Shown: in pieces, positions 1 through 64,000 of the stretch
How positions within the stretch are numbered: the first letter of the stretch is position 1
Layout: each line of letters opens with the position of its first letter
NCBI GenBank assembly: GCA_001038565.1
Contig: LFJO01000005.1
Span: forward strand, 406,764 to 470,763
DNA length: 64,000 bases
Reading direction: 5' to 3'
Source: Alkalihalobacillus pseudalcaliphilus
GTDB taxonomy: Bacteria > Bacillota > Bacilli > Bacillales > Bacillaceae_D
The notes under the pieces: model-generated
Seen by the model: only the letters and a program-made list of their open reading frames with translations
Told to the model about the DNA's origin: nothing
The model's database searches: none
Program-made: the position numbers and the translations under genes

Positions 1-35
1 GAAAACTAAAAATGTTCGGAGGGGTGGCGAGTACT

Positions 36-509
36 TTGCGAACATTTTCACTTCTTGAAGGTTTACCAGTCATTGATCTTGAATCTGGTGAGGATTTTGG
101 GAAGGTCCTTGATTTAATTTGTGATGATGGTAAAGTATCCAGTATTGTCATTGATAAAAAGGGTTGGTTAAACCGCCACTTTCTAATTCCACTTGAAGAT
201 ATTGATGCAATTGGGCATGAGGGGCTTATGGTGTCAGACTTAGCAAAGCTACACCATTACTCAAGTACAGAGAAAAAGAAACTTCATTTAAAGCATGGTA
301 AACACCAATTTCGAGGAAAGCTACTGTTAAGTGCAGAAGGGGAAAAGTTCGGATTGGTAGAAGATGTATATTTTAATGAGGAATTGGGAACGATTACAGG
401 GTATGAGGTGACAGATGGATTATTATCCGATTTTTTTGAGGGGCGAAAGGTGATCCGTGCTAGTGGGAAACTTGTCGTCGGTAAGGAAAAAGCCATCCTG
501 TCTAGATAA
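36..509 (+). CDS. yrrD: PRC-barrel domain protein YrrD
   Basis: A 157-residue soluble protein with two PRC-barrel-like halves, roughly residues 1-70 and 80-150, each beginning with a short beta-rich stretch (LPVIDLESG; LLLSAEGEKFG). PRC-barrels often mediate binding to RNA or proteins; the role of YrrD is not established. I place the start at the TTG at 36, giving MRTFSLLEGLPV, because a strong ribosome site (GGAGGGG at 19-25) lies 10 bases upstream; the ATG at 12 lies before that site. The gene sits upstream of yrzR and yrzQ, as I recall it in B. subtilis. Confidence 0.8.
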   Translation: MRTFSLLEGLPVIDLESGEDFGKVLDLICDDGKVSSIVIDKKGWLNRHFLIPLEDIDAIGHEGLMVSDLAKLHHYSSTEKKKLHLKHGKHQFRGKLLLSAEGEKFGLVEDVYFNEELGTITGYEVTDGLLSDFFEGRKVIRASGKLVVGKEKAILSR

Positions 510-523
510 GGGAGGCCCTGTTA

Positions 524-712
524 ATGCGTTGTCCTAATTGCCAAAGCAAAGATATTGGAAAGATAGGAACACATCAATACTATTGCTGGAACTGTTTTGT
601 TGAAATGACTTTATCAAATGGTAAGCTTGCCATGCATCAAGTTGAAGAGGACGGAACCTTAAGTTCATTAGATGATTTGTTCGAGGACTCAGACCTGCAA
701 GTAGGTTCATGA
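524..712 (+). CDS. yrzR: Small zinc-ribbon-like protein YrzR
   Basis: A 62-residue protein with four cysteines in two CxxC pairs (C3/C6 in RCPNC and C21/C24 in YCWNC), the pattern of a small zinc ribbon. The C-terminal half is acidic. The start ATG follows a GGGAGG ribosome site at about 510. The symbol rests on small size, the zinc-ribbon pattern and position after yrrD; I know of no defined function. It lies 14 bp after yrrD and is probably co-transcribed with it. Confidence 0.65.
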   Translation: MRCPNCQSKDIGKIGTHQYYCWNCFVEMTLSNGKLAMHQVEEDGTLSSLDDLFEDSDLQVGS

Positions 713-771
713 TTCTAGTCTAAATCAATGACTAGTCGGTGAAGAAAAATCCAGAAAAGGATGTGACGCAC

Positions 772-966
772 ATGCGTACAACAGCGATTAGTTCATTAGT
801 AGCACTCGGTATCGGTGCAGCGGCCTATTCTTATTCAATGTCGAGTAGAAGGAATAAAAAGAAAGTCCAGTCTTTCTTTAAACCGGTAACCGATTTTGAC
901 TTTGACCAAATCGTCGACAAGAAATCGTGGAAAAAAGCGAAGAAAAAAGTCGCGAAAATGTTTTAG
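772..966 (+). CDS. yrzQ: DUF3918-type small membrane-associated protein YrzQ
   Basis: A 64-residue protein starting MRTTAISSLVALGIGAAAY: one hydrophobic segment near the N-terminus and then a very lysine-rich tail. This fits the YrzQ/DUF3918 family, whose function is unknown. An in-frame GTG at 739 exists, but the ATG at 772 has the better-placed ribosome site (AAAAGG ending at 760) and gives the family-like N-terminus. A strong intrinsic terminator starts 11 bp after the stop and closes the yrrD-yrzR-yrzQ unit. Confidence 0.6.
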   Translation: MRTTAISSLVALGIGAAAYSYSMSSRRNKKKVQSFFKPVTDFDFDQIVDKKSWKKAKKKVAKMF

Positions 967-976
967 TCAATCTTTG

Positions 977-1006
977 GCCCTAGAGGATTAATCTCTAGGG
1001 CATTTT
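977..1006 (+). terminator. Intrinsic terminator after yrzQ
   Basis: A perfect 9-bp stem (GCCCTAGAG at 977-985 with CTCTAGGGC at 993-1001) is followed by ATTTTAT. Confidence 0.75.
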
Positions 1007-1045
1007 ATGCTGGTTTTTTTGAGGGATAATATGCAAAAGAAGTAT

Positions 1046-1190
1046 GAAAAGAGGGTTCAATGCGACGTAAATGGAAATGCTCGGCAATGAAGTGCTGAAA
1101 AGAGCCGTCAATGCGGAGCAAATAGAAATACAGGGCAAAGAAGCGATAAAAAGCGCATACATTGCCGTGCAAACTAGCATATGTAACAAG
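1046..1190. repeat. Degenerate 51-bp tandem repeat, about 2.5 units
   Basis: Units starting GAAAAGAGGGTTC (1046) and GAAAAGAGCCGTC (1097), and a weaker one at 1148, are spaced exactly 51 bp apart. The period equals that of the large arrays at 8.8 and 60.2 kb, but the sequence differs. The stretch has no convincing gene. Confidence 0.6.
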
Positions 1191-1270
1191 GGTGTCTTAG
1201 AAAAGTACAAGCGAAATAAAAATGAATGAATCCGCCAAAGAGAGAGACACTATCGGTTGAGGTGAGTCTG

Positions 1271-2335
1271 GTGGAGAAGCAAAGAGTTTCGCAACTATTA
1301 TTATATGCCTTATTAGCACTTGTTATGTTGGCAATTATCTATGTGTTTATTGCTTTGGCACCTGCTTTTGAGCCTGTCTGGGTCGTGGCTCAAGCTTTAT
1401 TTTGGCCATTTTTACTAGCGGCTACGATAACCTATTTATTGCATCCGATTGTGGAAGGACTCCATCAATACGGGTTGTCCCGAACTTTAAGTGTGCTTAT
1501 AGTATTTCTAGTGCTAATTGGAACGATTGTTTTTGCTGCCATTTTAGGGGTGCCTTTTATCATTGAGCAAGTTCAAGAGGCAATGCAACTCCTGCCACAG
1601 CAATTTTCTCATTTACAGCAATATATTGAGCAAATCAGCGAGCAGATCGAACGCTTGCCAGCACCACTCTCCACCCATGTCGATGAATGGACAACACAAA
1701 TTGAAAAGCTAGGAATACGGGCTCTTGATCAAGTTGAAAAAGTGGCTATTTCAATCTTACAATCGGCACTCGCTTTGGCTGTTATTCCATTTTTAGTATT
1801 TTATTTTTTGAAAGATTACGATCTAATACAAAAGGTTGCTTGGTATCTGTCCCCTAAAAAATATCGTGCTTCGCTACATCGTTATGCCAAAGATGTCGAT
1901 CATTCGATTGGGAGTTATATTAGAGGACAAATTCTTGTATCAATTTGTGTCTTTATCCTCGCAACTGTAGGCTTATGGTTACTCGGTGTGCCTTATGCTA
2001 TTTTACTCGGGTTATTTATAGGTGCTTGTGATATTATTCCTTACTTTGGGCCGATTATAGGAGCAGTTCCAGCAGTTATTGTCGCGTTAATGGACTCCGT
2101 GCATACGGGGATTCTCACAGTCGTCATTCTTTTTATTATTCAGCAAATTGAAGGGAATATTTTGTCTCCTATTATTGTCGGAAGAACTTTACATATGCAT
2201 CCGTTACTTATTATTTTCGCCTTATTAATAGGAGTAGAAATAGGAGGGGTTGTGGGACTACTTTTAGCGGTGCCTATTTTGGCTGTTATTAAAGTTACCT
2301 TATTACACTTGCGTTTGCATTTGATGAAACATTGA
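1271..2335 (+). CDS. yrrI: AI-2E family transporter / permease YrrI
   Basis: A polytopic membrane protein of 354 residues from the chosen start, with about eight hydrophobic segments and the family's central loop region (amphipathic, residues about 85-150). The family includes TqsA-type exporters and sodium(lithium)/proton antiporters; the substrate here is unknown. I prefer GTG at 1271 because GAGGTGA (1259-1265) sits 5 bases upstream and the length is close to what I recall for B. subtilis YrrI; the ATG at 1226 has no ribosome site. The stop codon lies inside the -35 hexamer of the alaS promoter. Confidence 0.8.
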   Translation: MEKQRVSQLLLYALLALVMLAIIYVFIALAPAFEPVWVVAQALFWPFLLAATITYLLHPIVEGLHQYGLSRTLSVLIVFLVLIGTIVFAAILGVPFIIEQVQEAMQLLPQQFSHLQQYIEQISEQIERLPAPLSTHVDEWTTQIEKLGIRALDQVEKVAISILQSALALAVIPFLVFYFLKDYDLIQKVAWYLSPKKYRASLHRYAKDVDHSIGSYIRGQILVSICVFILATVGLWLLGVPYAILLGLFIGACDIIPYFGPIIGAVPAVIVALMDSVHTGILTVVILFIIQQIEGNILSPIIVGRTLHMHPLLIIFALLIGVEIGGVVGLLLAVPILAVIKVTLLHLRLHLMKH

Positions 2336-2360
2336 CTTTTGCGTAACGACTTTCTATAAT
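2332..2360 (+). promoter_or_regulatory. SigA-type promoter of the alaS leader
   Basis: TTGACT (2332-2337), a 17-bp spacer and TATAAT (2355-2360). The -35 box contains the TGA stop of yrrI. Confidence 0.85.
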
Positions 2361-2369
2361 AAAAGGGAA

Positions 2370-2616
2370 ACTAAACCATATACAGGTAAGACGTTGATGG
2401 AATGAGTATGTAAGAAAACATAAAGAGAGGGATTCTCTAGGCTGAAAGGAATCCTATGATCACTTTTTACAGAAAGCTACTCCAGAGTGTAGGCAAAACC
2501 TACCGTTAGCCGCGTTAAGGCACTTAAGATATGAACAGGTTATTAATTTGTTTATAAATTAGGGTGGTACCGCGTGAGAATATCTCGTCCCTTTCCATAG
2601 GGGGCGAGTTTTTTTT
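2370..2616 (+). promoter_or_regulatory. T-box riboswitch, tRNA-Ala responsive, upstream of alaS
   Basis: The leader has the T-box parts in order: an AGTA bulge near 2406, AGAGAG and the GGCTG distal loop (about 2424-2443), a specifier loop with candidate codon GCT (Ala) at 2476-2478 after GAAA, the T-box sequence AGGGTGGTACCGCG at 2561-2574, and a terminator (CTCGTCCC at 2584-2591 with GGGGCGAG at 2601-2608, then eight T). Uncharged tRNA-Ala should stabilise the antiterminator and allow alaS transcription. Confidence 0.92.
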
Positions 2617-2686
2617 ATATAAGCTTGTATAGTACTTCGCGTGAGAACCTAATGCTAATCACTGTAATGAAAAGGAGAGTAAAGAG

Positions 2687-5326
2687 ATGAAAAAGCTAAC
2701 CTCTGCACAAGTAAGACAAATGTTTTTAGATTTCTTTAAAGAAAAAGGTCATGATGTTGAACCGAGTGCGTCGCTTGTACCTCATGAAGATCCGTCTTTA
2801 TTATGGATTAATAGTGGTGTAGCAACATTAAAGAAATATTTTGATGGTCGTGTTATCCCTGAGAATCCCAGAATTGTAAATGCTCAAAAGTCGATCCGTA
2901 CGAATGATATTGAGAACGTGGGGAAAACCGCTCGTCACCATACTTTTTTTGAAATGCTTGGAAATTTCTCGATTGGTGAGTATTTTAAAGAAGAAGCGAT
3001 TGAATGGGCATGGGAGTTTTTGACAGATGAGAAGTGGATTGGTTTTGATCCTGAGAAATTATCTGTAACGGTACACCCTGAAGATCACGAAGCTTATGCA
3101 TACTGGGAAAATAATATCAAAGTACCAACAGAAAGAATTATTCGTTTAGAAGGTAACTTCTGGGATATTGGAGAAGGTCCAAGTGGTCCGAATACAGAAA
3201 TCTTCTATGACCGTGGTCCATCTTATGGGGATGATCCAACAAATCCTGAATTATATCCGGGTGGGGAAAATGACCGTTATTTAGAAGTATGGAACCTTGT
3301 ATTTTCACAATTTAACCATAATCCAGATGGTACGTATACACCGTTACCAAAGAAAAATATTGATACAGGTATGGGGTTAGAGCGTATGGTGTCAGTCATT
3401 CAAGATGTTCCTACTAATTTTGATACGGATTTATTCGTCCCAATTATTGAAGCGACTAGCCAATTAACAGCGGTTAATTACGGTGATGCTAAAGAGACGG
3501 ATGTTTCATTTAAAGTCATTGCTGATCACGTAAGAACCGTTGCTTTTGCGGTAACAGACGGAGCTTTACCATCTAATGAAGGCCGTGGTTATGTTTTACG
3601 CCGCTTATTACGTAGAGCTGTTCGTTACGCTAAGTTAATAGGTATCGATCGTCCTTTTATGTATCAACTTGTTCCAGTTGTTGGAGAAGTGATGAAAGAC
3701 TTTTATCCTGAGGTGCTTGAGAAAAAGGATTTTGTTGCCAAGGTCATGAAAACAGAAGAAGAGCGATTCCACGATACGTTAAGTGAAGGGCTATCTATTT
3801 TAGAAAAAGTTATGGATGAAGCGATTAAAGCCAAGCAAAAGCAAATTGCAGGTGTCGATGTTTTCCGTCTTTATGATACGTATGGTTTCCCGGTTGATCT
3901 AACGGAAGAATATGTAGAAGAAAAAGGTTTAGAAATCGACCGTTTTGGTTTTGAAGAAGAGATGGAGAAACAGAGAACTCGTGCAAGATTAGCGAGACAA
4001 GAGTCTGGTTCAATGCAGGTTCAAGATGAGATATTAGGAGACTTAAAAACGGAAAGTACGTTTGTCGGATATGAGCATGTTCGTGCGGAGGCCGAAGTCA
4101 GTGTTATTATCGTCAATAAGATGAAAGTTGATGTGGCCAAGACAGGGGAAGAGGCACAAGTCATTCTTAAAGAAACACCATTTTATGCTGAGAGTGGTGG
4201 ACAAGTTGCCGATAAAGGCGTGTTAAGAGCACGAGGCTTACTTGTGCGCGTTACCGATGTGAAAAAGGCTCCTAATGGACAGCACTTGCACACAGTTGTA
4301 GTTGAAGAAGGTGAACTTTCTTTAGGGCAACCGATTGAAGCAATCGTTGAAGAAACAGAGCGTAACAGTATTGTGAAAAATCATACAGCCACCCATTTAT
4401 TACATCAAGCATTAAAAGATGTTTTAGGTGCTCATGTTAATCAAGCAGGATCTTTAGTATCTGATGAACGCTTACGTTTTGACTTTTCTCACTTTGGTCA
4501 AATGACGCAAGATGAGCTGAAGCAAATTGAAGCAATAGTAAACGAGAAGATTTGGGCTGCGATTGAAGTTCATATTTCTAATAAAACCATTGACGATGCT
4601 AAAGCAATGGGAGCTATGGCTTTATTTGGTGAAAAATACGGTGAAATCGTACGTGTTGTTCAAATCGGTGATTACAGCCTAGAGTTATGTGGAGGGTGCC
4701 ACGTACGCAACTCTGCTGAAATTGGCCTTTTCAAAATTGTCTCAGAGTCAGGAATTGGGGCAGGAGTAAGACGGATTGAGGCTGTCACAGGTCAAGGTGC
4801 GTACCAATTCATGAAGGAACAATTAGACTTATTACATGACGCAGCAGAATTAGTGAAAGCGAAAAATGTCAAAGATGTTCCTGCTCGATTAGAGGCGATG
4901 CAACAACAAGTTCGTCAATTGCAAAAGGATAATGAATCATTATCTGCAAAATTGGGGAACTTAGAGGCTGGTAACTTAGTCAATGAAGTTATTGAGATTG
5001 ACGGAGTAGCTGTTCTTGCGAAAAAAGTAGAGGCAAGTGACATGGATGGTTTACGTTCGATTGTCGATCAATTGAAACAAGACCTTAAATCAGGTATTAT
5101 TGTTCTTGCTGCTGTTAATGGCCAAAAAGTCAATATTGTTGCTGGTGTGACAAAAGACTTAATGGGCCAAGGATATCATGCTGGCCAAATTGTGAAGGAA
5201 GTAGCTACACGCTGTGGTGGTGGCGGTGGTGGCCGTCCAGACATGGCTCAAGCTGGTGGTAAAAACCCCGATCAAGTGGAAGCTGCACTTGCATATGTGC
5301 CAGATTACGTAAAATCAATTTCCTAA
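2687..5326 (+). CDS. alaS: Alanine--tRNA ligase
   Basis: Charges tRNA-Ala with alanine in the cytosol. The 879-residue protein has the full bacterial layout: class II catalytic core and tRNA-recognition domain (about 1-460), editing domain with the zinc motif HTATH (H566, H570) and CGGCH (C668-H672), and a C-terminal DHHA1/C-Ala region with the glycine-rich stretch near residue 845. The ribosome site AAGGAGAG precedes the ATG by a normal distance. The gene is controlled by the T-box leader directly upstream, whose specifier codon GCT agrees with the product. Confidence 0.98.
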
Positions 5327-5412
5327 ATGAAACCAGATAGTGTACAATGGAATTAAACAAGCTATTTGTATAACAATCAAGCAAATGGTTAATTTAGAAA
5401 GAGGTGTTGGTG

Positions 5413-5685
5413 ATGAGCTCTATGGACAAAACGATGCAGTTTAATTTTCCTGATGATTCGGTTGATGTTGATGTCCAAGAGGTTTTACTTTCTGTGTATG
5501 AAGCTTTAGAAGAAAAGGGCTATAATCCAATTAACCAAATTGTTGGTTATTTATTGTCAGGTGATCCTGCTTATATCCCAAGACACAAAGAAGCACGTAC
5601 ATTGATTCGTAAGCTTGAAAGAGATGAATTGATTGAGGCATTAGTAAAGTCTTATTTATCACAACATCGTAGGGAGATTGAATGA
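5413..5685 (+). CDS. yrzL: IreB family regulatory phosphoprotein (YrzL, UPF0297)
   Basis: A 90-residue cytosolic protein carrying the conserved core of the IreB/UPF0297 family ([30 protein letters not shown]). In Enterococcus IreB is a substrate of the PASTA kinase IreK; a similar role is only inferred here. ATG 5413 is chosen because AAAGAGGTG at 5398-5406 lies 6 bases upstream; a GTG at 5404 overlaps that site. The stop overlaps the ruvX start in ATGA, so the two genes are translationally coupled. Confidence 0.9.
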
Positions 5686-6101
5686 GAGCTTTAGGATTAG
5701 ATGTAGGTACGAAAACGATTGGTGTCGCTTTAAGTGATGAGTTAGGGTGGACAGCACAAGGTTTAGTCACTTTGAAACGTGAAGAGGCTGATTTAGCAGC
5801 GGATCTTAAAAGCGTTTCAGACCTTGTGTTAGAGCACCAGATTAGTGTGGTCGTGGTTGGTTTACCGAAAAATATGAATGGTACAATTGGTCCTAGTGGC
5901 GAGATGTGCCAATCATTTGCAGAGGAATTAAAAGAGCTACATCCTTCTGTTGAGATTAAGCTGTGGGATGAACGACTAACAACCGTGGCTGCTGAGAGAA
6001 TGCTCATTTCAGCTGATGTCAGTCGCAAGAAAAGAAAAAAAGTGATCGATAAAATGGCTGCTGTACTCATATTGCAGGGTTATCTTGATCATAAATCATA
6101 A
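5682..6101 (+). CDS. ruvX: Putative pre-16S rRNA nuclease / Holliday junction resolvase RuvX
   Basis: A YqgF-fold nuclease of 139 residues, the usual family length. Visible motifs are the first acidic strand [11 protein letters not shown] (D7), the [11 protein letters not shown] strand-loop, and WDERLTT (D96, E97). The family matures the 5' end of 16S rRNA in E. coli and was earlier proposed as a Holliday junction resolvase. The start overlaps the yrzL stop by 4 bases and yrzB follows 12 bp later, the conserved yrzL-ruvX-yrzB order. Confidence 0.92.
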
Positions 6102-6113
6102 TGAGGTGTAAAC

Positions 6114-6401
6114 ATGTCTGAAGAGAAAGATCGCATTGTCATTCCGGATGAAAACGGAGACGAGCATTTATTTGATGAATTATTTAAATTTACCGTAGAC
6201 GATACAGGTAAATCGTATATCCTTGTCACGCCAGCTGGTGAAGAAGCAGAGGACGAGGAAGTAGAAGTATTTGCATTCCGTTATGAGGATCGTGAAGATG
6301 AAGAAAATGATATCGCACTATTCCCTGTAGAAACAGACGAAGAGTGGGAAATCATTGAGGAAATGCTGAACACATTCTCAGAAGAAGGCGAAGAAGAGTA
6401 A
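6114..6401 (+). CDS. yrzB: DUF1292 protein YrzB (UPF0473)
   Basis: A 95-residue, strongly acidic protein with the DUF1292 pattern: a beta-rich core (YILVTPAGE, VEVFAFRYE) followed by the conserved FPVETDEEWEIIEEM motif. Function is unknown; the family is almost always linked to ruvX. The start ATG follows GAGGTG. A strong terminator lies 14 bp after the stop and ends the alaS-proximal group. Confidence 0.9.
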   Translation: MSEEKDRIVIPDENGDEHLFDELFKFTVDDTGKSYILVTPAGEEAEDEEVEVFAFRYEDREDEENDIALFPVETDEEWEIIEEMLNTFSEEGEEE

Positions 6402-6414
6402 TTTTAGCCACGGG

Positions 6415-6458
6415 ACCCGTAGTCTTGCACTCTGTGTGAGGTTGCGGGTTTGTTTTTT
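6415..6458 (+). terminator. Intrinsic terminator after yrzB
   Basis: A long stem pairs ACCCGTAGTC (from 6415) with GGTTGCGGGT (to 6449), including several G-T pairs, followed by TTGTTTTTTT. Confidence 0.8.
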
Positions 6459-6520
6459 TGTGGATAAAGAACCTAATGAAAAATACATAGATGAGATATA
6501 TTATAAAGAGGTACGCACAG

Positions 6521-6625
6521 ATGTCATTTGAAACGAGCCTGCAAAGACAATATCATCCAAATTTAGCAACGACTCGACAATTTCATGCAAAAATACTTCT
6601 ATCATATAGAATGTTTATAGTATAA
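6521..6625 (+). CDS. Possible 34-residue leader peptide before mltG
   Basis: A short open frame (MSFETSLQRQYHPN...) with a good ribosome site, AAAGAGGT, 8 bases before its ATG. It ends inside TATAAT at 6621-6626, which could itself be the -10 box of mltG. No homology is known to me; it may be chance. Confidence 0.25.
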   Translation: MSFETSLQRQYHPNLATTRQFHAKILLSYRMFIV

Positions 6626-6649
6626 TGGAACGGTGTAAGGAGGAGAACA

Positions 6650-7804
6650 ATGGCCAAATCCAATAATAAACATAAAAATGAACTTTTTGAAGAGCGTGTG
6701 GCACAAGCAAAAATCGTTCGTAAAATTGTTTTTGTCACAGTTATTATCCTACTAATCGCAGCAGGGATTGTTGGTTTAATAGGATATAATTACATAACAT
6801 CAGCACTTAAGCCAATGGATGCGGAAAATCCTGAGGTCGTTGAAGTGGAGATTCCACTCGGTTCAGGTTCATCAACGATTGGTACTATTTTAGAGGAAAA
6901 CGGCTTAATCCAAAATAGTACGTTTTTCCGATATTATGTCAGATATAAAAATGAATCTGGATTTCAAGCGGGTACTTATCAATTATCAACGGGAATGACA
7001 ATGGATGATATGATTGAAGAATTAAAAGAGGGTTCCGTGATGGCGGACTACGCTTTATCTTTTACGATTCCAGAAGGTCGCTGGTTAGTTAACGTCGTTG
7101 ATACGATTGCCGAAGAAACTGACTATGAGACGGATGAAATATTTTCGGTGATTGAAGATGACGATTATTTAAATGAGCTCATAGATCGATATGACATGTT
7201 GACCGATGAAATTTTGCAGGAAGATATTAGGTATGCTTTAGAAGGGTACTTATTTCCAGCTCGTTATGATTTTCTAGAAGAGCAACCAGAAGTTTCGACG
7301 ATTATTGAGGAAATGTTAAATCGTACACAGGCTATTTATGATCGTTTAGCAGGTGAAGTTGAAGCATCTGATTACACCTTCCATGAATTATTAACATTAG
7401 CCTCAATTATTGAAAGAGAGGCACAACAGTCAGAAGACCGATACAAAATATCGGGCGTATTATACAATCGACTTGATACAAACATGCGCTTACAAGTTGA
7501 TCCAACGGTAGCCTATGCGATCGGGGAGCATTTGTATATTACAACTTTTGATGATTTAGAATATGATTCTCCGTATAATACGTACCGTTATGAAGGGATT
7601 CCGATAGGACCGATAGCGGCTCCAGGAGAAGATGCAATTATTGCTTCCTTACGACCTGATGATGTCGAGCATCTGTATTTCTTCGCACGTGTCAATGGAG
7701 AAGTTATTTATACAGATACGTTTGAGGAGCATCGTGAAGTAGCTAATCAATACCGTCAAGAATGGTATGACTTTCAAAACGAAGTGGATGAATCAGACGA
7801 ATAA
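6650..7804 (+). CDS. mltG: Endolytic murein transglycosylase MltG (YrrL)
   Basis: A membrane-anchored lytic transglycosylase that cleaves nascent glycan strands and helps end peptidoglycan polymerisation. The 384-residue protein has one transmembrane helix (about residues 26-50) followed by an extracytoplasmic YceG fold. The catalytic glutamate is expected in LASIIEREAQ (about E255). The ribosome site AAGGAGGAG is strong. It lies between yrzB and yrrM as in B. subtilis. The C-terminal end is acidic, common in alkaliphile surface proteins. Confidence 0.93.
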   Translation: MAKSNNKHKNELFEERVAQAKIVRKIVFVTVIILLIAAGIVGLIGYNYITSALKPMDAENPEVVEVEIPLGSGSSTIGTILEENGLIQNSTFFRYYVRYKNESGFQAGTYQLSTGMTMDDMIEELKEGSVMADYALSFTIPEGRWLVNVVDTIAEETDYETDEIFSVIEDDDYLNELIDRYDMLTDEILQEDIRYALEGYLFPARYDFLEEQPEVSTIIEEMLNRTQAIYDRLAGEVEASDYTFHELLTLASIIEREAQQSEDRYKISGVLYNRLDTNMRLQVDPTVAYAIGEHLYITTFDDLEYDSPYNTYRYEGIPIGPIAAPGEDAIIASLRPDDVEHLYFFARVNGEVIYTDTFEEHREVANQYRQEWYDFQNEVDESDE

Positions 7805-7862
7805 GATGAACGAGTTCATGAAGGTTCAAGACTTTTAATTAATGGAAGTTTCGCTTTATGAG

Positions 7863-7900
7863 GCTGTTCTCATACTGAATATGAGACAGTCTCTTTGTTT
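7863..7900 (+). terminator. Probable terminator between mltG and yrrM
   Basis: An inverted repeat TCTCATA / TATGAGA, extended by CTGT / CAG with a bulge, is followed by a T-rich stretch. Confidence 0.5.
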
Positions 7901-7945
7901 GAATTTGAATGAATCTGGCATACTGAATAGTAGAAGGTGATCATG

Positions 7946-8590
7946 ATGGAAGAAAAAGTAATTCATTATATAGAGAATATCATCCCAGCACGTGGGCAAG
8001 CTGTAGAAATGATTGAAGCGTATGCGAAAGAGCATGAAGTACCCATTATGGATTTAGTCGGGATGGAAAGCTTACTGCAACAATTACGGTTATTTCAACC
8101 CCGCAGAGTATTAGAAATAGGAACGGCGATTGGTTACTCAGCCATTCGTATGGCTTTAGCATTACCAGAGGCAACGATAGTGACAATTGAACGTGACGAA
8201 GTTCGCTATCAGGAAGCTAAAAAAAACATAGGGAAACTAGAACTTGAAGACCGTATTCATCTTTATTATGGTGACGCGCTAGACGTGTATAATCAGCTTG
8301 GTAATGAAGGGGAATTTGACGCTCTATTTATTGATGCGGCAAAAGGCCAATATCAGCGCTTTTTTGATTTGTATAGTCAGATGTTAGGGGAGCGGGGTGT
8401 CATCTTTTCAGATAACGTTTTATTTAGAGGCCTCGTAGCTGAAAAAGAGGTAGACAATAAACGACTAAGGGGCATGGTCAAAAAACTACAAAAATATAAT
8501 GCTACCTTAATGAATCACCCTGATTATCAAACATCGATCCTACCAGTTGGTGACGGTCTAGCCATTAGCATAAAAAAAGCTCATATATAA
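7946..8590 (+). CDS. yrrM: Class I SAM-dependent O-methyltransferase YrrM
   Basis: A 214-residue member of the catechol O-methyltransferase-like family (Methyltransf_3). The SAM-binding motif I is VLEIGTAIGYS (about residues 58-68), and the acidic metal-binding strand is FIDAAKGQY. YrrM is predicted to act in tRNA modification, as the 5-hydroxyuridine methyltransferase TrmR in B. subtilis. ATG 7946 is chosen because AAGGTG at 7934-7939 is 6 bases upstream; ATG 7943 is an alternative. In B. subtilis yrrN-yrrO follow; here a repeat-rich kilobase follows instead. Confidence 0.88.
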   Translation: MEEKVIHYIENIIPARGQAVEMIEAYAKEHEVPIMDLVGMESLLQQLRLFQPRRVLEIGTAIGYSAIRMALALPEATIVTIERDEVRYQEAKKNIGKLELEDRIHLYYGDALDVYNQLGNEGEFDALFIDAAKGQYQRFFDLYSQMLGERGVIFSDNVLFRGLVAEKEVDNKRLRGMVKKLQKYNATLMNHPDYQTSILPVGDGLAISIKKAHI

Positions 8591-8740
8591 ATAGTTTGAC
8601 AAAAACATAAGCACAGGCAAGTGAACAACACCATTCAGCCAAGCGACAATGGAATATGTACATGATAACTAATTGTTAAAAGTCGTATAACAGGTGAGCA
8701 TAGGATTAAAGACAACTAGACGAGTGAATGCCTTCCGAGC

Positions 8741-9165
8741 TAATGAGTGCAATGAAATACGTGGAATACTAGCGGAAAAAGAAGTAGGTAGTCCGAGTAA
8801 AGCTTGAATCACGGGGTTGCGGGCTGAAAAAGAAGAAGAAAGCCCGAGCAAACGCTGAATCACGGGGTTGCGAGCCAAAAAAGCGGGAGAAAGCCCGAGT
8901 AAAAGCGGAATCACGGGGTTGCGAGCTGAAAAATAGTAAGAAAGCCCGAGCAAACGCTGAATCACGGGGTTGCGGGCGGAAAAAGCGGAAGGAAGCCCGA
9001 GCAAACGCTGAATCACGGGGTTGCGGGCTGAAAAAGCGGGAGAAAGCCCGAGCAAACGCTGAATCACGGGGTTGCGGGCGGAAAAAGCGGAAGGAAGCCC
9101 GAGTAAAAGCTGAATCACGGGGTTGCGAGCCAAAAAAGCGGGAGAAAGCCCGAGTAAAATCAATT
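8741..9165. repeat. 51-bp tandem repeat array, eight units
   Basis: The motif (C)CCGAGCAAACGCTGAATC recurs with its first base at 8792, 8843, 8894, 8945, 8996, 9047, 9098 and 9149, an exact 51-bp period. A decayed unit lies upstream (8741-8790). Because 51 is divisible by three, long open frames cross it on the minus strand and read as 17-residue repeats; I take these as by-products. The unit closely resembles that of the 60.2-kb array and has the same orientation. Confidence 0.92.
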
Positions 9166-9304
9166 ACAAGTTTATGCACTATAATTTCAAGAATGGCAAA
9201 GCCAATTTGCTACGCCACCAACAAGAATGAAAGTTTGGTTTTGGCTCTTTGACTGTTGGCTCTTCGTTCATTTCGCCTTTGTTTTTTTCATTTTAATGAT
9301 AGTA

Positions 9305-9512
9305 AAATGGTTTTTTGAACTTGAGAATTAGCAATAACCCATCGGGTAGTCATGCGGAGACTCTCATGGGACGTAGTGGCATAGCCGAAATCCACTAGCG
9401 AAGCTAGTGGATTTCGGCACCACCCCATAGGACGCGGAGCATGATTTTCAGTAGCGATGAGCAAAACTCCGAACATGAGCATCAGCATGAACTTTCAAAT
9501 AAAAAATCAATC
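9305..9512. repeat. Dispersed mosaic repeat, family A copy 1
   Basis: Runs from GAACTTGAGAATTAG through GGACGTAGTGGC, an inner dyad CCACTAGC / GCTAGTGG, and ACCCCATAGGACGCGGAGCAT to AACTTTCAAATAAAA. It matches 14400-14605 along most of its length and 12665-12755 in its right half. The rest of 8591-9525 holds the 51-bp array and no gene I can support. Confidence 0.75.
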
Positions 9513-9524
9513 AAATTTTGTCAT

Positions 9525-9567
9525 TGTAAACATAGAGGTTTACAATCTATTTACATTTTGGTATTAT
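9525..9567 (+). promoter_or_regulatory. udk promoter with overlapping dyad
   Basis: TTTACA (9539-9544), a 17-bp spacer and TATTAT (9562-9567). The -35 box is the right arm of a perfect inverted repeat, TGTAAAC (9525-9531) and GTTTACA (9538-9544), separated by 6 bp, which could bind a repressor. Confidence 0.65.
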
Positions 9568-9657
9568 CGTTTGGCAACAACACTATTGTAGACATTATCC
9601 ATTACTTCATTTAATGGAGTCTAACGAATCTATATAGGATGAGAGAGAGGTTTGCTC

Positions 9658-10293
9658 ATGAGCACTAAACCAATCATCATTGGGGTGGCTGGAGGAACTG
9701 GCTCTGGAAAAACAACAGTAGCAAAAGAAATTTTTAGTCAGTTCAATGAAAAATCAATCGTATTAATTGAACAGGATGCATATTATAGAGACCAAAGTCA
9801 TCTAGATTTTGAGGAACGCCTGCAAACGAACTATGATCATCCACTTGCTTTTGATAACGATTTATTAATTAATCAGCTTGAAATGCTAGTAGAAGGAAAA
9901 TCGATTCAGAAACCAGTATATGACTATGCCAATCATACAAGATCGGATCAAACAATCTTAATTGAACCTAAAGACGTTATTATTTTAGAAGGTATTTTAA
10001 TTTTGGAAGATCAGCGGTTACGTGATATGATGGATATTAAATTATTTGTTGATACTGATGCTGATGTTCGAATTTTACGGAGACTAGTCCGTGATATAAA
10101 TGAGCGAGGTCGTTCCGTTGAGTCAGTTGTAGAGCAATATACAACGATCGTTCGCCCGATGCATTTACAATTTATCGAGCCCACTAAAAGATATGCGGAT
10201 ATTATCGTTCCAGAAGGTGGACAAAATCGAGTCGCTATTGATTTAATGGCAACAAAAATCCGTGCAATTATTGAAGAAAAAGTAATTTTGTAA
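9658..10293 (+). CDS. udk: Uridine kinase
   Basis: Phosphorylates uridine and cytidine with ATP or GTP in pyrimidine salvage. The 211-residue protein has the P-loop GGTGSGKTT (residues 12-20), the DHP substrate region, and the phosphoribulokinase/uridine kinase fold, at the usual bacterial length. ATG 9658 is chosen over TTG 9652 because the ribosome site GAGAGAGG (9643-9650) then has a 7-base spacing. Its own promoter lies at 9539-9567 and a terminator follows, so it appears monocistronic. Confidence 0.95.
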
Positions 10294-10306
10294 TAGGATA
10301 AGAACA

Positions 10307-10340
10307 GCGAGGTTGGAAATTTTACCAACCTTGCTTCTTT
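10307..10340 (+). terminator. Intrinsic terminator after udk
   Basis: GCGAGGTTGG (10307-10316) pairs with CCAACCTTGC (10325-10334), followed by TTCTTT. Confidence 0.8.
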
Positions 10341-10538
10341 AAAAATGAAGTGTCGTAAAGAAAGAGTTAAGCGGATTCATACTGACAAAAAGTAGAATAT
10401 GTACGTTTTATATAAATGAGGTCTTCCTAAAGGACAATCACGATTAATAAAATAAAACGACGCTCTTCTTTACACAGCAAGAAAATACAATAGTAAAACA
10501 ACAAATCGATCATGTAGAAAAAATGAGGAGTGACACAA

Positions 10539-11015
10539 ATGGCTGAAGAAAAAAAGCATTATATGACAGAAGAAGGGAAACGTAAATTAGAAGAGGAGTT
10601 AGAATACCTAAAGACAGAGCGTCGTAAAGAAGTCGTTGAGCGAATTAAAATTGCACGTAGCTTTGGTGACCTTTCGGAAAACTCCGAGTATGATTCAGCA
10701 AAAGAAGAGCAAGCGTTTGTTGAAGGACGTGTAGCACAGATTGAAAAAATGATCCGTAATGCTGTGATGATTGAGGAAGAAGAAGGCGGCAGCAATATTG
10801 TCACTTTAGGTAAAACGGTAAGATTTGTTGAACTTCCAGATGGTGATGAAGAAGTTTATACGATTGTAGGAAGTGCAGAGTCAGACCCGGCTGAAGGCAA
10901 AATTTCAAATGATTCACCAATGGCTAAGAGCCTATTAGGTCGTTCTGTTAGCGATCGTGTTGTCGTGAATACACCAGCTGGTGATATGGAACTAGAAATT
11001 TTAGAAATTAGCTAA
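10539..11015 (+). CDS. greA: Transcription elongation factor GreA
   Basis: Binds RNA polymerase in the secondary channel and stimulates cleavage of backtracked transcripts. The 158-residue protein has the N-terminal coiled coil (about 1-78, with the acidic tip in [15 protein letters not shown]) and the C-terminal FKBP-like domain with the [14 protein letters not shown] signature. ATG 10539 is chosen because GAGGAG (10525-10530) is 8 bases upstream; the GTG at 10530 overlaps that site. A terminator follows. Confidence 0.96.
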
Positions 11016-11036
11016 TAGATAGCATCTCATATAAAG

Positions 11037-11070
11037 CAGGCTAGTAGATAAGTTCTATTAGCCTGTTTTA
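11037..11070 (+). terminator. Intrinsic terminator after greA
   Basis: CAGGCTAGTAGA (from 11037) pairs with TTCTATTAGCCTG (to 11065), followed by TTTTAC. Confidence 0.8.
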
Positions 11071-11188
11071 CTTTTTGATAATTTTATGCAAGATCCTAAA
11101 ATTGTTGGACTGCATTTTTAGTTGTAAATCAGCTATAATAGTGTGAACAGGAAAAAGAGAAAGAGCTTTTTAGGAGGAGAACGCGATT

Positions 11189-11815
11189 ATGTACGAATCA
11201 AGAAGAGACAGTCGAAAAAAGCAGCGCTTAAATCGTTTGCTTAACATAGCTATTATTATCGTTATTGCACTAATAGGTGTTTTTGCTTATCAAATATTCA
11301 AGCCTTCAAATGAAATGACAACAGAGGAAGACAGTCAAGAACAGCTTGAAAATGAACAACTTGACGGAGAGAATGTCGCTACAGAAGATGATGACGCTGA
11401 TAATGGGGGGACCGAAGAAGGGTTACCAGAAGAAGAAGGAAAAATAGAGGAAGACGAAAATCAGCAAGAACCTGATGAGAATGAAAACGAAAAAGAAGAA
11501 GACGCTAGAGAAGAAGAGGACGACTTAGAGCCAGTTGAAGATGGCGAATGGCAACCTATTGGTACAGAGCAATCAGGTGCTTATTCACATGATTTCAATG
11601 AAGGCAGTTTAAATTGGCAGGAAAAAGTGAGAGCCTTAAGTTATGCGACGGGCATTCCTCAAGATGAAATGACGGTTTGGTGGCTTGGTAATGGAGGATC
11701 GCCTCATCGTGTAAATGGTGTTGTCGCAGGTCCTGATGGACAGAAGTATGAAGTTCTTATGGAGTTTATTGAGGGGGAAGGTTGGTTACCTCTTGAAAAA
11801 AGCGAGACCAACTAG
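11189..11815 (+). CDS. yrrS: DUF1510 membrane-anchored protein YrrS
   Basis: A 208-residue protein with a basic N-terminal segment (RRDSRKKQRLNR), one transmembrane helix (about 20-42), a long very acidic low-complexity linker (about 48-115) and a C-terminal DUF1510 domain containing WQEKVRALSYATGIP. In B. subtilis yrrS is linked to the penicillin-binding protein gene pbpI; that gene is absent here. The ribosome site TAGGAGGAG is strong. The acidic linker is the part of the sequence most typical of alkaliphile surface proteins. Confidence 0.85.
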   Translation: MYESRRDSRKKQRLNRLLNIAIIIVIALIGVFAYQIFKPSNEMTTEEDSQEQLENEQLDGENVATEDDDADNGGTEEGLPEEEGKIEEDENQQEPDENENEKEEDAREEEDDLEPVEDGEWQPIGTEQSGAYSHDFNEGSLNWQEKVRALSYATGIPQDEMTVWWLGNGGSPHRVNGVVAGPDGQKYEVLMEFIEGEGWLPLEKSETN

Positions 11816-11839
11816 TTCTTTTATTGAATATATCATGGT

Positions 11840-11870
11840 AAAAGCACAGATTTTAGTTCTGTGCTTTTTA
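11840..11870. terminator. Bidirectional terminator between yrrS and the lipoprotein gene
   Basis: AAAAGCACAGA and TCTGTGCTTTTT form a perfect stem with A and T runs on opposite sides, so it can serve both convergent genes. Confidence 0.85.
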
Positions 11871-11898
11871 TCGATTTAAAAAATACAAAAAACTTTGC

Positions 11899-12474
11899 TT
11901 ATTTTACAATAAATTCAATTCTAGCTTGTAATTCAAAATTCTCAACGGGTTCAGATGTTTCAACATCGACAATTTGAAATTGAGCAAACCCATCCATGAT
12001 GTAAGAGCCAATTGGAAACTCTTGATTCATAATGGCACGCATGAAGTTTTGATACTCTCTTGGGTCATCACCGCCATAACCACCTCCACCCGTAAAGGCT
12101 TTACGTAAAGGCTGACCCTTAATTAACGTTGAATAAAGTAAAGGTTCATTCATAGCATAGTCAATTTTATAATCTCTTGTTTCTTCTACCATTGGAAAAT
12201 AAAAAGGTGAAGCCGCATGAGAAATAGTTACTTCATCTAATTCACCTATATACTCAAGCTCTGCATACACATCGACCATGTCATCCTCTGAATACTGTGC
12301 TTCTTCACTAACAAGTCGATAAATAAAATCACCTTCTATCACTTCAGCCGTTGTTGTCAAATCTTCTATATTCTTATTTGCAACACCCTCATTTATTTGT
12401 TCACTTTTACTACAAGCAATAAGGAAAAATAGCATCATCATACAGAGAATCATCATGCCCATACCTTTTCTCAT
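11899..12474 (-). CDS. Predicted lipoprotein of unknown function
   Basis: A 191-residue protein with a lipoprotein signal peptide: basic MRK start, hydrophobic core, and lipobox LIAC (cysteine near residue 21). The mature part looks beta-rich (FIYRLVSEEAQY, MVDVYAELEYIGE) and contains a glycine-rich loop GGGGYGG. It may have an immunoglobulin-like fold, but I recognise no named family. A ribosome site (AGAAGGG) precedes the ATG. It is convergent with yrrS and divergent from mtnN. Confidence 0.75.
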   Translation of the reverse strand: MRKGMGMMILCMMMLFFLIACSKSEQINEGVANKNIEDLTTTAEVIEGDFIYRLVSEEAQYSEDDMVDVYAELEYIGELDEVTISHAASPFYFPMVEETRDYKIDYAMNEPLLYSTLIKGQPLRKAFTGGGGYGGDDPREYQNFMRAIMNQEFPIGSYIMDGFAQFQIVDVETSEPVENFELQARIEFIVK

Positions 12475-12597
12475 ATCATCACAACCCTTCTCATTTCTTA
12501 TCTATACATATAACGAAACGAGATACAAAAAAGTAACAAAAAGAGAGAGGTCACGTATCAAGAGTCGTATTCAATACTAACGATGATGGAGTATCAG

Positions 12598-12755
12598 GAA
12601 AACTCTTATACAAAAACAACATGGAGAAGTCCATTTCACTTCGCCACCAATAAAGATAAAAGTCAGCGCCACCCCGCAGGACGCGGAGCATCATTTTCAG
12701 GAGCGACGAGTAGTGCTCCATGTTCGCCCTAATTTTCATACAAAACACAACATGA
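12598..12755. repeat. Dispersed mosaic repeat, family A copy 3 with a D-type segment
   Basis: Left part: AACATGGAGAAGTCCATTTC and CTTCGCCACCAATAAAGAT, related to segments near 13690 and 30737. Right part: CGCCACCCCGCAGGACGCGG and AGCATCATTTTCAGGAGCGA, matching the copies at 9.4 and 14.5 kb. No gene is supported in 12475-12842 apart from this. Confidence 0.65.
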
Positions 12756-12842
12756 TCTTTCCATCAAATATGTGTATACTTGTATAGGTTAATCAATCAA
12801 CGATAATTAAAAAATAGATCAATACTAAAGGTGGTAATCAAC

Positions 12843-13538
12843 ATGACAATTGGAATCATTGGTGCTATGGAAGAAGAAGTAGAATTATTAAAAACAAAAT
12901 TAGATAATCGCAAGGAAACAACCATTGCTGGCTGCGAATTTCACCAAGGCACAATTAATAATAAAGAAATTGTATTATTAAAATCAGGCATTGGAAAAGT
13001 AAATGCAGCTATTGGAACAACTTTACTAATCCAATTATTTAAACCTACTGCAATCATTAATACCGGCTCAGCAGGAGGCTTTAACGAAACGTTAGAAGTT
13101 GGGAATATTGTGATTTCAACAGAAGTACGTTATAACGATGTAGACGCAACTGTATTTGGTTACGAGTTTGGACAAGTTCCGCAAATGCCAGCCTCTTATC
13201 AACCGAGTGAACATTTGGTACACGTAGCAGAGCGTGCAGCAGAGAAAGTAGGTGTACATTCACTAAAAGGACTTGTATTATCGGGTGACTCCTTTATGAG
13301 TGACCCCAATCGTGTATTAGAGCTTAAACAAATGTTTCAATCACCAGCTTGTGCGGAAATGGAAGCTGGAGCCATAGCACAAGTTTGTCACCAGTTCGAA
13401 ATACCATTTGTTATTATCCGCTCATTATCCGATATTGCAGGTCAAGACGCGAAACTTTCCTATGAGCAATTTTTAAAAACCGCATCGGTGAACTCTGCCA
13501 ATCAAGTGTTACTCATGGTTCAAGAATTATCAGCATAA
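12843..13538 (+). CDS. mtnN: 5'-methylthioadenosine/S-adenosylhomocysteine nucleosidase
   Basis: Hydrolyses MTA and SAH to adenine and the thioribose product in the activated-methyl and methionine salvage cycles. The 231-residue protein has the family length and all the key residues of E. coli MTAN at the same numbers: E12, E174 (in AEMEAGA) and D197 (in SLSDIAG). ATG 12843 is chosen because AAAGGTGG (12827-12834) lies 8 bases upstream. In B. subtilis mccA, mccB and yrhC follow; here only yrhC remains. Confidence 0.95.
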
Positions 13539-13549
13539 GCGACAATAAA

Positions 13550-13860
13550 AAACCGACGAACGTATTAAAGTAATAAAATGTTAACCGCTAGTTGTGCCCT
13601 AAGCCCAGTTAGGCAGTTGTTTATGCAGGACGCATAACATGAATGGCAAAAGTGACCAGTAAAGAGCCGAGATGAACAAAAGTTTTAAAACGCACATAGT
13701 GAAGCCCAATTCACCCTTTGCCACTACCAATAAAAAAAGAGAGTAGTTACTCATCAGGATTAGCGTCCAAAAACAAAGTCATAAAGGTCAAATCACCTTG
13801 AAAATGAGCATTACTCGTTGAACTTCATACAAAAACCTCCTGATATTACCATCTTAAAAT
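13550..13860. repeat. Mosaic intergenic repeat region between mtnN and yrhC
   Basis: Contains CACATAGTGAAGCCCAATTC and TTTGCCACTACCAATAAAAA (13688-13735), related to segments at 12.6 and 30.7 kb, and other repeat-like scraps such as CAGGACGCATAACATGAATG. No coding frame is supported. This is where mccA-mccB would sit in the B. subtilis order. Confidence 0.5.
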
Positions 13861-13904
13861 GTGCATATTCCATGTTAAAATGTGCATAGATAGGAGGGGG
13901 ATTT

Positions 13905-14144
13905 ATGTCAGAGAAAGAAATGAAGGAGCTTGAAGGAAAAGTAGCAGACTTTAATCGGTTTAGATTTATACTTCTTTCATTAAGTACTATCCTTTTCCTT
14001 GGCGTTATCGTACCTGTAGATGGAAAGCTAGCGTGGATCCCACCGCTATTAATATCGGGTGTATTTCTTTTAATTGCTAGTGCTTTATATTGTCATTTCG
14101 AAACAATGAAAGCAACAAAAAAGCTAATGGAAAAACAAAATTAA
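13905..14144 (+). CDS. yrhC: YrhC-like small membrane protein
   Basis: A 79-residue protein with a charged N-terminus (EGKVADFNRFRF) and two transmembrane helices (about 22-42 and 47-66), ending in a lysine-rich cytosolic tail. Size, layout and the motif EGKVADF fit the YrhC family, and the position downstream of mtnN agrees. Function is unknown. The ribosome site TAGGAGGGGG is very strong. A terminator follows. Confidence 0.7.
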   Translation: MSEKEMKELEGKVADFNRFRFILLSLSTILFLGVIVPVDGKLAWIPPLLISGVFLLIASALYCHFETMKATKKLMEKQN

Positions 14145-14191
14145 CTTCTAATAAAATGGAATCATTCATAGTAATAACTAACTTGTCTCTA

Positions 14192-14234
14192 AGCCAAATT
14201 TCTTCTCCAAAAAGGAAAGGAGTTTGGTTTTTTT
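14192..14234 (+). terminator. Terminator after yrhC
   Basis: CCAAA and TTTGG form the base of a hairpin, extended by CTTCTCC / GGAAAGGAG pairing with bulges, followed by TTTTTTT. Confidence 0.6.
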
Positions 14235-14397
14235 ATGTCAAAAATTGATTTAATAGTAAGATAACCTGTTCATTTGAAATGAAAAATTATAAGATAAGAA
14301 TAAGAAATCGTACAAGTTACATAATTAAGACAAAAGAAACACAACAGTGCCAGACATAATGTTTGTAAGTTCTACTATTAAACTAAATGTTATTAGG

Positions 14398-14610
14398 TTT
14401 CTTAAACTTGAGAATTTGAGGTTAACCGAAGCAGGCGAGTTAGATGAAGACTTCAATTGGACTTGGACGTAGTGGCGGGCTGAAATCCACTGGAGAAGCT
14501 AGTTAGTTCAGCGCCACCCCACAGGACGCCAAGCATAATTTTGGGGAGCGATGAGATAGCTCCGCATATCAGCTTTAAGCAACTTTCAAATAAAACCCAC
14601 ATAGTTGAGC
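14398..14610. repeat. Dispersed mosaic repeat, family A copy 2
   Basis: Shares with 9305-9512 the ordered blocks AAACTTGAGAATT, GGACGTAGTGGC, GAAATCCACT, CGCCACCCCACAGGACGC, AGCGATGAG and AACTTTCAAATAAAA. The stretch 14250-14397 shows nothing I can name. Confidence 0.75.
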
Positions 14611-14726
14611 CAAAACTGCCCCACCACGAACAAAGATGAAAGTCCTCTATCGCCACCTTAAGGTTCATAAGGAATTGTGAAGATACGGAGGCCAAACCTC
14701 GGAGTATCTGTACAAAGTGGTCATTC

Positions 14727-14896
14727 ATATGTAGTGGCGACTGTTCAATCTGTTGGCCCGTTTACAACTCGATCACCATTAGGAGTCGGCTGAACAAAAA
14801 GGGCACATTGTCCTGATAAGGTCATTTATCGTAAGATGGATGACGAGCTAACTTCAAGGCATAACCCATCGCCCAAAAGTAACTTTCATATAAAAG
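14727..14896. repeat. Dispersed repeat, family B copy 1 (about 165 bp)
   Basis: Begins TAGTGGCGACTGTTCAA and ends AAGTAACTTTCATATAAAA. It matches 25929-26097 almost base for base over its whole length, with scattered substitutions and small indels. Confidence 0.88.
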
Positions 14897-14920
14897 AAAC
14901 ACTATTAGGAGAGAATACAT

Positions 14921-16417
14921 TTGATTAAACAGACAAAAAGACCGTTCATTTTAGCCGCCATTATGTTAGCAATGTTTGTCTCAGCCGTTGAAGCTACCAT
15001 TGTTGCAACCGTTATGCCAGGTATTGTGGTAGACCTTGGCGGATTTTCATTATTTAGCTGGGTTTTCTCTGCTTATTTATTAATGCAAGTTATGACAATA
15101 CCGATTTATGGGAAATTAGCAGATATGTATGGCCGAAAAAAGATATTCGCCATCGGTATGTTCTTTTTTCTATTAGGCTCCTTATTATGTGGATTCTCAA
15201 CATCAATGGAAATGCTTATTTTAAGTAGACTCATTCAAGGAATTGGTGCAGGAGCTGTTCAACCAATGGCGACGACGATCATTGGAGACATTTATACGAA
15301 GGAAGAAAGGGCCAATATTCAAGGATATTTATCTAGTGTTTGGGGGATTTCAGCAGTGGCTGGTCCGCTTATTGGTGCGACAATTGTTCAATACTTTCAT
15401 TGGGCATGGGTATTCTGGGTTAATATCCCGCTTGGCATATTTTCAGTTATTATCATCATTATTTTTCTAAAGGAACCCGTAAATCAAACGAAACAGCAGG
15501 TCGACTTTGTTGGAGCGTTCTTACTATTAATAGCCATAGCCTCGGTTATGATTTTATTTTTAGAAACTGGTTTAAGCTGGACATGGCAAGATCCAATATT
15601 CTGGGGACTACTAATACTAGCTATGATTTGTTTTGTCTTGTTTATTTACCAAGAGAACAGAGTGAAAGATCCCATTATGACGTTATCACTCTGGCAAAAA
15701 AAAGATGTAGCTATCGCTAATATTGCTTCTTTTTCGACGGGAGCTGTCCTTTTAGCCATATCAAGTTTTTTACCAACATATGTGCAAGGAGCATTATCAG
15801 CAACGCCACTCATAGCGGGGTTGACCCTCACTGTTATTTCAATTGGTTGGCCACTATCAGCGATGATTGCAGGGAAAATTCTATTAAAGATAGGGTTTAG
15901 AAGTACTGCTTTAATTGGAGCAACGAGTCTAGTCATTGGGACGGTTTGTTATAATGTATTACCGTGGCTCTCTACTCCAGCTATTGCAGCAGTAGGTTCC
16001 TTTTTTATTGGGATGGGCTTAGGTTTTATGACGACAACCTTTATTGTCTCGATTCAATCAGCTGTTGAATGGAAAGTGAGGGGAGAAGCAACCTCACTAA
16101 ACTTGTTTATGAGACAACTAGGAGGTAGTGTAGGGGTTGCTTTTTTAGGTGGTTTACTGAATTATCGCATCAAACAAGTTCTAGAAAGCAGTCAGGATCA
16201 ATTAGGGTTTGAGCCTACTTTAGATGCGGTTAGCTCTATCCTAGAAGGTGAACAAAATCAAATGCTCAGTTCTTTTGAACAAATGGTCATTCAACAGGGC
16301 TTACAGGAAGGATATCAAGTTTTATTTATCGCTTTACTAATGCTTGCAGCCATCACCTTTGTAACGGTGATGTTCTTACCAAAGGATCAGATTGAACAAA
16401 CAAAGCAACAAACGTAA
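14921..16417 (+). CDS. DHA2-type MFS multidrug efflux transporter
   Basis: A 498-residue polytopic protein with about 14 transmembrane helices, typical of the drug:H+ antiporter-2 (EmrB/QacA) family. The loop 2-3 motif GKLADMYGRKK and the motif C-like region in helix 5 (GISAVAGPLIGA) are present. It should export lipophilic or cationic compounds using the proton or sodium gradient; the substrate is unknown. The start is TTG 14921, 6 bases after AGGAGAG. It ends 5 bp before the convergent Nudix gene, with no clear terminator between. Confidence 0.9.
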   Translation: MIKQTKRPFILAAIMLAMFVSAVEATIVATVMPGIVVDLGGFSLFSWVFSAYLLMQVMTIPIYGKLADMYGRKKIFAIGMFFFLLGSLLCGFSTSMEMLILSRLIQGIGAGAVQPMATTIIGDIYTKEERANIQGYLSSVWGISAVAGPLIGATIVQYFHWAWVFWVNIPLGIFSVIIIIIFLKEPVNQTKQQVDFVGAFLLLIAIASVMILFLETGLSWTWQDPIFWGLLILAMICFVLFIYQENRVKDPIMTLSLWQKKDVAIANIASFSTGAVLLAISSFLPTYVQGALSATPLIAGLTLTVISIGWPLSAMIAGKILLKIGFRSTALIGATSLVIGTVCYNVLPWLSTPAIAAVGSFFIGMGLGFMTTTFIVSIQSAVEWKVRGEATSLNLFMRQLGGSVGVAFLGGLLNYRIKQVLESSQDQLGFEPTLDAVSSILEGEQNQMLSSFEQMVIQQGLQEGYQVLFIALLMLAAITFVTVMFLPKDQIEQTKQQT

Positions 16418-16422
16418 ATGGT

Positions 16423-17052
16423 TTATTTGTCACGTGTTAACTCGAGAAAATGTTTTAAAATGCGGGCTGTTAAACCCCAGATATGATAGTTCTCAAATGT
16501 ATAGAAATATTCTTCATAGGCAAATTGTCTTTGTAAATAGGCTTCTTTATTAGGAATACGGTCAAATGGGAAGCGTGTATCATCGGCAAGCTTCATCTTT
16601 AACATAAAAGGTTCGACATGATAATTAAGTAAATAATGTAATGGCACTGTAAAGGTATGGTCTACCTCATCCTTGTTCACATGTAATGTATGAGCATCGT
16701 TAATAAAAGCGACAAACGGGAAGATGATGCCCCGGTTCGGTGTGACCAAATAGTCTAGAGGGGCAATAATCGTGGCATTTTGTGGGAAGATCCCAATTTC
16801 TTCTTCCATTTCTCTTAGTGCGGCAGCTTCATTACTTTCATCTGTTGCATCAACACGCCCTCCCGGAAAACAGATTTCACTAGGCTGTGAATGTAAGGAG
16901 TGAGCGCGCACTTCAAACAAAACAGAAATACCGTTTTCTGTTTCAAGTAAAGGGATAACGACTGCAGAATGTTTAGGTGATTGCAACCCCATGATATTTG
17001 CTTGGCGTCCATTGAGCTTATTTATGATTGCTTCTTTTGAAAAATGTTGCAA
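16423..17052 (-). CDS. Nudix hydrolase, CoA pyrophosphatase type
   Basis: A 209-residue protein with a complete Nudix box (GGRVDATDESNEAAALREME followed by EEIG), in which the REMEEE core supplies the metal-binding glutamates. An upstream stretch (SAVVIPLLETENGISVLFEVRA) fits the YeaB/NudL subfamily that cleaves CoA and its derivatives. Substrate assignment is by family resemblance. The ATG follows a GGGGGCC/GGGG-rich ribosome site. It lies downstream of lplJ on the same strand, 215 bp away. Confidence 0.85.
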   Translation of the reverse strand: MQHFSKEAIINKLNGRQANIMGLQSPKHSAVVIPLLETENGISVLFEVRAHSLHSQPSEICFPGGRVDATDESNEAAALREMEEEIGIFPQNATIIAPLDYLVTPNRGIIFPFVAFINDAHTLHVNKDEVDHTFTVPLHYLLNYHVEPFMLKMKLADDTRFPFDRIPNKEAYLQRQFAYEEYFYTFENYHIWGLTARILKHFLELTRDK

Positions 17053-17217
17053 TGAGTGGCCCCCTTTCTCATTTTGTGATCCGAAGATTTGGGAAAGTTA
17101 TTTTTACTGTGAGAAGATATTACAAACAAGCAGTTACTTTTCTGAAATTAAGGTACATTAAGTATAGGAAAGGTCAAAGACCTAGCTTCCAAAATGTTCT
17201 CTCTACTCTCCCCATTG

Positions 17218-17252
17218 GAGCGATTCGAAACGTCGAATCGCTCATTTTTTTT
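17218..17252 (+). terminator. Strong plus-strand terminator without an upstream plus-strand gene
   Basis: A perfect 11-bp stem (GAGCGATTCGA at 17218-17228, loop AACG, TCGAATCGCTC at 17233-17243) is followed by AT and eight T. On the minus strand, the direction of lplJ, no T run follows. The plus strand between 17053 and 17218 has no annotated gene. Confidence 0.85.
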
Positions 17253-17267
17253 ACACGGGCAATCAAA

Positions 17268-18260
17268 TTAGTATAAGAGACTTAAAAATTCTTCTTCCGT
17301 AATTGCACCAAAATAATGTTTAAGATTTGTATTTGTTAATTCAGCTTTTAAGGCAGTTGGCTCGTAAGAAATGCCAATTAGTAATTGCTCAATATCTTTA
17401 ACATCACCTACACCAAAAAAGTCGCCATATATTTTGCAGTCAACTATTTTCCCTTTTTTAACATTGATACGTAAATCAATCGTTCCTACTGGGAAACGCT
17501 TGGAACGTTGCAAGTCAAAAGCTGGTGATTTACCATAGTTCCAATCCCAATTACGGTAACGTTCTGCAGAAATTTGGTCGATTCCCTTCCAGTCTTCTTC
17601 CGTTAAATCTACTTTAGGAATTTCTTCTAGATCGGCAAAGATCGATTGTAAAAGGACTTGCTTCAATTCATTTACCGTCATAGGTTTGTCTAAAAATTCT
17701 TCAATATTTGCGACACGGCTACGAATCGATTTAATTCCTTTGGAACGGATTTTTTCATCTTTTACTTTTAGGGCAGAAACGACATTTTCTATTTCTGAAG
17801 AGAGCATTAAAGTACCATGACTAAACATTCTACCCTTTGTCGAAAATTGTGCATTTCCAGATATTTTTCTTTCGCCTACTAGTAGGTCATTCCGTCCACT
17901 AAGTTCGGCATTTACACCTAAATGATTTAAAGCTTTGACTACAGGTTCTGTAAACTTTTTGAAGTTATGAAAAGATTCACCGTCATCTTTAGTAATAAAG
18001 CTAAAATTTAGGTTACCTAAATCGTGATAAACCGCTCCGCCACCAGATAAACGTCGTACGACATGCAGCTCATTTTCTTTTACATAATCTAAATTAATTT
18101 CTTCAATCGTATTTTGGTTTTTACCAATAATGATGGAAGGTTCATTTACATAAAAAAGTAAATAAGAATGTTCAGGGTCTAAATGTTTTAACGCATATTC
18201 CTCAATCGCTAAATTAATGCGAGGGTCTGTGATATTTGAGTTATCAATAAATTTCATCAT
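17268..18260 (-). CDS. lplJ: Lipoate--protein ligase LplJ
   Basis: Attaches free lipoate to lipoyl domains of 2-oxoacid dehydrogenases and the glycine cleavage system through lipoyl-AMP. The 330-residue protein has the LplA-type catalytic domain: RRLSGGGAVYHDLGNLNFS (lipoyl-AMP loop), GRNDLLVGERKISGNAQ with the catalytic lysine, and SHGTLM. The C-terminal part (from about 245) is the accessory LplA_C domain. AGGAGGT precedes the first of two ATGs by about 7 bases. Confidence 0.93.
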   Translation of the reverse strand: MMKFIDNSNITDPRINLAIEEYALKHLDPEHSYLLFYVNEPSIIIGKNQNTIEEINLDYVKENELHVVRRLSGGGAVYHDLGNLNFSFITKDDGESFHNFKKFTEPVVKALNHLGVNAELSGRNDLLVGERKISGNAQFSTKGRMFSHGTLMLSSEIENVVSALKVKDEKIRSKGIKSIRSRVANIEEFLDKPMTVNELKQVLLQSIFADLEEIPKVDLTEEDWKGIDQISAERYRNWDWNYGKSPAFDLQRSKRFPVGTIDLRINVKKGKIVDCKIYGDFFGVGDVKDIEQLLIGISYEPTALKAELTNTNLKHYFGAITEEEFLSLLY

Positions 18261-18479
18261 GGATATGTTACCTCCTAGCTTTTCTTCTTTAAGTATAATC
18301 TTATTTAGGAAGTGAGTCGAGTTATAGATGAGTTTTTAAAAGCGTGTATTCAATCAAGAGATGGAGTGGAAATTTTCAGTTACTTTTACTTGTAAAATGA
18401 GTAAATAACGCTACAATTAATAAAAAGAAAGCATACTATATAGAAGGATAGCATTAATGAGTGAATGAGGGGTATTGTT

Positions 18480-19655
18480 ATGGACGGTCAAGAGCGAAGG
18501 CAAGAGGTTAAAATGCTTCAACTACTCGAAGAATTAGTGAATATAGATAGTGGTTCGTATGATAAAGAGGGTGTGAATCAAGTTGGCACAAGCTTAAATG
18601 CTTATTTTGCAAATTTAGGTTACACGATAGAAATGATACCTGAAAAGGATGTTGGCGATCATTATATAATCTCACACCAGGATGTTCAAAATCCAGAAAT
18701 TTTACTATTAGGTCATATGGATACAGTCTTTGAAAAAGGAACGGCTAGTGATAGACCGTTTACGATTGAAGGTACAAGAGCCTACGGACCTGGTGTTATT
18801 GATATGAAAGCGAGCCTAGTTACAATTATATTTGCCTTAGAGCAGCTAAAAAAGAACCATAGTGAAGCGTATAAGCATGTGAAAATTCTACTTAATAGTG
18901 ATGAAGAGATAGGTTCCCCTACATCTAGATTATTGATTGAGAAAGAAGCTAAAAAAGTGAAATATGCTTTAGTCATGGAACCAGCAAGAAAAGATGGCTC
19001 ACTAGTTACGGAGCGAAGAGGACACGGTCATTTTATCATGGAGATACAAGGGAAGGCGGCACATTCTGGTATTGAACCTGAAAAAGGGAGAAGTGCGATA
19101 CAGGAGCTTGCATGCAAAATAGTGAAACTCCATGCTTTAAATGACTATGAGCACGGAATTTCTGTCAATGTCGGCATGATAGAGGGTGGCGATGCTGTTA
19201 ATCAAATATCAGCACATGCGATTGGACATATTGATGTACGAGTATCGAAGCCAGAACAAATTGAAGAATTAGAACATAAGATTGAGGAAGTGTGTTCCAC
19301 TTCAGATGTAGTCGGTACCAAGATCGATTTAACAGGGGATATTAGCCGCCCGCCAATGATAAAAAATAAACAAATCGCGGAATTGTTCGAAATTGTCAAA
19401 CAGGTTGGAAAAGAGATTAATATGGAGATTAAGGATACTAAAACCGGTGGAGGTTCTGATGCATCCTTTACTGCAGCATTAGGTATACCTACCATTGACG
19501 GTCTTGGACCAGTCGGCGGAAATGCTCACAGTGAATACGAATATTTAGAAATTCCATCTTTATTAGAGCGAAAAGAATTACTCGTGAGGCTAATTGAACG
19601 TTTGCACCGTGACCAATTAAGTGAAGGTCAAGGGGATTCATATTTGGTTGGTTGA
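18480..19655 (+). CDS. M20 family metallopeptidase, carboxypeptidase G2-like
   Basis: A 391-residue zinc peptidase. Metal ligands and catalytic residues are in place: H79 (GHMDT), D108 (GPGVIDMK), E142-E143 (SDEEIGS), E167 (VMEPARK) and H350 (GNAHSEYEYLE), with a dimerisation domain between about 185 and 295. The VMEPARKDGSLVTERRG and GRS motifs fit the glutamate carboxypeptidase (CPG2) group that removes C-terminal glutamate. ATG 18480 is chosen because GAGGGG (18467-18472) is 7 bases upstream; ATG 18465 overlaps that site. Confidence 0.88.
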   Translation: MDGQERRQEVKMLQLLEELVNIDSGSYDKEGVNQVGTSLNAYFANLGYTIEMIPEKDVGDHYIISHQDVQNPEILLLGHMDTVFEKGTASDRPFTIEGTRAYGPGVIDMKASLVTIIFALEQLKKNHSEAYKHVKILLNSDEEIGSPTSRLLIEKEAKKVKYALVMEPARKDGSLVTERRGHGHFIMEIQGKAAHSGIEPEKGRSAIQELACKIVKLHALNDYEHGISVNVGMIEGGDAVNQISAHAIGHIDVRVSKPEQIEELEHKIEEVCSTSDVVGTKIDLTGDISRPPMIKNKQIAELFEIVKQVGKEINMEIKDTKTGGGSDASFTAALGIPTIDGLGPVGGNAHSEYEYLEIPSLLERKELLVRLIERLHRDQLSEGQGDSYLVG

Positions 19656-19662
19656 TCAAGCT

Positions 19663-19692
19663 AAGCAGTCTTGCTAATCGGCTAGACTGCTT
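19663..19692. terminator. Bidirectional terminator between the M20 peptidase and DUF2500 genes
   Basis: AAGCAGTCT (19663-19671) pairs with AGACTGCTT (19684-19692). The stop codon of the convergent DUF2500 gene lies in the loop. Confidence 0.75.
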
Positions 19693-20117
19693 TTATTCGA
19701 TAAACGTTCGAATTGGTGGTAACGAGTTCCTTGGAAGGTTAAATGACCAACATCACCTTCTACGATTTGACCAAACTCTTTACTTGACACAACAAATTCC
19801 ATCCTGTCTCCACTTTCTACTTCAAATGTAGCATAATAGCTTGTCGATGAATGATGGCTGCTGTGATGTACCGTATCTGTATGATGATGAGCTGGACTAG
19901 ATGAATGTTGACTAACATCGGTTCTTTTTGTAACTAAATGTGCAGGTACAGTTAAAACGGGTTGTTTGTTATTGTAACTCCATTGCTTTATACCTTTAAA
20001 TACAGTAAATAAAATAACACCTAAGGTAAGAAAAAAGAAAAGAAAAAATACAATAGTGAACCAATCAAAAGGGCTGCCAAAATGGGCTTGCTCAAAAATA
20101 GGATCAGACATCATCAC
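19674..20117 (-). CDS. DUF2500 domain-containing membrane protein
   Basis: A 147-residue protein with one transmembrane helix (about residues 20-42) and a C-terminal domain with the DUF2500 pattern (VPAHLVTKRTDV ... YYATFEVESGDRMEF ... YHQFER). Between strands is a histidine/serine-rich insert (HHHTDTVHHSSHHSS, about 75-90) that could bind metal. Function is unknown. It is convergent with the M20 peptidase gene. Confidence 0.8.
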   Translation of the reverse strand: MMMSDPIFEQAHFGSPFDWFTIVFFLFFFLTLGVILFTVFKGIKQWSYNNKQPVLTVPAHLVTKRTDVSQHSSSPAHHHTDTVHHSSHHSSTSYYATFEVESGDRMEFVVSSKEFGQIVEGDVGHLTFQGTRYHQFERLSNKSSLAD

Positions 20118-20242
20118 ACCTCCTTATAAGATATTACGATTATTATGTTAGTAAGGTTTCAAAAGAACTATAGTTATGTCATGATTATACAATACGTCCA
20201 TGCCAAAGCTCGATTCATTTAGTCACCAACAAACATAATAAG

Positions 20243-20271
20243 TTGACAACTCATAGCAGTTCAGATATAGT
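20243..20271 (+). promoter_or_regulatory. SigA-type promoter of the TetR gene
   Basis: TTGACA (20243-20248), a 17-bp spacer and TATAGT (20266-20271). The candidate operator begins 18 bp downstream. Confidence 0.7.
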
Positions 20272-20288
20272 TAGTTTATCAGCAAAAC

Positions 20289-20305
20289 TGAATGAAATTC
20301 ATTCA
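20289..20305. promoter_or_regulatory. TetR-type operator, perfect palindrome
   Basis: TGAATGAAATTCATTCA has perfect 8-bp arms around one central base, between the TetR promoter and its start codon. A near-identical site precedes the SMR genes at 20968. Confidence 0.8.
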
Positions 20306-20327
20306 TTAGAGAGAGCGGTGAGTTAAA

Positions 20328-20882
20328 TTGGAGAAACGTGACAAGATTATTGAAGCAGCTATAAAAGTATTAACAGAAAAAGGAATGGAAAAAACCAAAA
20401 TATCTGATATTGCGAAAGAGGCTGGGATTGGTCAAGGTACCTTCTATCTTTATTTTTCGACCAAATTAGCGGTTATGCCTGCTATCGCTGAAGTTATGAT
20501 TTCCAAAATTGAAGCGGGTTTACAAGCACTTACTCTAAAGGAAACAATGAATGAGCAGCTTGAACAAATCGTGGATGTTTTCTTTTCCATAACCCGAGAG
20601 GATAAAGAAACTTTTACACTCATTTATGCAGGACTTACACAAACGCAGCATGTGAAAGAGTGGGAGAATATGTATAGCTCCGTCTATTTGTGGTTTGAAC
20701 AATTCTTAAATCAACACATCTCTATTCAGACGATAGACGTGAAGCATGTAGCAAAGATGTTAGTCGGTTTAATTGAATCAACTGCAGAGCAAGTCTATTT
20801 ATTTGATGAGCTAGGTACGGAGAATGAAGAGAGTAGAAAGCAATCGTTAATGAAATTTATGGCAGCAGGGTTACAGGTTTAA
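20328..20882 (+). CDS. TetR family repressor of the adjacent SMR efflux pair
   Basis: A 184-residue regulator with an N-terminal TetR helix-turn-helix (ISDIAKEAGIGQGTFYLYFS, about residues 24-43) and a ligand-binding C-terminal domain. The start is TTG 20328 after AGAGAGCGGTGAG. It is followed by two SMR transporter genes, the arrangement of yvdT-yvdS-yvdR in B. subtilis, which I regard as the likely counterpart. Matching palindromes upstream of this gene and of the SMR pair suggest that it represses both. Confidence 0.88.
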   Translation: MEKRDKIIEAAIKVLTEKGMEKTKISDIAKEAGIGQGTFYLYFSTKLAVMPAIAEVMISKIEAGLQALTLKETMNEQLEQIVDVFFSITREDKETFTLIYAGLTQTQHVKEWENMYSSVYLWFEQFLNQHISIQTIDVKHVAKMLVGLIESTAEQVYLFDELGTENEESRKQSLMKFMAAGLQV

Positions 20883-20967
20883 ATAACAATGAATAATAGA
20901 GTGAGAGCTAACCGATAAGCATACCAGACACTAATAGAACCGGTATGCTTAAACTTCGGAATAAAAA

Positions 20968-20984
20968 TGAATGAAATTCAGTCA
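20968..20984. promoter_or_regulatory. Second TetR-type operator, before the SMR pair
   Basis: TGAATGAAATTCAGTCA matches the operator at 20289 at 16 of 17 bases. Just upstream, AAGCATACC (20917) and GGTATGCTT (20942) form a hairpin that may end the tetR transcript. Confidence 0.75.
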
Positions 20985-21019
20985 TATTTATCTAAATTAA
21001 TAATAAAGGAGTTTATTTT

Positions 21020-21367
21020 ATGAATAGAGCATGGATTTATGTCGTAATAACATGTGTTTTAGAATTGTTATGGGTTTTTGGGTTTAATGTCGCTCATACG
21101 TGGTGGCATTGGGCTTTAGTGATATTGATTATATTAGTTGATTTTTACTTTCTTGCAAAAGCTTGTGAGACTTTACCTACAGGCACTGTTTATGCAATTT
21201 TTGCAGCAGCAGGTACAGTTGGAACAGCATTAATGGATATTTTTATATTTAATGGATTTTTAAGCGTATCAAAAGTTGTATTTATTGGCTTACTCGTCGT
21301 AGGTGTTATCACGCTAAAGCTTGCTGATAATCACGAAAGTAAGGCAGAAAAAGGAGAGGTGGCGTAG
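21020..21367 (+). CDS. Small multidrug resistance (SMR) transporter, subunit 1
   Basis: A 115-residue protein with four transmembrane helices. The SMR glutamate in helix 1 is present (CVLELLWVFGFN, about E15), as is the LPTGTVYAIFAAAGTVGTAL stretch of helix 3. Its C-terminus is a short charged tail. It is immediately followed by a second SMR gene, so the two probably form a hetero-oligomeric pump like YkkCD or YvdRS, exporting cationic compounds (some SMR pairs export guanidinium). An operator for the upstream TetR lies 36 bp before the start. Confidence 0.9.
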   Translation: MNRAWIYVVITCVLELLWVFGFNVAHTWWHWALVILIILVDFYFLAKACETLPTGTVYAIFAAAGTVGTALMDIFIFNGFLSVSKVVFIGLLVVGVITLKLADNHESKAEKGEVA

Positions 21368-21369
21368 TC

Positions 21370-21684
21370 ATGGGTTGGATTTATGTTTTTGTGTCAGCAC
21401 TATTTGAAGTGGTTGGAGTAATTGGATTGAAAAAGTTTAGTCAGAAGAAAAATTTTTTGAACCTTCTAATTTTTATTGGTGGTTTTGGACTATCCTTTAT
21501 TTTACTTTATTTGTCGTTCCAATATATACAAATAAGTATTGCTTATGCCGTTTGGATTGGAATTGGAACAGCCGCCGCGGTACTAGTTAATATGTTGTTT
21601 TTTCATGAATCAAAAAGTTCGGCAAGAATTATTAGTTTGATCATTATCGTCATTGGTGTAACGGGATTAAAAGCCGTATCTTAA
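21370..21684 (+). CDS. Small multidrug resistance (SMR) transporter, subunit 2
   Basis: A 104-residue, four-helix protein starting 2 bp after its partner and preceded by GGAGAGGTGG. The conserved helix 1 glutamate (ALFEVVGVIGLKKF, about E13) and the AYAVWIGIGTAAAVL segment of helix 3 are present. Paired SMR subunits usually insert with opposite topologies. The ending GLKAVS is typical of the shorter partner of such pairs. Confidence 0.9.
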   Translation: MGWIYVFVSALFEVVGVIGLKKFSQKKNFLNLLIFIGGFGLSFILLYLSFQYIQISIAYAVWIGIGTAAAVLVNMLFFHESKSSARIISLIIIVIGVTGLKAVS

Positions 21685-21782
21685 TGAACAATAATCGAAA
21701 TATAAAAGAAAATAATAGGTACAGACACAGGCGAGCCTAGCTTTTCATACACATGTAGTAATGAAATGTTGGAGGTGAGTCT

Positions 21783-22490
21783 GTGTCGAGTTTATTAGCT
21801 GCTGTTTCATACTTCGTAAAAGAAGTGATTGTGTTTGTCTCTTATGTGAAAAATAATGCCTTTCCACAGCCATTAAAAAAGGATGAAGAAAAAAAATACT
21901 TAGCCCTCATGCAGCAAGGAGATGAGGAAGCCAGAAATAAACTAATTGAGCATAATTTACGACTCGTTGCACATATTGTTAAAAAGTTTGAGAATACAAG
22001 AGAGGACACGGAAGACTTAATATCTATCGGTACAATTGGATTAATCAAAGCGATAGAAAGCTTTTCTGATGGAAAAGGTACAAAGCTCGCAACCTATGCA
22101 GCGAGATGTATCGAAAATGAAATCCTCATGCATTTACGAGCCCTAAAAAAGGTGAAAAAGGATGTCTCTTTACATGATCCAATTGGAACGGATAAAGAAG
22201 GCAATGAAATTAGCTTAATCGATGTGTTAAAAGAAGAAAGCGATGATATTGCAGATGTGATTCAAACAAAAATGGAGAAAAAGCAGATCTATGAATTTAT
22301 CCATGTTTTAGATGGACGGGAAAAAGAGGTCATTGTTGGTCGCTTTGGTCTTGATTTAGAAGAAGAAAGAACCCAAAGAGAAATCGCAAAAGACTTAGGT
22401 ATATCTAGAAGTTATGTGTCACGGATTGAAAAAAGGGCGTTAATGAAGCTCTTTCATGAGTTTTATAAGAAGAGTCAAGGAATAGGATAG
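21783..22490 (+). CDS. sigK: Sporulation sigma factor SigK (pro-form)
   Basis: Directs late mother-cell gene expression (coat and spore maturation). The 235-residue protein begins with a hydrophobic pro-sequence of about 20 residues ([19 protein letters not shown]), removed by SpoIVFB in B. subtilis, followed by the conserved KNNAFPQPL. Region 2 ([16 protein letters not shown] ... [13 protein letters not shown]) and region 4 ([21 protein letters not shown]) are intact. The gene is continuous, with no skin element. The start is GTG 21783 after GGAGGTGAG. A bidirectional terminator follows. Confidence 0.96.
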
Positions 22491-22506
22491 CATGATAAAG
22501 TTAAGT

Positions 22507-22540
22507 AAAAAAAGACCGTGGCTTCCACGGTCTTTTTTTG
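22507..22540. terminator. Bidirectional terminator between sigK and the HxlR gene
   Basis: AAAAAAAGACCGTGG and CCACGGTCTTTTTTT form a perfect stem around CTT. Confidence 0.92.
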
Positions 22541-22541
22541 C

Positions 22542-22892
22542 CTATTCAAAAGAGCTGCTCAGTGAATTCTTTTTCTTCCTAGCGTTATGTTTTGTTCCCC
22601 ATTCATGCATGGCTTCTAAAATAGGCTGTAGTGTTTGACCGTATTCGGAGAGGGTATACTCAACTTTAGGTGGAACCTGTGCGTATACTTTCCGCGTAAT
22701 AATCTCCTCGTCCTCAAGCTCTCTCAGTTGTTTCGTTAACATCCTTTGCGTAATACCAGGTAAATGCTTTTGTAACTCGCTGAAGCGTTGTGTTCCTTCT
22801 TTTAATAAATGCAGGAGTATTATAGGCTTCCATTTTCCAACAATAATGTTTAATGCGTCTTCCACTTTACATAAATTAGGTTCTAGTTTCAA
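22542..22892 (-). CDS. HxlR family transcriptional regulator
   Basis: A 116-residue winged-helix regulator with the HxlR signature: C8 near the N-terminus, the recognition region VGKWKPIILLHLL, and GITQRMLTKQLRELEDEEII. In this family the N-terminal cysteine often senses electrophiles or quinones (YodB, CatR, HypR). The start is TTG 22892 after GGAGGT. It is divergent from a flavin monooxygenase and FMN reductase, which are its likely targets. An imperfect dyad TAGTA-N10-TACTA (22906-22925) just upstream is a candidate operator. Confidence 0.88.
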   Translation of the reverse strand: MKLEPNLCKVEDALNIIVGKWKPIILLHLLKEGTQRFSELQKHLPGITQRMLTKQLRELEDEEIITRKVYAQVPPKVEYTLSEYGQTLQPILEAMHEWGTKHNARKKKNSLSSSFE

Positions 22893-23037
22893 AGGATTAC
22901 CTCCATAGTACCTTTTTGTATACTACCGCACATCAAAGTGCGTACTTAACAAATATACGGGTAGCATTCATACTAATAATAAGCTATTTTAAACAAAAAA
23001 GAAGAGAAGTACAACAGAAAAGAAAGGTTGTTTTTCG

Positions 23038-24096
23038 ATGAATGAATTTCGTATTACTCCTGAGAACGGGTTAGAATTCGGACTTTATACTCTAGGAGAT
23101 CATCTTCCGAACCCGCATACCAATGAACGAGTTTCAGCAAAGCAACGATTAGAAGAAATTATTGAAATGAGTAAGTTAGCTGAGCAAGCTGGAATTGATT
23201 TTATTGGTATTGGAGAAAGCCATCAAGAATATTTCGTTACACAGGCTCACTCGGTTGTTTTAGCAGCTATCGCTCAAGCAACGGAAAAGATAAAAATTGC
23301 GAGCACTTCAACGATTGTGAGTACATTAGATCCAGTTCGTGTCTATGAAGACTTTGCAACGATTGACCTGATTTCAAATGGGAGGGCAGAAATCGTTGCC
23401 GGAAGAGCATCTAGAATCGGTTTATATGAATTATTAGGATATAGTTTGAATAATTACGAGGAGTTATTTGAAGAAAAATTTGAGCTGTTACAAAAGATCA
23501 ATCGAGAAAGCCGTGTCAATTGGCAAGGAAATTTTCGAGCGCCACTAAAGGGTGCAGAGGTCATTCCCCGTGCCATCAATAATCTATTACCGATTTGGCG
23601 TGGTGTAGGTGGAACTCCTGCGAGTGCAATGAAGGCAGGTTATGCCGGAGTACCAATTTTCCTTGCTCATTTAGGTGGAGCGGCAACTTATTTTAAACAA
23701 ACAATTGATGCATATCGTGAGGCGGCGGCTTCAAGAGGACATAACGTTTCAAAGCTTCCTATATCAACGGCAGGTTTCTTTTATACTGCAGAGACCACAC
23801 AGCAAGCACAACAGGAATATTATCCTTATATAAATGAAGGAATGAAAAAGACGAATGGTAGAGGTTTTCCAAAGCAGGAATTTGCACAAAGTGCGGACGT
23901 GCGTAGTGTTGTTAATGTAGGGAGCCCCCAACAAATAATCGAAAAAATTCTCTATCAACACGAATTATTCGGTAATCAGCGATATATTGGTCAGTTAGAC
24001 TTTGGTGGAGTTCCGTTTCCACAAATCATGAAAAATATTGATTTAATTGGTTCAGAGATCATTCCTGCGATCAAAAAACATACAGCTAAAAAGTAG
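23038..24096 (+). CDS. Luciferase-like (LLM class) flavin-dependent monooxygenase
   Basis: A 352-residue TIM-barrel oxidoreductase of the bacterial luciferase superfamily. It begins with the group's EFGLYTLGDHLP motif and has GIGESHQEYF and SNGRAEIVAGR, typical of the alkanal/F420-like monooxygenases that use FMNH2 and oxygen. The next gene encodes an FMN reductase that could supply the reduced flavin. Substrate unknown. The pair is divergent from an HxlR regulator and likely induced by a toxic or electrophilic compound. Confidence 0.88.
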   Translation: MNEFRITPENGLEFGLYTLGDHLPNPHTNERVSAKQRLEEIIEMSKLAEQAGIDFIGIGESHQEYFVTQAHSVVLAAIAQATEKIKIASTSTIVSTLDPVRVYEDFATIDLISNGRAEIVAGRASRIGLYELLGYSLNNYEELFEEKFELLQKINRESRVNWQGNFRAPLKGAEVIPRAINNLLPIWRGVGGTPASAMKAGYAGVPIFLAHLGGAATYFKQTIDAYREAAASRGHNVSKLPISTAGFFYTAETTQQAQQEYYPYINEGMKKTNGRGFPKQEFAQSADVRSVVNVGSPQQIIEKILYQHELFGNQRYIGQLDFGGVPFPQIMKNIDLIGSEIIPAIKKHTAKK

Positions 24097-24112
24097 GAGA
24101 AGGAGAATTGAA

Positions 24113-24679
24113 ATGAAAGCAGTTGGATTAATTGGCTCTACGGTTGGTTCCAAAACAAAAATAGCAATTCAATCTACAATGAGTGAACTAGCAGACAAAC
24201 ATCCCGGGATAGATCAGACGATTATAAACCTTGCCGATTTTTCAATGGCATGGAGTGACGGAAGGAATTTCCTTGATTATCAAGGTGATACACAATTTGT
24301 GACTAAAACCATCATGGAGGCTGATATTCTTTTTATCGGAACACCTGTTTTTCAGGCATCTATACCTGGAAGTTTGAAAAATATCTTTGATTTGCTCCCT
24401 CAAAAAGCTTTTCAAAATAAAACAGTTAGTATCGTTGTAACAGCAGGATCCTCCAAACATTATTTAGTAGCGGAGCAACAACTTAAGCCGATTTTAAATT
24501 ACATGAAGGCACATGTGTTACCGAGTTATGTTTTTATAGAAGAAAAAGATTTTATGAATAAAAAAATGATCAATGATGATGTATTCTTTCGATTACGGGA
24601 TTTAGTCATGGATACGGTATTATTTGCTGAAGCACATGAAAAACTTCGTGAAATAAAAGAAGCCGAGTATGACTTTTAG
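24113..24679 (+). CDS. NAD(P)H-dependent FMN reductase
   Basis: A 188-residue flavodoxin-like reductase. The phosphate-binding start (LIGSTVGSKTKIAI) and the flavin loop IGTPVFQASIPGSLKNIFD are characteristic of the SsuE/MsuE-type family. The open frame extends upstream into the monooxygenase gene, but ATG 24113 follows a strong site (AGGAGAAGGAGAA) and gives the family N-terminus MKAVGLIGS. It starts 16 bp after the monooxygenase stop and probably provides FMNH2 to it. Confidence 0.9.
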   Translation: MKAVGLIGSTVGSKTKIAIQSTMSELADKHPGIDQTIINLADFSMAWSDGRNFLDYQGDTQFVTKTIMEADILFIGTPVFQASIPGSLKNIFDLLPQKAFQNKTVSIVVTAGSSKHYLVAEQQLKPILNYMKAHVLPSYVFIEEKDFMNKKMINDDVFFRLRDLVMDTVLFAEAHEKLREIKEAEYDF

Positions 24680-24967
24680 TTTCATAAGTAATTGTTCGCA
24701 ACTTTGAGTGGAGGCTGGATATGGTATACCGATTTTAAATTCATGTTTCTTACCTTCCCTTCATAAGAATAAGGCAAGATAGGTAGGAAAGGAAGCTAAC
24801 GTATGAAATTAGAACGGGAGTTTCATGTGAAGGGTATTGCGACATTGCTGATGGAAAGCCGATTCGATTAAAAGGAAAAAAATGAATATAAAATGGTGGC
24901 AAGAGCACCCGTCGGACAAGGTCATCCTTTTTTGTTAGCAATGAGCAACGCAACATGCTCGAGCTTT

Positions 24968-25074
24968 ACATGCTAATTTAGGAATGCCCAAAAACGATTA
25001 AACAACCATGTACACTTTTGGGTGGCAAAAGGCGGTACTAAGTTGTAGGAAATGTGAGGGAGTAACAACATAAG
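24968..25074. repeat. Dispersed repeat, family C copy 1 (about 105 bp)
   Basis: ATGCTAATTTAGGAATGCCC, a central TGTACACTTTTGG, and GAGTAACAACATA recur in order at 28683 and (left two-thirds) at 60141. The rest of 24680-25224 shows no supported gene. Confidence 0.85.
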
Positions 25075-25224
25075 CAGAAGTAAAAGCACTTTTTTAGTCC
25101 AAATACACTTCTAAAGATTTCACTCCTTGAATCAAGGGAAATAAAAAGGTGATGATAGTCTAAAACCAACCTCAGTTTGTTTTCGTCAAAAAAATAAAGA
25201 AAACAAATGAAAAGAGGTTTCCTT

Positions 25225-25815
25225 ATGTACTTATCTGATTTAGTAAGTATATTTATTGTAATCGTCATCCCCGTTTTATTAATTTTTGCTATTGGTTATA
25301 TGCTTTGGCTAAAGCACAAGCCTTTCAAGTTGAAAGACCTTGATTTATGGAAAGAAGCGAGCAAATTTTTAATGCTTATTTATAGTGTTTATTTACTTTA
25401 TTACGGGCTTTATAATGGCATTGGTTATGGAGGCTATTTTAGTTATAATCTTGTCCCGTTTCACACGATCTTTTCCTATACGGAAATGCTCATTCATGAT
25501 CCAATCATGCAAAAAACGGCCTTCTGGAATTTGCTCGGAAATGTCTTATTAACACTACCATTTGGTTTTTTTATCACAATTATGTTCCAAAAAATGAAAT
25601 GGAAAACGATTGTCGTAAGCAGCGTATTGTTTTCGATTAGTATTGAATCTGGACAATTCATATTACATTTATTACGAATTTCGAGCAGAACCATCGATAT
25701 TGATGATGTCATCCTTAACACATTAGGTAGTATATTAGGGTATGTAATCGCTAATAAACTGTTGGCGTTACGCCAAAACAACAGTAGAACCAATGAAAGC
25801 AAACAAATAGCCTAA
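25225..25815 (+). CDS. VanZ family membrane protein
   Basis: A 196-residue protein with five or so transmembrane helices and the VanZ pattern: NLVPFHTI after helix 2, a helix-loop ending in NLLGNVLLTLPFG, then a helix with SIESGQFILH, and RTIDIDDVILNTLGSILGY. VanZ proteins give low-level teicoplanin resistance in enterococci; most bacillus copies have no assigned role. ATG 25225 is chosen because AAAGAGGT at 25211-25218 is 6 bases upstream; the ATG at 25207 lies before that site. Confidence 0.88.
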   Translation: MYLSDLVSIFIVIVIPVLLIFAIGYMLWLKHKPFKLKDLDLWKEASKFLMLIYSVYLLYYGLYNGIGYGGYFSYNLVPFHTIFSYTEMLIHDPIMQKTAFWNLLGNVLLTLPFGFFITIMFQKMKWKTIVVSSVLFSISIESGQFILHLLRISSRTIDIDDVILNTLGSILGYVIANKLLALRQNNSRTNESKQIA

Positions 25816-25899
25816 TAAACCGATCAATAATAGTAAAAGCACGGCAAATAATCCAAATTAGTTAAATTTGAAAGGTTGCTGTAGAAAAAGATTCAGCGT

Positions 25900-26098
25900 A
25901 CAGCACAAACAGCAGCCAACAAAGATGAAAGTAGTGGCGACTGTTCAAACTGTTGGCACATTTACAACTCGCTCGCCATTAGGAGTCGGCCTGAACAAAC
26001 AGGGAGCACTGTCCTACTAAGGTCATTGATCGCAAGATGGATGACGAGCTAACTTCACGGCACAAACTATCGCTCATAAGTAACTTTTATACAAAATA
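25900..26098. repeat. Dispersed repeat, family B copy 2
   Basis: From about 25929 it repeats 14727-14896 (GTGGCGACTGTTCAAACTGT ... GATGGATGACGAGCTAACTT ... ATACAAAA). The left flank CAACAAAGATGAAAGT also occurs near 14628. A shorter trace of the right end is at 42455-42517. Confidence 0.88.
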
Positions 26099-26103
26099 AT
26101 TCA

Positions 26104-26131
26104 AGCAGAAAAAAATTCTTTCTGCTTTTTT
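26104..26131 (+). terminator. Intrinsic terminator in the VanZ-CDF gap
   Basis: AAGCAGAA and TTCTGCTT flank a short loop and are followed by TTTTTTG. It directly follows repeat B. Confidence 0.7.
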
Positions 26132-26332
26132 TGACGTTTTTTTCGATGTGAAAAAGGACATTATAAAGAAATGAGCTTAAAAAAAGCTTAAAAATAAAGG
26201 TTATGTGTATATTTTTCCTAATGGCAACTTTCTTTCGCACATTAAATAAGTTTTGTATTGCAAAAAAAGGTTGCTATAGACCCACATGCAAAGCACTTGC
26301 TATGATGACATAGGAAGTGAGGAGGTTATGAA

Positions 26333-27232
26333 TTGGTGGAAGAAAAACGCTATCAGGATTTAAAAAAAGGTGAAAAAGGAGCCGTTATTAGTATTGTTGC
26401 TTATCTCATACTTGCGGTATTAAAACTGTCAGTTGGATTTTATGCCAATTCTGCTGCTTTAAAAGCAGATGGTTTAAATAATGCAACAGATATCGTCGTT
26501 TCCATTGCGGTATTAGTGGGACTCCGCATGTCACAAAAACCACCTGATCATGATCATCCATATGGACATTGGAAAGCAGAAACCGTTGCATCACTCGTTG
26601 CCTCCTTAATTATTATGGTTGTGGGTATTCAGGTGTTAATTGGGGCAGTCCCTGCGTTATTCGCAGGAGAGCAAGAAGCACCAGATGTCATTGCTGCATG
26701 GGTTGGGGCTTTTAGTTTTGTCGTGATGATTGGTGTATTCTTATATAATCGAAACCTAGGTAAAAAGATAAATTCTCAAGCCGTAACTGCCGCCTCCAAA
26801 GATAATTTATCAGACGCACTCGTAAGTATTGGTGCAACGATTGGTATTATTGGGGCACAATTTGGCTTTGCTTGGTTAGATCCTCTTATCGCTGTACTTG
26901 TCGGTTTAATTATTTGTAAAACGGCGTGGGAAATTTTTAAAGATGCAACCCATTACTTAACAGATGGTTTTGAGAAAAGTGAATTAGATGAATGTCGAAG
27001 AACTGCCTTATTAATTGATGAGGTAGAAGAAGTGAAAGAAGTAAAAGCGAGATATTATGGGAATAGTTCGGTCGTGGATATTGTGATTGAAGTGAACGGA
27101 AGCTTAGATGTACGTGACGCTCATGATATTTCTGATAAGGTCGAGGAAATTATTAAAGAAAAACATAGAGCGATAGATGTCCATGTCCATGTTGAACCTA
27201 ATGAAAATACAGAAACCCCTCCAAAGCTTTAA
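26333..27232 (+). CDS. Cation diffusion facilitator (CDF) metal exporter
   Basis: A 299-residue transporter with six transmembrane helices and a cytosolic C-terminal domain. Metal-site aspartates lie in ADGLNNATDIVVS (helix 2) and DNLSDALVS (helix 5), and the HDHPYGHWKAE loop follows helix 2. The C-terminal domain ends in HVHVEPN. Such proteins export Zn, Mn, Fe or Co in exchange for protons; the metal cannot be told from sequence. The start is TTG 26333, 7 bases after GGAGG; an ATG at 26328 is out of frame. Confidence 0.9.
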   Translation: MVEEKRYQDLKKGEKGAVISIVAYLILAVLKLSVGFYANSAALKADGLNNATDIVVSIAVLVGLRMSQKPPDHDHPYGHWKAETVASLVASLIIMVVGIQVLIGAVPALFAGEQEAPDVIAAWVGAFSFVVMIGVFLYNRNLGKKINSQAVTAASKDNLSDALVSIGATIGIIGAQFGFAWLDPLIAVLVGLIICKTAWEIFKDATHYLTDGFEKSELDECRRTALLIDEVEEVKEVKARYYGNSSVVDIVIEVNGSLDVRDAHDISDKVEEIIKEKHRAIDVHVHVEPNENTETPPKL

Positions 27233-27258
27233 TAGCTGTAGAGGGGTTTATTTTTTTA
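27213..27258. terminator. Bidirectional terminator between the CDF and AAA genes
   Basis: AAACCCCTC (27213) pairs with GAGGGGTTT (27241), followed by ATTTTTTT. The left arm lies in the last codons of the CDF gene and the right side touches the convergent AAA gene's end. Confidence 0.8.
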
Positions 27259-28533
27259 GTAAAAACCGACATGTTGGTCCTCATTGCCTTCAAACCAGTC
27301 GCCCTTTTTACTTTTTTTCTGTTCTTTTTCCATCGATTTTATGATTTCATCGATATGAATGGTTTCTTTTTGATGCCATTCGAGTGCAGAGCTAATAAAG
27401 AGTTCTTTAATTTGAGCAAAGGAGAAGCCTTTAGTTTTTTTTGTTAAAGCATTTTGAGCCTCTTTTGAAAGGAAATGATCAAAGCCCAGTCGTTCAATGA
27501 ATTGTTCTCGCAGTGCTTCATCGGGTAACTTAATTTCATAAGCACGATCAAAGCGACCGGCACGATTCATAAGACCCGGATCAATTTTCTCAGGATAATT
27601 AGTCGTACCAATAAGAAAGATACCTTCTTTGGAAGTAGCTCCATCTAACGTATTTAAGAAATAAGAACGAACACCACTTGGCATCGAATCAATGTCTTCA
27701 ATAACAAGGATCATTGGAGAAAGTCGATTGACTGAATTAAAGACAGTTGTAATAGAATCACTATTGGTGTATTCGGTAATTTGCCAATAAGCAACCGGTG
27801 CTTCAATCGTATTAGCAATCGCTTTTACAAGACTCGTCTTGCCGTTTCCCGGCGGTCCATACAGTAAGACACCTCGTTTATAAGGAACATTGTAGGTTTG
27901 AAAGAAGCTACGATCTTCATTAAAGAATTGATCAAGTACAGCATAAAGGTCGTTTTTAATCTTTGGATTTAATACGACATCTTCCCGTGTTAATTCTCGA
28001 TTAATTGGCTTATGATCTTGTTCAATACCATGCATGGTATCTGTAAAAACTAACACCTCATTTTTACTTTTAAGCCATAATCGTTTGCTGATAGATTGCA
28101 AGAAAGCTGTTAAGGCTTTGTCGTCAGTAGCTAAGATTGTACTGTAATACATTTGGTGATTGGTCTCATCAAAATAAGGAATTTGTGCAAAAGCAACACC
28201 GCTATCACGATAAGCATAAACTTGATTTTGTGAGGAATGGATCACGCGAAAGTGAGAAAGGTCCTCTTCATTTTCGAATTCAAAGGTTTTACCTTCAAGC
28301 TTTTCAAAAACTTGTGCAATATGGACAAGCTCATCACTTTCTGATTTGACATCTTCCTGTAAAATCGACCATAATTCATAATGGCCTATGTTTAAGCTAT
28401 AAACGTGAAAATTTTCATGAAAATGCTCGTATAAAGCATGTTGAATATTCGTAATGATCCTTGCAATAGCAGGATACCCCTTCATATCATCGTTTTCAGT
28501 TGGCTTTACTTGATAAATAAATGGTAAGGTCAA
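27256..28533 (-). CDS. AAA+ ATPase, YjoB/BCS1-like
   Basis: A 425-residue protein with a unique N-terminal domain (1-210) and one AAA+ module: Walker A YGPPGNGKTS (about 225-234), Walker B MILVIEDID (274-282), and the arginine-finger region NRAGRFDRAYEI. Single-module size and layout resemble B. subtilis YjoB, a SigW-regulated chaperone-like ATPase, but I cannot confirm orthology. The start is TTG 28533 after AGAAGGAA. It is convergent with the CDF exporter. Confidence 0.8.
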   Translation of the reverse strand: MTLPFIYQVKPTENDDMKGYPAIARIITNIQHALYEHFHENFHVYSLNIGHYELWSILQEDVKSESDELVHIAQVFEKLEGKTFEFENEEDLSHFRVIHSSQNQVYAYRDSGVAFAQIPYFDETNHQMYYSTILATDDKALTAFLQSISKRLWLKSKNEVLVFTDTMHGIEQDHKPINRELTREDVVLNPKIKNDLYAVLDQFFNEDRSFFQTYNVPYKRGVLLYGPPGNGKTSLVKAIANTIEAPVAYWQITEYTNSDSITTVFNSVNRLSPMILVIEDIDSMPSGVRSYFLNTLDGATSKEGIFLIGTTNYPEKIDPGLMNRAGRFDRAYEIKLPDEALREQFIERLGFDHFLSKEAQNALTKKTKGFSFAQIKELFISSALEWHQKETIHIDEIIKSMEKEQKKSKKGDWFEGNEDQHVGFY

Positions 28534-28681
28534 ACGTGTTCCTTCTTTCTTTTCAGTATTTTCTTAATTCTATCATAAAAATAGGAAATTGAATATTGAG
28601 GTAAAGTCTGCCCATTTCCCGAAGTGCTTTAAAAAGGTGAGAACCATCGCCCTTAGTATAATTTCATATAAACCCCGTAAA

Positions 28682-28845
28682 AATGCTAATCTAGGAATGC
28701 CCAAAAACAATTAAATAACAATGTACACTTTGGAGCTGGTAAAAAGAAACACTATCTTGTAGGAAAAGCCGGGAAGTAACGACATATGTTTTATGAACTT
28801 GAGAAGTAGCAGCGAGCAACGCTCCATGTTCGCACTAGTAGATAA
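28682..28845. repeat. Dispersed repeat, family C copy 2, joined to a family A fragment
   Basis: 28682-28788 repeats the C unit (AATGCTAATCTAGGAATGCC ... ATGTACACTTTGG ... AGTAACGACATA). It runs into TTTATGAACTTGAGAAGTAG and GCAACGCTCCATGTTCGC, pieces also found at 9.3 and 12.7 kb. No gene is supported in 28534-28875. Confidence 0.75.
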
Positions 28846-28875
28846 AACAAAAAGCCCCCAAGAGGACCATTTGAA

Positions 28876-29829
28876 TTAAAGTGGATCTGTATAAATAATA
28901 CGTGGCTTTATTTCGATGTATTGAATATGACGACCATTACTTTCATGTACGGTGAAGTCATAGCCAGTTTCATGAACAGAAGAACCAACGGCAGGATTTA
29001 AATTTCTCGTTAAAAACCAACCGCCAATCGTATCAACCTCTGGATGGTTAATCGAGATAGGTAGCAACATATTAATATCCTCAAGGAGTAATCGACCATT
29101 GACAATGAAATGCCCCTCGTTAATCATCCTAATTTCAGAAACTTCATCATGGTCAAATTCATCACGAATTTCGCCAACAATTTCCTCAACAATATCTTCT
29201 ACCGTAACGAGTCCTGAAGTTCCACCATACTCGTTAAATAAAATAGCGATATGAATATGTTCTTTTTGCATTCTTACGAGTAAATCGTCAATACGGATCG
29301 ATTCAATGACTTGAATAATCGGTTTGACATATTGATGAATATCAAAAGGAAGATTTTGGTCATCAAGGCGACTCGTTAAAAATTCCTTCACGTTCAGAAA
29401 TCCAATAATATGATCTTTATCTTCAGCAGTGACAGGGTAGCGTGTATAACGACCGGTTTTAATTGTCGTTAAAATTTCTTCAATGGAGTCATGAATAGAA
29501 ATACTTATGACATCTGGTCGAGGTACCATGATTTCCTTGGCCACTCGCTCATCAAATTCGAAGATATTATTGACGAATTTAAATTCATTTTTGTTAATTT
29601 CACCGCTCTTGTAACTTTCAGTCATAAGCTGACGTAATTCTTTTTCTGTATGAGCAACATCTTTGGTTAGGGAAGGCTTTAGAGAAAACAGACCTTCAAG
29701 ACGCCTGCGTATTCGAGCAAAGGCTACAATGAAAATAATCTTAAGCCTTGCTAATAATTTTGTACGCCACAAAAAGAAGACCATGAGCAAAATGAGCAAA
29801 GTGACAAGAAGTATTTTCAAACTGGTCAA
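28876..29829 (-). CDS. CBS-pair / CorC_HlyC domain protein with a single membrane anchor
   Basis: A 317-residue protein: one transmembrane helix (about 5-22), a basic segment, a CBS pair (about 85-205, VPRPDVISISIHDSIEEIL ... GRYTRYPV ... GFLNVKEFL ... LFNEYGGTSGLVTVEDI) and a C-terminal CorC_HlyC domain. CNNM/hemolysin-type relatives normally carry a three- to four-helix DUF21 transport domain before the CBS pair; here it is absent. The role is probably linked to Mg or Co homeostasis. The only usable start is TTG 29829 (an in-frame TAA lies at 29841), with an unusual hairpin between it and the ribosome site. Confidence 0.82.
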   Translation of the reverse strand: MTSLKILLVTLLILLMVFFLWRTKLLARLKIIFIVAFARIRRRLEGLFSLKPSLTKDVAHTEKELRQLMTESYKSGEINKNEFKFVNNIFEFDERVAKEIMVPRPDVISISIHDSIEEILTTIKTGRYTRYPVTAEDKDHIIGFLNVKEFLTSRLDDQNLPFDIHQYVKPIIQVIESIRIDDLLVRMQKEHIHIAILFNEYGGTSGLVTVEDIVEEIVGEIRDEFDHDEVSEIRMINEGHFIVNGRLLLEDINMLLPISINHPEVDTIGGWFLTRNLNPAVGSSVHETGYDFTVHESNGRHIQYIEIKPRIIYTDPL

Positions 29830-29868
29830 TAGATGGTCTTACTTTTTCGGTAAGACCTACACCCCCTT
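29827..29868 (-). promoter_or_regulatory. Ribosome site and TTG start bridged by a perfect hairpin
   Basis: On the minus strand: AAGGGGGTG (29868-29860), 2 bases, an 8-bp perfect hairpin GGTCTTAC / GTAAGACC with a 7-base loop (29857-29835), 5 bases, then TTG (29829). Linear spacing is 30 bases; if the hairpin forms, effective spacing is 7. Confidence 0.65.
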
Positions 29869-29917
29869 CAGAGTACCTTCAATGTGACGAGCTCGGTACA
29901 TATCATGAGTCTACACT

Positions 29918-30373
29918 TTATTTGACAAGTGTGATTAATGACTGAATTAATGAGAAGCTGTCTTTGGAAATATTATTTTTTAACTCCTGTTGGTCTAAAT
30001 GACTCATTTTACCAAGAACCTTAGAAACATCTTGTTCAAGGTTTTGGATTTTTAGTCGTAGTTCTTGAATGTCGACTTCTTCTGAATGCCTAGTGATGAT
30101 ATTTTTCTTTATGGCTTCTAATGACATTCCTTTTGCTTTACAATTTTCAATATAATGAAGGCGCTCAACCTGTGATTCATCATAATAACGATAGTTAGAA
30201 GAAGACCGTTCCACTTTTAATAAGCCTAAATTTGTATAGTAGTCGATCGTACGTTTTGTTACATGCGATTTTTCTGCTAATTCACCAATTTTTAATTTCG
30301 TATTCCCAAGTGATAAACCTCCAAACTGTAACGTGATCGTTAAATGTACTACTATTATACTGTTTTTTTGCAA
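29918..30373 (-). CDS. MerR family transcriptional regulator, start codon apparently damaged
   Basis: The protein has a MerR DNA-binding domain (KIGELAEKSHVTKRTIDYYT, LLKVERSSSNYRYYDESQV) and a C-terminal coiled coil (LRLKIQNLEQDVSKVL). The expected Met lies 5-7 residues before KIGEL. A good ribosome site, GGAGG (30318-30322 on the plus numbering), precedes a TTG at 30309, but that TTG is out of frame by one base and meets TAA after five codons. The only canonical in-frame start is TTG 30373, which lacks a ribosome site and precedes a TATAAT-like box. One extra A after GGGA would restore the frame. Confidence 0.7.
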   Translation of the reverse strand: MQKNSIIVVHLTITLQFGGLSLGNTKLKIGELAEKSHVTKRTIDYYTNLGLLKVERSSSNYRYYDESQVERLHYIENCKAKGMSLEAIKKNIITRHSEEVDIQELRLKIQNLEQDVSKVLGKMSHLDQQELKNNISKDSFSLIQSLITLVK

Positions 30374-30719
30374 ATAGATAAATAGTATTTACAGTGTTTT
30401 ACAGCTTTTAAGAATAAAAGATTAAAGAAATAGGCAACTTTTTTTATCAAAGATGTCTCTTACATAGTAGAGATAAGAAAAGGAGGGAAGTATTTGGGAG
30501 TATGGCAGATTTTTTTAACCGTCTAGAGAGAGCATTTTAGAGGTGTTATAAGTGTAAGTGAGTGGGTAGTAAAAAAGCAAACCAATGCGAGAAAATGTCT
30601 TGGAGTTAAGCCTGAAAGTAACAACACCAAAGCACAAAAAGGGCTCTAGTGTTGTAAGGCAAAGTAGTATGCTCATTGATAGAAGCAAGTTTAACACAGC
30701 CTAACAGCAATGGCCCTAA

Positions 30720-30771
30720 CTTCTTTTTCAAATTCAACATAGCGAATCCCGATTCACTCCGTCACTAAAAA
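30720..30771. repeat. Mosaic repeat fragment, D type
   Basis: CAACATAGCGAATCCCGATT followed by CACTCCGTCACTAAAAAAA resembles segments at 12617 and 13688. The remainder of 30374-30767 shows no gene I can support. Confidence 0.45.
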
Positions 30772-30806
30772 AAGCTCGCTCCATAAAATAGGAGCGAGCT
30801 TTTTTC
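30768..30806. terminator. Bidirectional terminator after the 63-residue membrane protein gene
   Basis: AAAAAAGCTCGCTCC and GGAGCGAGCTTTTTT form a long perfect stem. Confidence 0.9.
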
Positions 30807-30807
30807 A

Positions 30808-30999
30808 TTAGCTAATGATCATATAAACAAAGAATCCGATAATGAGTATGAGCGGAAGAATAAGAATATAAATGATCGACATGTTCTTAAAGCTTTTTTG
30901 GCTAGAATAATTTGTATCATCCGCATTTAAGCCAGCCATGATCGTAATGACAAGACCAATGACACTAGCAATGGCCGCAAAGATTATAAGATAAATCAT
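30808..30999 (-). CDS. Small two-helix membrane protein, unknown
   Basis: A 63-residue protein made of two transmembrane helices (about 3-24 and 42-62) joined by a short polar loop (LNADDTNYSSQKSFK). AAAGGAG precedes the ATG at a normal distance, and a strong terminator lies right behind the stop, which supports a real gene. I do not recognise the family. Confidence 0.7.
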   Translation of the reverse strand: MIYLIIFAAIASVIGLVITIMAGLNADDTNYSSQKSFKNMSIIYILILPLILIIGFFVYMIIS

Positions 31000-31082
31000 A
31001 AAACGGAACTCCTTTAAATGAAAGACTATTACTTAAAGCTTAACATATTTCCTCTTTAAAGAGCTTGCTTGATGGCCTATAT

Positions 31083-32450
31083 TTAGACACCGGAGGCCAA
31101 ATGCTTCTCAGCCCTTCGCTGAACAATCATCAAACGGACAAAGAAACCAATGGCTGCACAGGTGAGACCGATCGTAATGCCAACCCAAAAGCCTTTTGGA
31201 CCAAGCTCAGTAAAAGCGGCCAATGAATACCCGACTGGAATACCAATAATCCAATAGGAAGTAAAGGCAATAATGAACGGTAATTTGACATCTTTAAAGC
31301 CCCTTAATACACCTTGTAAACTAGATTGCAAGGCATCGGATATTTGATAAAAAATCGCAATAATAAAGAACTGACCTGCTAATATAATTACGTCTCTTTC
31401 CGTTGAATAGATGCTAGCAATATCTTCACGGAAGATAAAGAGGAAAATCGAGGCAATGGCTAAAATACCGACACCGCCGCCAACACCTACATACGTATAC
31501 TGTTTGGCTGCATCTAACTTTTTTCCACCAACCGAATAACCAACGAGAATCGTTAAGGCCATCGATATACTTAAAGGAATCATAAAGATAAGTGAGGTGA
31601 AATTTAAAGCAATTTGATTGGCTGCTATCGTAACGGTAGAAAACATCATCCCGATCAGTAATGTCATCACCGCAAAGATACTCGCTTCAAAAAAGATGGA
31701 TAAACCAATAGGAACGCCAATACTTAGCTGCTCCTTCCAAGCCTTTAAAGATGGTTTAAACCAGTTGACAAAAATTTTGTAGGGACGCATAGGACTAAGC
31801 TTAAAAGTCATATATGCTCCTAGAAATAAAATAATCCAATACGTAATTCCCGTCGCATAACCAGCCCCGATACCGCCTAAAGCAGGTAAGCCAAAATTTC
31901 CAAAGATTAATCCGTAGTTTAACAGAGCACTAATGGGAACCGCAATAATGGTAATAAACATCGTAATCCTCGTAAAACCTTGTGCATCAAAGAAATTCCG
32001 AATAACCGTAAATAAAAATAAAGGTAAAATTCCAGTAGATAAACCGACTAAATAATGAAATGCAATATGATGGACATTCGGATCAAGATTCATAATGGCT
32101 AGTAATGGGTCCAAAAAAAGAGCCCCTGCTATAAACACAAGAACAGCTAGACCGATTGCTAAATAAATAAATTGTGTAATCGTAAAGCTAATTTTATGTC
32201 TTTGACCAGATCCCATGTATTGAGCGACTATCGGCGTGACGGCTAATAAAATACCATTAATACCTGTAAAAACAGGCATCCAGATGCTTGAGCCTATCGC
32301 CACCCCGGCAAGATCATCAGTACCGGCTCTTCCACTCATCATCGTATCGACTAATGAAATGGCATGTAAGCCGAGTTGTGTGACCATAATGGGCCATAAT
32401 ATCGTTAAAAAGAGAGAGAATTTCTCTTTAAATGTTGTAGCATGATACAT
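31083..32450 (-). CDS. MATE family efflux transporter (NorM-like)
   Basis: A 455-residue protein with twelve transmembrane helices in two homologous halves. The MATE features HAISLVDTMMSGRAG in helix 1-2 and the repeated proline- and glycine-rich helix ends are clear. It exports drugs in exchange for sodium or protons. The frame is open further upstream, but ATG 32450 after AGAGGTGAG gives the family start. It lies 23 bp downstream of a TetR gene on the same strand, so it is probably repressed by that regulator. Confidence 0.92.
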   Translation of the reverse strand: MYHATTFKEKFSLFLTILWPIMVTQLGLHAISLVDTMMSGRAGTDDLAGVAIGSSIWMPVFTGINGILLAVTPIVAQYMGSGQRHKISFTITQFIYLAIGLAVLVFIAGALFLDPLLAIMNLDPNVHHIAFHYLVGLSTGILPLFLFTVIRNFFDAQGFTRITMFITIIAVPISALLNYGLIFGNFGLPALGGIGAGYATGITYWIILFLGAYMTFKLSPMRPYKIFVNWFKPSLKAWKEQLSIGVPIGLSIFFEASIFAVMTLLIGMMFSTVTIAANQIALNFTSLIFMIPLSISMALTILVGYSVGGKKLDAAKQYTYVGVGGGVGILAIASIFLFIFREDIASIYSTERDVIILAGQFFIIAIFYQISDALQSSLQGVLRGFKDVKLPFIIAFTSYWIIGIPVGYSLAAFTELGPKGFWVGITIGLTCAAIGFFVRLMIVQRRAEKHLASGV

Positions 32451-32473
32451 GCTCTCACCTCTTTCTGTTTCAT

Positions 32474-33049
32474 TTAGCTTTTTGTGAGCCCGGACCAGTA
32501 AACGTGCCACGATGCTTCTAGTTTTCTTTTTGTACGATCTAATCCACCGTAAACGAGTTCTAGACAAATGGAATCGATTAAAGCAGAGAAAGAAAGAGTA
32601 GCCGTTTTGGCATCAACTTGAATAATTTGGTTTCGTTCTGCTTGTTCAAATTGTTGAAAATATAAAGCATCAACGGCATCAATATAGTCATAAACGGCAT
32701 TCATAACTTGTTCATATAAATGAATAGATGGAAAAAATGAGATACGGAGCGAAAACTTTAGACGGTAATCGTCTTGGTAGCGCTCCATATAACTGCTTAA
32801 TGCATCAAGCAGACAGTCATACAAAGGCTGTTTGGCTTTTAATTCAAGAGAGTGACGAATTCTACGCAATTCGATGTCAAAAGTCTCTTCCACAAGCTGT
32901 AAATAGAGTTCGTCTTTATTTTTGAAATGGGAGTAGATGGATTGTTTTTTGATACCGACTTTATCAGCAATTTGTGACAATGATGTTCCTTCGTATCCTT
33001 GTGTGGCAAAAAGCTCTAGAGCAGCCTTTTTAATCGCGTCATAACTCAT
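32474..33049 (-). CDS. TetR family regulator of the MATE pump
   Basis: A 191-residue regulator with the TetR helix-turn-helix LSQIADKVGIKKQSIYSHFK (about residues 24-43). The C-terminal domain resembles TetR_C groups that regulate efflux pumps. ATG 33049 follows AGAAGGAGAT; the longer open frame runs back through a palindromic operator and is not used. It is co-directional with the MATE gene, 23 bp apart. Confidence 0.88.
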   Translation of the reverse strand: MSYDAIKKAALELFATQGYEGTSLSQIADKVGIKKQSIYSHFKNKDELYLQLVEETFDIELRRIRHSLELKAKQPLYDCLLDALSSYMERYQDDYRLKFSLRISFFPSIHLYEQVMNAVYDYIDAVDALYFQQFEQAERNQIIQVDAKTATLSFSALIDSICLELVYGGLDRTKRKLEASWHVYWSGLTKS

Positions 33050-33083
33050 AGGATCTCCTTCTTGTATTAAGTCTTTATCTAAC

Positions 33084-33099
33084 TGACGACCGTTCGTCA
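33084..33099. promoter_or_regulatory. Palindromic operator upstream of the TetR-MATE operon
   Basis: TGACGA and TCGTCA are perfect arms around CCGT. On the minus strand the site overlaps a possible -35 box (TTGACG, 33100-33095), which would let a bound repressor block RNA polymerase. Confidence 0.65.
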
Positions 33100-33336
33100 A
33101 GTCATTTTAACAAAGAACAATGGGGTTGGCAATGTGTTTTCTTTAGGAATTTAATGGGCAATACTTATTTCTCTTAACGAATAGATGTGTCTCGCACATA
33201 CATGGGTACTACTCCAGTTAAAAACACCATGCCTGGGACAATGTAATCAAGACTCCGTGAGCAAAAACTAGAATTCGTGCATATGAGTTAAGGATCTTGC
33301 TGATTCGCTTCATTTTTTAACCTAATGAAAAAATAT

Positions 33337-33352
33337 TCAAATAGGTATTTGA
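33337..33352. promoter_or_regulatory. CadC/ArsR-type operator 1
   Basis: TCAAATA-GG-TATTTGA, an inverted repeat with 7-bp arms just before the cadC promoter. It resembles the known CadC operator, whose half-site is TTCAAATA. Confidence 0.75.
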
Positions 33353-33355
33353 TTG

Positions 33356-33384
33356 TTGACAAATCATGTAGAGATTCATAGAAT
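33356..33384 (+). promoter_or_regulatory. SigA-type promoter of cadC-cadA-osmC
   Basis: TTGACA (33356-33361), a 17-bp spacer and TAGAAT (33379-33384), flanked by candidate CadC sites at 33337 and 33393 (TCAAATG-AA-TGTTTGA). Confidence 0.8.
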
Positions 33385-33423
33385 GGAATTAATCAAATGA
33401 ATGTTTGAATGAGGTGGTTGGAA

Positions 33424-33813
33424 ATGGTAAAATCAGAAAAACTTACAAAACAAACAGATATGTGCGAAGTATTTTGTTACGATGAGAAAATCGTGGAGAC
33501 AGTAAAGGGGAAAATGGAGCAAGTTGAATTAAGTCCAGTAGCCGCTATTTTTAAAGCTCTTGCTGATCCAACGAGATTAAAAATAACCTATTCATTAACC
33601 CAAGAAGAGGAGTTATGTGTTTGTGATGTTGCCAATATTATTGGAGCCACAACAGCGACAACTTCTCACCATTTACGTATGCTTAAAAATCTTGGCATTA
33701 CAAAAAGTAGAAAAGAAGGTAAGCTTGTTTTTTATTCTATTGATGATAAGCACATTGAAGAGCTCGTCATGACGGCACTTGTACATGCGGGGGAAGGCAA
33801 AGGAAGTGATTAA
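33424..33813 (+). CDS. cadC: CadC, cadmium/lead/zinc-responsive ArsR-SmtB repressor
   Basis: A 129-residue winged-helix repressor. All four cysteines of the CadC metal site are present with the spacing of the pI258 protein: C14 and C18 (MCEVFC), C65 and C67 (ELCVCD). The recognition helix is in TTATTSHHLRMLKN, and the C-terminal helix (DDKHIEELVMTALVH) carries the second-site pattern. ATG 33424 is chosen because GAGGTGG is 7 bases upstream. The stop abuts the cadA start, so expression is coupled and autorepressed. Confidence 0.95.
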   Translation: MVKSEKLTKQTDMCEVFCYDEKIVETVKGKMEQVELSPVAAIFKALADPTRLKITYSLTQEEELCVCDVANIIGATTATTSHHLRMLKNLGITKSRKEGKLVFYSIDDKHIEELVMTALVHAGEGKGSD

Positions 33814-35955
33814 ATGGCTAAGCATCAAGAGGAAGTTTATCGTCTTACTGGGTTGTCATGTGCTAGCTGTGCTGTGACCTTTGAAAAAAATGTGCGTAAT
33901 CTAAATGGAGTGTCAGAAGCTAAGGTGAATTTCGGAGCTTCCAAAATTACGATAACTGGAGCTGCAACTGTTGCTGACATTGAAAAAGCCGGTGCATTTG
34001 ATGGTATCAAAATTGTTGAAAACAACCAATCGGAAACATTTCAAAAGAAGCGACTATGGCAAGGGAACTTACACGTTATCATTTCCGCATTACTTATTTT
34101 AGCGGGCTTAATTTTGCAAGCCAATTTAGGGTCTGGTCATCCTATTGTCACGAGTGCATTTCTAGCAGCAATGGTGATCGGTGGTTATTCCCTTTTTATG
34201 ACGGGACTCAATAATTTACTTAGACTACGCTTTGATATGAAAACATTAATGACCATAGCTGTTATTGGTGCAGCGATTATTGGTGAATGGGTTGAAGGGT
34301 CTATTGTCGTCATTTTATTTGCGATAAGTGAGGCACTTGAACGCTATTCAATGGATAAGGCCAGACAATCGATTCAATCGTTAATGAATATTGCTCCAAA
34401 AGAAGCTCTTATTCGTCGCGATGGGATTGAACAAATGCTCCATGTCGATCAAATTAACATTGGTGATACGATGATTGTGAAGCCGGGACAAAAGCTCGCC
34501 ATGGATGGTCAAGTCCTTCAAGGAAGGTCAGCTATTAATGAAGCGGCGATAACCGGTGAGTCTATACCACAAGAGAAACAATCAGGAGACTTCGTTTATG
34601 CAGGTACATTAAATGAAGAAGGTATTTTAGAAGTAGAGGTGACGAAATACGTTCAAGATACGACGATAGCAAAAATTGTACATCTTGTTGAAGAAGCTCA
34701 GGCCCAGCGTGCTCCAGCACAAGCCTTTGTTGATAAATTTGCTAAATATTATACGCCTGCCATCGTCTTATTAGGTGCACTGGTTGCGATTGTGCCACCA
34801 GCTTTCTTTGGACAAATATGGTCTGATTGGATCTATCTTGGTCTTGCGGTTTTAGTTGTTGGTTGCCCGTGCGCTTTGGTTATTTCAACACCTGTTGCGA
34901 TCGTGACAGCAATTGGAAATCTAGCTAAAAACGGTGTTTTAATTAAGGGCGGTGTTTATTTAGAAGAAGCGGCCGCTCTAAAGGCGATTGCTTTTGATAA
35001 AACGGGTACATTAACTTACGGGAAACCGGTAGTAACTGAGTTTTTACCAAACGAGAAATATCATGATCAAGAAAATTTATTAGCCATAATTGGTGCTTTA
35101 GAAAGCCAATCTCTTCACCCATTAGCCTCAGCAATTGTAGAAAAAGCAAAGCTAGAAGGGTTTGATTATGAAGGATTAAATGTTCAGAATTTCCGCTCGA
35201 TTACAGGTAAAGGAATCGAGGGAGAAATTGATGGTACGTTTTATGTCATCGGAAAGCCAGAATATATGAAAGGAATCGTGACAACGGAGGATTACCGACA
35301 ATTTGAAGGACATGTACTTCGTTTACAGGAACAAGGAAAAACCGTCATGTTGGTTGGTGCGGAGGATCAATTACTGGCACTGATTGCCGTAGCAGATCAA
35401 GTTCGTTCGATTAGTAAAAACACAATGAAGCAATTAGCTTTATCAGGCGTACAAAATACGGTCATGCTTACCGGTGATAATCAAAGAACGGCAGCAGCAG
35501 TTGGAAAAGAGGTTGGAGTTACTGATGTTCGGGCCGAGCTATTACCGGAAGATAAATTAAAGGTAGTTAAACAATTAAGGGAAAAGCATCAACACGTAGC
35601 CATGGTTGGTGATGGTGTCAATGATGCTCCGGCGTTAGCGGCGGCGAGTGTTGGAATTGCGATGGGTGGTGCCGGTACGGATACGGCCTTGGAAACAGCA
35701 GATATTGCTTTAATGAGTGACGATTTGAGGAAATTACCTTTTACAATAAAGGTTAGTCGTAAAGCTCTAACGATTATTAAGCAAAATATTATCTTCGCAC
35801 TAAGTATCAAAGCGATTGCCTTATTACTCGTTATTCCAGAATGGTTAACGCTATGGATGGCAATACTTGCAGATGTTGGAGCGACACTTTTGGTCACATT
35901 AAATGGTATGCGTCTCGTTCGAATGAAGGATGAAGATGAAGCTCACCACAATTAA
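33814..35955 (+). CDS. cadA: CadA, Cd2+/Zn2+/Pb2+-exporting P1B-type ATPase
   Basis: A 713-residue ATPase that pumps divalent soft metals out of the cell. It has one N-terminal metal-binding HMA domain with CASC (C16, C19), eight membrane helices, the intramembrane CPC motif (C351-C353), the phosphorylated aspartate DKTGT (D395), the SLHPLAS nucleotide motif and [10 protein letters not shown]. It starts directly after the cadC stop codon and is followed by an OsmC-family gene, with one terminator for the three-gene operon. Confidence 0.97.
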
Positions 35956-35969
35956 AAGGAGAACAGTTA

Positions 35970-36356
35970 ATGGAATTTACTATGAATGAACATAGCTTTT
36001 CAACGAAATTACCTTTCGGAGAGTTAGAAGTTTCCGGAAATGAAGAGTATGGTTTTCGACCATATCAACTACTTGTCTCAGCCGTGACTGTTTGTAGTGG
36101 CGGGGTACTTCGTAAGATATTAAATAAACAAAGGCTCACTTTTGAGGATATTAAATTAAGAGCTGATGTCACAAGAAATGAGGCAAGCGTCAACGAAATC
36201 ACAGATATTCATATTCATTTCACGATTATTGGTAGTCAAATAAGTGATGAAAAGCTTGAAAAGGCGTTAGCTTTAACAAGGAAAAATTGTCCAATTGTCC
36301 AATCGGTAAAAGATAGCATACGTATAACCGAAACATTTGAACAAACGAAAATGTAA
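35970..36356 (+). CDS. OsmC family peroxiredoxin-like protein in the cad operon
   Basis: A 128-residue OsmC/Ohr-fold protein. Two candidate redox cysteines are visible: C42 in SAVTVCSGGVLRKIL and C109 in RKNCPIVQSVK, the usual positions of the peroxidatic and resolving residues. Members reduce organic hydroperoxides, though some YhfA-like members have unknown roles. It lies 14 bp after cadA before the operon terminator, so it is likely metal-induced. That would link metal efflux to thiol or peroxide stress. Confidence 0.85.
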   Translation: MEFTMNEHSFSTKLPFGELEVSGNEEYGFRPYQLLVSAVTVCSGGVLRKILNKQRLTFEDIKLRADVTRNEASVNEITDIHIHFTIIGSQISDEKLEKALALTRKNCPIVQSVKDSIRITETFEQTKM

Positions 36357-36358
36357 AG

Positions 36359-36410
36359 AAACTCTCCGTTTTATGTACGATGAATCGTTACATAAACGGA
36401 GAGTTTTTTG
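36359..36410 (+). terminator. Terminator of the cadC-cadA-osmC operon
   Basis: AAACTCTCCGTTTTATGTA pairs with TTACATAAACGGAGAGTTT, followed by TTTTG. The stretch 36411-36940 beyond it shows no gene or repeat I can support; it must hold the protease promoter. Confidence 0.9.
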
Positions 36411-36940
36411 TTAGGGTGTGTATCTAGAAGGATGAGGACCTTCATGTGCAGAGCATGGAGAGATACGAGAGATAACACCTTCCAAAAAAGCAATTAAAAT
36501 CTTACGTGTAGATATGCAGAGAAGTAAGAGCAAAATGTCCAGATATCACTACATGAAATATTACATTCCTGAGACTAGATGAAATCTTTTTGTTATATAG
36601 CCGTTCTTTTCCTAGAGGAAGTTTGTCAATTTACCATCATTTTATTGAAAGAATAGGACGATAGAAAGATATCTTGAAAAAGCATTTAGTTATTATTACT
36701 TGTTTTAACAATAAGTGGTTTACAAGTAATTGCCTATTCATTTATGATCATTTCATCAATAAAATTAACAAAAGAATCAGAATTTTTTTTCGCCGAAAGT
36801 GATTTCAGCTATGTGAAGTGGGGGCATTACCAACTTAGGGAGGTGATGCAAATAAGAGCATAAGTAAGAATGATGTGATCACAAATGTTATCTTCTGAAC
36901 CGAGGAATCTATATTTGGATAACAAAGGGAGGAATGAGAT

Positions 36941-38092
36941 GTGAATCAAGGATGGAAAAAACTTCTCACAATGACAGCGGTTGTTTTATTATTTTCATTA
37001 ACAAGTATGACAGTATTGGCAGATGAAGAGAAAAAGACCTATTTAATCGGGTTCCATAATCAGCTAGATGTCAACGAATTTATTGAGGAGGATGTAACGA
37101 ATACAAATGGCGTGCAATTATATACGTCAGAGGATAAGTCTGCACAGGTACAATTAGAGGTCTTACATGAATTTGAGCAAATCCCAGTTGTTGCTGTTGA
37201 GCTGAGTCCAGCTGATATCAAGGCATTAGAGGCAGAGTCAGGTATTGCCTATATTGAAGAAGACTTTGACGTTACGATTGCGAACCAAACCGTACCGTGG
37301 GGAATCGCTCAGGTACAAGCTCCACAAGCGCATGAATTAGGCCACAGTGGGTCAGGAACAAAAGTAGCGGTACTTGATACTGGTATTGCTGAGCATGCTG
37401 ATTTATTCATTCATGGAGGAGCAAGCTTTGTTGCAGGTGAGCCAGATTATCATGATTTAAATGGGCACGGAACTCACGTAGCAGGAACAATCGCTGCACT
37501 TAATGATGGAGCCGGAGTAATCGGTGTTGCACCAGACGCAGAATTATATGCGGTCAAAGTATTAGGGGCAAGTGGTAGTGGTTCGGTAAGTTCAATTGCA
37601 CAAGGTTTAGAATGGGCTGGTGATAATGGTATGGACGTAGCCAATCTAAGCTTAGGTAGCCCGGTTGGTAGTGATACGTTAGAGCAAGCAGTTAATTACG
37701 CAACGGATTCAGGGGTTCTTGTTGTGGCTGCTTCTGGTAATAGTGGGTCAGGGACTGTTTCTTACCCAGCTCGATATGATAACGCATTTGCTGTTGGTGC
37801 AACAGACCAAGTGAATAACCGTGCAAGCTTTTCACAATATGGAACGGGGTTAGATATTGTCGCACCTGGTGTTGAAGTTGAAAGTACGTACTTAAATGGT
37901 GAGTATGCGAGCTTGAGTGGTACTTCCATGGCGACACCACATGTCGCGGGGGTCGCGGCGTTAATAAAAGCTAAAAATCCAATGTTATCTAATGAAGAGA
38001 TTCGTCAGCAATTAGTTCAGACAGCTACACCGTTAGGAAGTGCTGATATGTATGGAAGTGGTTTAGTTAATGCAGAGGTGGCTGTACAATAA
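36941..38092 (+). CDS. Subtilisin family alkaline serine protease (secreted)
   Basis: A 383-residue pre-pro-protease: signal peptide (about 1-27, ending VLA), inhibitor I9 propeptide (about 28-114) and a 269-residue mature domain beginning NQTVPWGIAQVQAP. Mature length and the linear positions of the catalytic triad, D32 (VLDTG), H62 (NGHGTHVAG) and S215 (SGTSMATPH), are those of Savinase-type high-alkaline subtilisins. No cysteine is seen in the mature part. GTG 36941 lies 8 bases after GGGAGG. It degrades extracellular protein and points to an alkaliphilic host. Confidence 0.96.
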   Translation: MNQGWKKLLTMTAVVLLFSLTSMTVLADEEKKTYLIGFHNQLDVNEFIEEDVTNTNGVQLYTSEDKSAQVQLEVLHEFEQIPVVAVELSPADIKALEAESGIAYIEEDFDVTIANQTVPWGIAQVQAPQAHELGHSGSGTKVAVLDTGIAEHADLFIHGGASFVAGEPDYHDLNGHGTHVAGTIAALNDGAGVIGVAPDAELYAVKVLGASGSGSVSSIAQGLEWAGDNGMDVANLSLGSPVGSDTLEQAVNYATDSGVLVVAASGNSGSGTVSYPARYDNAFAVGATDQVNNRASFSQYGTGLDIVAPGVEVESTYLNGEYASLSGTSMATPHVAGVAALIKAKNPMLSNEEIRQQLVQTATPLGSADMYGSGLVNAEVAVQ

Positions 38093-38121
38093 GAGAATAT
38101 AAAAATTTTACTTAAAAATCC

Positions 38122-38164
38122 AAAAGTCGATGGCCTTATACATGAAAGGTCATCGACTTTTTTG
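38122..38164. terminator. Bidirectional terminator between the protease and yunB
   Basis: AAAAGTCGATGGCCTT and AAAGGTCATCGACTTTT form a long stem with a T run. Confidence 0.88.
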
Positions 38165-38186
38165 TGAATAAAAGGTCTAAGCGTAC

Positions 38187-38984
38187 TCATTGATTTTGAT
38201 CGGTACTCTCGACTTCTTCTTGCATCGGAAGTGGGAGTGTAGGCATTAATCCATTCGAATTGCCACTATAAAACTGCGGTACTTCACCAGGAATAAAAGC
38301 AAAGCCTACAGGAATCGTGGTGCTAACTGGGTCCTCATAAGTGGCGAAAGGGATAATAATTTTTGCATTCACTTCAAAATCGATCGCCATGCGTAAAAAC
38401 GTATTGTTAATGCCGAGCTGCTCGGCCCGTTCATTTAAATCAACGTCGATATCGGCAAGGGCAATGAATTCAATGGGAACTTTGGGCCCTAAGCTTGCAA
38501 GTAAGCTACTGCCCGTCGCATGACCAAGCGGTATATTATATAATAAACGAATTTCATTCCCATCATTTTCAGCATTTGTTGAAGATACAGCTTCTATATC
38601 TTCAATCAGAGTCCCCTTCTCTAATAGATGGATATACTCTTGAGAATTGGCGATTAATGACGTCAGCATATTTTTATAAATCTCTGTATCAAAGTAATAA
38701 TAGATTAAGTTGCCATTTGGGTCTAATTCGTATTTTAAAGTTTCATTGAGGTTGACCGTTTCTTCTGAACGACTGACTGCATATTCAATAATACTTGTTC
38801 CTATTTTTTGCGTTTCCATTTGGGCGATATTTGAAATGGCTGGCCGTATTTGTTTTTCAACAATTAAAAAGCCAATCAATGTCATCAATACAAATAAAAT
38901 AAAAGAAATGACAAGACGCTGTCCAAAGCTAATTTCCGTTTTATTTTTATTGAGATAATATTTCTTACGTGAACGATTAAGCAT
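38187..38984 (-). CDS. yunB: Sporulation protein YunB
   Basis: A 265-residue protein with one N-terminal transmembrane helix (about 26-46) and an extracytoplasmic domain. The conserved VPIEFIALADIDVDLNE and GINNTFLRMAIDFEV stretches identify YunB, a SigE-controlled protein needed for normal sporulation in B. subtilis; its biochemical role is unknown. AAGGAGGAT precedes the ATG. It is convergent with the protease gene. Confidence 0.92.
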   Translation of the reverse strand: MLNRSRKKYYLNKNKTEISFGQRLVISFILFVLMTLIGFLIVEKQIRPAISNIAQMETQKIGTSIIEYAVSRSEETVNLNETLKYELDPNGNLIYYYFDTEIYKNMLTSLIANSQEYIHLLEKGTLIEDIEAVSSTNAENDGNEIRLLYNIPLGHATGSSLLASLGPKVPIEFIALADIDVDLNERAEQLGINNTFLRMAIDFEVNAKIIIPFATYEDPVSTTIPVGFAFIPGEVPQFYSGNSNGLMPTLPLPMQEEVESTDQNQ

Positions 38985-39150
38985 AAGATCCTCCTTAAGC
39001 TTAAGACATAGATGTCGTTATTTTAATCTATATGCACAAATGTGCGAGACTTGAACAAGATCTTTTCTAAGAGGAAAACACAAAAGTATGAGTAAAATTG
39101 CAGCGACAAACAACGTGAATTAAAATAAGACTATAAAGGGGGAGAATATC

Positions 39151-40065
39151 ATGAAAATTATTGTTATTGGTGCAGGTGCACTAGGTGCTTATTTTGGTGG
39201 AAGATTAGAGGAAACGGGTCAGGAAGTACGTTATGTCGTTCGTTCGAAAAGAAAAGCAGAAATTGAAGAAAAAGGTCTATATATACATAGTTCAGCAGGA
39301 GATTATGCAATAAGAGAACCGCAATTAGTAACCGAATTAACAGAAGTGAATGACGTTGATCTTGTTCTATTAGCGGTAAAAGGTCAGCATCTCCAAGGGA
39401 CAATTCCGACACTCAAAGAGTTAGTTCAAAAAGGAGCAAAAGTCCTGCCATTATTAAATGGAATCGAGCATATTTCAGTATTACAAAAAGAATTAGGGGA
39501 AGAGGTTGTGGTAGGTGGGCTATCATTCATCATAGCTACTCTTAACGAGGATGGACATGTTGTACATTCAAGTGCTTTCCATGACTTAATTTTTGGACCT
39601 TTACATGAATCACAGAAAGAATTTTGTACAGAGTTACATTCAATTATGGAAAAGGCAAATTTCACTCAACAGCTGGCAACGGATATTTACGTAAAAATGT
39701 GGGAGAAATATATGTTTATTTCAGCGTTTTCAGGAATTACGACAGCTACAAATTTATCGATCGGCCCTGTCAGAGAAGAAAAGGAAACATTACATGTTAC
39801 GAAGATGTTACTCGTAGAGCTAAAGGAACTAGCCAACAGTTATGGAGCAAACTTAACGGATATACAAGTTGAACAAGCATTGGAAAAGGTGATGCAATTA
39901 AATGAAGAGGCAACATCCTCCATGCACCAAGACCGAAGAAAGGGCTTAACCTTAGAAGTTGACCATTTACATGGTGGGGCGGTACGTTTGGCTAAAGCAA
40001 AGGGTGTAGCAATTCCGTATACTGAAACAATTTTAGGAATGATTAAGCCATTTGAGAATCGCTAA
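39151..40065 (+). CDS. panE: 2-dehydropantoate 2-reductase family protein (PanE/ApbA)
   Basis: Reduces ketopantoate to pantoate with NADPH in pantothenate/CoA synthesis. The 304-residue protein has the N-terminal Rossmann motif IGAGALGAYFGGRL (about 5-18), the mid-domain LLNGIEHI, and the ApbA_C helical domain with MWEKYMFISAFSGITT (catalytic lysine region) and SSMHQDRRKGLTLEVDHL. Several paralogues often exist in bacilli, so the exact substrate is inferred. GGGGGAG precedes the ATG. An unknown gene follows 23 bp later. Confidence 0.87.
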   Translation: MKIIVIGAGALGAYFGGRLEETGQEVRYVVRSKRKAEIEEKGLYIHSSAGDYAIREPQLVTELTEVNDVDLVLLAVKGQHLQGTIPTLKELVQKGAKVLPLLNGIEHISVLQKELGEEVVVGGLSFIIATLNEDGHVVHSSAFHDLIFGPLHESQKEFCTELHSIMEKANFTQQLATDIYVKMWEKYMFISAFSGITTATNLSIGPVREEKETLHVTKMLLVELKELANSYGANLTDIQVEQALEKVMQLNEEATSSMHQDRRKGLTLEVDHLHGGAVRLAKAKGVAIPYTETILGMIKPFENR

Positions 40066-40088
40066 AGGGTGTTTAGGGGGAAGTGCCA

Positions 40089-41054
40089 ATGATAGATAGT
40101 GCGACATTAAAAGTATGGGAAGAACGTTTGTTCAAGGATTTTGACGTATTTTTCTTTGAAAATAAAGAGGAGGCCAGTGAATTACTACCAAGGGAAGGTC
40201 TAGTGATGACCAAAGAAGAATTTAAGCAAGACGGTTCTTTTTATTCCATGGATGTTAACAATAACTTAACGCTTTGGAACTTAAAAAAAGCTGCCAATTA
40301 TGTAGGTGTACTACCTGCTGGTTTATTTGCACAAATCCCTCTTCAACAACAAATGAGAATCTTACAGGAACAAGTACGCTTAGGAAGAGGGTTTGTCTGG
40401 ACTGATATACATATAGAGGAGCTTTTTCGAACATCAGCACGAGAAAAAAAGGTGGAAATAAAGTCTTTGTTACAAGAACATTTCCTTTATGAAGCAGAAG
40501 GATTGGCTGTCTATTTTATCGATCAAATAAATTGGTCAGGTTTGTCAGGGCAGAAGAAGGTGTTTTTTATTCAAACGATGGCGGATTTATTTATTGACCC
40601 AGCACCAGCATGGGAGCAACTACCTCTTTCCGTACAAAATAAGATAAGAGACCAATATGACCATTTAATGGACTACATCAATCATTTCCCACTAATAAAT
40701 GGGGCGAACTGCTTTTCTGCTGCATTGGCGATGGCGACAGAAGATAAAGAGTTAGCTGTGTGGATCATCAAGCAATGGGTGCAACCACAAGCTTTACTGT
40801 TTGGGCTTGAGCAAAGGAACTATGAACGTGTCGAAATTCATAGCGGAAATATTCTTACACATCTGCTAGAAGACGATATTTTGCTTTGGAAAAAAGACGG
40901 TGCACTCATACATGCTTGTTATTATCTTGGAGAAAACTATGCTTTTAATAAGAATGGCCAAATGATATTTAATCCTTGGCAAATTGTTACTGTAGAAGGG
41001 CTTTTACAAAGTTGGGAAGGAAATGTAGAAATTTATCGAAAAAAATTAAGATAA
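40089..41054 (+). CDS. Unknown protein with a possible NlpC/P60-like cysteine peptidase fold
   Basis: A 321-residue cytosolic protein without a signal peptide. The C-terminal third resembles the NlpC/P60 order of elements: a helix start with a cysteine (NGANCFSAALAM, C208), a strand DDILLWKKDG, then GALIHACYYLG (H275) and a following polar residue in MIFNPW (N295), a possible Cys-His-Asn triad. The N-terminal two-thirds match nothing I know. ATG 40089 follows AGGGGGAAG. It is likely co-transcribed with panE. Confidence 0.6.
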   Translation: MIDSATLKVWEERLFKDFDVFFFENKEEASELLPREGLVMTKEEFKQDGSFYSMDVNNNLTLWNLKKAANYVGVLPAGLFAQIPLQQQMRILQEQVRLGRGFVWTDIHIEELFRTSAREKKVEIKSLLQEHFLYEAEGLAVYFIDQINWSGLSGQKKVFFIQTMADLFIDPAPAWEQLPLSVQNKIRDQYDHLMDYINHFPLINGANCFSAALAMATEDKELAVWIIKQWVQPQALLFGLEQRNYERVEIHSGNILTHLLEDDILLWKKDGALIHACYYLGENYAFNKNGQMIFNPWQIVTVEGLLQSWEGNVEIYRKKLR

Positions 41055-41261
41055 TAGGTTTCATAACTAAAAAATCGGGGTATAGGTGAACGTTTGTAAA
41101 TATTGAAGAAATCCAAAAGAATGTGGACCAATTGGTGTGGTTGTGTAAATGGATGAAAGGAGCGGAGTGTTTATAAAATTTGTTGAGGATGTCGTTTTTT
41201 TCGTTGCAAAGATTACTGTTGTATAAACTGTTATTGAGAAGATATTGTAAAGGGGTAGCAA

Positions 41262-42095
41262 ATGATGAAATCAATCTATCAATTTCTAAAAGAGAGAACA
41301 TGGGATTTAACCGAAGAATGGTATCAATCCTTAGACAAAACACAGGATGGCGTATATAGTTCAACGAATCCTCAACAAATCCAAAAGCTAAAGGAACAAA
41401 ATCATCAGTTCCATTTGAACTTTATCGAATTATTTAATAAAGATTCCGATGATATGAGTGCGGCATTTGATCGTTGGGTTGATAAGATTGCTAAGGACCA
41501 AGGGCACTTAAATACGCCACTTGACCAAACAATTGGTGAATTTTTTAAAGTTCAAGCCCAGTATATTGACCTTGTACAAGTGTATATAGATGGCCTTGAT
41601 GAGAAGCCATCACATAAAGATGTCAATGAGTGGAATCAAATCATTACAAAATCACTTAATAATGTGATTCAAGAATATAGCAAAAAAAATATTATCGAAT
41701 CAGAAAAGTTATTACGCTCACAACAAGAAATGATTTTAGAGCTTAGCTCACCGGTTATTGCGATTCGAAATGATATTGCGATACTGCCACTAGTTGGTGA
41801 TATTGATACACATCGTGCACAAGTCATTTTTGATAAAACATTATCACAATGTAATGAATTACAAGTACAAAATTTAGTGATTGATTTATCAGGAGTTGCG
41901 ATTGTAGACACGATGGTAGCAAGTAAGATTTTCCAAGTCATTGAAGGCTTAAAACTAATCGGAACGACAGCGAGTCTTTCAGGCATTCGCCCTGAAATCG
42001 CCCAAACAGCCATTCAGTTAGGTATCAACTTTAAATCCGTTGATACTTACTCGTCCCTTGCCCAAGCACTAACCGCCTATAACGCTTTCCATTAA
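41262..42095 (+). CDS. RsbR-family stressosome protein with C-terminal STAS domain
   Basis: A 277-residue co-antagonist-type protein. The N-terminal half (1-150) is a helical non-haem-globin-like sensor; the C-terminal STAS domain (about 160-275) has the two RsbR phosphorylation threonines, T183 (GDIDTHRA) and T217 (VDTMVAS), 34 residues apart as in RsbRA T171 and T205. RsbR paralogues form the 1.8-MDa stressosome with RsbS and control SigB through RsbT. No rsbS, rsbT or sigB gene is nearby, so it acts with partners elsewhere. ATG 41262 follows GGGG-containing site AAAGGGGTAG. Confidence 0.88.
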   Translation: MMKSIYQFLKERTWDLTEEWYQSLDKTQDGVYSSTNPQQIQKLKEQNHQFHLNFIELFNKDSDDMSAAFDRWVDKIAKDQGHLNTPLDQTIGEFFKVQAQYIDLVQVYIDGLDEKPSHKDVNEWNQIITKSLNNVIQEYSKKNIIESEKLLRSQQEMILELSSPVIAIRNDIAILPLVGDIDTHRAQVIFDKTLSQCNELQVQNLVIDLSGVAIVDTMVASKIFQVIEGLKLIGTTASLSGIRPEIAQTAIQLGINFKSVDTYSSLAQALTAYNAFH

Positions 42096-42107
42096 TATAA
42101 AATTAAG

Positions 42108-42152
42108 AAAACAGCCCTTTGCACATTGATAATGTGGAAGCGGCTGTTTTTA
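42108..42152 (+). terminator. Terminator after the rsbR-type gene
   Basis: AAACAGCC and GGCTGTTT enclose an inner hairpin CACATT / AATGTG and are followed by TTAGG. Confidence 0.7.
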
Positions 42153-42169
42153 GGTTGAGATATATAGTG

Positions 42170-42360
42170 ACGGGAACGAGAGTTGCTACAAAATAGGTTA
42201 TAGACAACAGGAGTGTGCTATTCGAAGTGATTAGTGGTGAATAAAAGGGATTATAAACAACAGGTGGCACTCTTGGTAGTGAGTAGTGGTAAATAAAACA
42301 GTTGAAAAACAACAGGTAACCACCATCCACTATGGTGAGTGGTCAATAAACAAAAGGGAC
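42170..42360. repeat. Degenerate tandem repeat, about 52-53-bp period, three units
   Basis: ACAACAGG recurs at 42204, 42257 and 42309, each followed by a variable stretch and then AGTGGTGAATAAA, AGTGGTAAATAAA or AGTGGTCAATAAA. A fragment of repeat B follows at 42455-42517. No gene is supported in 42153-42600. Confidence 0.7.
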
Positions 42361-42600
42361 AAAGTATGCCTCATCAGTTTCAACAAATTTGCAGGTGTTA
42401 TTTGACACTTTTATTGGTAGGTTTGCAAATATTTAAGTAGATTTGCCCTTACCTGGATGACCAGCTAACTTCAAGGTACAAATTACCATTTCTAAGTCCA
42501 CTTTCATACAAAAGTACCAAAACTCACACTAAAATGGTATCATAAAACAAATTCATAGTATTAGCAAAAATTTCAGTGCTATGAAAAGTAGGAGGAAGTC

Positions 42601-43518
42601 ATGGAGGTAAAAAAGGCCATTACACTCATCCAATATTGGGACTTAGAATTAAAAACGGCACGCCCGTTATCAGAACGTGCCATACTCATTACAGCAACGA
42701 ATAAACAACACTATGTACTTAAGAAAAAGAACGACATCCTCATCGCCGAAAATGAAGAAAAGCTACTTCAAAGGATTAACCAAATAGGCTTTAAAGTACA
42801 GGAAGTGCTACTAACTGTAGAAAATCGTTCCTATCAAGAATTTGAAAACGACACTTATTGTTTATATCGCTATATTGAGGGGGACACGTTTACGGCGGAT
42901 GAGTGTTTACATAATGCAATTGTCCCTACCGTTATAGGTGAAACGATTGCCAATCTTCATCAAGCGATGGCGACTTCTGAATTAGATGAAGCATTCCCAC
43001 AATCTGATTTGGTCGTAACATTAAATCAATTTGTTTATCCTACACTTAATGAAAGAGGGTTCATGCAGGAATTTGAACCTATTAGAAGCGTCATAGATAC
43101 CTCTGTAGAAGCAACCCTTAATCAGTTACCTAAGCAGCTTATTCATCGAGATATGCATATATTTAATCTTATCTATCAAGGTGGACAGTTAGCAGAAGTT
43201 ATAGACTTTGATTTAGTGCAGGTTAATGTTCGAATTTTTGACCTTGCTTATTGTTCAACCAGTATTTTAAACGAAGTGTTTGAAAATCAAGAGAAGCGTG
43301 AGCGGTGGTTTGAATTTGTTTCACTTTTATGCGATAGTTATTCCGATCATAATAGGTTGTCAAAAGAAGAAAAATCGATGTTTTTTTATGTACTCATCGC
43401 TATCCAACTTATCTTTATAGGTTTTTTTCATCAAGAACAAGCCTTGTATCAGAAAAATAAGGAAATGCTTGATTGGATCTTACAGCAAAAGGAGCGAATT
43501 GAGGCGGGGATGCAATAA
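42601..43518 (+). CDS. Aminoglycoside phosphotransferase (APH)-fold kinase
   Basis: A 305-residue small-molecule or protein kinase of the APH/ThrB2 superfamily. The Brenner motif is LIHRDMHIFNLIY (H182, D184, N189) and the metal-binding aspartate lies in EVIDFDLVQ (D202). The N-terminal lobe has the strand pair around HYVLKKKND. ATG 42601 follows AGGAGGAAG. The gene overlaps the next one by one base, and rtcB follows, so it may take part in an RNA-repair-related pathway; the substrate is unknown. Confidence 0.82.
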   Translation: MEVKKAITLIQYWDLELKTARPLSERAILITATNKQHYVLKKKNDILIAENEEKLLQRINQIGFKVQEVLLTVENRSYQEFENDTYCLYRYIEGDTFTADECLHNAIVPTVIGETIANLHQAMATSELDEAFPQSDLVVTLNQFVYPTLNERGFMQEFEPIRSVIDTSVEATLNQLPKQLIHRDMHIFNLIYQGGQLAEVIDFDLVQVNVRIFDLAYCSTSILNEVFENQEKRERWFEFVSLLCDSYSDHNRLSKEEKSMFFYVLIAIQLIFIGFFHQEQALYQKNKEMLDWILQQKERIEAGMQ

Positions 43519-43940
43519 TGAGTCAAGACTTTGGACTATCTATCAAAAAAATATGGGAAGATGATTTTCTCTATGAATTAAAAGGTAATTTTAAAAACCA
43601 ATTGATTCAAGTCGAAGTTCATTTTTACAGTGATGATCAATCGATAAAAGAACTAATAGAAGGGCTGACTAATTTTATTGAGATAAATGGAAAAGAAAAA
43701 TCGATCTGGGGCTCTGATGACCAGGTAGTAAAAATGGTTTTTTTACGACAAAATCAAGCAGGCCGTATAATAGTGGAGCTTGAATTGCAAAATCAATTAG
43801 AAGGACCTGAACAAGTGAATGCCGCGTTTAGTATACAAACAGAATTTCTTGATTTGGAGCGGTTAGTGAACAAATTAAAGCTTTTTTTAGAGAAGAACAA
43901 TACGGAGTTTCGAGCATTCCCTTTTCAACGAGATGAATAG
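43518..43940 (+). CDS. Unknown 140-residue protein between the kinase and rtcB
   Basis: A 140-residue soluble protein predicted to be alternating strands and helices (DFLYELKGNFKNQLIQVEVHF is an example of its beta-rich start; a final long helix is LERLVNKLKLFLEKN). I recognise no family. Its ATG overlaps the kinase stop (TAATG), and it ends 20 bp before rtcB, so the three are one transcription unit. The tight coupling suggests a role with one of its neighbours. Confidence 0.75.
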   Translation: MSQDFGLSIKKIWEDDFLYELKGNFKNQLIQVEVHFYSDDQSIKELIEGLTNFIEINGKEKSIWGSDDQVVKMVFLRQNQAGRIIVELELQNQLEGPEQVNAAFSIQTEFLDLERLVNKLKLFLEKNNTEFRAFPFQRDE

Positions 43941-43960
43941 GGGAAGAAGGAGGGGAGTTA

Positions 43961-45184
43961 ATGTATCAAGAAATTAACGGTGTTCGTGTTTGGGGGACGC
44001 CGATGGAGAATGCAGTAGAACAAGCTGTAAACTGTGGGAAGTACGGTCAAGTAGAACAGGTTCTGCTTATGGCTGATCATCATTATGGCTATAGCCAGCC
44101 GGTTGGTGGTGTAGTGGTTTATAATAATCAAATTTCACCATCCGGTGTTGGCTATGATATTGCTTGTGGCAATAAAGCCGTTCGGACAAATATAAAGTAT
44201 GATCAAGTAAAAAAGGATATAGGGACAATTATGGACCAAGTAGCCAAACAAATATCCTTTGGTGTAGGTAGAAAAAATCAAAAAAGAGTCGACCATGCTT
44301 TGTTTGACCATGATGATTGGCGTGTTTTTGACCAGATTGAGCCACACTTACACGACTCTTTAAAAAAGCTAGCGAGGGGCCAATTAGGGACAGTCGGAAG
44401 CGGGAATCATTTCGTTGATTTATTTGTAGAAGAGGCAACAGGAGATATTTGGATTGCTAATCATTTCGGTAGTCGTGGCTTTGGCCACAAAGTTGCGAGT
44501 GGCTTTTTGAATTTGGCAAAAGAGCAACCTTTTTCAGCCGCAATAAGAGGGGAAAAAATGGAAGCAGCCCCAACTTTGTTTGATCTCGATTCAGAGTTGG
44601 GAGATTTATACTTTCGAGCGATGGGTTTAGCGGGCCAATATGCTTATGCAGGGCGGGATTATGTAATAGATAAGGTGCTTCATATGTTAGGGGCCGAGGC
44701 TACATTTAGTGTCCACAATCATCATAATTTTGCTTGGAAAGAAATACATCAAGGCAAAGAATATATCGTTGTTAGAAAAGGAGCAACGCCATCAGCACCT
44801 GGTCAACTCGGATTTATTGGTGGAAGTATGGGTGATTATTCAGTTATTGTACAAGGCAAGGATTCACTAGAAAACCAAGAAGCTTATTATAGTACGGTTC
44901 ATGGGGCAGGGCGAGTGATGAGTCGCACCAAAGCGGCGGGGAAAATGGATTGGAAAAAGAAGAAACGAATGGGGGGAGAGATATCACCTGAGCGCATGGA
45001 TCGAGCTGTCCGAGAATTCGGTGTTGAATTACGTGGAGCAGGTACTGATGAAAGTCCATTTGTTTATAAAAAATTAGAGCAAGTCATTCAGGCACATCAA
45101 GATACATTAGATGTTATTCATCGCTTAAAGCCAATTGGTGTTTGTATGGCCGGAGATGGTGAGATCGATCCATATAAAGATTAA
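43961..45184 (+). CDS. rtcB: RtcB family RNA ligase
   Basis: Joins RNA 2',3'-cyclic phosphate or 3'-phosphate ends to 5'-OH ends using GTP and Mn2+. The 407-residue protein has the metal and guanylylation motifs: GVGYDIACGNK (D66, C69, with the D-x-x-C spacing), SGNHFVDL (H150), NHFGSRGFGH, VHNHHNF, and STVHGAGRVMSR, where H314 is the candidate guanylated histidine. It is somewhat short for RtcB. No archease gene is nearby. GAAGGAGGGGAG precedes the ATG, and a terminator follows. Confidence 0.93.
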   Translation: MYQEINGVRVWGTPMENAVEQAVNCGKYGQVEQVLLMADHHYGYSQPVGGVVVYNNQISPSGVGYDIACGNKAVRTNIKYDQVKKDIGTIMDQVAKQISFGVGRKNQKRVDHALFDHDDWRVFDQIEPHLHDSLKKLARGQLGTVGSGNHFVDLFVEEATGDIWIANHFGSRGFGHKVASGFLNLAKEQPFSAAIRGEKMEAAPTLFDLDSELGDLYFRAMGLAGQYAYAGRDYVIDKVLHMLGAEATFSVHNHHNFAWKEIHQGKEYIVVRKGATPSAPGQLGFIGGSMGDYSVIVQGKDSLENQEAYYSTVHGAGRVMSRTKAAGKMDWKKKKRMGGEISPERMDRAVREFGVELRGAGTDESPFVYKKLEQVIQAHQDTLDVIHRLKPIGVCMAGDGEIDPYKD

Positions 45185-45207
45185 CTTATCCTGTATCTGT
45201 AAAATCG

Positions 45208-45236
45208 TGGCACTCCCTTTTGGGGGTGTTTTTTCT
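45208..45236 (+). terminator. Terminator of the kinase-unknown-rtcB operon
   Basis: CACTCCC and GGGGGTG form a stem around four T bases, followed by TTTTTTCT. Confidence 0.78.
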
Positions 45237-45264
45237 ATGTTGTCTTAGGAAAATCGACATAATA

Positions 45265-45536
45265 TCGGTACGAACTTTGAGATAGAGAAGGATTTAATGA
45301 GCCTTAGCGATTCGAGGGAATGTAGCCGATAAAGAAAGTGTTCAACATTTAGGTCAAGCAAACATTGGAGCATTTTGGAAAGTTTAGAAGGGCTCATTAA
45401 TAATTCGGGAATTACTGCCGATGCGATGTTATATAAGTTAGAGGAGGAAGATTGGCAAAAAGATATCGACGTCAATTTGAAGGGTGTTTTTTTATGTGCA
45501 CAAGCCGTAGTACCGTGTATGGTTGAGCGAGGTTAA
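45265..45536 (+). pseudogene. Short-chain dehydrogenase (FabG-like) remnant
   Basis: Three reading frames in succession read like one FabG-type protein: ALAIRGNVADKESVQHL (45301-45351), then VKQTLEHFGKF (45353-45385), then LINNSGITADAML (from 45393) and DVNLKGVFLCAQAVVP, ending in a TAA at 45534. Two +1 frameshifts separate them; the Rossmann start, the catalytic YxxxK region and the C-terminus are gone. Upstream traces (DREGFN near 45281) belong to the same gene. It is a decayed NAD(P)-dependent oxidoreductase. Confidence 0.85.
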
Positions 45537-45586
45537 ACTATCTTTTTTTATTCGCAAAAAAGAGTATGAATTCAGAAAATAAGGAC

Positions 45587-45638
45587 TTGATAATATTGGA
45601 ACAATCCTGTATATTTATATTTAGATGATTATCTAAAT
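45587..45638 (+). promoter_or_regulatory. sdpR promoter and palindromic operator
   Basis: TTGATA (45587-45592), a 17-bp spacer and TATATT (45610-45615). Just downstream ATTTAGAT-GATT-ATCTAAAT (45619-45638) is a perfect 8-bp-arm palindrome with an extra half site GTCTAAAT after it, placed for autorepression. Confidence 0.8.
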
Positions 45639-45661
45639 GTCTAAATAGAGGTGCGATACGT

Positions 45662-45913
45662 GTGAATGATGTCTTTAAAGTATTGTCAGATCCTACTAGA
45701 AGAGAAATTTTGCAGTTGTTAAAAGAATCAGATTTAACAGCGGGTGAAATTTCCGATAACTTCAAGATAAGTAAACCAAGTATTTCTCACCATTTGAGCC
45801 TTCTAAAAAACGCAGGGTTAGTTGAAGCGAATCGTGAAGGACAGCATATTTACTATTCGTTAAACACAAGTGTATTTGAAGATCTCATCCACTGGTTCAT
45901 GAACTTTAAATAA
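45662..45913 (+). CDS. sdpR: SdpR-like ArsR family autorepressor
   Basis: An 83-residue winged-helix protein (VLSDPTRREILQLLK, recognition helix ISKPSISHHLSLLKN) without the cysteines of metal-sensing ArsR members. Followed by an SdpI-family gene, it matches the B. subtilis sdpRI pair, in which SdpI sequesters SdpR at the membrane when the SdpC toxin is present. GTG 45662 follows AGAGGTG. The operator upstream suggests self-control. Confidence 0.88.
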   Translation: MNDVFKVLSDPTRREILQLLKESDLTAGEISDNFKISKPSISHHLSLLKNAGLVEANREGQHIYYSLNTSVFEDLIHWFMNFK

Positions 45914-45929
45914 AAGGAGATGAATAAGA

Positions 45930-46541
45930 ATGAATGCTAAGGTTCTACAAGTGATTTTACCGTTTGTTGCTTTAATTATTGGATTATTGGTTTATCCATC
46001 CTTACCCGGAAATATTCCTGTCAATTGGATTCAAGGAGAGGTCCTACTGCTTGACAAGATATATGGTTTATTTCTGATTCCTGCTTTCATGTTTGTGATG
46101 CTAGTAACTAGGCTTGTCTACCAGAGTAAAAAAGGGAAACAGAACAGGAAGTTGCTAGATTATGGTCATACTATTGGATTATTTACATTATTAACTATGC
46201 AACTTTTTGTTATTGCTGTCTCAACAGGACTTAATTTTGAGGTGAATGTATTAAATGGCTTGATCGTCGGTCTTGTATGTATATTATTAGGAAACCCGAT
46301 GCCAAAACTCAAGCCAAATGGACTGTACGGAGTAAGAACGCCTTGGACGCTAAAGGACGAGAGGGTTTGGCGGAAATCCAATCGATTAGGAGGGCATCTT
46401 CTCGTTTTATCAGGGATAATCATTATTTCAATGACTTTTGTATTACCAGAGCTGATAATCGCTATCATTTTAACGGTCATTTTAACTGTACTACTAATTG
46501 CTGTAACATACTCCTATGTGATTTATAAACGAATAGTTTGA
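45930..46541 (+). CDS. sdpI: SdpI family immunity / signal-transducing membrane protein
   Basis: A 203-residue protein with six transmembrane helices. The SdpI signature GVRTPWTLKDERVWRKSNRLGG (first part about residues 128-140) lies in the loop after helix 4, and the first helix is followed by NIPVNW typical of the DUF1648 segment. In B. subtilis SdpI protects against the SdpC cannibalism toxin. No sdpA, sdpB or sdpC gene is in the window, so it may protect against toxins of other cells. It starts 16 bp after sdpR, preceded by AAAGGAGATG. Confidence 0.9.
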   Translation: MNAKVLQVILPFVALIIGLLVYPSLPGNIPVNWIQGEVLLLDKIYGLFLIPAFMFVMLVTRLVYQSKKGKQNRKLLDYGHTIGLFTLLTMQLFVIAVSTGLNFEVNVLNGLIVGLVCILLGNPMPKLKPNGLYGVRTPWTLKDERVWRKSNRLGGHLLVLSGIIIISMTFVLPELIIAIILTVILTVLLIAVTYSYVIYKRIV

Positions 46542-46616
46542 TTTTACTAGGGTTAAACCACTTTCTTTATTCAAAAAAGTGATTTAATTTTCTGGATTTG
46601 GTTTGATTAGTAGATA

Positions 46617-46652
46617 ATGAAATGCAGTGAATCGCTGCATTTCTATTTTTAC
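46617..46652 (+). terminator. Terminator downstream of sdpI
   Basis: GAAATGCAG and CTGCATTTC flank TGAATCG and are followed by TATTTTTAC. Confidence 0.75.
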
Positions 46653-46722
46653 TCCAGCGAAGAGTAATCAGGAAATTTCTTTGGCAATCTGTAAGAAATT
46701 CATCCGATGATTATGTAAACAC

Positions 46723-46758
46723 AGGAATAAAGGGAATGACCTTTTTATTCCTTTTTTG
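46723..46758 (+). terminator. Second terminator-like hairpin before the cupin gene
   Basis: AGGAATAAAGG pairs with CCTTTTTATTCCT around GAATGA, then TTTTTG. No gene lies between the two hairpins; otherwise 46542-46962 shows nothing I can name. Confidence 0.65.
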
Positions 46759-46962
46759 TGTTAAAATACGTATATTCAGGTGTTTTAGTAGAGAAAGCCG
46801 ATATGAATATATAAATAAAATGGTAACTTCTCTTGACGGGTAAAGGTGCTTAGTGGAAGGATAGAAGAATCATTTTTACTTTTAGAAAAATGCAAATGTA
46901 AGGCTGCTTGCATTTAGGTGAGAAAGCTAAATTTCTAAAGTTCGTTAGGATTGGAGGGGAAT

Positions 46963-47424
46963 ATGTCAAGTATTAATAAGCAAATCAGTATAGAACAAGC
47001 TGCTTTAGAAGGTGTTTCCATTGATTTTGAGCAAATGAATAATGGAGAAAAAAGATTTCGCTTACTCCATTCAGAAGGCAGTTCGTATTGTTTAACGATT
47101 GCTAGTAAAGATGGGGCTTGGCAAAATAGTCATTATCATAAAAATGCATTAGAAGTATATGTTGTCGATCAAGGGTGGGTTGTCTATGCTTCTTTACAAG
47201 GTGGCAATTTGGATATGAAAATCGTAAAAGAAGGCGAGCATATTTTGGTACCACAAGGTGTACATCATAATATTTACATGTCGGAACATTCAAAAATCCA
47301 TACCATTAAGTTAGGACAAAAAAGTGATGAAATCGATTGGTACGGCTCCGAACAATTGGACCTTTTGACAAAAAACGTAAGCGAAATAGAAATCAAACGT
47401 TGGATAAATAATGTGAAAACATAG
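46963..47424 (+). CDS. Cupin domain protein
   Basis: A 153-residue single-domain cupin. Motif 1 is HYHKNALEVYVVDQG with two histidines and a glutamate as metal ligands, and motif 2 is ILVPQGVHHNIYM with the third histidine. Enzymatic or binding role unknown. ATG 46963 follows TTGGAGGGG; the upstream TTG overlaps that site. Confidence 0.85.
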   Translation: MSSINKQISIEQAALEGVSIDFEQMNNGEKRFRLLHSEGSSYCLTIASKDGAWQNSHYHKNALEVYVVDQGWVVYASLQGGNLDMKIVKEGEHILVPQGVHHNIYMSEHSKIHTIKLGQKSDEIDWYGSEQLDLLTKNVSEIEIKRWINNVKT

Positions 47425-47572
47425 AAATCAAACGTTTGATAAATAAAGTGTGAACATAGAAGAATCCCTTATTCAATGGTTTGATGCTCAGAAGTTTATC
47501 TATCCATCCTTTTAAAGTTATGAGTCAACTTGATGGACTTTTGTAAACTAGTAAAAGGAAGGTGTTGATCTT

Positions 47573-48103
47573 GTGATTCTAAAGAACGGAACAATTACTT
47601 TGAGAGAATTGGTTTGGCAAGATTGGCAGGGTGTACATAGTTATGCACAAAAAGAAATCGTATGTCGTTATCAGCCCTGGGGACCGAATTCTCAAAATGA
47701 GTCACAGACATTTGTTCAGCAAGCGTTAAATGATTCGAATCAAAGACCACAGACCCGGTATGTTTTTGCTGTCATGTATGAGCAAGAAATGATCGGAGCA
47801 GCAGAGTTTAATAGGAGGGATCTTAATAACCTGACAGGAGAGATTAGTTATATTATCCATCCTGATTACTGGGAAAGGGGAATAGCTACAACGGTAGCGA
47901 AGTTATTAATCCAATATGGCTTTTTACATCATCACCTTCATCGGATTTTTGCGACATGTGACCCTCGAAATATTGGCTCCACACGTGTTCTTGAAAAAAG
48001 TGGCATGCTTCGTGAAGGCAGAATACGTGAACATATGAAGCTACATGACGGATGGAGAGATTCTTATTTATATAGTGTACTGGAACAAGAATGGGAAGGG
48101 TAA
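47573..48103 (+). CDS. GNAT family N-acetyltransferase, RimJ/RimL type
   Basis: A 176-residue acetyltransferase of the Acetyltransf_3 group, which modifies protein N-termini or small molecules with acetyl-CoA. The core has ISYIIHPDYWERGIATTVAK (motif A, acetyl-CoA loop) and GSTRVLEKSGMLREGRIREH (motif B). The closing stretch YLYSVLEQEW is typical of RimJ/L. The start is GTG 47573 after AAGGAAGGTG. It stands alone, with no clear partner. Confidence 0.9.
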   Translation: MILKNGTITLRELVWQDWQGVHSYAQKEIVCRYQPWGPNSQNESQTFVQQALNDSNQRPQTRYVFAVMYEQEMIGAAEFNRRDLNNLTGEISYIIHPDYWERGIATTVAKLLIQYGFLHHHLHRIFATCDPRNIGSTRVLEKSGMLREGRIREHMKLHDGWRDSYLYSVLEQEWEG

Positions 48104-48225
48104 GCGTATGGAGGGATATGTGAAATGATGGAGCTTATTTTTAGATGGAAAATAACAACAAGCAGAGTATGTTGAGTGAATTATGACTTTTTGAATGGAG
48201 TGGATATATGTCAAGAGCATAACTT

Positions 48226-48278
48226 AAAGGGAAATTCCATAGTTAATGAACTATCATGTCTACAGAATCTCCCTTTTG
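48226..48278. terminator. Bidirectional terminator between a GNAT and a lipoprotein gene
   Basis: AAAGGGAAATTC (48226) pairs with GAATCTCCCTTTT (48264) around an inner hairpin AGTT / AACT. Confidence 0.7.
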
Positions 48279-48881
48279 TTAATACTCTTCAAAACGAGCA
48301 CTAATGAGGTAAACAAAGTCATATTTTGATAATAGTTCCAAGTCATCTGGATCGGTAACATCAAAATCTGCATGGAGATGTTCGATATGGGTTCCAGATG
48401 TGAATATGTAATAACCTAAGACTTGTTTCTGCTCTGAAATAGTTAAAGGACCATAGTGCGTTTTAAAGCTTGAGCTTGTTGTTTCTGAGTCAAAGTTAGT
48501 CTCTTCTAAATAAACCCAAGTTGCTGCACCTTTACCATTTTGTGTACCAAGTATAAACATAAGCTCTTCATTAGGAGGCTTTGTACTCATATGTAACCAA
48601 ATTTCACCAGGCTCTTCATGATCGATGACGAGTTCAAGCTCTGATACATCAGATTGGTCCTCGATCAAGTTACCGAACTCATAACGATCAAGATGTACAT
48701 AAACCTTGTTAAAGCGATCGTCGACTGAAAATTCGTAAGCATGGCTAGAATCACTTAACATATTCGCCATAAATCGTTCCCGCTCTGTGAATTCAATCGT
48801 TTGGATTGTATTTGTCGTGGGGCCTGAACATGAAATAAGAAATAGCCATAAAAATAGAACAAAGAGTAACCGGTATTTAAT
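48279..48881 (-). CDS. Predicted lipoprotein, likely ATT start
   Basis: A lipoprotein of about 200 residues with a signal peptide ending in the lipobox LISC. The mature part looks beta-rich and acidic; no family is recognised. A GTG at 48890 is in frame but lies directly on its ribosome site (AAGGAGG, 48897-48891). The codon ATT at 48881 is 9 bases from that site, overlaps the stop of the upstream GNAT gene (ATTAA) and gives a compact signal peptide MKYRLLFVLF. I therefore favour the ATT start, by inference only. Confidence 0.75.
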   Translation of the reverse strand: MKYRLLFVLFLWLFLISCSGPTTNTIQTIEFTERERFMANMLSDSSHAYEFSVDDRFNKVYVHLDRYEFGNLIEDQSDVSELELVIDHEEPGEIWLHMSTKPPNEELMFILGTQNGKGAATWVYLEETNFDSETTSSSFKTHYGPLTISEQKQVLGYYIFTSGTHIEHLHADFDVTDPDDLELLSKYDFVYLISARFEEY

Positions 48882-49404
48882 TTGAATCACCCTCCTTATG
48901 AGTCGTTAAGTCAGAATTGCATGCACGAAATAGCGGTAGAATGGAATACATCGTCTGAAAGGAACCAAATCGTTGTAACTTACACAACTCTTTCATGCCT
49001 AAGCTTTCTAATAATCGACAAGAGGCTAGATTAGCGGTTTGTGTTTCAGCAACTAATCTCGTTATCTTTTTGTCTGAGAAAGCAAACTGAATGAGGACAG
49101 GTAACGTTTCTTTTGCAAAGCCTTGCCCCCACCAATTAGGTAAAAATTGATAGGAAATCTCGAGGTCGACTTGATTATGGTGAGTATCCAACGAGATCAT
49201 GCCTATAAAATCATTAGATTTCTTTTCGAACACGACCCAGTCATTTTGGTTGCTCAACCGTTCTGAAAATGCCTTCTGCACAGACTCCTCTTTCATTGTC
49301 CCGCCTAAATAACGTCGAACCTCTTCACTTGAATAAAGCTTTAAAACTCCTTGTAAATCCTTATTTTCAAGCTGTCTAATTAAACAGCGAGTTGTTTCGA
49401 ACAT
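48877..49404 (-). CDS. GNAT family N-acetyltransferase (RimJ/RimL type)
   Basis: A 175-residue acetyltransferase. The strand-loop EISYQFLPNWWGQGFAKE is motif A, and NLASCRLLESLGM is motif B. GGGAGGGG precedes the ATG. Its last codons contain the ribosome site of the downstream lipoprotein gene, and the stop overlaps that gene's start, so the two are translationally coupled. A functional link between them is unknown. Confidence 0.88.
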   Translation of the reverse strand: MFETTRCLIRQLENKDLQGVLKLYSSEEVRRYLGGTMKEESVQKAFSERLSNQNDWVVFEKKSNDFIGMISLDTHHNQVDLEISYQFLPNWWGQGFAKETLPVLIQFAFSDKKITRLVAETQTANLASCRLLESLGMKELCKLQRFGSFQTMYSILPLFRACNSDLTTHKEGDSN

Positions 49405-49628
49405 CTTTTCCCCTCCCTATATATTCCACTTTTATCATACATGAATAAAATGAAAATTCATATAACTGAAATTGGGTAATTCAACACGGACGAAATGATT
49501 AAATGTTTGTATAATGATAGATGTATTTTACTTTTGTTTGAATTCACAATTAATGTATGATAATCTGTTTGTATATAAGTAAACAAAATGAGATTTTGTT
49601 TATGTTTTGAGTTGAGGGTGGTGAGGGT

Positions 49629-50375
49629 ATGAATAAGTCTTTATTTGAAGAAGCGTCTGTAGAGGAATTAGCTGATGGCTATACGTATATGGCTAGGACT
49701 GAAGCATTTCATTGCCTATTTTGCGAAGCGTTATTTGAAGAAGGTGTCATTTATCAAGAGGATGGAAAGCTGTTAGAAGCTAAGAAAGCAGTAAAGGCTC
49801 ACATCCAAGAGATACATGGTTCAAGCATGGATGCGTTGTTGAAGCTTGAGAAAAAACAAACAGGTATAAGTGACCAACAAAAAGAATTAATCACAGCATT
49901 CTCCAAAAATCTAACAGATAAGGAAGTCGCACATCGATTAGGAATTAGTGTTTCTACAGTTAGAAATCACCGTTTTAAACTCCGAGAAAAGGAAAAGCAA
50001 GCTAAAGTTTTTCTAGCGATGATGTTACGACTTCAAGCGAAAGAAGAAGACAATATAGTGAATATTCATGAGGGGGCGAAAATGGTGGATGAACGTTACG
50101 TAACAACAGAGGCAGAAAAAGAGAAGATTTTAAATACGTATTTTAAAGAAGGGATAGATGGACGATTATCTGTATTTCCAAGTAAAGAAAAGCGGAAAAT
50201 CATTGTATTGCAACAGTTATTAATTCATTTTGAAAAAGAGAAGAAGTACACCGAGCAAGAAGTGAGTGAGATTTTGAAAAATTTATATGATGACTTTGCA
50301 ACACTGCGTCGTTACTTCATTGAATACGGATTTATGGCTCGAAGTAAAGATGGTTTACAGTATTGGCTCAAATAA
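49629..50375 (+). CDS. DUF2087 transcriptional regulator with LuxR-type helix-turn-helix
   Basis: A 248-residue protein with three parts: an N-terminal segment with two cysteines (HCLFC, about residues 29-33), a helix-turn-helix (NLTDKEVAHRLGISVSTVRN, about 93-112) and a C-terminal DUF2087 domain (about 160-245; DGRLSVFPSKEKRKIIVLQQL, RRYFIEYGFMAR). DUF2087 proteins are predicted transcription factors in Firmicutes. GTG/ATG region GGTGGTGAGGGT supplies the ribosome site. A MazG-like gene follows 18 bp later. Confidence 0.85.
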   Translation: MNKSLFEEASVEELADGYTYMARTEAFHCLFCEALFEEGVIYQEDGKLLEAKKAVKAHIQEIHGSSMDALLKLEKKQTGISDQQKELITAFSKNLTDKEVAHRLGISVSTVRNHRFKLREKEKQAKVFLAMMLRLQAKEEDNIVNIHEGAKMVDERYVTTEAEKEKILNTYFKEGIDGRLSVFPSKEKRKIIVLQQLLIHFEKEKKYTEQEVSEILKNLYDDFATLRRYFIEYGFMARSKDGLQYWLK

Positions 50376-50393
50376 CGAGGAAGGGGGAGAGTT

Positions 50394-50717
50394 ATGCCAA
50401 AGTACGATAAATTAGTACGTGATCTAATACCAAGCCTGATTGAAAAGTCTGGATCAAAAGCGGTTGTAAAAAGAATAGAGAATGCTGAACTCGAGCAGCA
50501 TCTTTTAGTTAAACTTCAAGAGGAGATTTCAGAGTATAATGCGACGACCACCGAACAACAAGCCAAAGAGGAGCTAGCAGATGTCATGGAGGTTATTTTT
50601 GCATTAGCTAAGCTAAAAGGAATAACGGGTGAGGAACTTGAAACCTTTCGATTGGAAAAATGTGGAAAAAGAGGGGGGTTTGAACAAGGAATATTTTTAG
50701 TAGAAGTGCATGAATAA
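50394..50717 (+). CDS. MazG-like nucleotide pyrophosphohydrolase
   Basis: A 107-residue all-alpha NTP pyrophosphohydrolase. It starts with KYDKLVRDLIPSLIEKSG and contains the metal-binding EExxE and ExxD patterns in KLQEEISEY and EELADVMEV. Members hydrolyse non-canonical or phosphoribosyl nucleotides. GGGGGAG precedes the ATG. It is likely in one operon with the DUF2087 regulator and the small membrane protein downstream. Confidence 0.88.
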   Translation: MPKYDKLVRDLIPSLIEKSGSKAVVKRIENAELEQHLLVKLQEEISEYNATTTEQQAKEELADVMEVIFALAKLKGITGEELETFRLEKCGKRGGFEQGIFLVEVHE

Positions 50718-50738
50718 TAGACTAGGGGGAATTTGGTA

Positions 50739-50909
50739 GTGGATGGTAATTTTTATGTGGGGTGGGGGACACTGGCACTCATTAATGCAGGTATTGCTCA
50801 AGGAAAAAATCGAACAGGATTAAATTGGTTCTTATTGTCGCTTTTTCTCGGGCCACTCGCTACCTTTATTTTGCTCATTGTGGAGAAACGGAGAGATGAG
50901 GAAATTTAG
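50739..50909 (+). CDS. Small membrane protein, 56 residues
   Basis: Starts at GTG 50739, 7 bases after AGGGGGAA. The protein has two hydrophobic stretches (VGWGTLALINAGIA and LNWFLLSLFLGPLATFILLI) around a GKNRTG turn, then a charged tail. The pattern NRTG-WFLLSLFLGPLAT is common in small bacterial membrane proteins of unknown role. It starts 21 bp after the MazG-like gene. Confidence 0.7.
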   Translation: MDGNFYVGWGTLALINAGIAQGKNRTGLNWFLLSLFLGPLATFILLIVEKRRDEEI

Positions 50910-50911
50910 AC

Positions 50912-50940
50912 TTTACATATAGCTTAAATTTTGCTAAAAT
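50912..50940 (+). promoter_or_regulatory. Promoter of the second T-box leader
   Basis: TTTACA (50912-50917), a 17-bp spacer and TAAAAT (50935-50940), directly before the leader. Confidence 0.7.
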
Positions 50941-50946
50941 TCATTC

Positions 50947-51170
50947 AATATATAAATCGATGATTGGAAATAGTAGGAAGGGATATGTGAAGAGAGTTGC
51001 TGGATGGTGAAAAGCAATCTTAGAACTTCTGAACTCGTCCAGGAGATAGTAGACTGAATGATAAGTAAGTTTACTCGGTAGCTGCCGTTAAAGCATAAGT
51101 GGGTTTTTAACCAAACTGAGTGGTACCGCGGAGTCTAACTTCGTCTCAATATTTGAGGCGGGGTTTTTTA
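50947..51170 (+). promoter_or_regulatory. T-box riboswitch upstream of a GNAT acetyltransferase gene
   Basis: Contains AGTA (near 50970), AGAGAG and the distal loop GGATGGTG (about 51002), a specifier loop GAACTCG at 51031-51037, the T-box sequence TGGTACCGCGG (51121-51131), and a terminator (TTCGTCTC with GAGGCGGGG, then TTTTTT, ending near 51169). By pairing with the alaS leader's stem layout (TGGA/TCCA below the loop, purine after the codon) the likeliest specifier is CTC (Leu), 51034-51036; TCG (Ser) and TTC (Phe) are alternatives. Confidence 0.88.
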
Positions 51171-51188
51171 TTTAGGGGGATGAGAACA

Positions 51189-51695
51189 ATGAAAATCCGT
51201 AAAGCAAATATGGAAGATGCCATGGCGATAGCAAAAGTACATGTCGCTAGTTGGAAAACAACGTACGAGGGTATTATCAAAAAGGAAATTTTGGAGCAAG
51301 TAACCATCGAAAAAAGAACACAGCTTTGGCAGAAAAATTTAAGTTTAAAAGAGAATCCATATATTTCTTTGGTCATGGAAAATGACGAGGGTTCAGTCAT
51401 TGGCTTTGCAACAGGAGCGGCGGTTGCCTTGCAAGAATATCCATATGACGGTGATGTGACTTCCATTTATTTTTATGAGAATTATCAAGGTCAAGGCTTA
51501 GGAAAACGATTGCTAGCTGCCCTTTTTTCTGAATTTAATAAAGAAGGGTACCAAAATGCGATTGTCAAAGTATTAGCATCGAATAACGCCAAGCATTTTT
51601 ATGAAAAAATGGGAGCGAAAGAAATTCATCGCTATGATGTACCAGATTACGGAGAAGGGAATGTGTTGGTTGTTTATGCGTGGGAGAAGCTATAA
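51189..51695 (+). CDS. GNAT family N-acetyltransferase under T-box control
   Basis: A 168-residue acetyltransferase. It has the N-terminal VHVASWKTTYEGII typical of one GNAT group (PhnO/MnaT-like), motif A TSIYFYENYQGQGLGKRLL, and motif B NNAKHFYEKMGAKEI. ATG 51189 is 8 bases after AGGGGGA; the ATG at 51180 touches that site. A T-box directly upstream means it is expressed when a tRNA is uncharged, so the substrate may be an amino acid, a derivative, or an antibiotic that blocks charging. Confidence 0.9.
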   Translation: MKIRKANMEDAMAIAKVHVASWKTTYEGIIKKEILEQVTIEKRTQLWQKNLSLKENPYISLVMENDEGSVIGFATGAAVALQEYPYDGDVTSIYFYENYQGQGLGKRLLAALFSEFNKEGYQNAIVKVLASNNAKHFYEKMGAKEIHRYDVPDYGEGNVLVVYAWEKL

Positions 51696-51760
51696 GGATA
51701 AGCACTTGGAGTATTTCAATCTATAGTGAAAATAAATCTCAGAGTAGTTTGATAATTAGT

Positions 51761-52042
51761 TATAATTGAAATAAGCGATACATGTACTTTTCTCAATCAA
51801 AGGTGGTCAGCTCACTCCTGATAGAAAGGGGGTGGTGCTCTATGACAGTTTTTGAAGAGTTGATGTTTGCACTTGCTTTTGCAAGCTTCATGGTCGCAAT
51901 CCTGTCATTTAACGAAAAGAAATAATCCACCTTTGAGTTAGGAGCTCGGTGGATTATTTGAACCAATTCGCTGACCACCCTGATAAGGAAGCCATGTATA
52001 GCCTGGCTGTTGGTGTTCCTGCACCAACAGCCTTTATTATTC
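51761..52042 (+). other. Type I toxin-like mRNA with folded ends
   Basis: Features of a type I toxin message around the 27-residue ORF: GGTGGTCAGC in the 5' part (51802-51811) is perfectly complementary to GCTGACCACC in the 3' part (51970-51979); the stop codon lies in a perfect 11-bp hairpin AATAATCCACC / GGTGGATTATT (51921-51958); and a strong terminator GGCTGTTGGTG / CACCAACAGCC (52005-52032) with a T-rich tail follows. A TATAAT lies at 51761. I could not fix an antisense RNA promoter. Confidence 0.6.
51842..51925 (+). CDS. Putative holin-like toxin peptide, 27 residues
   Basis: A short hydrophobic peptide, MTVFEELMFALAFASFMVAI then LSFNEKK, preceded by a very strong ribosome site (AAAGGGGGTGG, about 51826-51836). 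The MTVFE-L start, one membrane helix and a charged end match small toxin peptides of type I toxin-antitoxin systems in Firmicutes (the group annotated as putative holin-like toxin). It would damage the membrane unless its mRNA is blocked. It is too short to be sure of by composition. Confidence 0.65.
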   Translation: MTVFEELMFALAFASFMVAILSFNEKK

Positions 52043-52120
52043 TTATGTTTCTTACTATTTATTATACAGGATTGGAGAGTGTGTGTAAATGTAAGTATAT
52101 TCTGTTATTGGTACGGTTTC

Positions 52121-52210
52121 TGATTATACACCGCCATTCCAGCAGGTATTTTTGAGCTATTAGGTGTCATGTGTGTGAAATGCCTTTAAACAGAACGCAA
52201 ATGAGTATAG
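52121..52210. repeat. Copy of the region upstream of the lipoprotein gene at 54 kb
   Basis: TGATTATACACCGCCATTCC and TCATGTGTGTGAAATGCC match 54001-54090 in order with few changes. In the other copy this is the ribosome site and 5' region of a minus-strand lipoprotein gene; here no gene follows on that strand. The rest of 52043-52340 shows nothing I can name. Confidence 0.8.
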
Positions 52211-52340
52211 TGGAAGGTGATTGGCGTCTAATCGATATTAAAATTACTACTTGTTATTTGTGTACTGAGTATTTAGTAATGTTCTTAGAAAGCTGTTTCA
52301 TTTATGGGAAAAAAATATTCGGAATGAAAGGGTGAATGGT

Positions 52341-52961
52341 TTGAAACTTCATTATTTTATCGTTATTTTATTGGTTGTTATGTTTGTTCCGGGCTGTGTG
52401 AATGATGGGACCTTTAGAGGTAATGAAGTCATAGAAGATCATACTCAACAAAATAAAAGTAATGATCGGGAACCTTCAAACAGTAATAGCGAGATAAAAA
52501 AAAGCCTTAGTTATGAAGAGTTTGAAACGTTATTTCATGAAATTAAAGATCATTTAAAAGTTGAAGGATATGAGGTGAAATCTTCTACTACCGGTATAGA
52601 TTTAACAGTGGTGGATAAAGATTTAACTTTTGGTTCTCGGGATTGGCTTACAGTTGATGGTGAGTTTCATATGGATAATGGTTCACAATCGACACAGAAT
52701 AGTATATTTCTTGAAAATGAACAATCTTCTAAATTAATATCAGTAGTTATTGCCTATACAGAATCATATATGGGTGAGGATATGGTGTATTATCTAATAG
52801 ATAATGATTATCCTATTAATCAAAATTTAGCTCAAACAACCGACCTAGTAACAATCAGTTACAAAAATCTGATTATAACTGTTTTACAAACTGCTGATAG
52901 TCAAGCAGAGAATGAAGAAACTCAAAAGATATTAAGGGGAGTTTTGGAATTTTTAGAATAG
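52341..52961 (+). CDS. Predicted lipoprotein, unknown
   Basis: A 206-residue protein from TTG 52341, which lies 7 bases after AAAGGGTGA and gives the compact signal peptide MKLHYFIVILLVVMFVPGC with lipobox VPGC. An in-frame GTG at 52332 overlaps the ribosome site. After the cysteine comes a polar, asparagine- and serine-rich linker (about 25-60), then a globular alpha/beta domain. No family recognised. The next gene is 78 bp downstream and also encodes a surface protein. Confidence 0.75.
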   Translation: MKLHYFIVILLVVMFVPGCVNDGTFRGNEVIEDHTQQNKSNDREPSNSNSEIKKSLSYEEFETLFHEIKDHLKVEGYEVKSSTTGIDLTVVDKDLTFGSRDWLTVDGEFHMDNGSQSTQNSIFLENEQSSKLISVVIAYTESYMGEDMVYYLIDNDYPINQNLAQTTDLVTISYKNLIITVLQTADSQAENEETQKILRGVLEFLE

Positions 52962-53039
52962 TCAACTCTTATACGTGGGCGCAAACAATAACTGCTGTTT
53001 TTAGTGATGTAAAAAATTTAGGACATTCGGAGGATTTAA

Positions 53040-53549
53040 GTGCAGAGTAATAAACGCATAGTCATCATAGCAACAATTACTATTATTAGTTTGTTCGTAT
53101 TAATTATTTTGTTTTATGGTATTCCTAAGGAAATTTCGAAAAATTTTATAGCATATGAATTTATACCAAATGAGACAAATAGTGGTGAAGAGGTCAATGT
53201 ACAAATGGAAGGCGTATATAGAAACCCGGTAGTTGGTAATGCCATATTTACAGGTAACATGGTTATAAATAAGTATGATTTAACGGAATCATATGAAATG
53301 TTGGATTTAAATTTTGATAGTGTTTTCTATGAAAATATGGCGACACTCACCTATATATCTGTCATAGATGGTAAGCCTAAGCTGGAGCTCTATGGTAGTG
53401 TCTGGTTAGTGGATCGTGATTTTGTACATTTAATTATTACTCTGAATGAAAATGCTAAATTAGGAATAAAAGACGGAACTAAGGTGGTTATTCCAGCTAA
53501 AGATTACAACGAAGCTTTTGATTTATACAATAATTTAATTGCTGAATAA
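53040..53549 (+). CDS. Membrane-anchored extracytoplasmic protein, unknown
   Basis: A 169-residue protein with one N-terminal transmembrane helix (about 6-27, IVIIATITIISLFVLIILFY) and a beta-rich outer domain (VNVQMEGVYRNP, NAIFTGNMVINKY, LELYGSVWLVDRDF). The start is GTG 53040, 7 bases after CGGAGG. It may be a small sensor or accessory protein; I recognise no family. It is likely co-transcribed with the preceding lipoprotein gene. Confidence 0.72.
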   Translation: MQSNKRIVIIATITIISLFVLIILFYGIPKEISKNFIAYEFIPNETNSGEEVNVQMEGVYRNPVVGNAIFTGNMVINKYDLTESYEMLDLNFDSVFYENMATLTYISVIDGKPKLELYGSVWLVDRDFVHLIITLNENAKLGIKDGTKVVIPAKDYNEAFDLYNNLIAE

Positions 53550-53656
53550 GGAGAGGTAACCTACATATTTAGGCTACCTTACTTACCTTTCCATTGGCAT
53601 CTACAACGGGGCGTGTACATGTAAGTAAACGGATGAACAGGATGGTTTCTTTGAAT

Positions 53657-54001
53657 CTAATCAACTTCTATGAGTCTTAGTTGTACAAGTGTGCCTGTAG
53701 AAGGTTCTATATCTGTTAAAACACCATCGACGACCCAGGCTTCAACAGACTGACCAACTTCTAATTGATCAAAGTCTATTGGATTGTCATTCGGATCTGA
53801 AAATGAGCTTTCTGAATGGATAAGCGACTTAGCAAAAAAGTCTTTCGTATATAAAGGCTGAGTATAAGTGATCAATATACTCTCAGTAGTAATCTCGACA
53901 ATCTCTCCGCTAACGTCTACGTGTCGTTCTTCTGTCACATTATGGTTTGCTGAACAACCAAATAATAGAAGTACTAACATCCATATCATACTCTTTTTCA
54001 T
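53657..54001 (-). CDS. Predicted lipoprotein, DUF3221-like
   Basis: A 114-residue protein with a lipoprotein signal peptide and lipobox LFGC (C16). The mature part reads like a small OB-type beta barrel (VSGEIVEITTESILITYTQP ... LEVGQSVEAWVVDGVL), similar in layout to DUF3221/YobA lipoproteins; this assignment is tentative. GGAGGTG precedes the ATG. Its 5' region is duplicated at 52121-52210 without a following gene. Confidence 0.7.
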   Translation of the reverse strand: MKKSMIWMLVLLLFGCSANHNVTEERHVDVSGEIVEITTESILITYTQPLYTKDFFAKSLIHSESSFSDPNDNPIDFDQLEVGQSVEAWVVDGVLTDIEPSTGTLVQLRLIEVD

Positions 54002-54186
54002 GATTATACACCTCCATTCTAGCCGGTATTTTGGGGTTTTTAGGAGTCATGTGTGGAAATGCCTTTTAACTGAACGCGCATGAGCATAATGAATGTTATA
54101 TAGTTGTATGAGTGAAATTCTAAGGGGTTTGGTTTTGAGGAGGGCTCGTTTTCATTGTTTTTATATGAACTGATTTTTAGGAAGTC

Positions 54187-54507
54187 TTAATTAGGTAAAT
54201 CTAAGTGGTTAATTTGGTTATAAGTAAGAATTCTCCATGTACCGTTTTGTTTATGGGTATTACTAATACAAACATTAGATAATTTTGTAATATCGGATCC
54301 GATTTGGCCATTAGATATAAACGTAATATCGTATTTATGACACTGCCGTGAGAAACAATGTTGACATCTTTCCCTTGATAATGTTGGTAGACTTTATCTA
54401 GTCCCTTGCTTGATTCTTTGAGCATTAAGGAATATCCGTTCCCCTTGCCATTTTCCTTGTTTGTTCCAATCTGTTCCTCCGTGCCTCACCAAATAGATAT
54501 TTGCCAT
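54187..54507 (-). pseudogene. Histidine phosphatase (phosphoglycerate mutase-like) remnant
   Basis: Starts as an intact family N-terminus from ATG 54507, MANIYLVRHGGTDWNKQGKW, with the catalytic RHG. After LNAQ the frame shifts and the middle of the protein is missing; it resumes as GKDVNIVSHGSVINTILRLY (the C-terminal catalytic SHG) near 54380. A second shift then gives SNTHKQNGTWRILTYNQINH, ending at a stop near 54187. An intact protein would be about 190-200 residues, so roughly half is lost. Confidence 0.82.
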
Positions 54508-54733
54508 AATCAACATCCTTAACTAGTTAATGCTTCTCACTCTTTAGTTTATACCAAAATCTAGTATAATAGTTAGTAGTTACAAACTGTTTGATTATAC
54601 GTGGTTTAACTTCAAACTACAGGTTGTTCAAGTCGATCTTGTCTTGAAAATATCTAATTTTCTGATGATTTTTGGTGGGGCAAGTGTTTTATATTAAATG
54701 TTCTTTAAAAAGTAAAATTGACGGGAGGTTTTT

Positions 54734-55237
54734 ATGGTGTTGCCTTTTCAACCAATGGTCACAAAATTTGAAACAGAGAGACTTTTTTTAAGAATGTGGG
54801 AGGAAACAGACGCCCATTGGTATAGCGATTTAATGCATGAGCGTGGGCTTCCTAAACCAGCGATTGATTTTACGCACAATAAGATTAGTACATTTCATCA
54901 AGATTTCTTGAAAAATGGACTCAGTTTACTTGTCATTGAAAGAAAACTAGAAGCTGATTGTATCGGTTATTGTGGGCTTGTTATTGGTCGAACTACATTA
55001 GAAGAGCCTGAGATTGCTTATGAGTTGTTCCAGCACGCTCATGGGAACGGTTATGCAACAGAGGCGGCACAAGCCATTATGAAAATAGCAAAAGCAACGG
55101 GTCGGAAAAGACTTTGGTCGACTGTGCGCGCTTGGAATACAGCGTCACTTCGAGTACTTGAGAAGCTAGATTTTGAAGTACAGCACCGAACATCTGATGA
55201 ACAAGGCGAGATTGTCTGGAATACATTTGACTTTTAA
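54734..55237 (+). CDS. GNAT family N-acetyltransferase (RimL-like)
   Basis: A 167-residue acetyltransferase of the Acetyltransf_3 group. It opens FETERLFLRMWEETDA; motif A is IAYELFQHAHGNGYATEAAQ and motif B RAWNTASLRVLEKLDF. ATG 54734 follows CGGGAGG. It is the first of three consecutive acetyltransferase genes. Confidence 0.88.
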   Translation: MVLPFQPMVTKFETERLFLRMWEETDAHWYSDLMHERGLPKPAIDFTHNKISTFHQDFLKNGLSLLVIERKLEADCIGYCGLVIGRTTLEEPEIAYELFQHAHGNGYATEAAQAIMKIAKATGRKRLWSTVRAWNTASLRVLEKLDFEVQHRTSDEQGEIVWNTFDF

Positions 55238-55288
55238 CTAAAAAGTGTTAGGTTTAGAAGTAAAAATAAAGCATGAGGTGAACCATAC

Positions 55289-55780
55289 ATGTCGCTCCAA
55301 TTAGAACCAGTTCATAAAAAGGATAAGCCAATTCTACACAATTTATATGCTCTATTTCTCCATGATATTTCCAAGTATACGAACAACCTACAAATTAATG
55401 AAAATGGTTTCTTTGATTATGAGGACATTCATTGCTTTTGGGATACGGAAGGGATTTCTCCATATTTTATCAAAATCGATCAAACGCTCATTGGCTTTCT
55501 TTTATTAGTGGAAAGGCCTTTCTTGAAGAAACAAAATGACTATGGCATCAATGATTTATTTATCCTAAATCAATACAAAGGTAAGGGTTATGGTCGGATG
55601 GCCGTTGAGAAGCTTTTTGATGAGAAGAAAGGTCAATACTTTGTCATTCAAGTAGAAAATAATAAGCCTGCCGTTGTCTTCTGGAGAAAAGTACTTCAAA
55701 CAAGTTCACTAGATTTGAACGAAGAAAAACGGGAAATCGATGGCGAGCAGTGCTTAATTCAGACGTTTACGATTCAATAA
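55289..55780 (+). CDS. GNAT family N-acetyltransferase
   Basis: A 163-residue acetyltransferase. Motif A is INDLFILNQYKGKGYGRMAV, and the acceptor side contains PAVVFWRKVL. It has a long N-terminal segment with aromatic residues (HNLYALFLHDISKYT). Substrate unknown. ATG 55289 follows GAGGTG. Second of three adjacent GNAT genes. Confidence 0.85.
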   Translation: MSLQLEPVHKKDKPILHNLYALFLHDISKYTNNLQINENGFFDYEDIHCFWDTEGISPYFIKIDQTLIGFLLLVERPFLKKQNDYGINDLFILNQYKGKGYGRMAVEKLFDEKKGQYFVIQVENNKPAVVFWRKVLQTSSLDLNEEKREIDGEQCLIQTFTIQ

Positions 55781-55859
55781 CAAGTTTGTTACATGTATAT
55801 GGAGTGGAGGTAATTTAGTTAGTATGGGTTTCATAGAAAATTAAAAAGGAGTTGAAGAA

Positions 55860-56273
55860 ATGTTATACACCCATTCTTTGGACGGGGTATCGCCGAATAT
55901 GTTGAAAGGCTTTTTTGTTGATTGGCCTAATCCGCCAAATTCAGATACTCACCTAAAGTTATTAGAAAATAGTAGTAAAGTTATTTTAGCCGTCGATGAG
56001 GAAAAAAATCAAGTCATTGGATTCATTACCGCTATGAGCGATGGTGTTCTCTCTGCCTACATACCGTTTCTTGAAGTATTGCAACCATATAAAAACCAAG
56101 GCATTGGTAAGGAATTAGTTAAGAGGATGTTAAAAGATTTAGAGAATCTTTATATGGTCGACTTATGTTGTGACGATGATTTAGTGGCTTATTATGAAAA
56201 GTTTGATATGTTCAAAGCCAATGCGATGCTAAAAAGAAACTATCATCGGCAAGCTGGAGCGTGTTCGAATTAA
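55860..56273 (+). CDS. GNAT family N-acetyltransferase, small
   Basis: A 137-residue acetyltransferase. Motif A is PFLEVLQPYKNQGIGKELVK; the end has DDDLVAYYEKFDMFKANAML. The ribosome site AAAGGAG precedes ATG 55860. Members of this short group commonly acetylate small amines. Third of three adjacent GNAT genes. Confidence 0.85.
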   Translation: MLYTHSLDGVSPNMLKGFFVDWPNPPNSDTHLKLLENSSKVILAVDEEKNQVIGFITAMSDGVLSAYIPFLEVLQPYKNQGIGKELVKRMLKDLENLYMVDLCCDDDLVAYYEKFDMFKANAMLKRNYHRQAGACSN

Positions 56274-56350
56274 TACCATTTCATGTAAATCTCAGCCCTA
56301 TCTGGTTAATTTAATCAGTTGGGGCTAATTATATGTTGTATAGTTTTATA

Positions 56351-56376
56351 ATTATTGAATTTATAATTCGAATAAT
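56351..56376. promoter_or_regulatory. AT-rich dyad upstream of the ArsR-MFS pair
   Basis: ATTATTGAATT-TAT-AATTCGAATAAT is an inverted repeat with one extra G in the right arm, a candidate ArsR-type operator. Confidence 0.4.
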
Positions 56377-56412
56377 ATAGAATTATGACTATAACAAAAA
56401 AGGAGTGATGAT

Positions 56413-57456
56413 ATGGACCTTATCCAAGCAACGAGTCGAAAAAGAGAAACGTATCAAGTGGAGTTCGCGTATTCATCTTTATGGGAGTGTGCCTTAGGGA
56501 TTGCAGCTGTGACCAATACAAGGCTCTTACATACATTAGAGCAGCCATTACCCTATTGGCAGGAACTAAAGGACGCCTTGCCTTCCACTCTTTTAAAAGA
56601 GTTAGATGAAGTAGAGGCCAATAATACATGGAAGGCTTTACTACAGTTATTACATACATATTCGGCCACAGATTTAGAGGACTTTTTAACGAAAATCGCA
56701 CACATATCTGACCAAGATTTTAAATATCATTGTTTACCTTTTGTAGGAGAGTCATTTCAAAAACTTCGAAAGCAGGCTGCCGCTGGTGAAAAAAAAGCTG
56801 TTGAACAATTACAAGAGCATACCATCGATAACCCATTCTTTCCAGAGTATATAGCTTTTATTAGCTCGGTTGATGCCACTCAGTTGAAAAAGCACCTACA
56901 AGCAGTGATGAAAGGCTGGTATGAGCATGTTGTTGCACCAAAACATGCAGAAATCAAGCAATTTTTAGAAAGAGATATCCAAGCAAAAATTAAGATGCAA
57001 GCTCAATTATCGACAGAAGAATTGGTGCAATGGGCTACAAATGGTGTTCAATATCAACCAGAGCCCAGTGTTTTTAAGGTGTTACTCATTCCCCAATTGG
57101 TCTACCGGCCTTGGACAATTGAGGCCGATTTAGAAGGAACGAAGGTTTTCTATTACCCGATTGCTGATGAAAGTTTACACCCGCATGATCGCTATATGCC
57201 ACCACATTTACTGATTCAAAAACATAAGGCGTTAGGGGATGAGATTCGATTACGAATGGTTAAGTTGTTGGCGGAGAACGATCGGACTTTACAAGAAATC
57301 ACATCAAGGCTTGATTTAGGTAAATCAACCGTGCATCATCATCTCAAGTTATTAAGGGCAGCTAAGCTAGTAGAAATTCATGAAATGAAGTATCGGCTTC
57401 GAATAGATGAGCTTAAAACGCTCCATGTCGAGCTTGAACAATTTTTAGAACGGTGA
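56413..57456 (+). CDS. ArsR family regulator with large N-terminal domain
   Basis: A 347-residue protein: residues 1-265 form a mostly helical domain of unknown type, and the C-terminal 75 residues are an ArsR winged helix (HKALGDEIRLRMVKLLAEND, recognition helix LDLGKSTVHHHLKLLRAAKL). Such C-terminal HTH proteins are often encoded next to MFS exporters. GGAGTGATGAT gives the ribosome site. The MFS gene starts 4 bp after its stop, so it very likely controls that pump. Confidence 0.85.
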   Translation: MDLIQATSRKRETYQVEFAYSSLWECALGIAAVTNTRLLHTLEQPLPYWQELKDALPSTLLKELDEVEANNTWKALLQLLHTYSATDLEDFLTKIAHISDQDFKYHCLPFVGESFQKLRKQAAAGEKKAVEQLQEHTIDNPFFPEYIAFISSVDATQLKKHLQAVMKGWYEHVVAPKHAEIKQFLERDIQAKIKMQAQLSTEELVQWATNGVQYQPEPSVFKVLLIPQLVYRPWTIEADLEGTKVFYYPIADESLHPHDRYMPPHLLIQKHKALGDEIRLRMVKLLAENDRTLQEITSRLDLGKSTVHHHLKLLRAAKLVEIHEMKYRLRIDELKTLHVELEQFLER

Positions 57457-57460
57457 AAAA

Positions 57461-58693
57461 ATGAAAGAGCAAAATACGTTGTTTAGAAATCGTTCCTTCC
57501 TTTCCTCATGGATTGGAAATGGTATTTCAGAGCTTGGTGGAGCATTTGGTACATTTTGTAACTCAATTTTAGTTTTTCAAATGACGGGCTCTACACTTGC
57601 TCTTGGAAGTATGTGGTTACTGTATTTTTTGCCCTCGCTCATTTTGCAATTATTTATTGGCCCTTTTATTGACCGTTGGAGTCGGAAATGGACGATGGTT
57701 TTAGTGCAATGGATACGCGCGTGCATTTATCTCATTCCCCTTTTTGCCTTATCTGTGGGTCATCTAGAAGTGTGGCATATTTATGCGGTGCAAATGATTG
57801 TTGGTCTTGTTTCACCATTATATGTCCCTGCTAACCACGCACTTACGCCAACCATTGTTATGAAAAGTCAATTAAAAGCAGCTAACGCTTATTTGGACAG
57901 TACAGCTAGGTTGATGACATTTTTATCTCCACTTATCGCAGGCTTGATTATTGAATGGATTGGTGTAACCTTCACTTTATCATTTGTTTGTTTGCTTTTG
58001 TTAGGCAGTGGGGTAACGTTGTTAACGATTCAGGAGAAGCGTGCAACAATTAAGGAAAGGAAAACATGGTTGAGCGAATTTAGAGAAGGCATGACGTTTT
58101 TCTTTCATCAAAAGGTGATTGTATGGTTAGGGATCTTTTTGGCTTTCGTGCAGTTTGGAGTCGGGGTGACGATGGTGACAACCTTACCGTATGTGACAGA
58201 GGAATTAGGTGGAAGTTACGCACAGTACGGTTATTTTATGGCGGGCTTTCCAGTTGGCTTTATATTAGGTGCCATGCTCGTTTCAAAAATCACATGTTCA
58301 AGCAGACGTTTACTCATGTTAGGCTCACTATGTATCGGAGGTTTCACCTTTTCAGCTCTCTGCTTTATTACTTATTTACCCCTTGCGATTTTCACTGAAA
58401 TGATCGGTGGCATCGTGATGGCGATTTTTAGTATTCATAATACAACGATTTGTCAGCAAGTCATTCCTAATCAACTGATGGGGAAAATATTCTCCGTTCG
58501 TTTATTTATAATTAGAGTTAGCATGCCTCTTGGTATCGTATTAGGTGGGGTAGGGAGCGAGTGGCTTGGAGTTAGACCGTTATATTTACTAATTGGAATC
58601 GTTATTATGATCGTTTCACTTTTAGGCATGTTATTACCTTACTTTACGTTTCTGGACCGATTTCAGAATCGTGAGAACAAGGTTTCTGGATGA
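57461..58693 (+). CDS. MFS transporter, MefA-like efflux type
   Basis: A 410-residue protein with twelve transmembrane helices. The loop 2-3 motif FIGPFIDRWSRKWTM and QMIVGLVSPLYVPANHALTP in helix 4 fit the DHA3/enterobactin-macrolide exporter group. The gene begins 4 bp after the ArsR-type regulator with only a weak ribosome site, so translation is probably coupled. Substrate unknown; macrolide-like drugs are one possibility by family. Confidence 0.88.
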   Translation: MKEQNTLFRNRSFLSSWIGNGISELGGAFGTFCNSILVFQMTGSTLALGSMWLLYFLPSLILQLFIGPFIDRWSRKWTMVLVQWIRACIYLIPLFALSVGHLEVWHIYAVQMIVGLVSPLYVPANHALTPTIVMKSQLKAANAYLDSTARLMTFLSPLIAGLIIEWIGVTFTLSFVCLLLLGSGVTLLTIQEKRATIKERKTWLSEFREGMTFFFHQKVIVWLGIFLAFVQFGVGVTMVTTLPYVTEELGGSYAQYGYFMAGFPVGFILGAMLVSKITCSSRRLLMLGSLCIGGFTFSALCFITYLPLAIFTEMIGGIVMAIFSIHNTTICQQVIPNQLMGKIFSVRLFIIRVSMPLGIVLGGVGSEWLGVRPLYLLIGIVIMIVSLLGMLLPYFTFLDRFQNRENKVSG

Positions 58694-58733
58694 GATGTAA
58701 GTTTGATTTTACATACAAGGGGGCAAATTTAAG

Positions 58734-59171
58734 ATGGATATAAACAAGGCAACAGAAGTGGAATTAGCTGAGGTATTATCGTTATCACAACAAGCGATTT
58801 ATGAAGGAATGTTAGGGGAGGCACGACTAGGTAAGGAAAAAGTGAAACAGTTAGTAGAACCATTGTTAAAAAAAGGCTGTTACTATGTATTAGCGAAAGA
58901 AGAAGAACAACTTATGGGCTGGGTTTTTCTTGGAGCATCCAAAGATCAGTTCACCGATCAAGAAAATGGATTTATTTATGAGCTTTTCGTTTTAGAAAAC
59001 TACAGAGGAAGAGGAATCGCCAAAAAACTAATGCACACAGCCATTGAACATTTAAAAGACAAAGGATATGAAGAAATTCGTTTAAGTGTGATGGCAAAAA
59101 ATGAGGCTAAAGAGCTTTATAGAGAACTTGGTTTTCAGGAGAGGACCATAACGATGAGTTTGAAGGTTTGA
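58734..59171 (+). CDS. GNAT family N-acetyltransferase
   Basis: A 145-residue acetyltransferase. Motif A is IYELFVLENYRGRGIAKKLM, and the B region is NEAKELYRELGFQERTITM. The last segment fits the RimI-like Acetyltransf_1 group. GGGGGC-like site AAGGGGGC precedes ATG 58734. It follows the MFS gene by 40 bp and may be part of its transcript, which would pair modification with export. Confidence 0.87.
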   Translation: MDINKATEVELAEVLSLSQQAIYEGMLGEARLGKEKVKQLVEPLLKKGCYYVLAKEEEQLMGWVFLGASKDQFTDQENGFIYELFVLENYRGRGIAKKLMHTAIEHLKDKGYEEIRLSVMAKNEAKELYRELGFQERTITMSLKV

Positions 59172-59344
59172 GGTCATAAGTGGTTGTATAGATTGAAAAT
59201 AAGCCCCTAAGCGTGATAGTGGCTTATTTGCTATGCTTAAGTAAGTTATTTTCCATTTGAAGGCAACTTGTTTGAAAGAAGAAACAATGATAAACAGCAA
59301 TAAAGAAATAGATACTTTACTCATAATAAATCCCCTCACTAAAA

Positions 59345-59983
59345 TTATTCCATAGATTCTTTTAATCTCTTTTCAAATAATTTCTTGTCAAAAACTTGAA
59401 ATTGGTCATATTCATCAAATGATTGTATAAAACTCTGTACTTGTTTGTTTTCCAGATAATCGGTTTGGATATCTGCGAAGTTGCCATCATATGTGTATTT
59501 GACAATGTCATCACCATGAATCGCATAAATCGCTGTTTGTTCACCTAGTAAATAATAAAAGTCGTCTTCCTCTGAATAGCCCATAAACAAAATATAATCT
59601 TCGCCGACCTTCATTTGGGGGCTTGCTTCATAAATCTTAGTACTTGTCCCGAATTGAGTTACTTGGATATGGTCTTTTTTAGAGACGGAATTTCCTTTGA
59701 ATACCTGATTAACGGAAACATTAAAAAGCGTATGAGCAGGGACAGTTAATTCTTCCTCAATAGAATCAATCGTAATCTAAGCAATTAAATCTGCCTCATC
59801 AAGACCTTCATTAAAGGTAAACGGTTTAATGGTTGCGGTTAAATAAGAGACATCCTCTTTCACTTCTGGCGCATTCCCTTGTTGATTAGATGTGTCAGAT
59901 CTGCTTTTCTCTGACGTCTGTGCACAGCCTAAGGGAATGAAAAGCAAAGCAATAAATAAACTACATAACATTTTGTTTTTCAT
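59345..59983 (-). pseudogene. Lipoprotein gene with a single in-frame stop
   Basis: From ATG 59983 a normal lipoprotein begins (signal peptide MKNKMLCSLFIALLF, lipobox PLGC, cysteine at residue 20). At 59777-59779 codon 69 is TAG. The same frame then stays open for 143 more codons (ITIDSIEEELTVPAHTLFN ... FMGYSEEDDFYYLLGEQTAI) to 59345. A CAG-to-TAG change would explain it. Both halves keep the same style, so the break is recent or could be read through. The encoded family is not recognised. Confidence 0.82.
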
Positions 59984-60140
59984 AGATTAACCTCCATAAG
60001 ATTATAATGATATGATGTTACAACATTATAATATTAATAATTATCTGAAAAGCCAATATATTTTAGTTTGGTAAAGGGGCAAGATTTTAATATGAAATGC
60101 GGAGCTTTGCTTGCGCTACCGAAAATCATGCTTCGATATA

Positions 60141-60240
60141 AATGCTAATCTAAGAATGTCCAAAGATGATTAAATAACAGTGTACACTTTTGGATGGTAA
60201 TAAAAGCGACTATGTGGTAGGAAAAGTGAAAAAGCGCCAT
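60141..60240. repeat. Dispersed repeat, family C copy 3
   Basis: AATGCTAATCTAAGAATGTC, AGTGTACACTTTTGGATGG and GTAGGAAAAGTG match the C copies at 24968 and 28682. It runs directly into the 51-bp array. Confidence 0.82.
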
Positions 60241-60655
60241 ATAACCCCGAGCAAAAGCGGAATCGCGGGGTTGCGAGTTGAAAAAGCTGGAGAAAGCCCG
60301 AGCAAAAGCGGAATCGCGGGGTTGCGAGCGAAAAAAGCTGGAGAAAGCCCGAGCAAAAGCGGAATCGCGGGGTTACGAGCGGAAAAAGCTGGAGAAAGCC
60401 CGAGCAAACGTGGAATCGCGGGGGTGCGAGTTGAAAAAGGGAGAGAAAGCCCGAACAAACGTGGAATCGCGGGGGTGCGAGCGGAAAAAGGGAGAGAAAG
60501 CCCGAACAAACGTGGAATCGCGGGGGTGCGAGCGGAAAAAGCTGGAGAAAGCCCGAGCAAACGTGGAATCGCGGGGTTGCGAGTTGAAAAAGGGAGAGAA
60601 AGCCCGAACAAACGTGGAATCGCGGGGGTGCGAGCAGAAAAAGCGCTGAGCTAAT
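60241..60655. repeat. 51-bp tandem repeat array, eight units
   Basis: CCCGAGCAAAAGCGGAATCG and close variants recur with their first base at 60246, 60297, 60348, 60399, 60450, 60501, 60552 and 60603. Two subtypes alternate (AGCTGGAGAAAGCC and AGGGAGAGAAAGCC). The unit is the same as in the 8.8-kb array, in the same orientation. Frames on both strands stay open through it, giving 17-residue peptide repeats; no ribosome site or signal supports a gene. Confidence 0.92.
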
Positions 60656-60770
60656 CGGCTACGCCGCTGGATCTCAGCCCGTCACTACGTCCCCCTGGAG
60701 TTTACGCATGTTTTCGTCCGCTGGGTTCGTGATGAGTTGCTTGGCAAGTCATCATGGAAGTTTTATGTAT
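60656..60770. repeat. Inverted fragment resembling family A
   Basis: GCTACGCCGCTGGATCTCAG and CCCGTCACTACGTCCCCC resemble the reverse complement of 9369-9400 (GGACGTAGTGGC ... AAATCCACTAGCGAAGC). The rest up to 60887 shows no gene. Confidence 0.5.
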
Positions 60771-60887
60771 GAGTTAAAAAGGTTGTATTATAAATTTCAT
60801 GTACCGTATTTTTGAGAGTTTTCGAGATTACGTACTAAGTCACTTAATGAAGGAGGACATTATATAAAAGTCGAGAATCATTATAGT

Positions 60888-60915
60888 TTGTGGTAATTTC
60901 ATATGTCGTTATAAT
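60888..60915 (+). promoter_or_regulatory. Probable promoter of the SMP-30 gene
   Basis: TTGTGG (60888-60893), a 16-bp spacer and TATAAT (60910-60915). Confidence 0.55.
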
Positions 60916-60949
60916 AGTAAACAACAAGTTACGAGAGGGGAATAATTCG

Positions 60950-61831
60950 ATGAAAGCAAACGCAGAGTTAGTTCTTGATGCAAAAGCTTCTTTAGGTGAG
61001 GGGCCACATTGGGATGAAGAGATGCAAATGTTATTTTGGATTGATATTAATTTGAAAAAAGTCCATACATATTATCCTCAAATAGACGGGGCTCATGCTA
61101 TCCAACTTGAGCAACTAATTGGAGCAATAGTTCCCAAGAATGAGAAAGAGGCTATTGTTGCTTTGGAGAAAGGATTTCATTTATTAAATCTTCAAACAGG
61201 GGACTGCAGGTACGTTCACGATCCGGAGAGTGAACGGCTTGAAAATCGATTTAACGATGGCAAATGTGATGCGAAAGGACGATTCTGGGCAGGGACGATG
61301 AGAAAAGATGCTGCTGGGAAAGAGGCAGGCTCCTTATATTGTTTAGAGACAACTGGACAGGTCGAGAAGAAAGTGAGTCAAGTGGGCTTATCGAATGGAA
61401 TTGCTTGGTCATTGGATAACCAGAAAATGTATCATATTGATACGGCTCAAAAACAGGTGCAAGCTTTTGATTTTGAACTAGAAACAGGAGAGCTTAAAAA
61501 TCCTGAGGTCATTATCACTTTTGAACAAGAACAAGGTGCCCCTGATGGAATGACGATTGATGAAGAAGGTATGCTGTGGATTGCTCATTGGGGTGGTGCA
61601 AAGGTTTCGAGATGGAATCCACATGCAGGGGAAAAGTTACAGGAGGTTGCGATACCCGCCTTACAAGTGACATCGTGTACGTTTGGGGGAAGTGAGTTAA
61701 ATGAGTTGTATGTGACAACGGCTAGAACTGGTATGAATGAAAAGCAGTTAGAACAATACCCACTAGCAGGTGGATTATTTAAGGTGAAGCTCGATGTGAA
61801 AGGTATGCCTGCCAATCGTTTCAAAGGCTAA
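60950..61831 (+). CDS. SMP-30/gluconolactonase/LRE family hydrolase
   Basis: A 293-residue six-bladed beta-propeller lactonase. The metal-site residues sit in SLGEGPHWDEE (E near 16), LENRFNDGKCDAKGRFWAG, LSNGIAWSLDNQ and GAPDGMTIDEEG, as in regucalcin. The family opens sugar lactones such as gluconolactone; the substrate here is unknown. The open frame runs further upstream, but ATG 60950 after GAGAGGGGA is the family-consistent start and the promoter lies between. Confidence 0.9.
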   Translation: MKANAELVLDAKASLGEGPHWDEEMQMLFWIDINLKKVHTYYPQIDGAHAIQLEQLIGAIVPKNEKEAIVALEKGFHLLNLQTGDCRYVHDPESERLENRFNDGKCDAKGRFWAGTMRKDAAGKEAGSLYCLETTGQVEKKVSQVGLSNGIAWSLDNQKMYHIDTAQKQVQAFDFELETGELKNPEVIITFEQEQGAPDGMTIDEEGMLWIAHWGGAKVSRWNPHAGEKLQEVAIPALQVTSCTFGGSELNELYVTTARTGMNEKQLEQYPLAGGLFKVKLDVKGMPANRFKG

Positions 61832-61894
61832 AGAATGTGTTTATCATCTGATAAAGTATTAGTCTATCACAGGATTAATTAGGAAGTGCAACGG

Positions 61895-61938
61895 ACTAAA
61901 AAAGTACCAGCCTGAGGAAATGTCCTCTTGCTGGTACT
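61895..61938 (-). terminator. Terminator of plsC (minus strand)
   Basis: AGTACCAGC and GCTGGTACT form the stem, with an inner AGGA / TCCT pairing. On the minus strand the stem is followed by TTTTTTAG. Confidence 0.8.
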
Positions 61939-61959
61939 CACTGAAAAAAAACTATACAT

Positions 61960-62664
61960 TCATGCTGATGGTAAAGCGGATTGAATCACGCTCTCAACTT
62001 GCTCATTTAAATCAGAAAGGGATGAGAAATCAGTTGTATCAATGGCTTTATGTACAACAATTTTTACTGTGGTCGGTTGGAATTTCCCATCTAGTTCTTC
62101 CATAATTCTGTATGAACCATCAATAGTAATCGGTAAAATTTTGACACCTGATTTTTTGGCAATACGTGAGCCAGAGTTACCGAAGTCCCCCATCTTGTCC
62201 CCTTTACTGCGGTGCCCTTCTGGAAATATGGAAACAGGTTTTCCGTTTTGAACCATTTCCCCTGCTTGAGCCAATTGTCGAACCGCCTGTCTTGGATTTT
62301 CACGATTAATAAAAATACACATTTTGTGCGTCATCCATAAACCAAATAAAGGAACCTTTTGTAAGGATTCTTTGGCAATAAATGATAAATCTCGATTCAC
62401 ATGTGCTAAAAGTAAGGGAATATCAAAATTACCTTGGTGATTGGAAATATACAAATAATGTTCATTCTCTTTAATATTGTCTAAACCGTCAACTTCTACT
62501 TTTGTTCCCGCAAGCTTTAACGTCTTGCTCGCAATTTTCTCCGCTAATTGATTGGTTTTTTTGTAACGAATTTCAGGGTCCTTCGTTTTTAACCAAAGCA
62601 TAATCGGGATAATTGCAATGAAGAAAAGGACGGCGTGACCATATACGATGAAATTACGCATCAT
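61960..62664 (-). CDS. plsC: 1-acyl-sn-glycerol-3-phosphate acyltransferase
   Basis: Makes phosphatidic acid by acylating lysophosphatidate, in membrane phospholipid synthesis. The 234-residue protein has an N-terminal membrane helix (about 5-24), the catalytic NHQGNFD (HxxxxD) near residue 76, the substrate motif FINRENPRQ, and FPEGHRSKG. All four acyltransferase blocks are intact. GAGGAGTG precedes the ATG. It stands alone with its own terminator. Confidence 0.92.
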   Translation of the reverse strand: MMRNFIVYGHAVLFFIAIIPIMLWLKTKDPEIRYKKTNQLAEKIASKTLKLAGTKVEVDGLDNIKENEHYLYISNHQGNFDIPLLLAHVNRDLSFIAKESLQKVPLFGLWMTHKMCIFINRENPRQAVRQLAQAGEMVQNGKPVSIFPEGHRSKGDKMGDFGNSGSRIAKKSGVKILPITIDGSYRIMEELDGKFQPTTVKIVVHKAIDTTDFSSLSDLNEQVESVIQSALPSA

Positions 62665-62868
62665 GTCACTCCTCTATACTGCTATTCGTAAGTCCAAAGT
62701 CTACTATACTAATGTTCGACAATAAAATCAAAATAAAACTCAAGTTTCGTATAAATCTTCACCCCTATAATTGTTACGCAATTCTAAATAGAGCGGTCAT
62801 TTGCAAGCTATATTATGGTAAAATAAACAATCATATGGCACTATTTTGAGGGAGGGAATGAATGATAA

Positions 62869-63057
62869 ATGAAAACGATAGCGGTTATTTGCGGTAGTCT
62901 ACGGAAAGGTTCTTATAATAAGAAACTCGTTCAAAGAATGAAGGATTCTGCTTCTGAACAACTGAAGTTAGTGGAGGTTCGTATTGAGCAAATTCCCCTC
63001 TATAATTTTGACGTTGAAGTAGAAGGTATTCCTGATAGCAATGGATTGAGTTATTGA
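62869..63057 (+). pseudogene. Truncated NAD(P)H-dependent FMN reductase
   Basis: A 62-codon frame that begins like a full-length reductase (MKTIAVICGSLRKGSYNKKL, the flavin phosphate loop) and continues to LYNFDVEVEGIPDS, then stops. The family is normally about 180 residues, and the flavin-binding middle and C-terminus are missing; the following NGLSY looks like fused debris. An internal deletion is the simplest reading. The ribosome site GGAGGG is 12 bases from the ATG. Confidence 0.72.
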
Positions 63058-63086
63058 AAAAGAAATGAATTGAAGGAGCTAAGTGC

Positions 63087-63599
63087 ATGAGTACGTTGAA
63101 ATTTGAAAGGTTACAAGATGAGATTGAAGACTTAATTCATTTATATACACATACAAGCTGGGATTTTCACGCCGATCCGAAACGGGAGGAAAAGGAAGTA
63201 CGTAAGTTGTTTCAAAGTGGCTGGTTCACAGAGGATAAAGAAACATATTGGGTAATAGATGAAGGAGAAAGAATTGGACTTTTGGTCCTTGGTGATATAA
63301 GTGATACAATGCCTCTTTTCCAAGATATACGATTACATAAGAAGGTGAGAGGAAAAGGATATGGGCAGCTATGTGTCGAATGGGCGATCGATTACATATT
63401 CTCAAGTTCCAAGGAGAAATTACGAATGGAAGCTTATACTAGAGCAGATAACCAAGCGATGAGACGTGTATTCGAGAAAACACTTTTCCAGAAGGAGGGT
63501 TATTTAAGATCCTCATGGGAGCAAGTTAACGGAAAAGTCTATGATTCTATCCTATTTGCGGTTATTCGTGCCGATTGGGAAAAAGCGAATAGCCTTTAA
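63087..63599 (+). CDS. GNAT family N-acetyltransferase
   Basis: A 170-residue acetyltransferase. Motif A is QDIRLHKKVRGKGYGQLCVE and the following helix-strand RMEAYTRADNQAMRRVFEK is the B region. The closing stretch DSILFAVIRADW is common in Acetyltransf_3 members. AAGGAG precedes ATG 63087. Confidence 0.88.
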   Translation: MSTLKFERLQDEIEDLIHLYTHTSWDFHADPKREEKEVRKLFQSGWFTEDKETYWVIDEGERIGLLVLGDISDTMPLFQDIRLHKKVRGKGYGQLCVEWAIDYIFSSSKEKLRMEAYTRADNQAMRRVFEKTLFQKEGYLRSSWEQVNGKVYDSILFAVIRADWEKANSL

Positions 63600-63633
63600 G
63601 TAGCTTTTAGAAAATGATAGATAGGAGAATCTC

Positions 63634-64000
63634 ATGACCATTATCGCTGATTCATGGTTTGTATTTACACTAGATAAACTCGTTATCGTCGGAATTATAA
63701 CGATTATTGTCGGACTTTTAACATTAATTCAAAAAGTGATCCCTTTTGAGCTTCCAAAATGGGGTTTCTATCTATTACTGGCCCTTTTTGCTTTACCTTC
63801 TTATTTTTATATTCAAGAAACATTTGTGACCAATACAGTTGTGTATGAGGGCGATGTTATTGTAAAGGGTAATGAAGAAACGATTATAGTGGATGAAGAC
63901 AAGTGGGTATGGTCCTTTGACCCCAATATGACCGTCTTTATCAATCGTGAATTTTGGGATTTATATGAGTGGCGCTTTTTAACGAAAGAGGATGTATGGA
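63634..64000 (+). CDS. Membrane protein, cut by the window end
   Basis: An open frame from ATG 63634 (after ATAGGAGAA) running past the window end, 122 codons visible. Two transmembrane helices are seen (about 15-35, VIVGIITIIVGLLTLI, and 46-64, FYLLLALFALPSYFYI), followed by a soluble part (VVYEGDVIVKGNEETIIVDE). The family is not recognised from this part. Confidence 0.72.
   Translation, partial: MTIIADSWFVFTLDKLVIVGIITIIVGLLTLIQKVIPFELPKWGFYLLLALFALPSYFYIQETFVTNTVVYEGDVIVKGNEETIIVDEDKWVWSFDPNMTVFINREFWDLYEWRFLTKEDVW

Follow-up and report, generated by a model that had tools for sequence, protein, structure and literature searches.

A leucine T-box leader upstream of a GNAT acetyltransferase gene in Alkalihalobacillus pseudalcaliphilus, its recurrence in Bacillales, and a possible protective role

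The locus and its leader RNA

The window, that is, the whole stretch of 64,000 nucleotides (64 kb) of Alkalihalobacillus pseudalcaliphilus DNA that was analyzed, contains a GNAT N-acetyltransferase gene preceded by a T-box leader RNA. The original prediction had marked positions 50912-51695, which run from a −35 box through the stop codon of the GNAT gene, as a complete T-box leader with its own promoter and an acetyltransferase gene as its target. The features of this region are as follows.

50912..50940, + strand: promoter-like site, −35 TTTACA (50912-50917), 17-nt spacer, −10 TAAAAT (50935-50940); promoter scan
50951..51151, + strand: T-box leader RNA, RF00230; cmscan 130.6 bits, full length
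51031..51037, + strand: 3′ strand of the specifier loop, GAA-CUC-G; Rfam alignment, register from the leaders of named genes
51034-51036, + strand: predicted specifier codon CUC (Leu); same basis as the loop strand
51117..51148, + strand: predicted antiterminator, whose UGGU bulge (51121-51124) would receive the 3′ end of the tRNA; Rfam alignment and fold
51137..51165, + strand: predicted intrinsic terminator hairpin, then a U run; terminator scan and fold
51189..51695, + strand: GNAT N-acetyltransferase, 168 aa; PF00583, PF13508, AlphaFold2 model, PDB fold match

In the cmscan search of the 64 kb window, the score of the RF00230 match on the forward strand is well above the gathering score of 93, and the match covers model positions 1-219 of 219 (E 1e-28 over the window). 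The antiterminator segment alone folds as the expected two-part helix with a UGGUACC bulge (−7.1 kcal/mol), and the terminator is a 13-pair hairpin that is predicted to be more stable (−14.8 kcal/mol alone). The two predicted folds share bases and are mutually exclusive. The hairpin is the single terminator-like one found in the scan of the region, where 0.3 would be expected by chance. Taken together, the covariance score, a specifier with a matching tRNA, a UGGN bulge that fits the discriminator of this tRNA, and the exclusive antiterminator and terminator mark the leader, as read from its sequence, as a clear member of the T-box class, which is itself already known. The predicted complete leader is thus confirmed: the covariance model, which had been suggested as a check, accepts it in full, and the alignment supplies both the specifier loop and the antiterminator. 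The claim of its own promoter stood only in part. A TTTACA-17-TAAAAT site was found, with TG preceding its −10 box, but this candidate is purely a consensus match; since shuffles of the region give a mean of 3.4 such sites by chance, its position, and not its score, lends it credibility.

The specifier loop reads GAA-CUC-G-UCC (GAACUCGUCC). Its register was fixed by the leaders of four genes of the same genome, whose identities were confirmed by NCBIfam: leuA, GAA-CUC-G (GAACUCGCC); leuS, GAA-CUC-C (GAACUCCCC); serS, GAA-UCC-A (GAAUCCAUCC); and proB, GAA-CCU-G-UCC (GAACCUGUCC). In these leaders, the codon stands directly after GAA, with the closing helix behind it; valS and some other leaders have one base between GAA and the codon. 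It was also found that a leuA leader in another genome (L096) carries an identical loop string, and that the genome of the window encodes a tRNA-Leu(GAG) (L391), whose discriminator A fits the UGGU bulge. On these grounds, the specifier is read as Leu CUC, as had been predicted. The RNA class, the CUC specifier, and the UGGU bulge are common to the Leu T-boxes of leuA and leuS, whose targets are biosynthesis and synthetase genes, whereas the target in the window is a GNAT gene.

The competing reading of the specifier as Ser UCG, shifted by one base, would follow if the loop were aligned to the Rfam consensus without a gap, but it is extremely improbable and was rejected: the Rfam alignment itself gaps at the specifier slot, UCG breaks an A-U pair and puts U rather than a purine after the codon, and the serS leader of the same genome has UCC and the bulge UGGC, in contrast to UGGU in the window. 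In each of the three tRNA-Ser types that were printed out, the discriminator is G. ARAGORN, run on loci and stretches that by their coordinates cover the places of all 65 tRNA matches in the genome, called no tRNA-Ser(CGA); the one place at which it made no call (C20:421244-421361) looks like a degraded copy of tRNA-Ser(TGA). UCG is also rare, as passages of the TBDB paper give it for 3% of Ser specifiers, against 74% of Leu specifiers for CUC (PMC7778990).

The acetyltransferase

The start codon of the GNAT gene was set by us at ATG 51189, upstream of which GGGGG occurs at 51175-51179; ATG 51180 and the upstream GTG 51120 are alternative in-frame starts. The product matches PF00583 with 48 bits (cut-off 20.7) and PF13508 with 47.2 bits, both above the cut-off, so that an acetyltransferase as the target of the T-box is borne out. 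In an alignment of 49 sequences, Q100, G101, and G103 are nearly invariant and G105 is invariant, as expected from the acetyl-CoA motif A of the GNAT superfamily (Q/R-x-x-G-x-G/A). In the genome of the window, 88 PF00583 matches were found, and several GNATs are clustered at 48-56 kb of the window. Just downstream of the gene, a BsrG-like type I toxin RNA (RF01412, 98.2 bits) occurs at 51775-52029 of the window, and a small ORF starts at ATG 51842 within this region.

The best NCBIfam match is ArsN1 family A, an acetyltransferase of amino-acid analogues, with 47.9 bits against a cut-off of 170, and RimI comes second with 46.9 bits, close to the ArsN1 score and below its own cut-off of 86.4; the phosphinothricin acetyltransferase profile gives 28.4 bits against a cut-off of 300. 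The AlphaFold2 model built from the 49 sequences (mean pLDDT 95.1) has the standard GNAT fold; the model built without an alignment (mean pLDDT 41.8) was of no use. The nearest solved structure by fold is 1wk4_A (Z 25.0), and 1wk4/2cy2 is also the best PDB sequence match (E 1.8e-17), although it is named just a probable acetyltransferase and shares 29% identity. Tabtoxin resistance protein and the phosphinothricin and ArsN acetyltransferases, which act on amino-acid-like toxins, follow with Z 17-19 among many others; the similarity to the ArsN1 and phosphinothricin enzymes thus lies in the fold, while the substrates differ and the scores are far below the respective cut-offs. PADLOC gave no match for the GNAT. 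Since these matches are generic and RimI scores almost as high as ArsN1, the substrate cannot be read from the fold and family matches.

Recurrence of the pairing

A profile from a six-sequence alignment was searched against genome contigs, and the best 80 of 474 relatives were kept. Among these 80, a T-box was found directly upstream of the GNAT gene in four; all are predicted to be Leu-specific, and the T-box motif starts at a distance of 77-89 nt from the aligned start of the GNAT.

Peribacillus alkalitolerans (L265): Rfam 128.2 bits, specifier CUC
Robertmurraya siralis (L283): Rfam 117.2 bits, specifier CUC
Heyndrickxia sporothermodurans J6TS2 (L319): Rfam 114.8 bits, specifier CUC
Lysinibacillus xylanilyticus SR-86 (L330): 53.2 bits, short of the gathering score (E 4e-11 for a stretch of 321 bases), specifier CUU

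Close behind the Heyndrickxia GNAT gene, at 2018-3102 of L319, a gene without a Pfam match and a GrpB gene are found. A rough Poisson estimate, for which we assumed 25 T-boxes, 4 Leu T-boxes, and 4400 genes per genome and treated the cases as independent, leads one to expect 0.45 T-boxes of any kind, and 0.07 of the Leu type, in front of 80 genes, compared with the four seen; the probability of at least four is 0.001 for any T-box and 1e-6 for a Leu T-box, the four cases being not fully independent.

The pairing is absent from most of the homologues examined, including the nearest ones. The other 76 of the best 80 relatives have no T-box motif (two have fewer than 300 bases upstream), and neither the motif nor Rfam places a T-box at L253-L255, the closest of these 80 by identity (50-52%). 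Two genomes of the genus were available for comparison, and the other one has no match to the window GNAT at 1e-15; no close orthologue was found, and a contig scan with the window protein alone as the query returned no relative. A search of 41 genomes of the family gave GNAT matches at 1e-15 at 27 places in 25 of them, and among these places the T-box motif occurs only at the window; Rfam at the gathering score on 20 of these 27 loci detected no T-box. In the order, 108 of 397 genomes match at 1e-30, with an upstream T-box in 1 of 27 new loci and in none of 80 further fetched stretches, from which three weak rows were left out. The single positive locus (L058, genome G266) is the same as that of P. 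alkalitolerans; in the family of G266, none of 29 further loci has a T-box, and the order search re-centered on G266 apparently covered the same 397 genomes. These sets overlap, and the counts are not to be summed.

As to the sensitivity of the searches, the loose T-box motif recovered all but one (L025) of the 26 Rfam T-boxes in the genome of the window; L251, one of 43 loci, and a variant in L364 escaped a similar pattern. The L330 case indicates that a degenerate T-box can score below the Rfam gathering threshold, at which 6 and then 18 of the 80 named loci were examined (L305 and L306 in both rounds). Loose motif matches judged by eye not to be T-boxes were excluded. Those upstream of the GNATs of L117, L150, L305, and L306 have no Rfam match at the gathering score and were rejected.

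The history of the pairing was examined with a tree of 98 GNATs, five of them with a T-box, which was built by a quick method with SH-aLRT supports. The sister group of the window GNAT (L028, L031, L035, L317) has no T-box. The T-box label needs 4 changes for the five rows, all forced by starred branches, against a mean of 4.9 for shuffled labels, with as few changes in 39 of 500 shuffles; the trait is thus scattered, with next to no clustering on the tree. The window and L058 were also apart in an earlier tree, which had 134 rows. The GNAT trees suggest that a T-box was repeatedly recruited to the same enzyme family, and one ancestral T-box with many losses is a possible alternative. In the tree of the leaders, the one of P. 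alkalitolerans falls among leaders of HIT genes and that of R. siralis beside leaders of Val GNAT genes, with weak support; those of L319 and L330 are near leuA and methyltransferase leaders, and the window leader lies elsewhere, not clearly placed. Most supports in this tree are low, with 7 of 44 inner branches starred, and the leaders of the T-box GNATs may thus have come from different sources.

Leaders before other non-supply genes and the possible function

A blast search with the R. siralis leader (L283) gave matches at 1e-6 in 51 of 397 genomes of the order, and the hits include two further leaders from the genome of the window. Sequences were fetched for 50 of the 55 listed rows, and the first recognized gene behind each leader was assigned by comparison with eight reference proteins, several of which came from the set itself; the HIT and PP2C genes of L334, the HIT gene of L006, the permease, two methyltransferases, and leuA were confirmed as representatives by Pfam or NCBIfam. 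The first genes and the specifiers, which were obtained by pattern and reading, are as follows.

HIT-domain protein: 28 of 50; 23 CUC, 5 CUU
leuA: 10; 10 CUC
methyltransferase: 4; 3 CUC, 1 GUC
amino acid permease (APC-type): 3; 3 CUU
Acetyltransf_3-type GNAT: 3; 3 GUC
window-type GNAT: 1; 1 CUC
none assigned: 1; 1 CUC

The presence of leuA behind 10 of these 50 leaders ties them to leucine. The HIT gene is followed by a PP2C-like gene in 27 of the 28 cases; this HIT-PP2C pair resembles the window in having a Leu specifier and a non-supply gene behind the leader, and differs in having a HIT-domain protein where the window has a GNAT. One of the four methyltransferase genes starts only 516 nt after the T-box motif. 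The loci of the three non-supply groups are the following.

Leu T-box before HIT: L334-L342, L346-L351, L354-L360, L362, L365, L368-L371
Val (GUC) T-box before Acetyltransf_3-type GNAT: L009 1786-2352, L343, L376, L379 (four genomes)
T-box before methyltransferase: L353, L363, L366 (Leu), L364 (Val)

The genome of the window has 26 T-boxes, and for 5 of them the gene behind the leader, with the ORFs as read, belongs neither to the synthetases nor to biosynthesis or uptake: the window GNAT (Leu), a HIT gene (L006, Leu), a GNAT (L009, Val), a GNAT (L020, 1931-2386), and an MFS transporter (L023, 1832-3040). The last two have near-identical leaders, which are read as Gln CAA because both their CAA-G-CCUC loop and their UGGC bulge recur in front of a glnS gene of G266; tRNA-Gln of the window's genome has discriminator G. 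A T-box MFS transporter also occurs in the other genome of the genus (L242). Since GNATs are plentiful, as the 88 PF00583 matches indicate, some of the T-box/GNAT pattern may reflect opportunity. Among the other T-boxes of the genome, the second one in the window (2385-2595, 93.5 bits) is ordinary and precedes a putative alanyl-tRNA synthetase gene, and that of a serA-like gene (L013, 1501-1778) has the bulge UGGA, a mismatch to the discriminator of the Ser tRNAs examined, which is G; a serA-like gene of the other genome of the genus has the bulge UGGU.

Antitermination by uncharged tRNA is the established mechanism of the T-box class, and T-boxes are textbook sensors for restoring the amino-acid supply. 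From the sequence and the predicted structure, the CUC specifier of the window leader would pair with the GAG anticodon of tRNA-Leu during transcription. When this tRNA is uncharged, its ACCA end would pair with the UGGU bulge, the antiterminator would form, and the GNAT gene would be transcribed; when it is charged, the terminator would form, and the gene would not be read through. The enzyme would be made when leucine is short or leucyl-tRNA synthetase (LeuRS) is blocked, and it would most likely acetylate and disarm an amine-bearing compound that hinders leucine use; candidates are analogues of leucine and LeuRS inhibitors of the aminoacyl-nucleotide type. The predicted regulation by a sensor of leucine charging is well supported by the sequence; as to the substrate, the enzyme may, as the original prediction had it, act on the amino acid itself, on one of its analogues, or on an inhibitor of the synthetase. 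We give a probability of roughly one half to the reading that the Leu T-box switches on a GNAT that most likely neutralizes a putative compound blocking leucine use or LeuRS.

MccE, a GNAT that to our knowledge is not under a T-box, offers a possible analogy. Microcin C is an aminoacyl-nucleotide inhibitor, and the HIT hydrolase MccH and the GNAT MccE, which acetylates processed microcin C, are both reported to disarm it (PMC7157772, PMC4964394). The protective role is proposed because HIT and GNAT proteins, the two types that disarm microcin C, both stand behind Leu T-boxes, the HIT proteins found here being only putatively MccH-like in activity. The window GNAT and MccE share the family and possibly the role of disarming a synthetase inhibitor. 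MccE, however, has about 70 additional N-terminal residues (PMC4964394) and concerns AspRS, not LeuRS, and the likeness does not extend to shown sequence membership of the window GNAT in MccE. The rarity of the T-box among the homologues examined counts against a protective role.

The GNAT may instead serve the economy or metabolism of leucine: in a shortage response, it would acetylate leucine, D-leucine, or some peptide or precursor that contains leucine. Leu T-boxes classically govern supply, and the L283-like leaders also precede leuA and the APC-type permease (10 and 3 of the 50, respectively); nevertheless, we consider this unlikely, as we know of no GNAT step in leucine synthesis, and the HIT proteins, the methyltransferases, and the Val GNAT form no recognizable supply pathway. 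Slightly less credible still is a chance capture, in which a Leu T-box was copied before the GNAT gene with no functional gain. Such an event would fit the many homologues without a T-box, the scattered label on the GNAT tree, the ease with which a T-box and a GNAT meet in a genome with so many GNATs, and the duplication and specificity changes of T-boxes described in one study (PMC3766115). It fits less well with an intact leader that retains its antiterminator and terminator, with Leu specificity in five of five cases, including the synonymous CUU, and with a recurrence above the rough Poisson expectation from assumed inputs. That the enzyme acetylates a macromolecule, such as leucyl-tRNA (at its amino group) or a protein of the ribosome, and thereby slows translation when leucine charging fails, is improbable: RimI is its second-best profile, but the score is well below the RimI cut-off, and, although GNAT toxins have antitoxin partners, none was recognized among the nearby ORFs of at least 60 aa.

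Neutralization of an inhibitory compound, the preferred reading, can be extended with more reserve. Leu, Val, and Gln T-boxes in Bacillales could form an inducible protective regulon, of which the window GNAT would be the leucine-acetyltransferase arm, recruited more than once; this wider proposal is tentative and rather doubtful at present. In such a regulon, falling tRNA charging would induce GNATs, HIT hydrolases, methyltransferases, and an MFS exporter instead of restoring supply, and the induced enzymes and pumps would remove compounds that poison aminoacyl-tRNA synthetases.

What appears to be new, on the predicted leaders, is a Leu T-box before a GNAT gene that recurs in four named genera besides that of the window. 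No T-box-controlled GNAT or HIT gene was met in the main-text portions consulted of the T-box literature on acetyltransferases, GNAT, HIT, and resistance, and a Leu T-box GNAT may possibly have been mentioned in print: 17 T-box genes without an apparent amino-acid link and 54 of unknown function are counted in one survey (PMC2494555). The recurrence of Leu T-boxes before GNATs, HIT proteins, and methyltransferases makes tRNA charging a possible trigger for protective genes. It also names candidate enzymes for whose substrate search leucine is the clue, and the pattern may be a lead to new natural compounds that inhibit leucyl- and valyl-tRNA synthetase.
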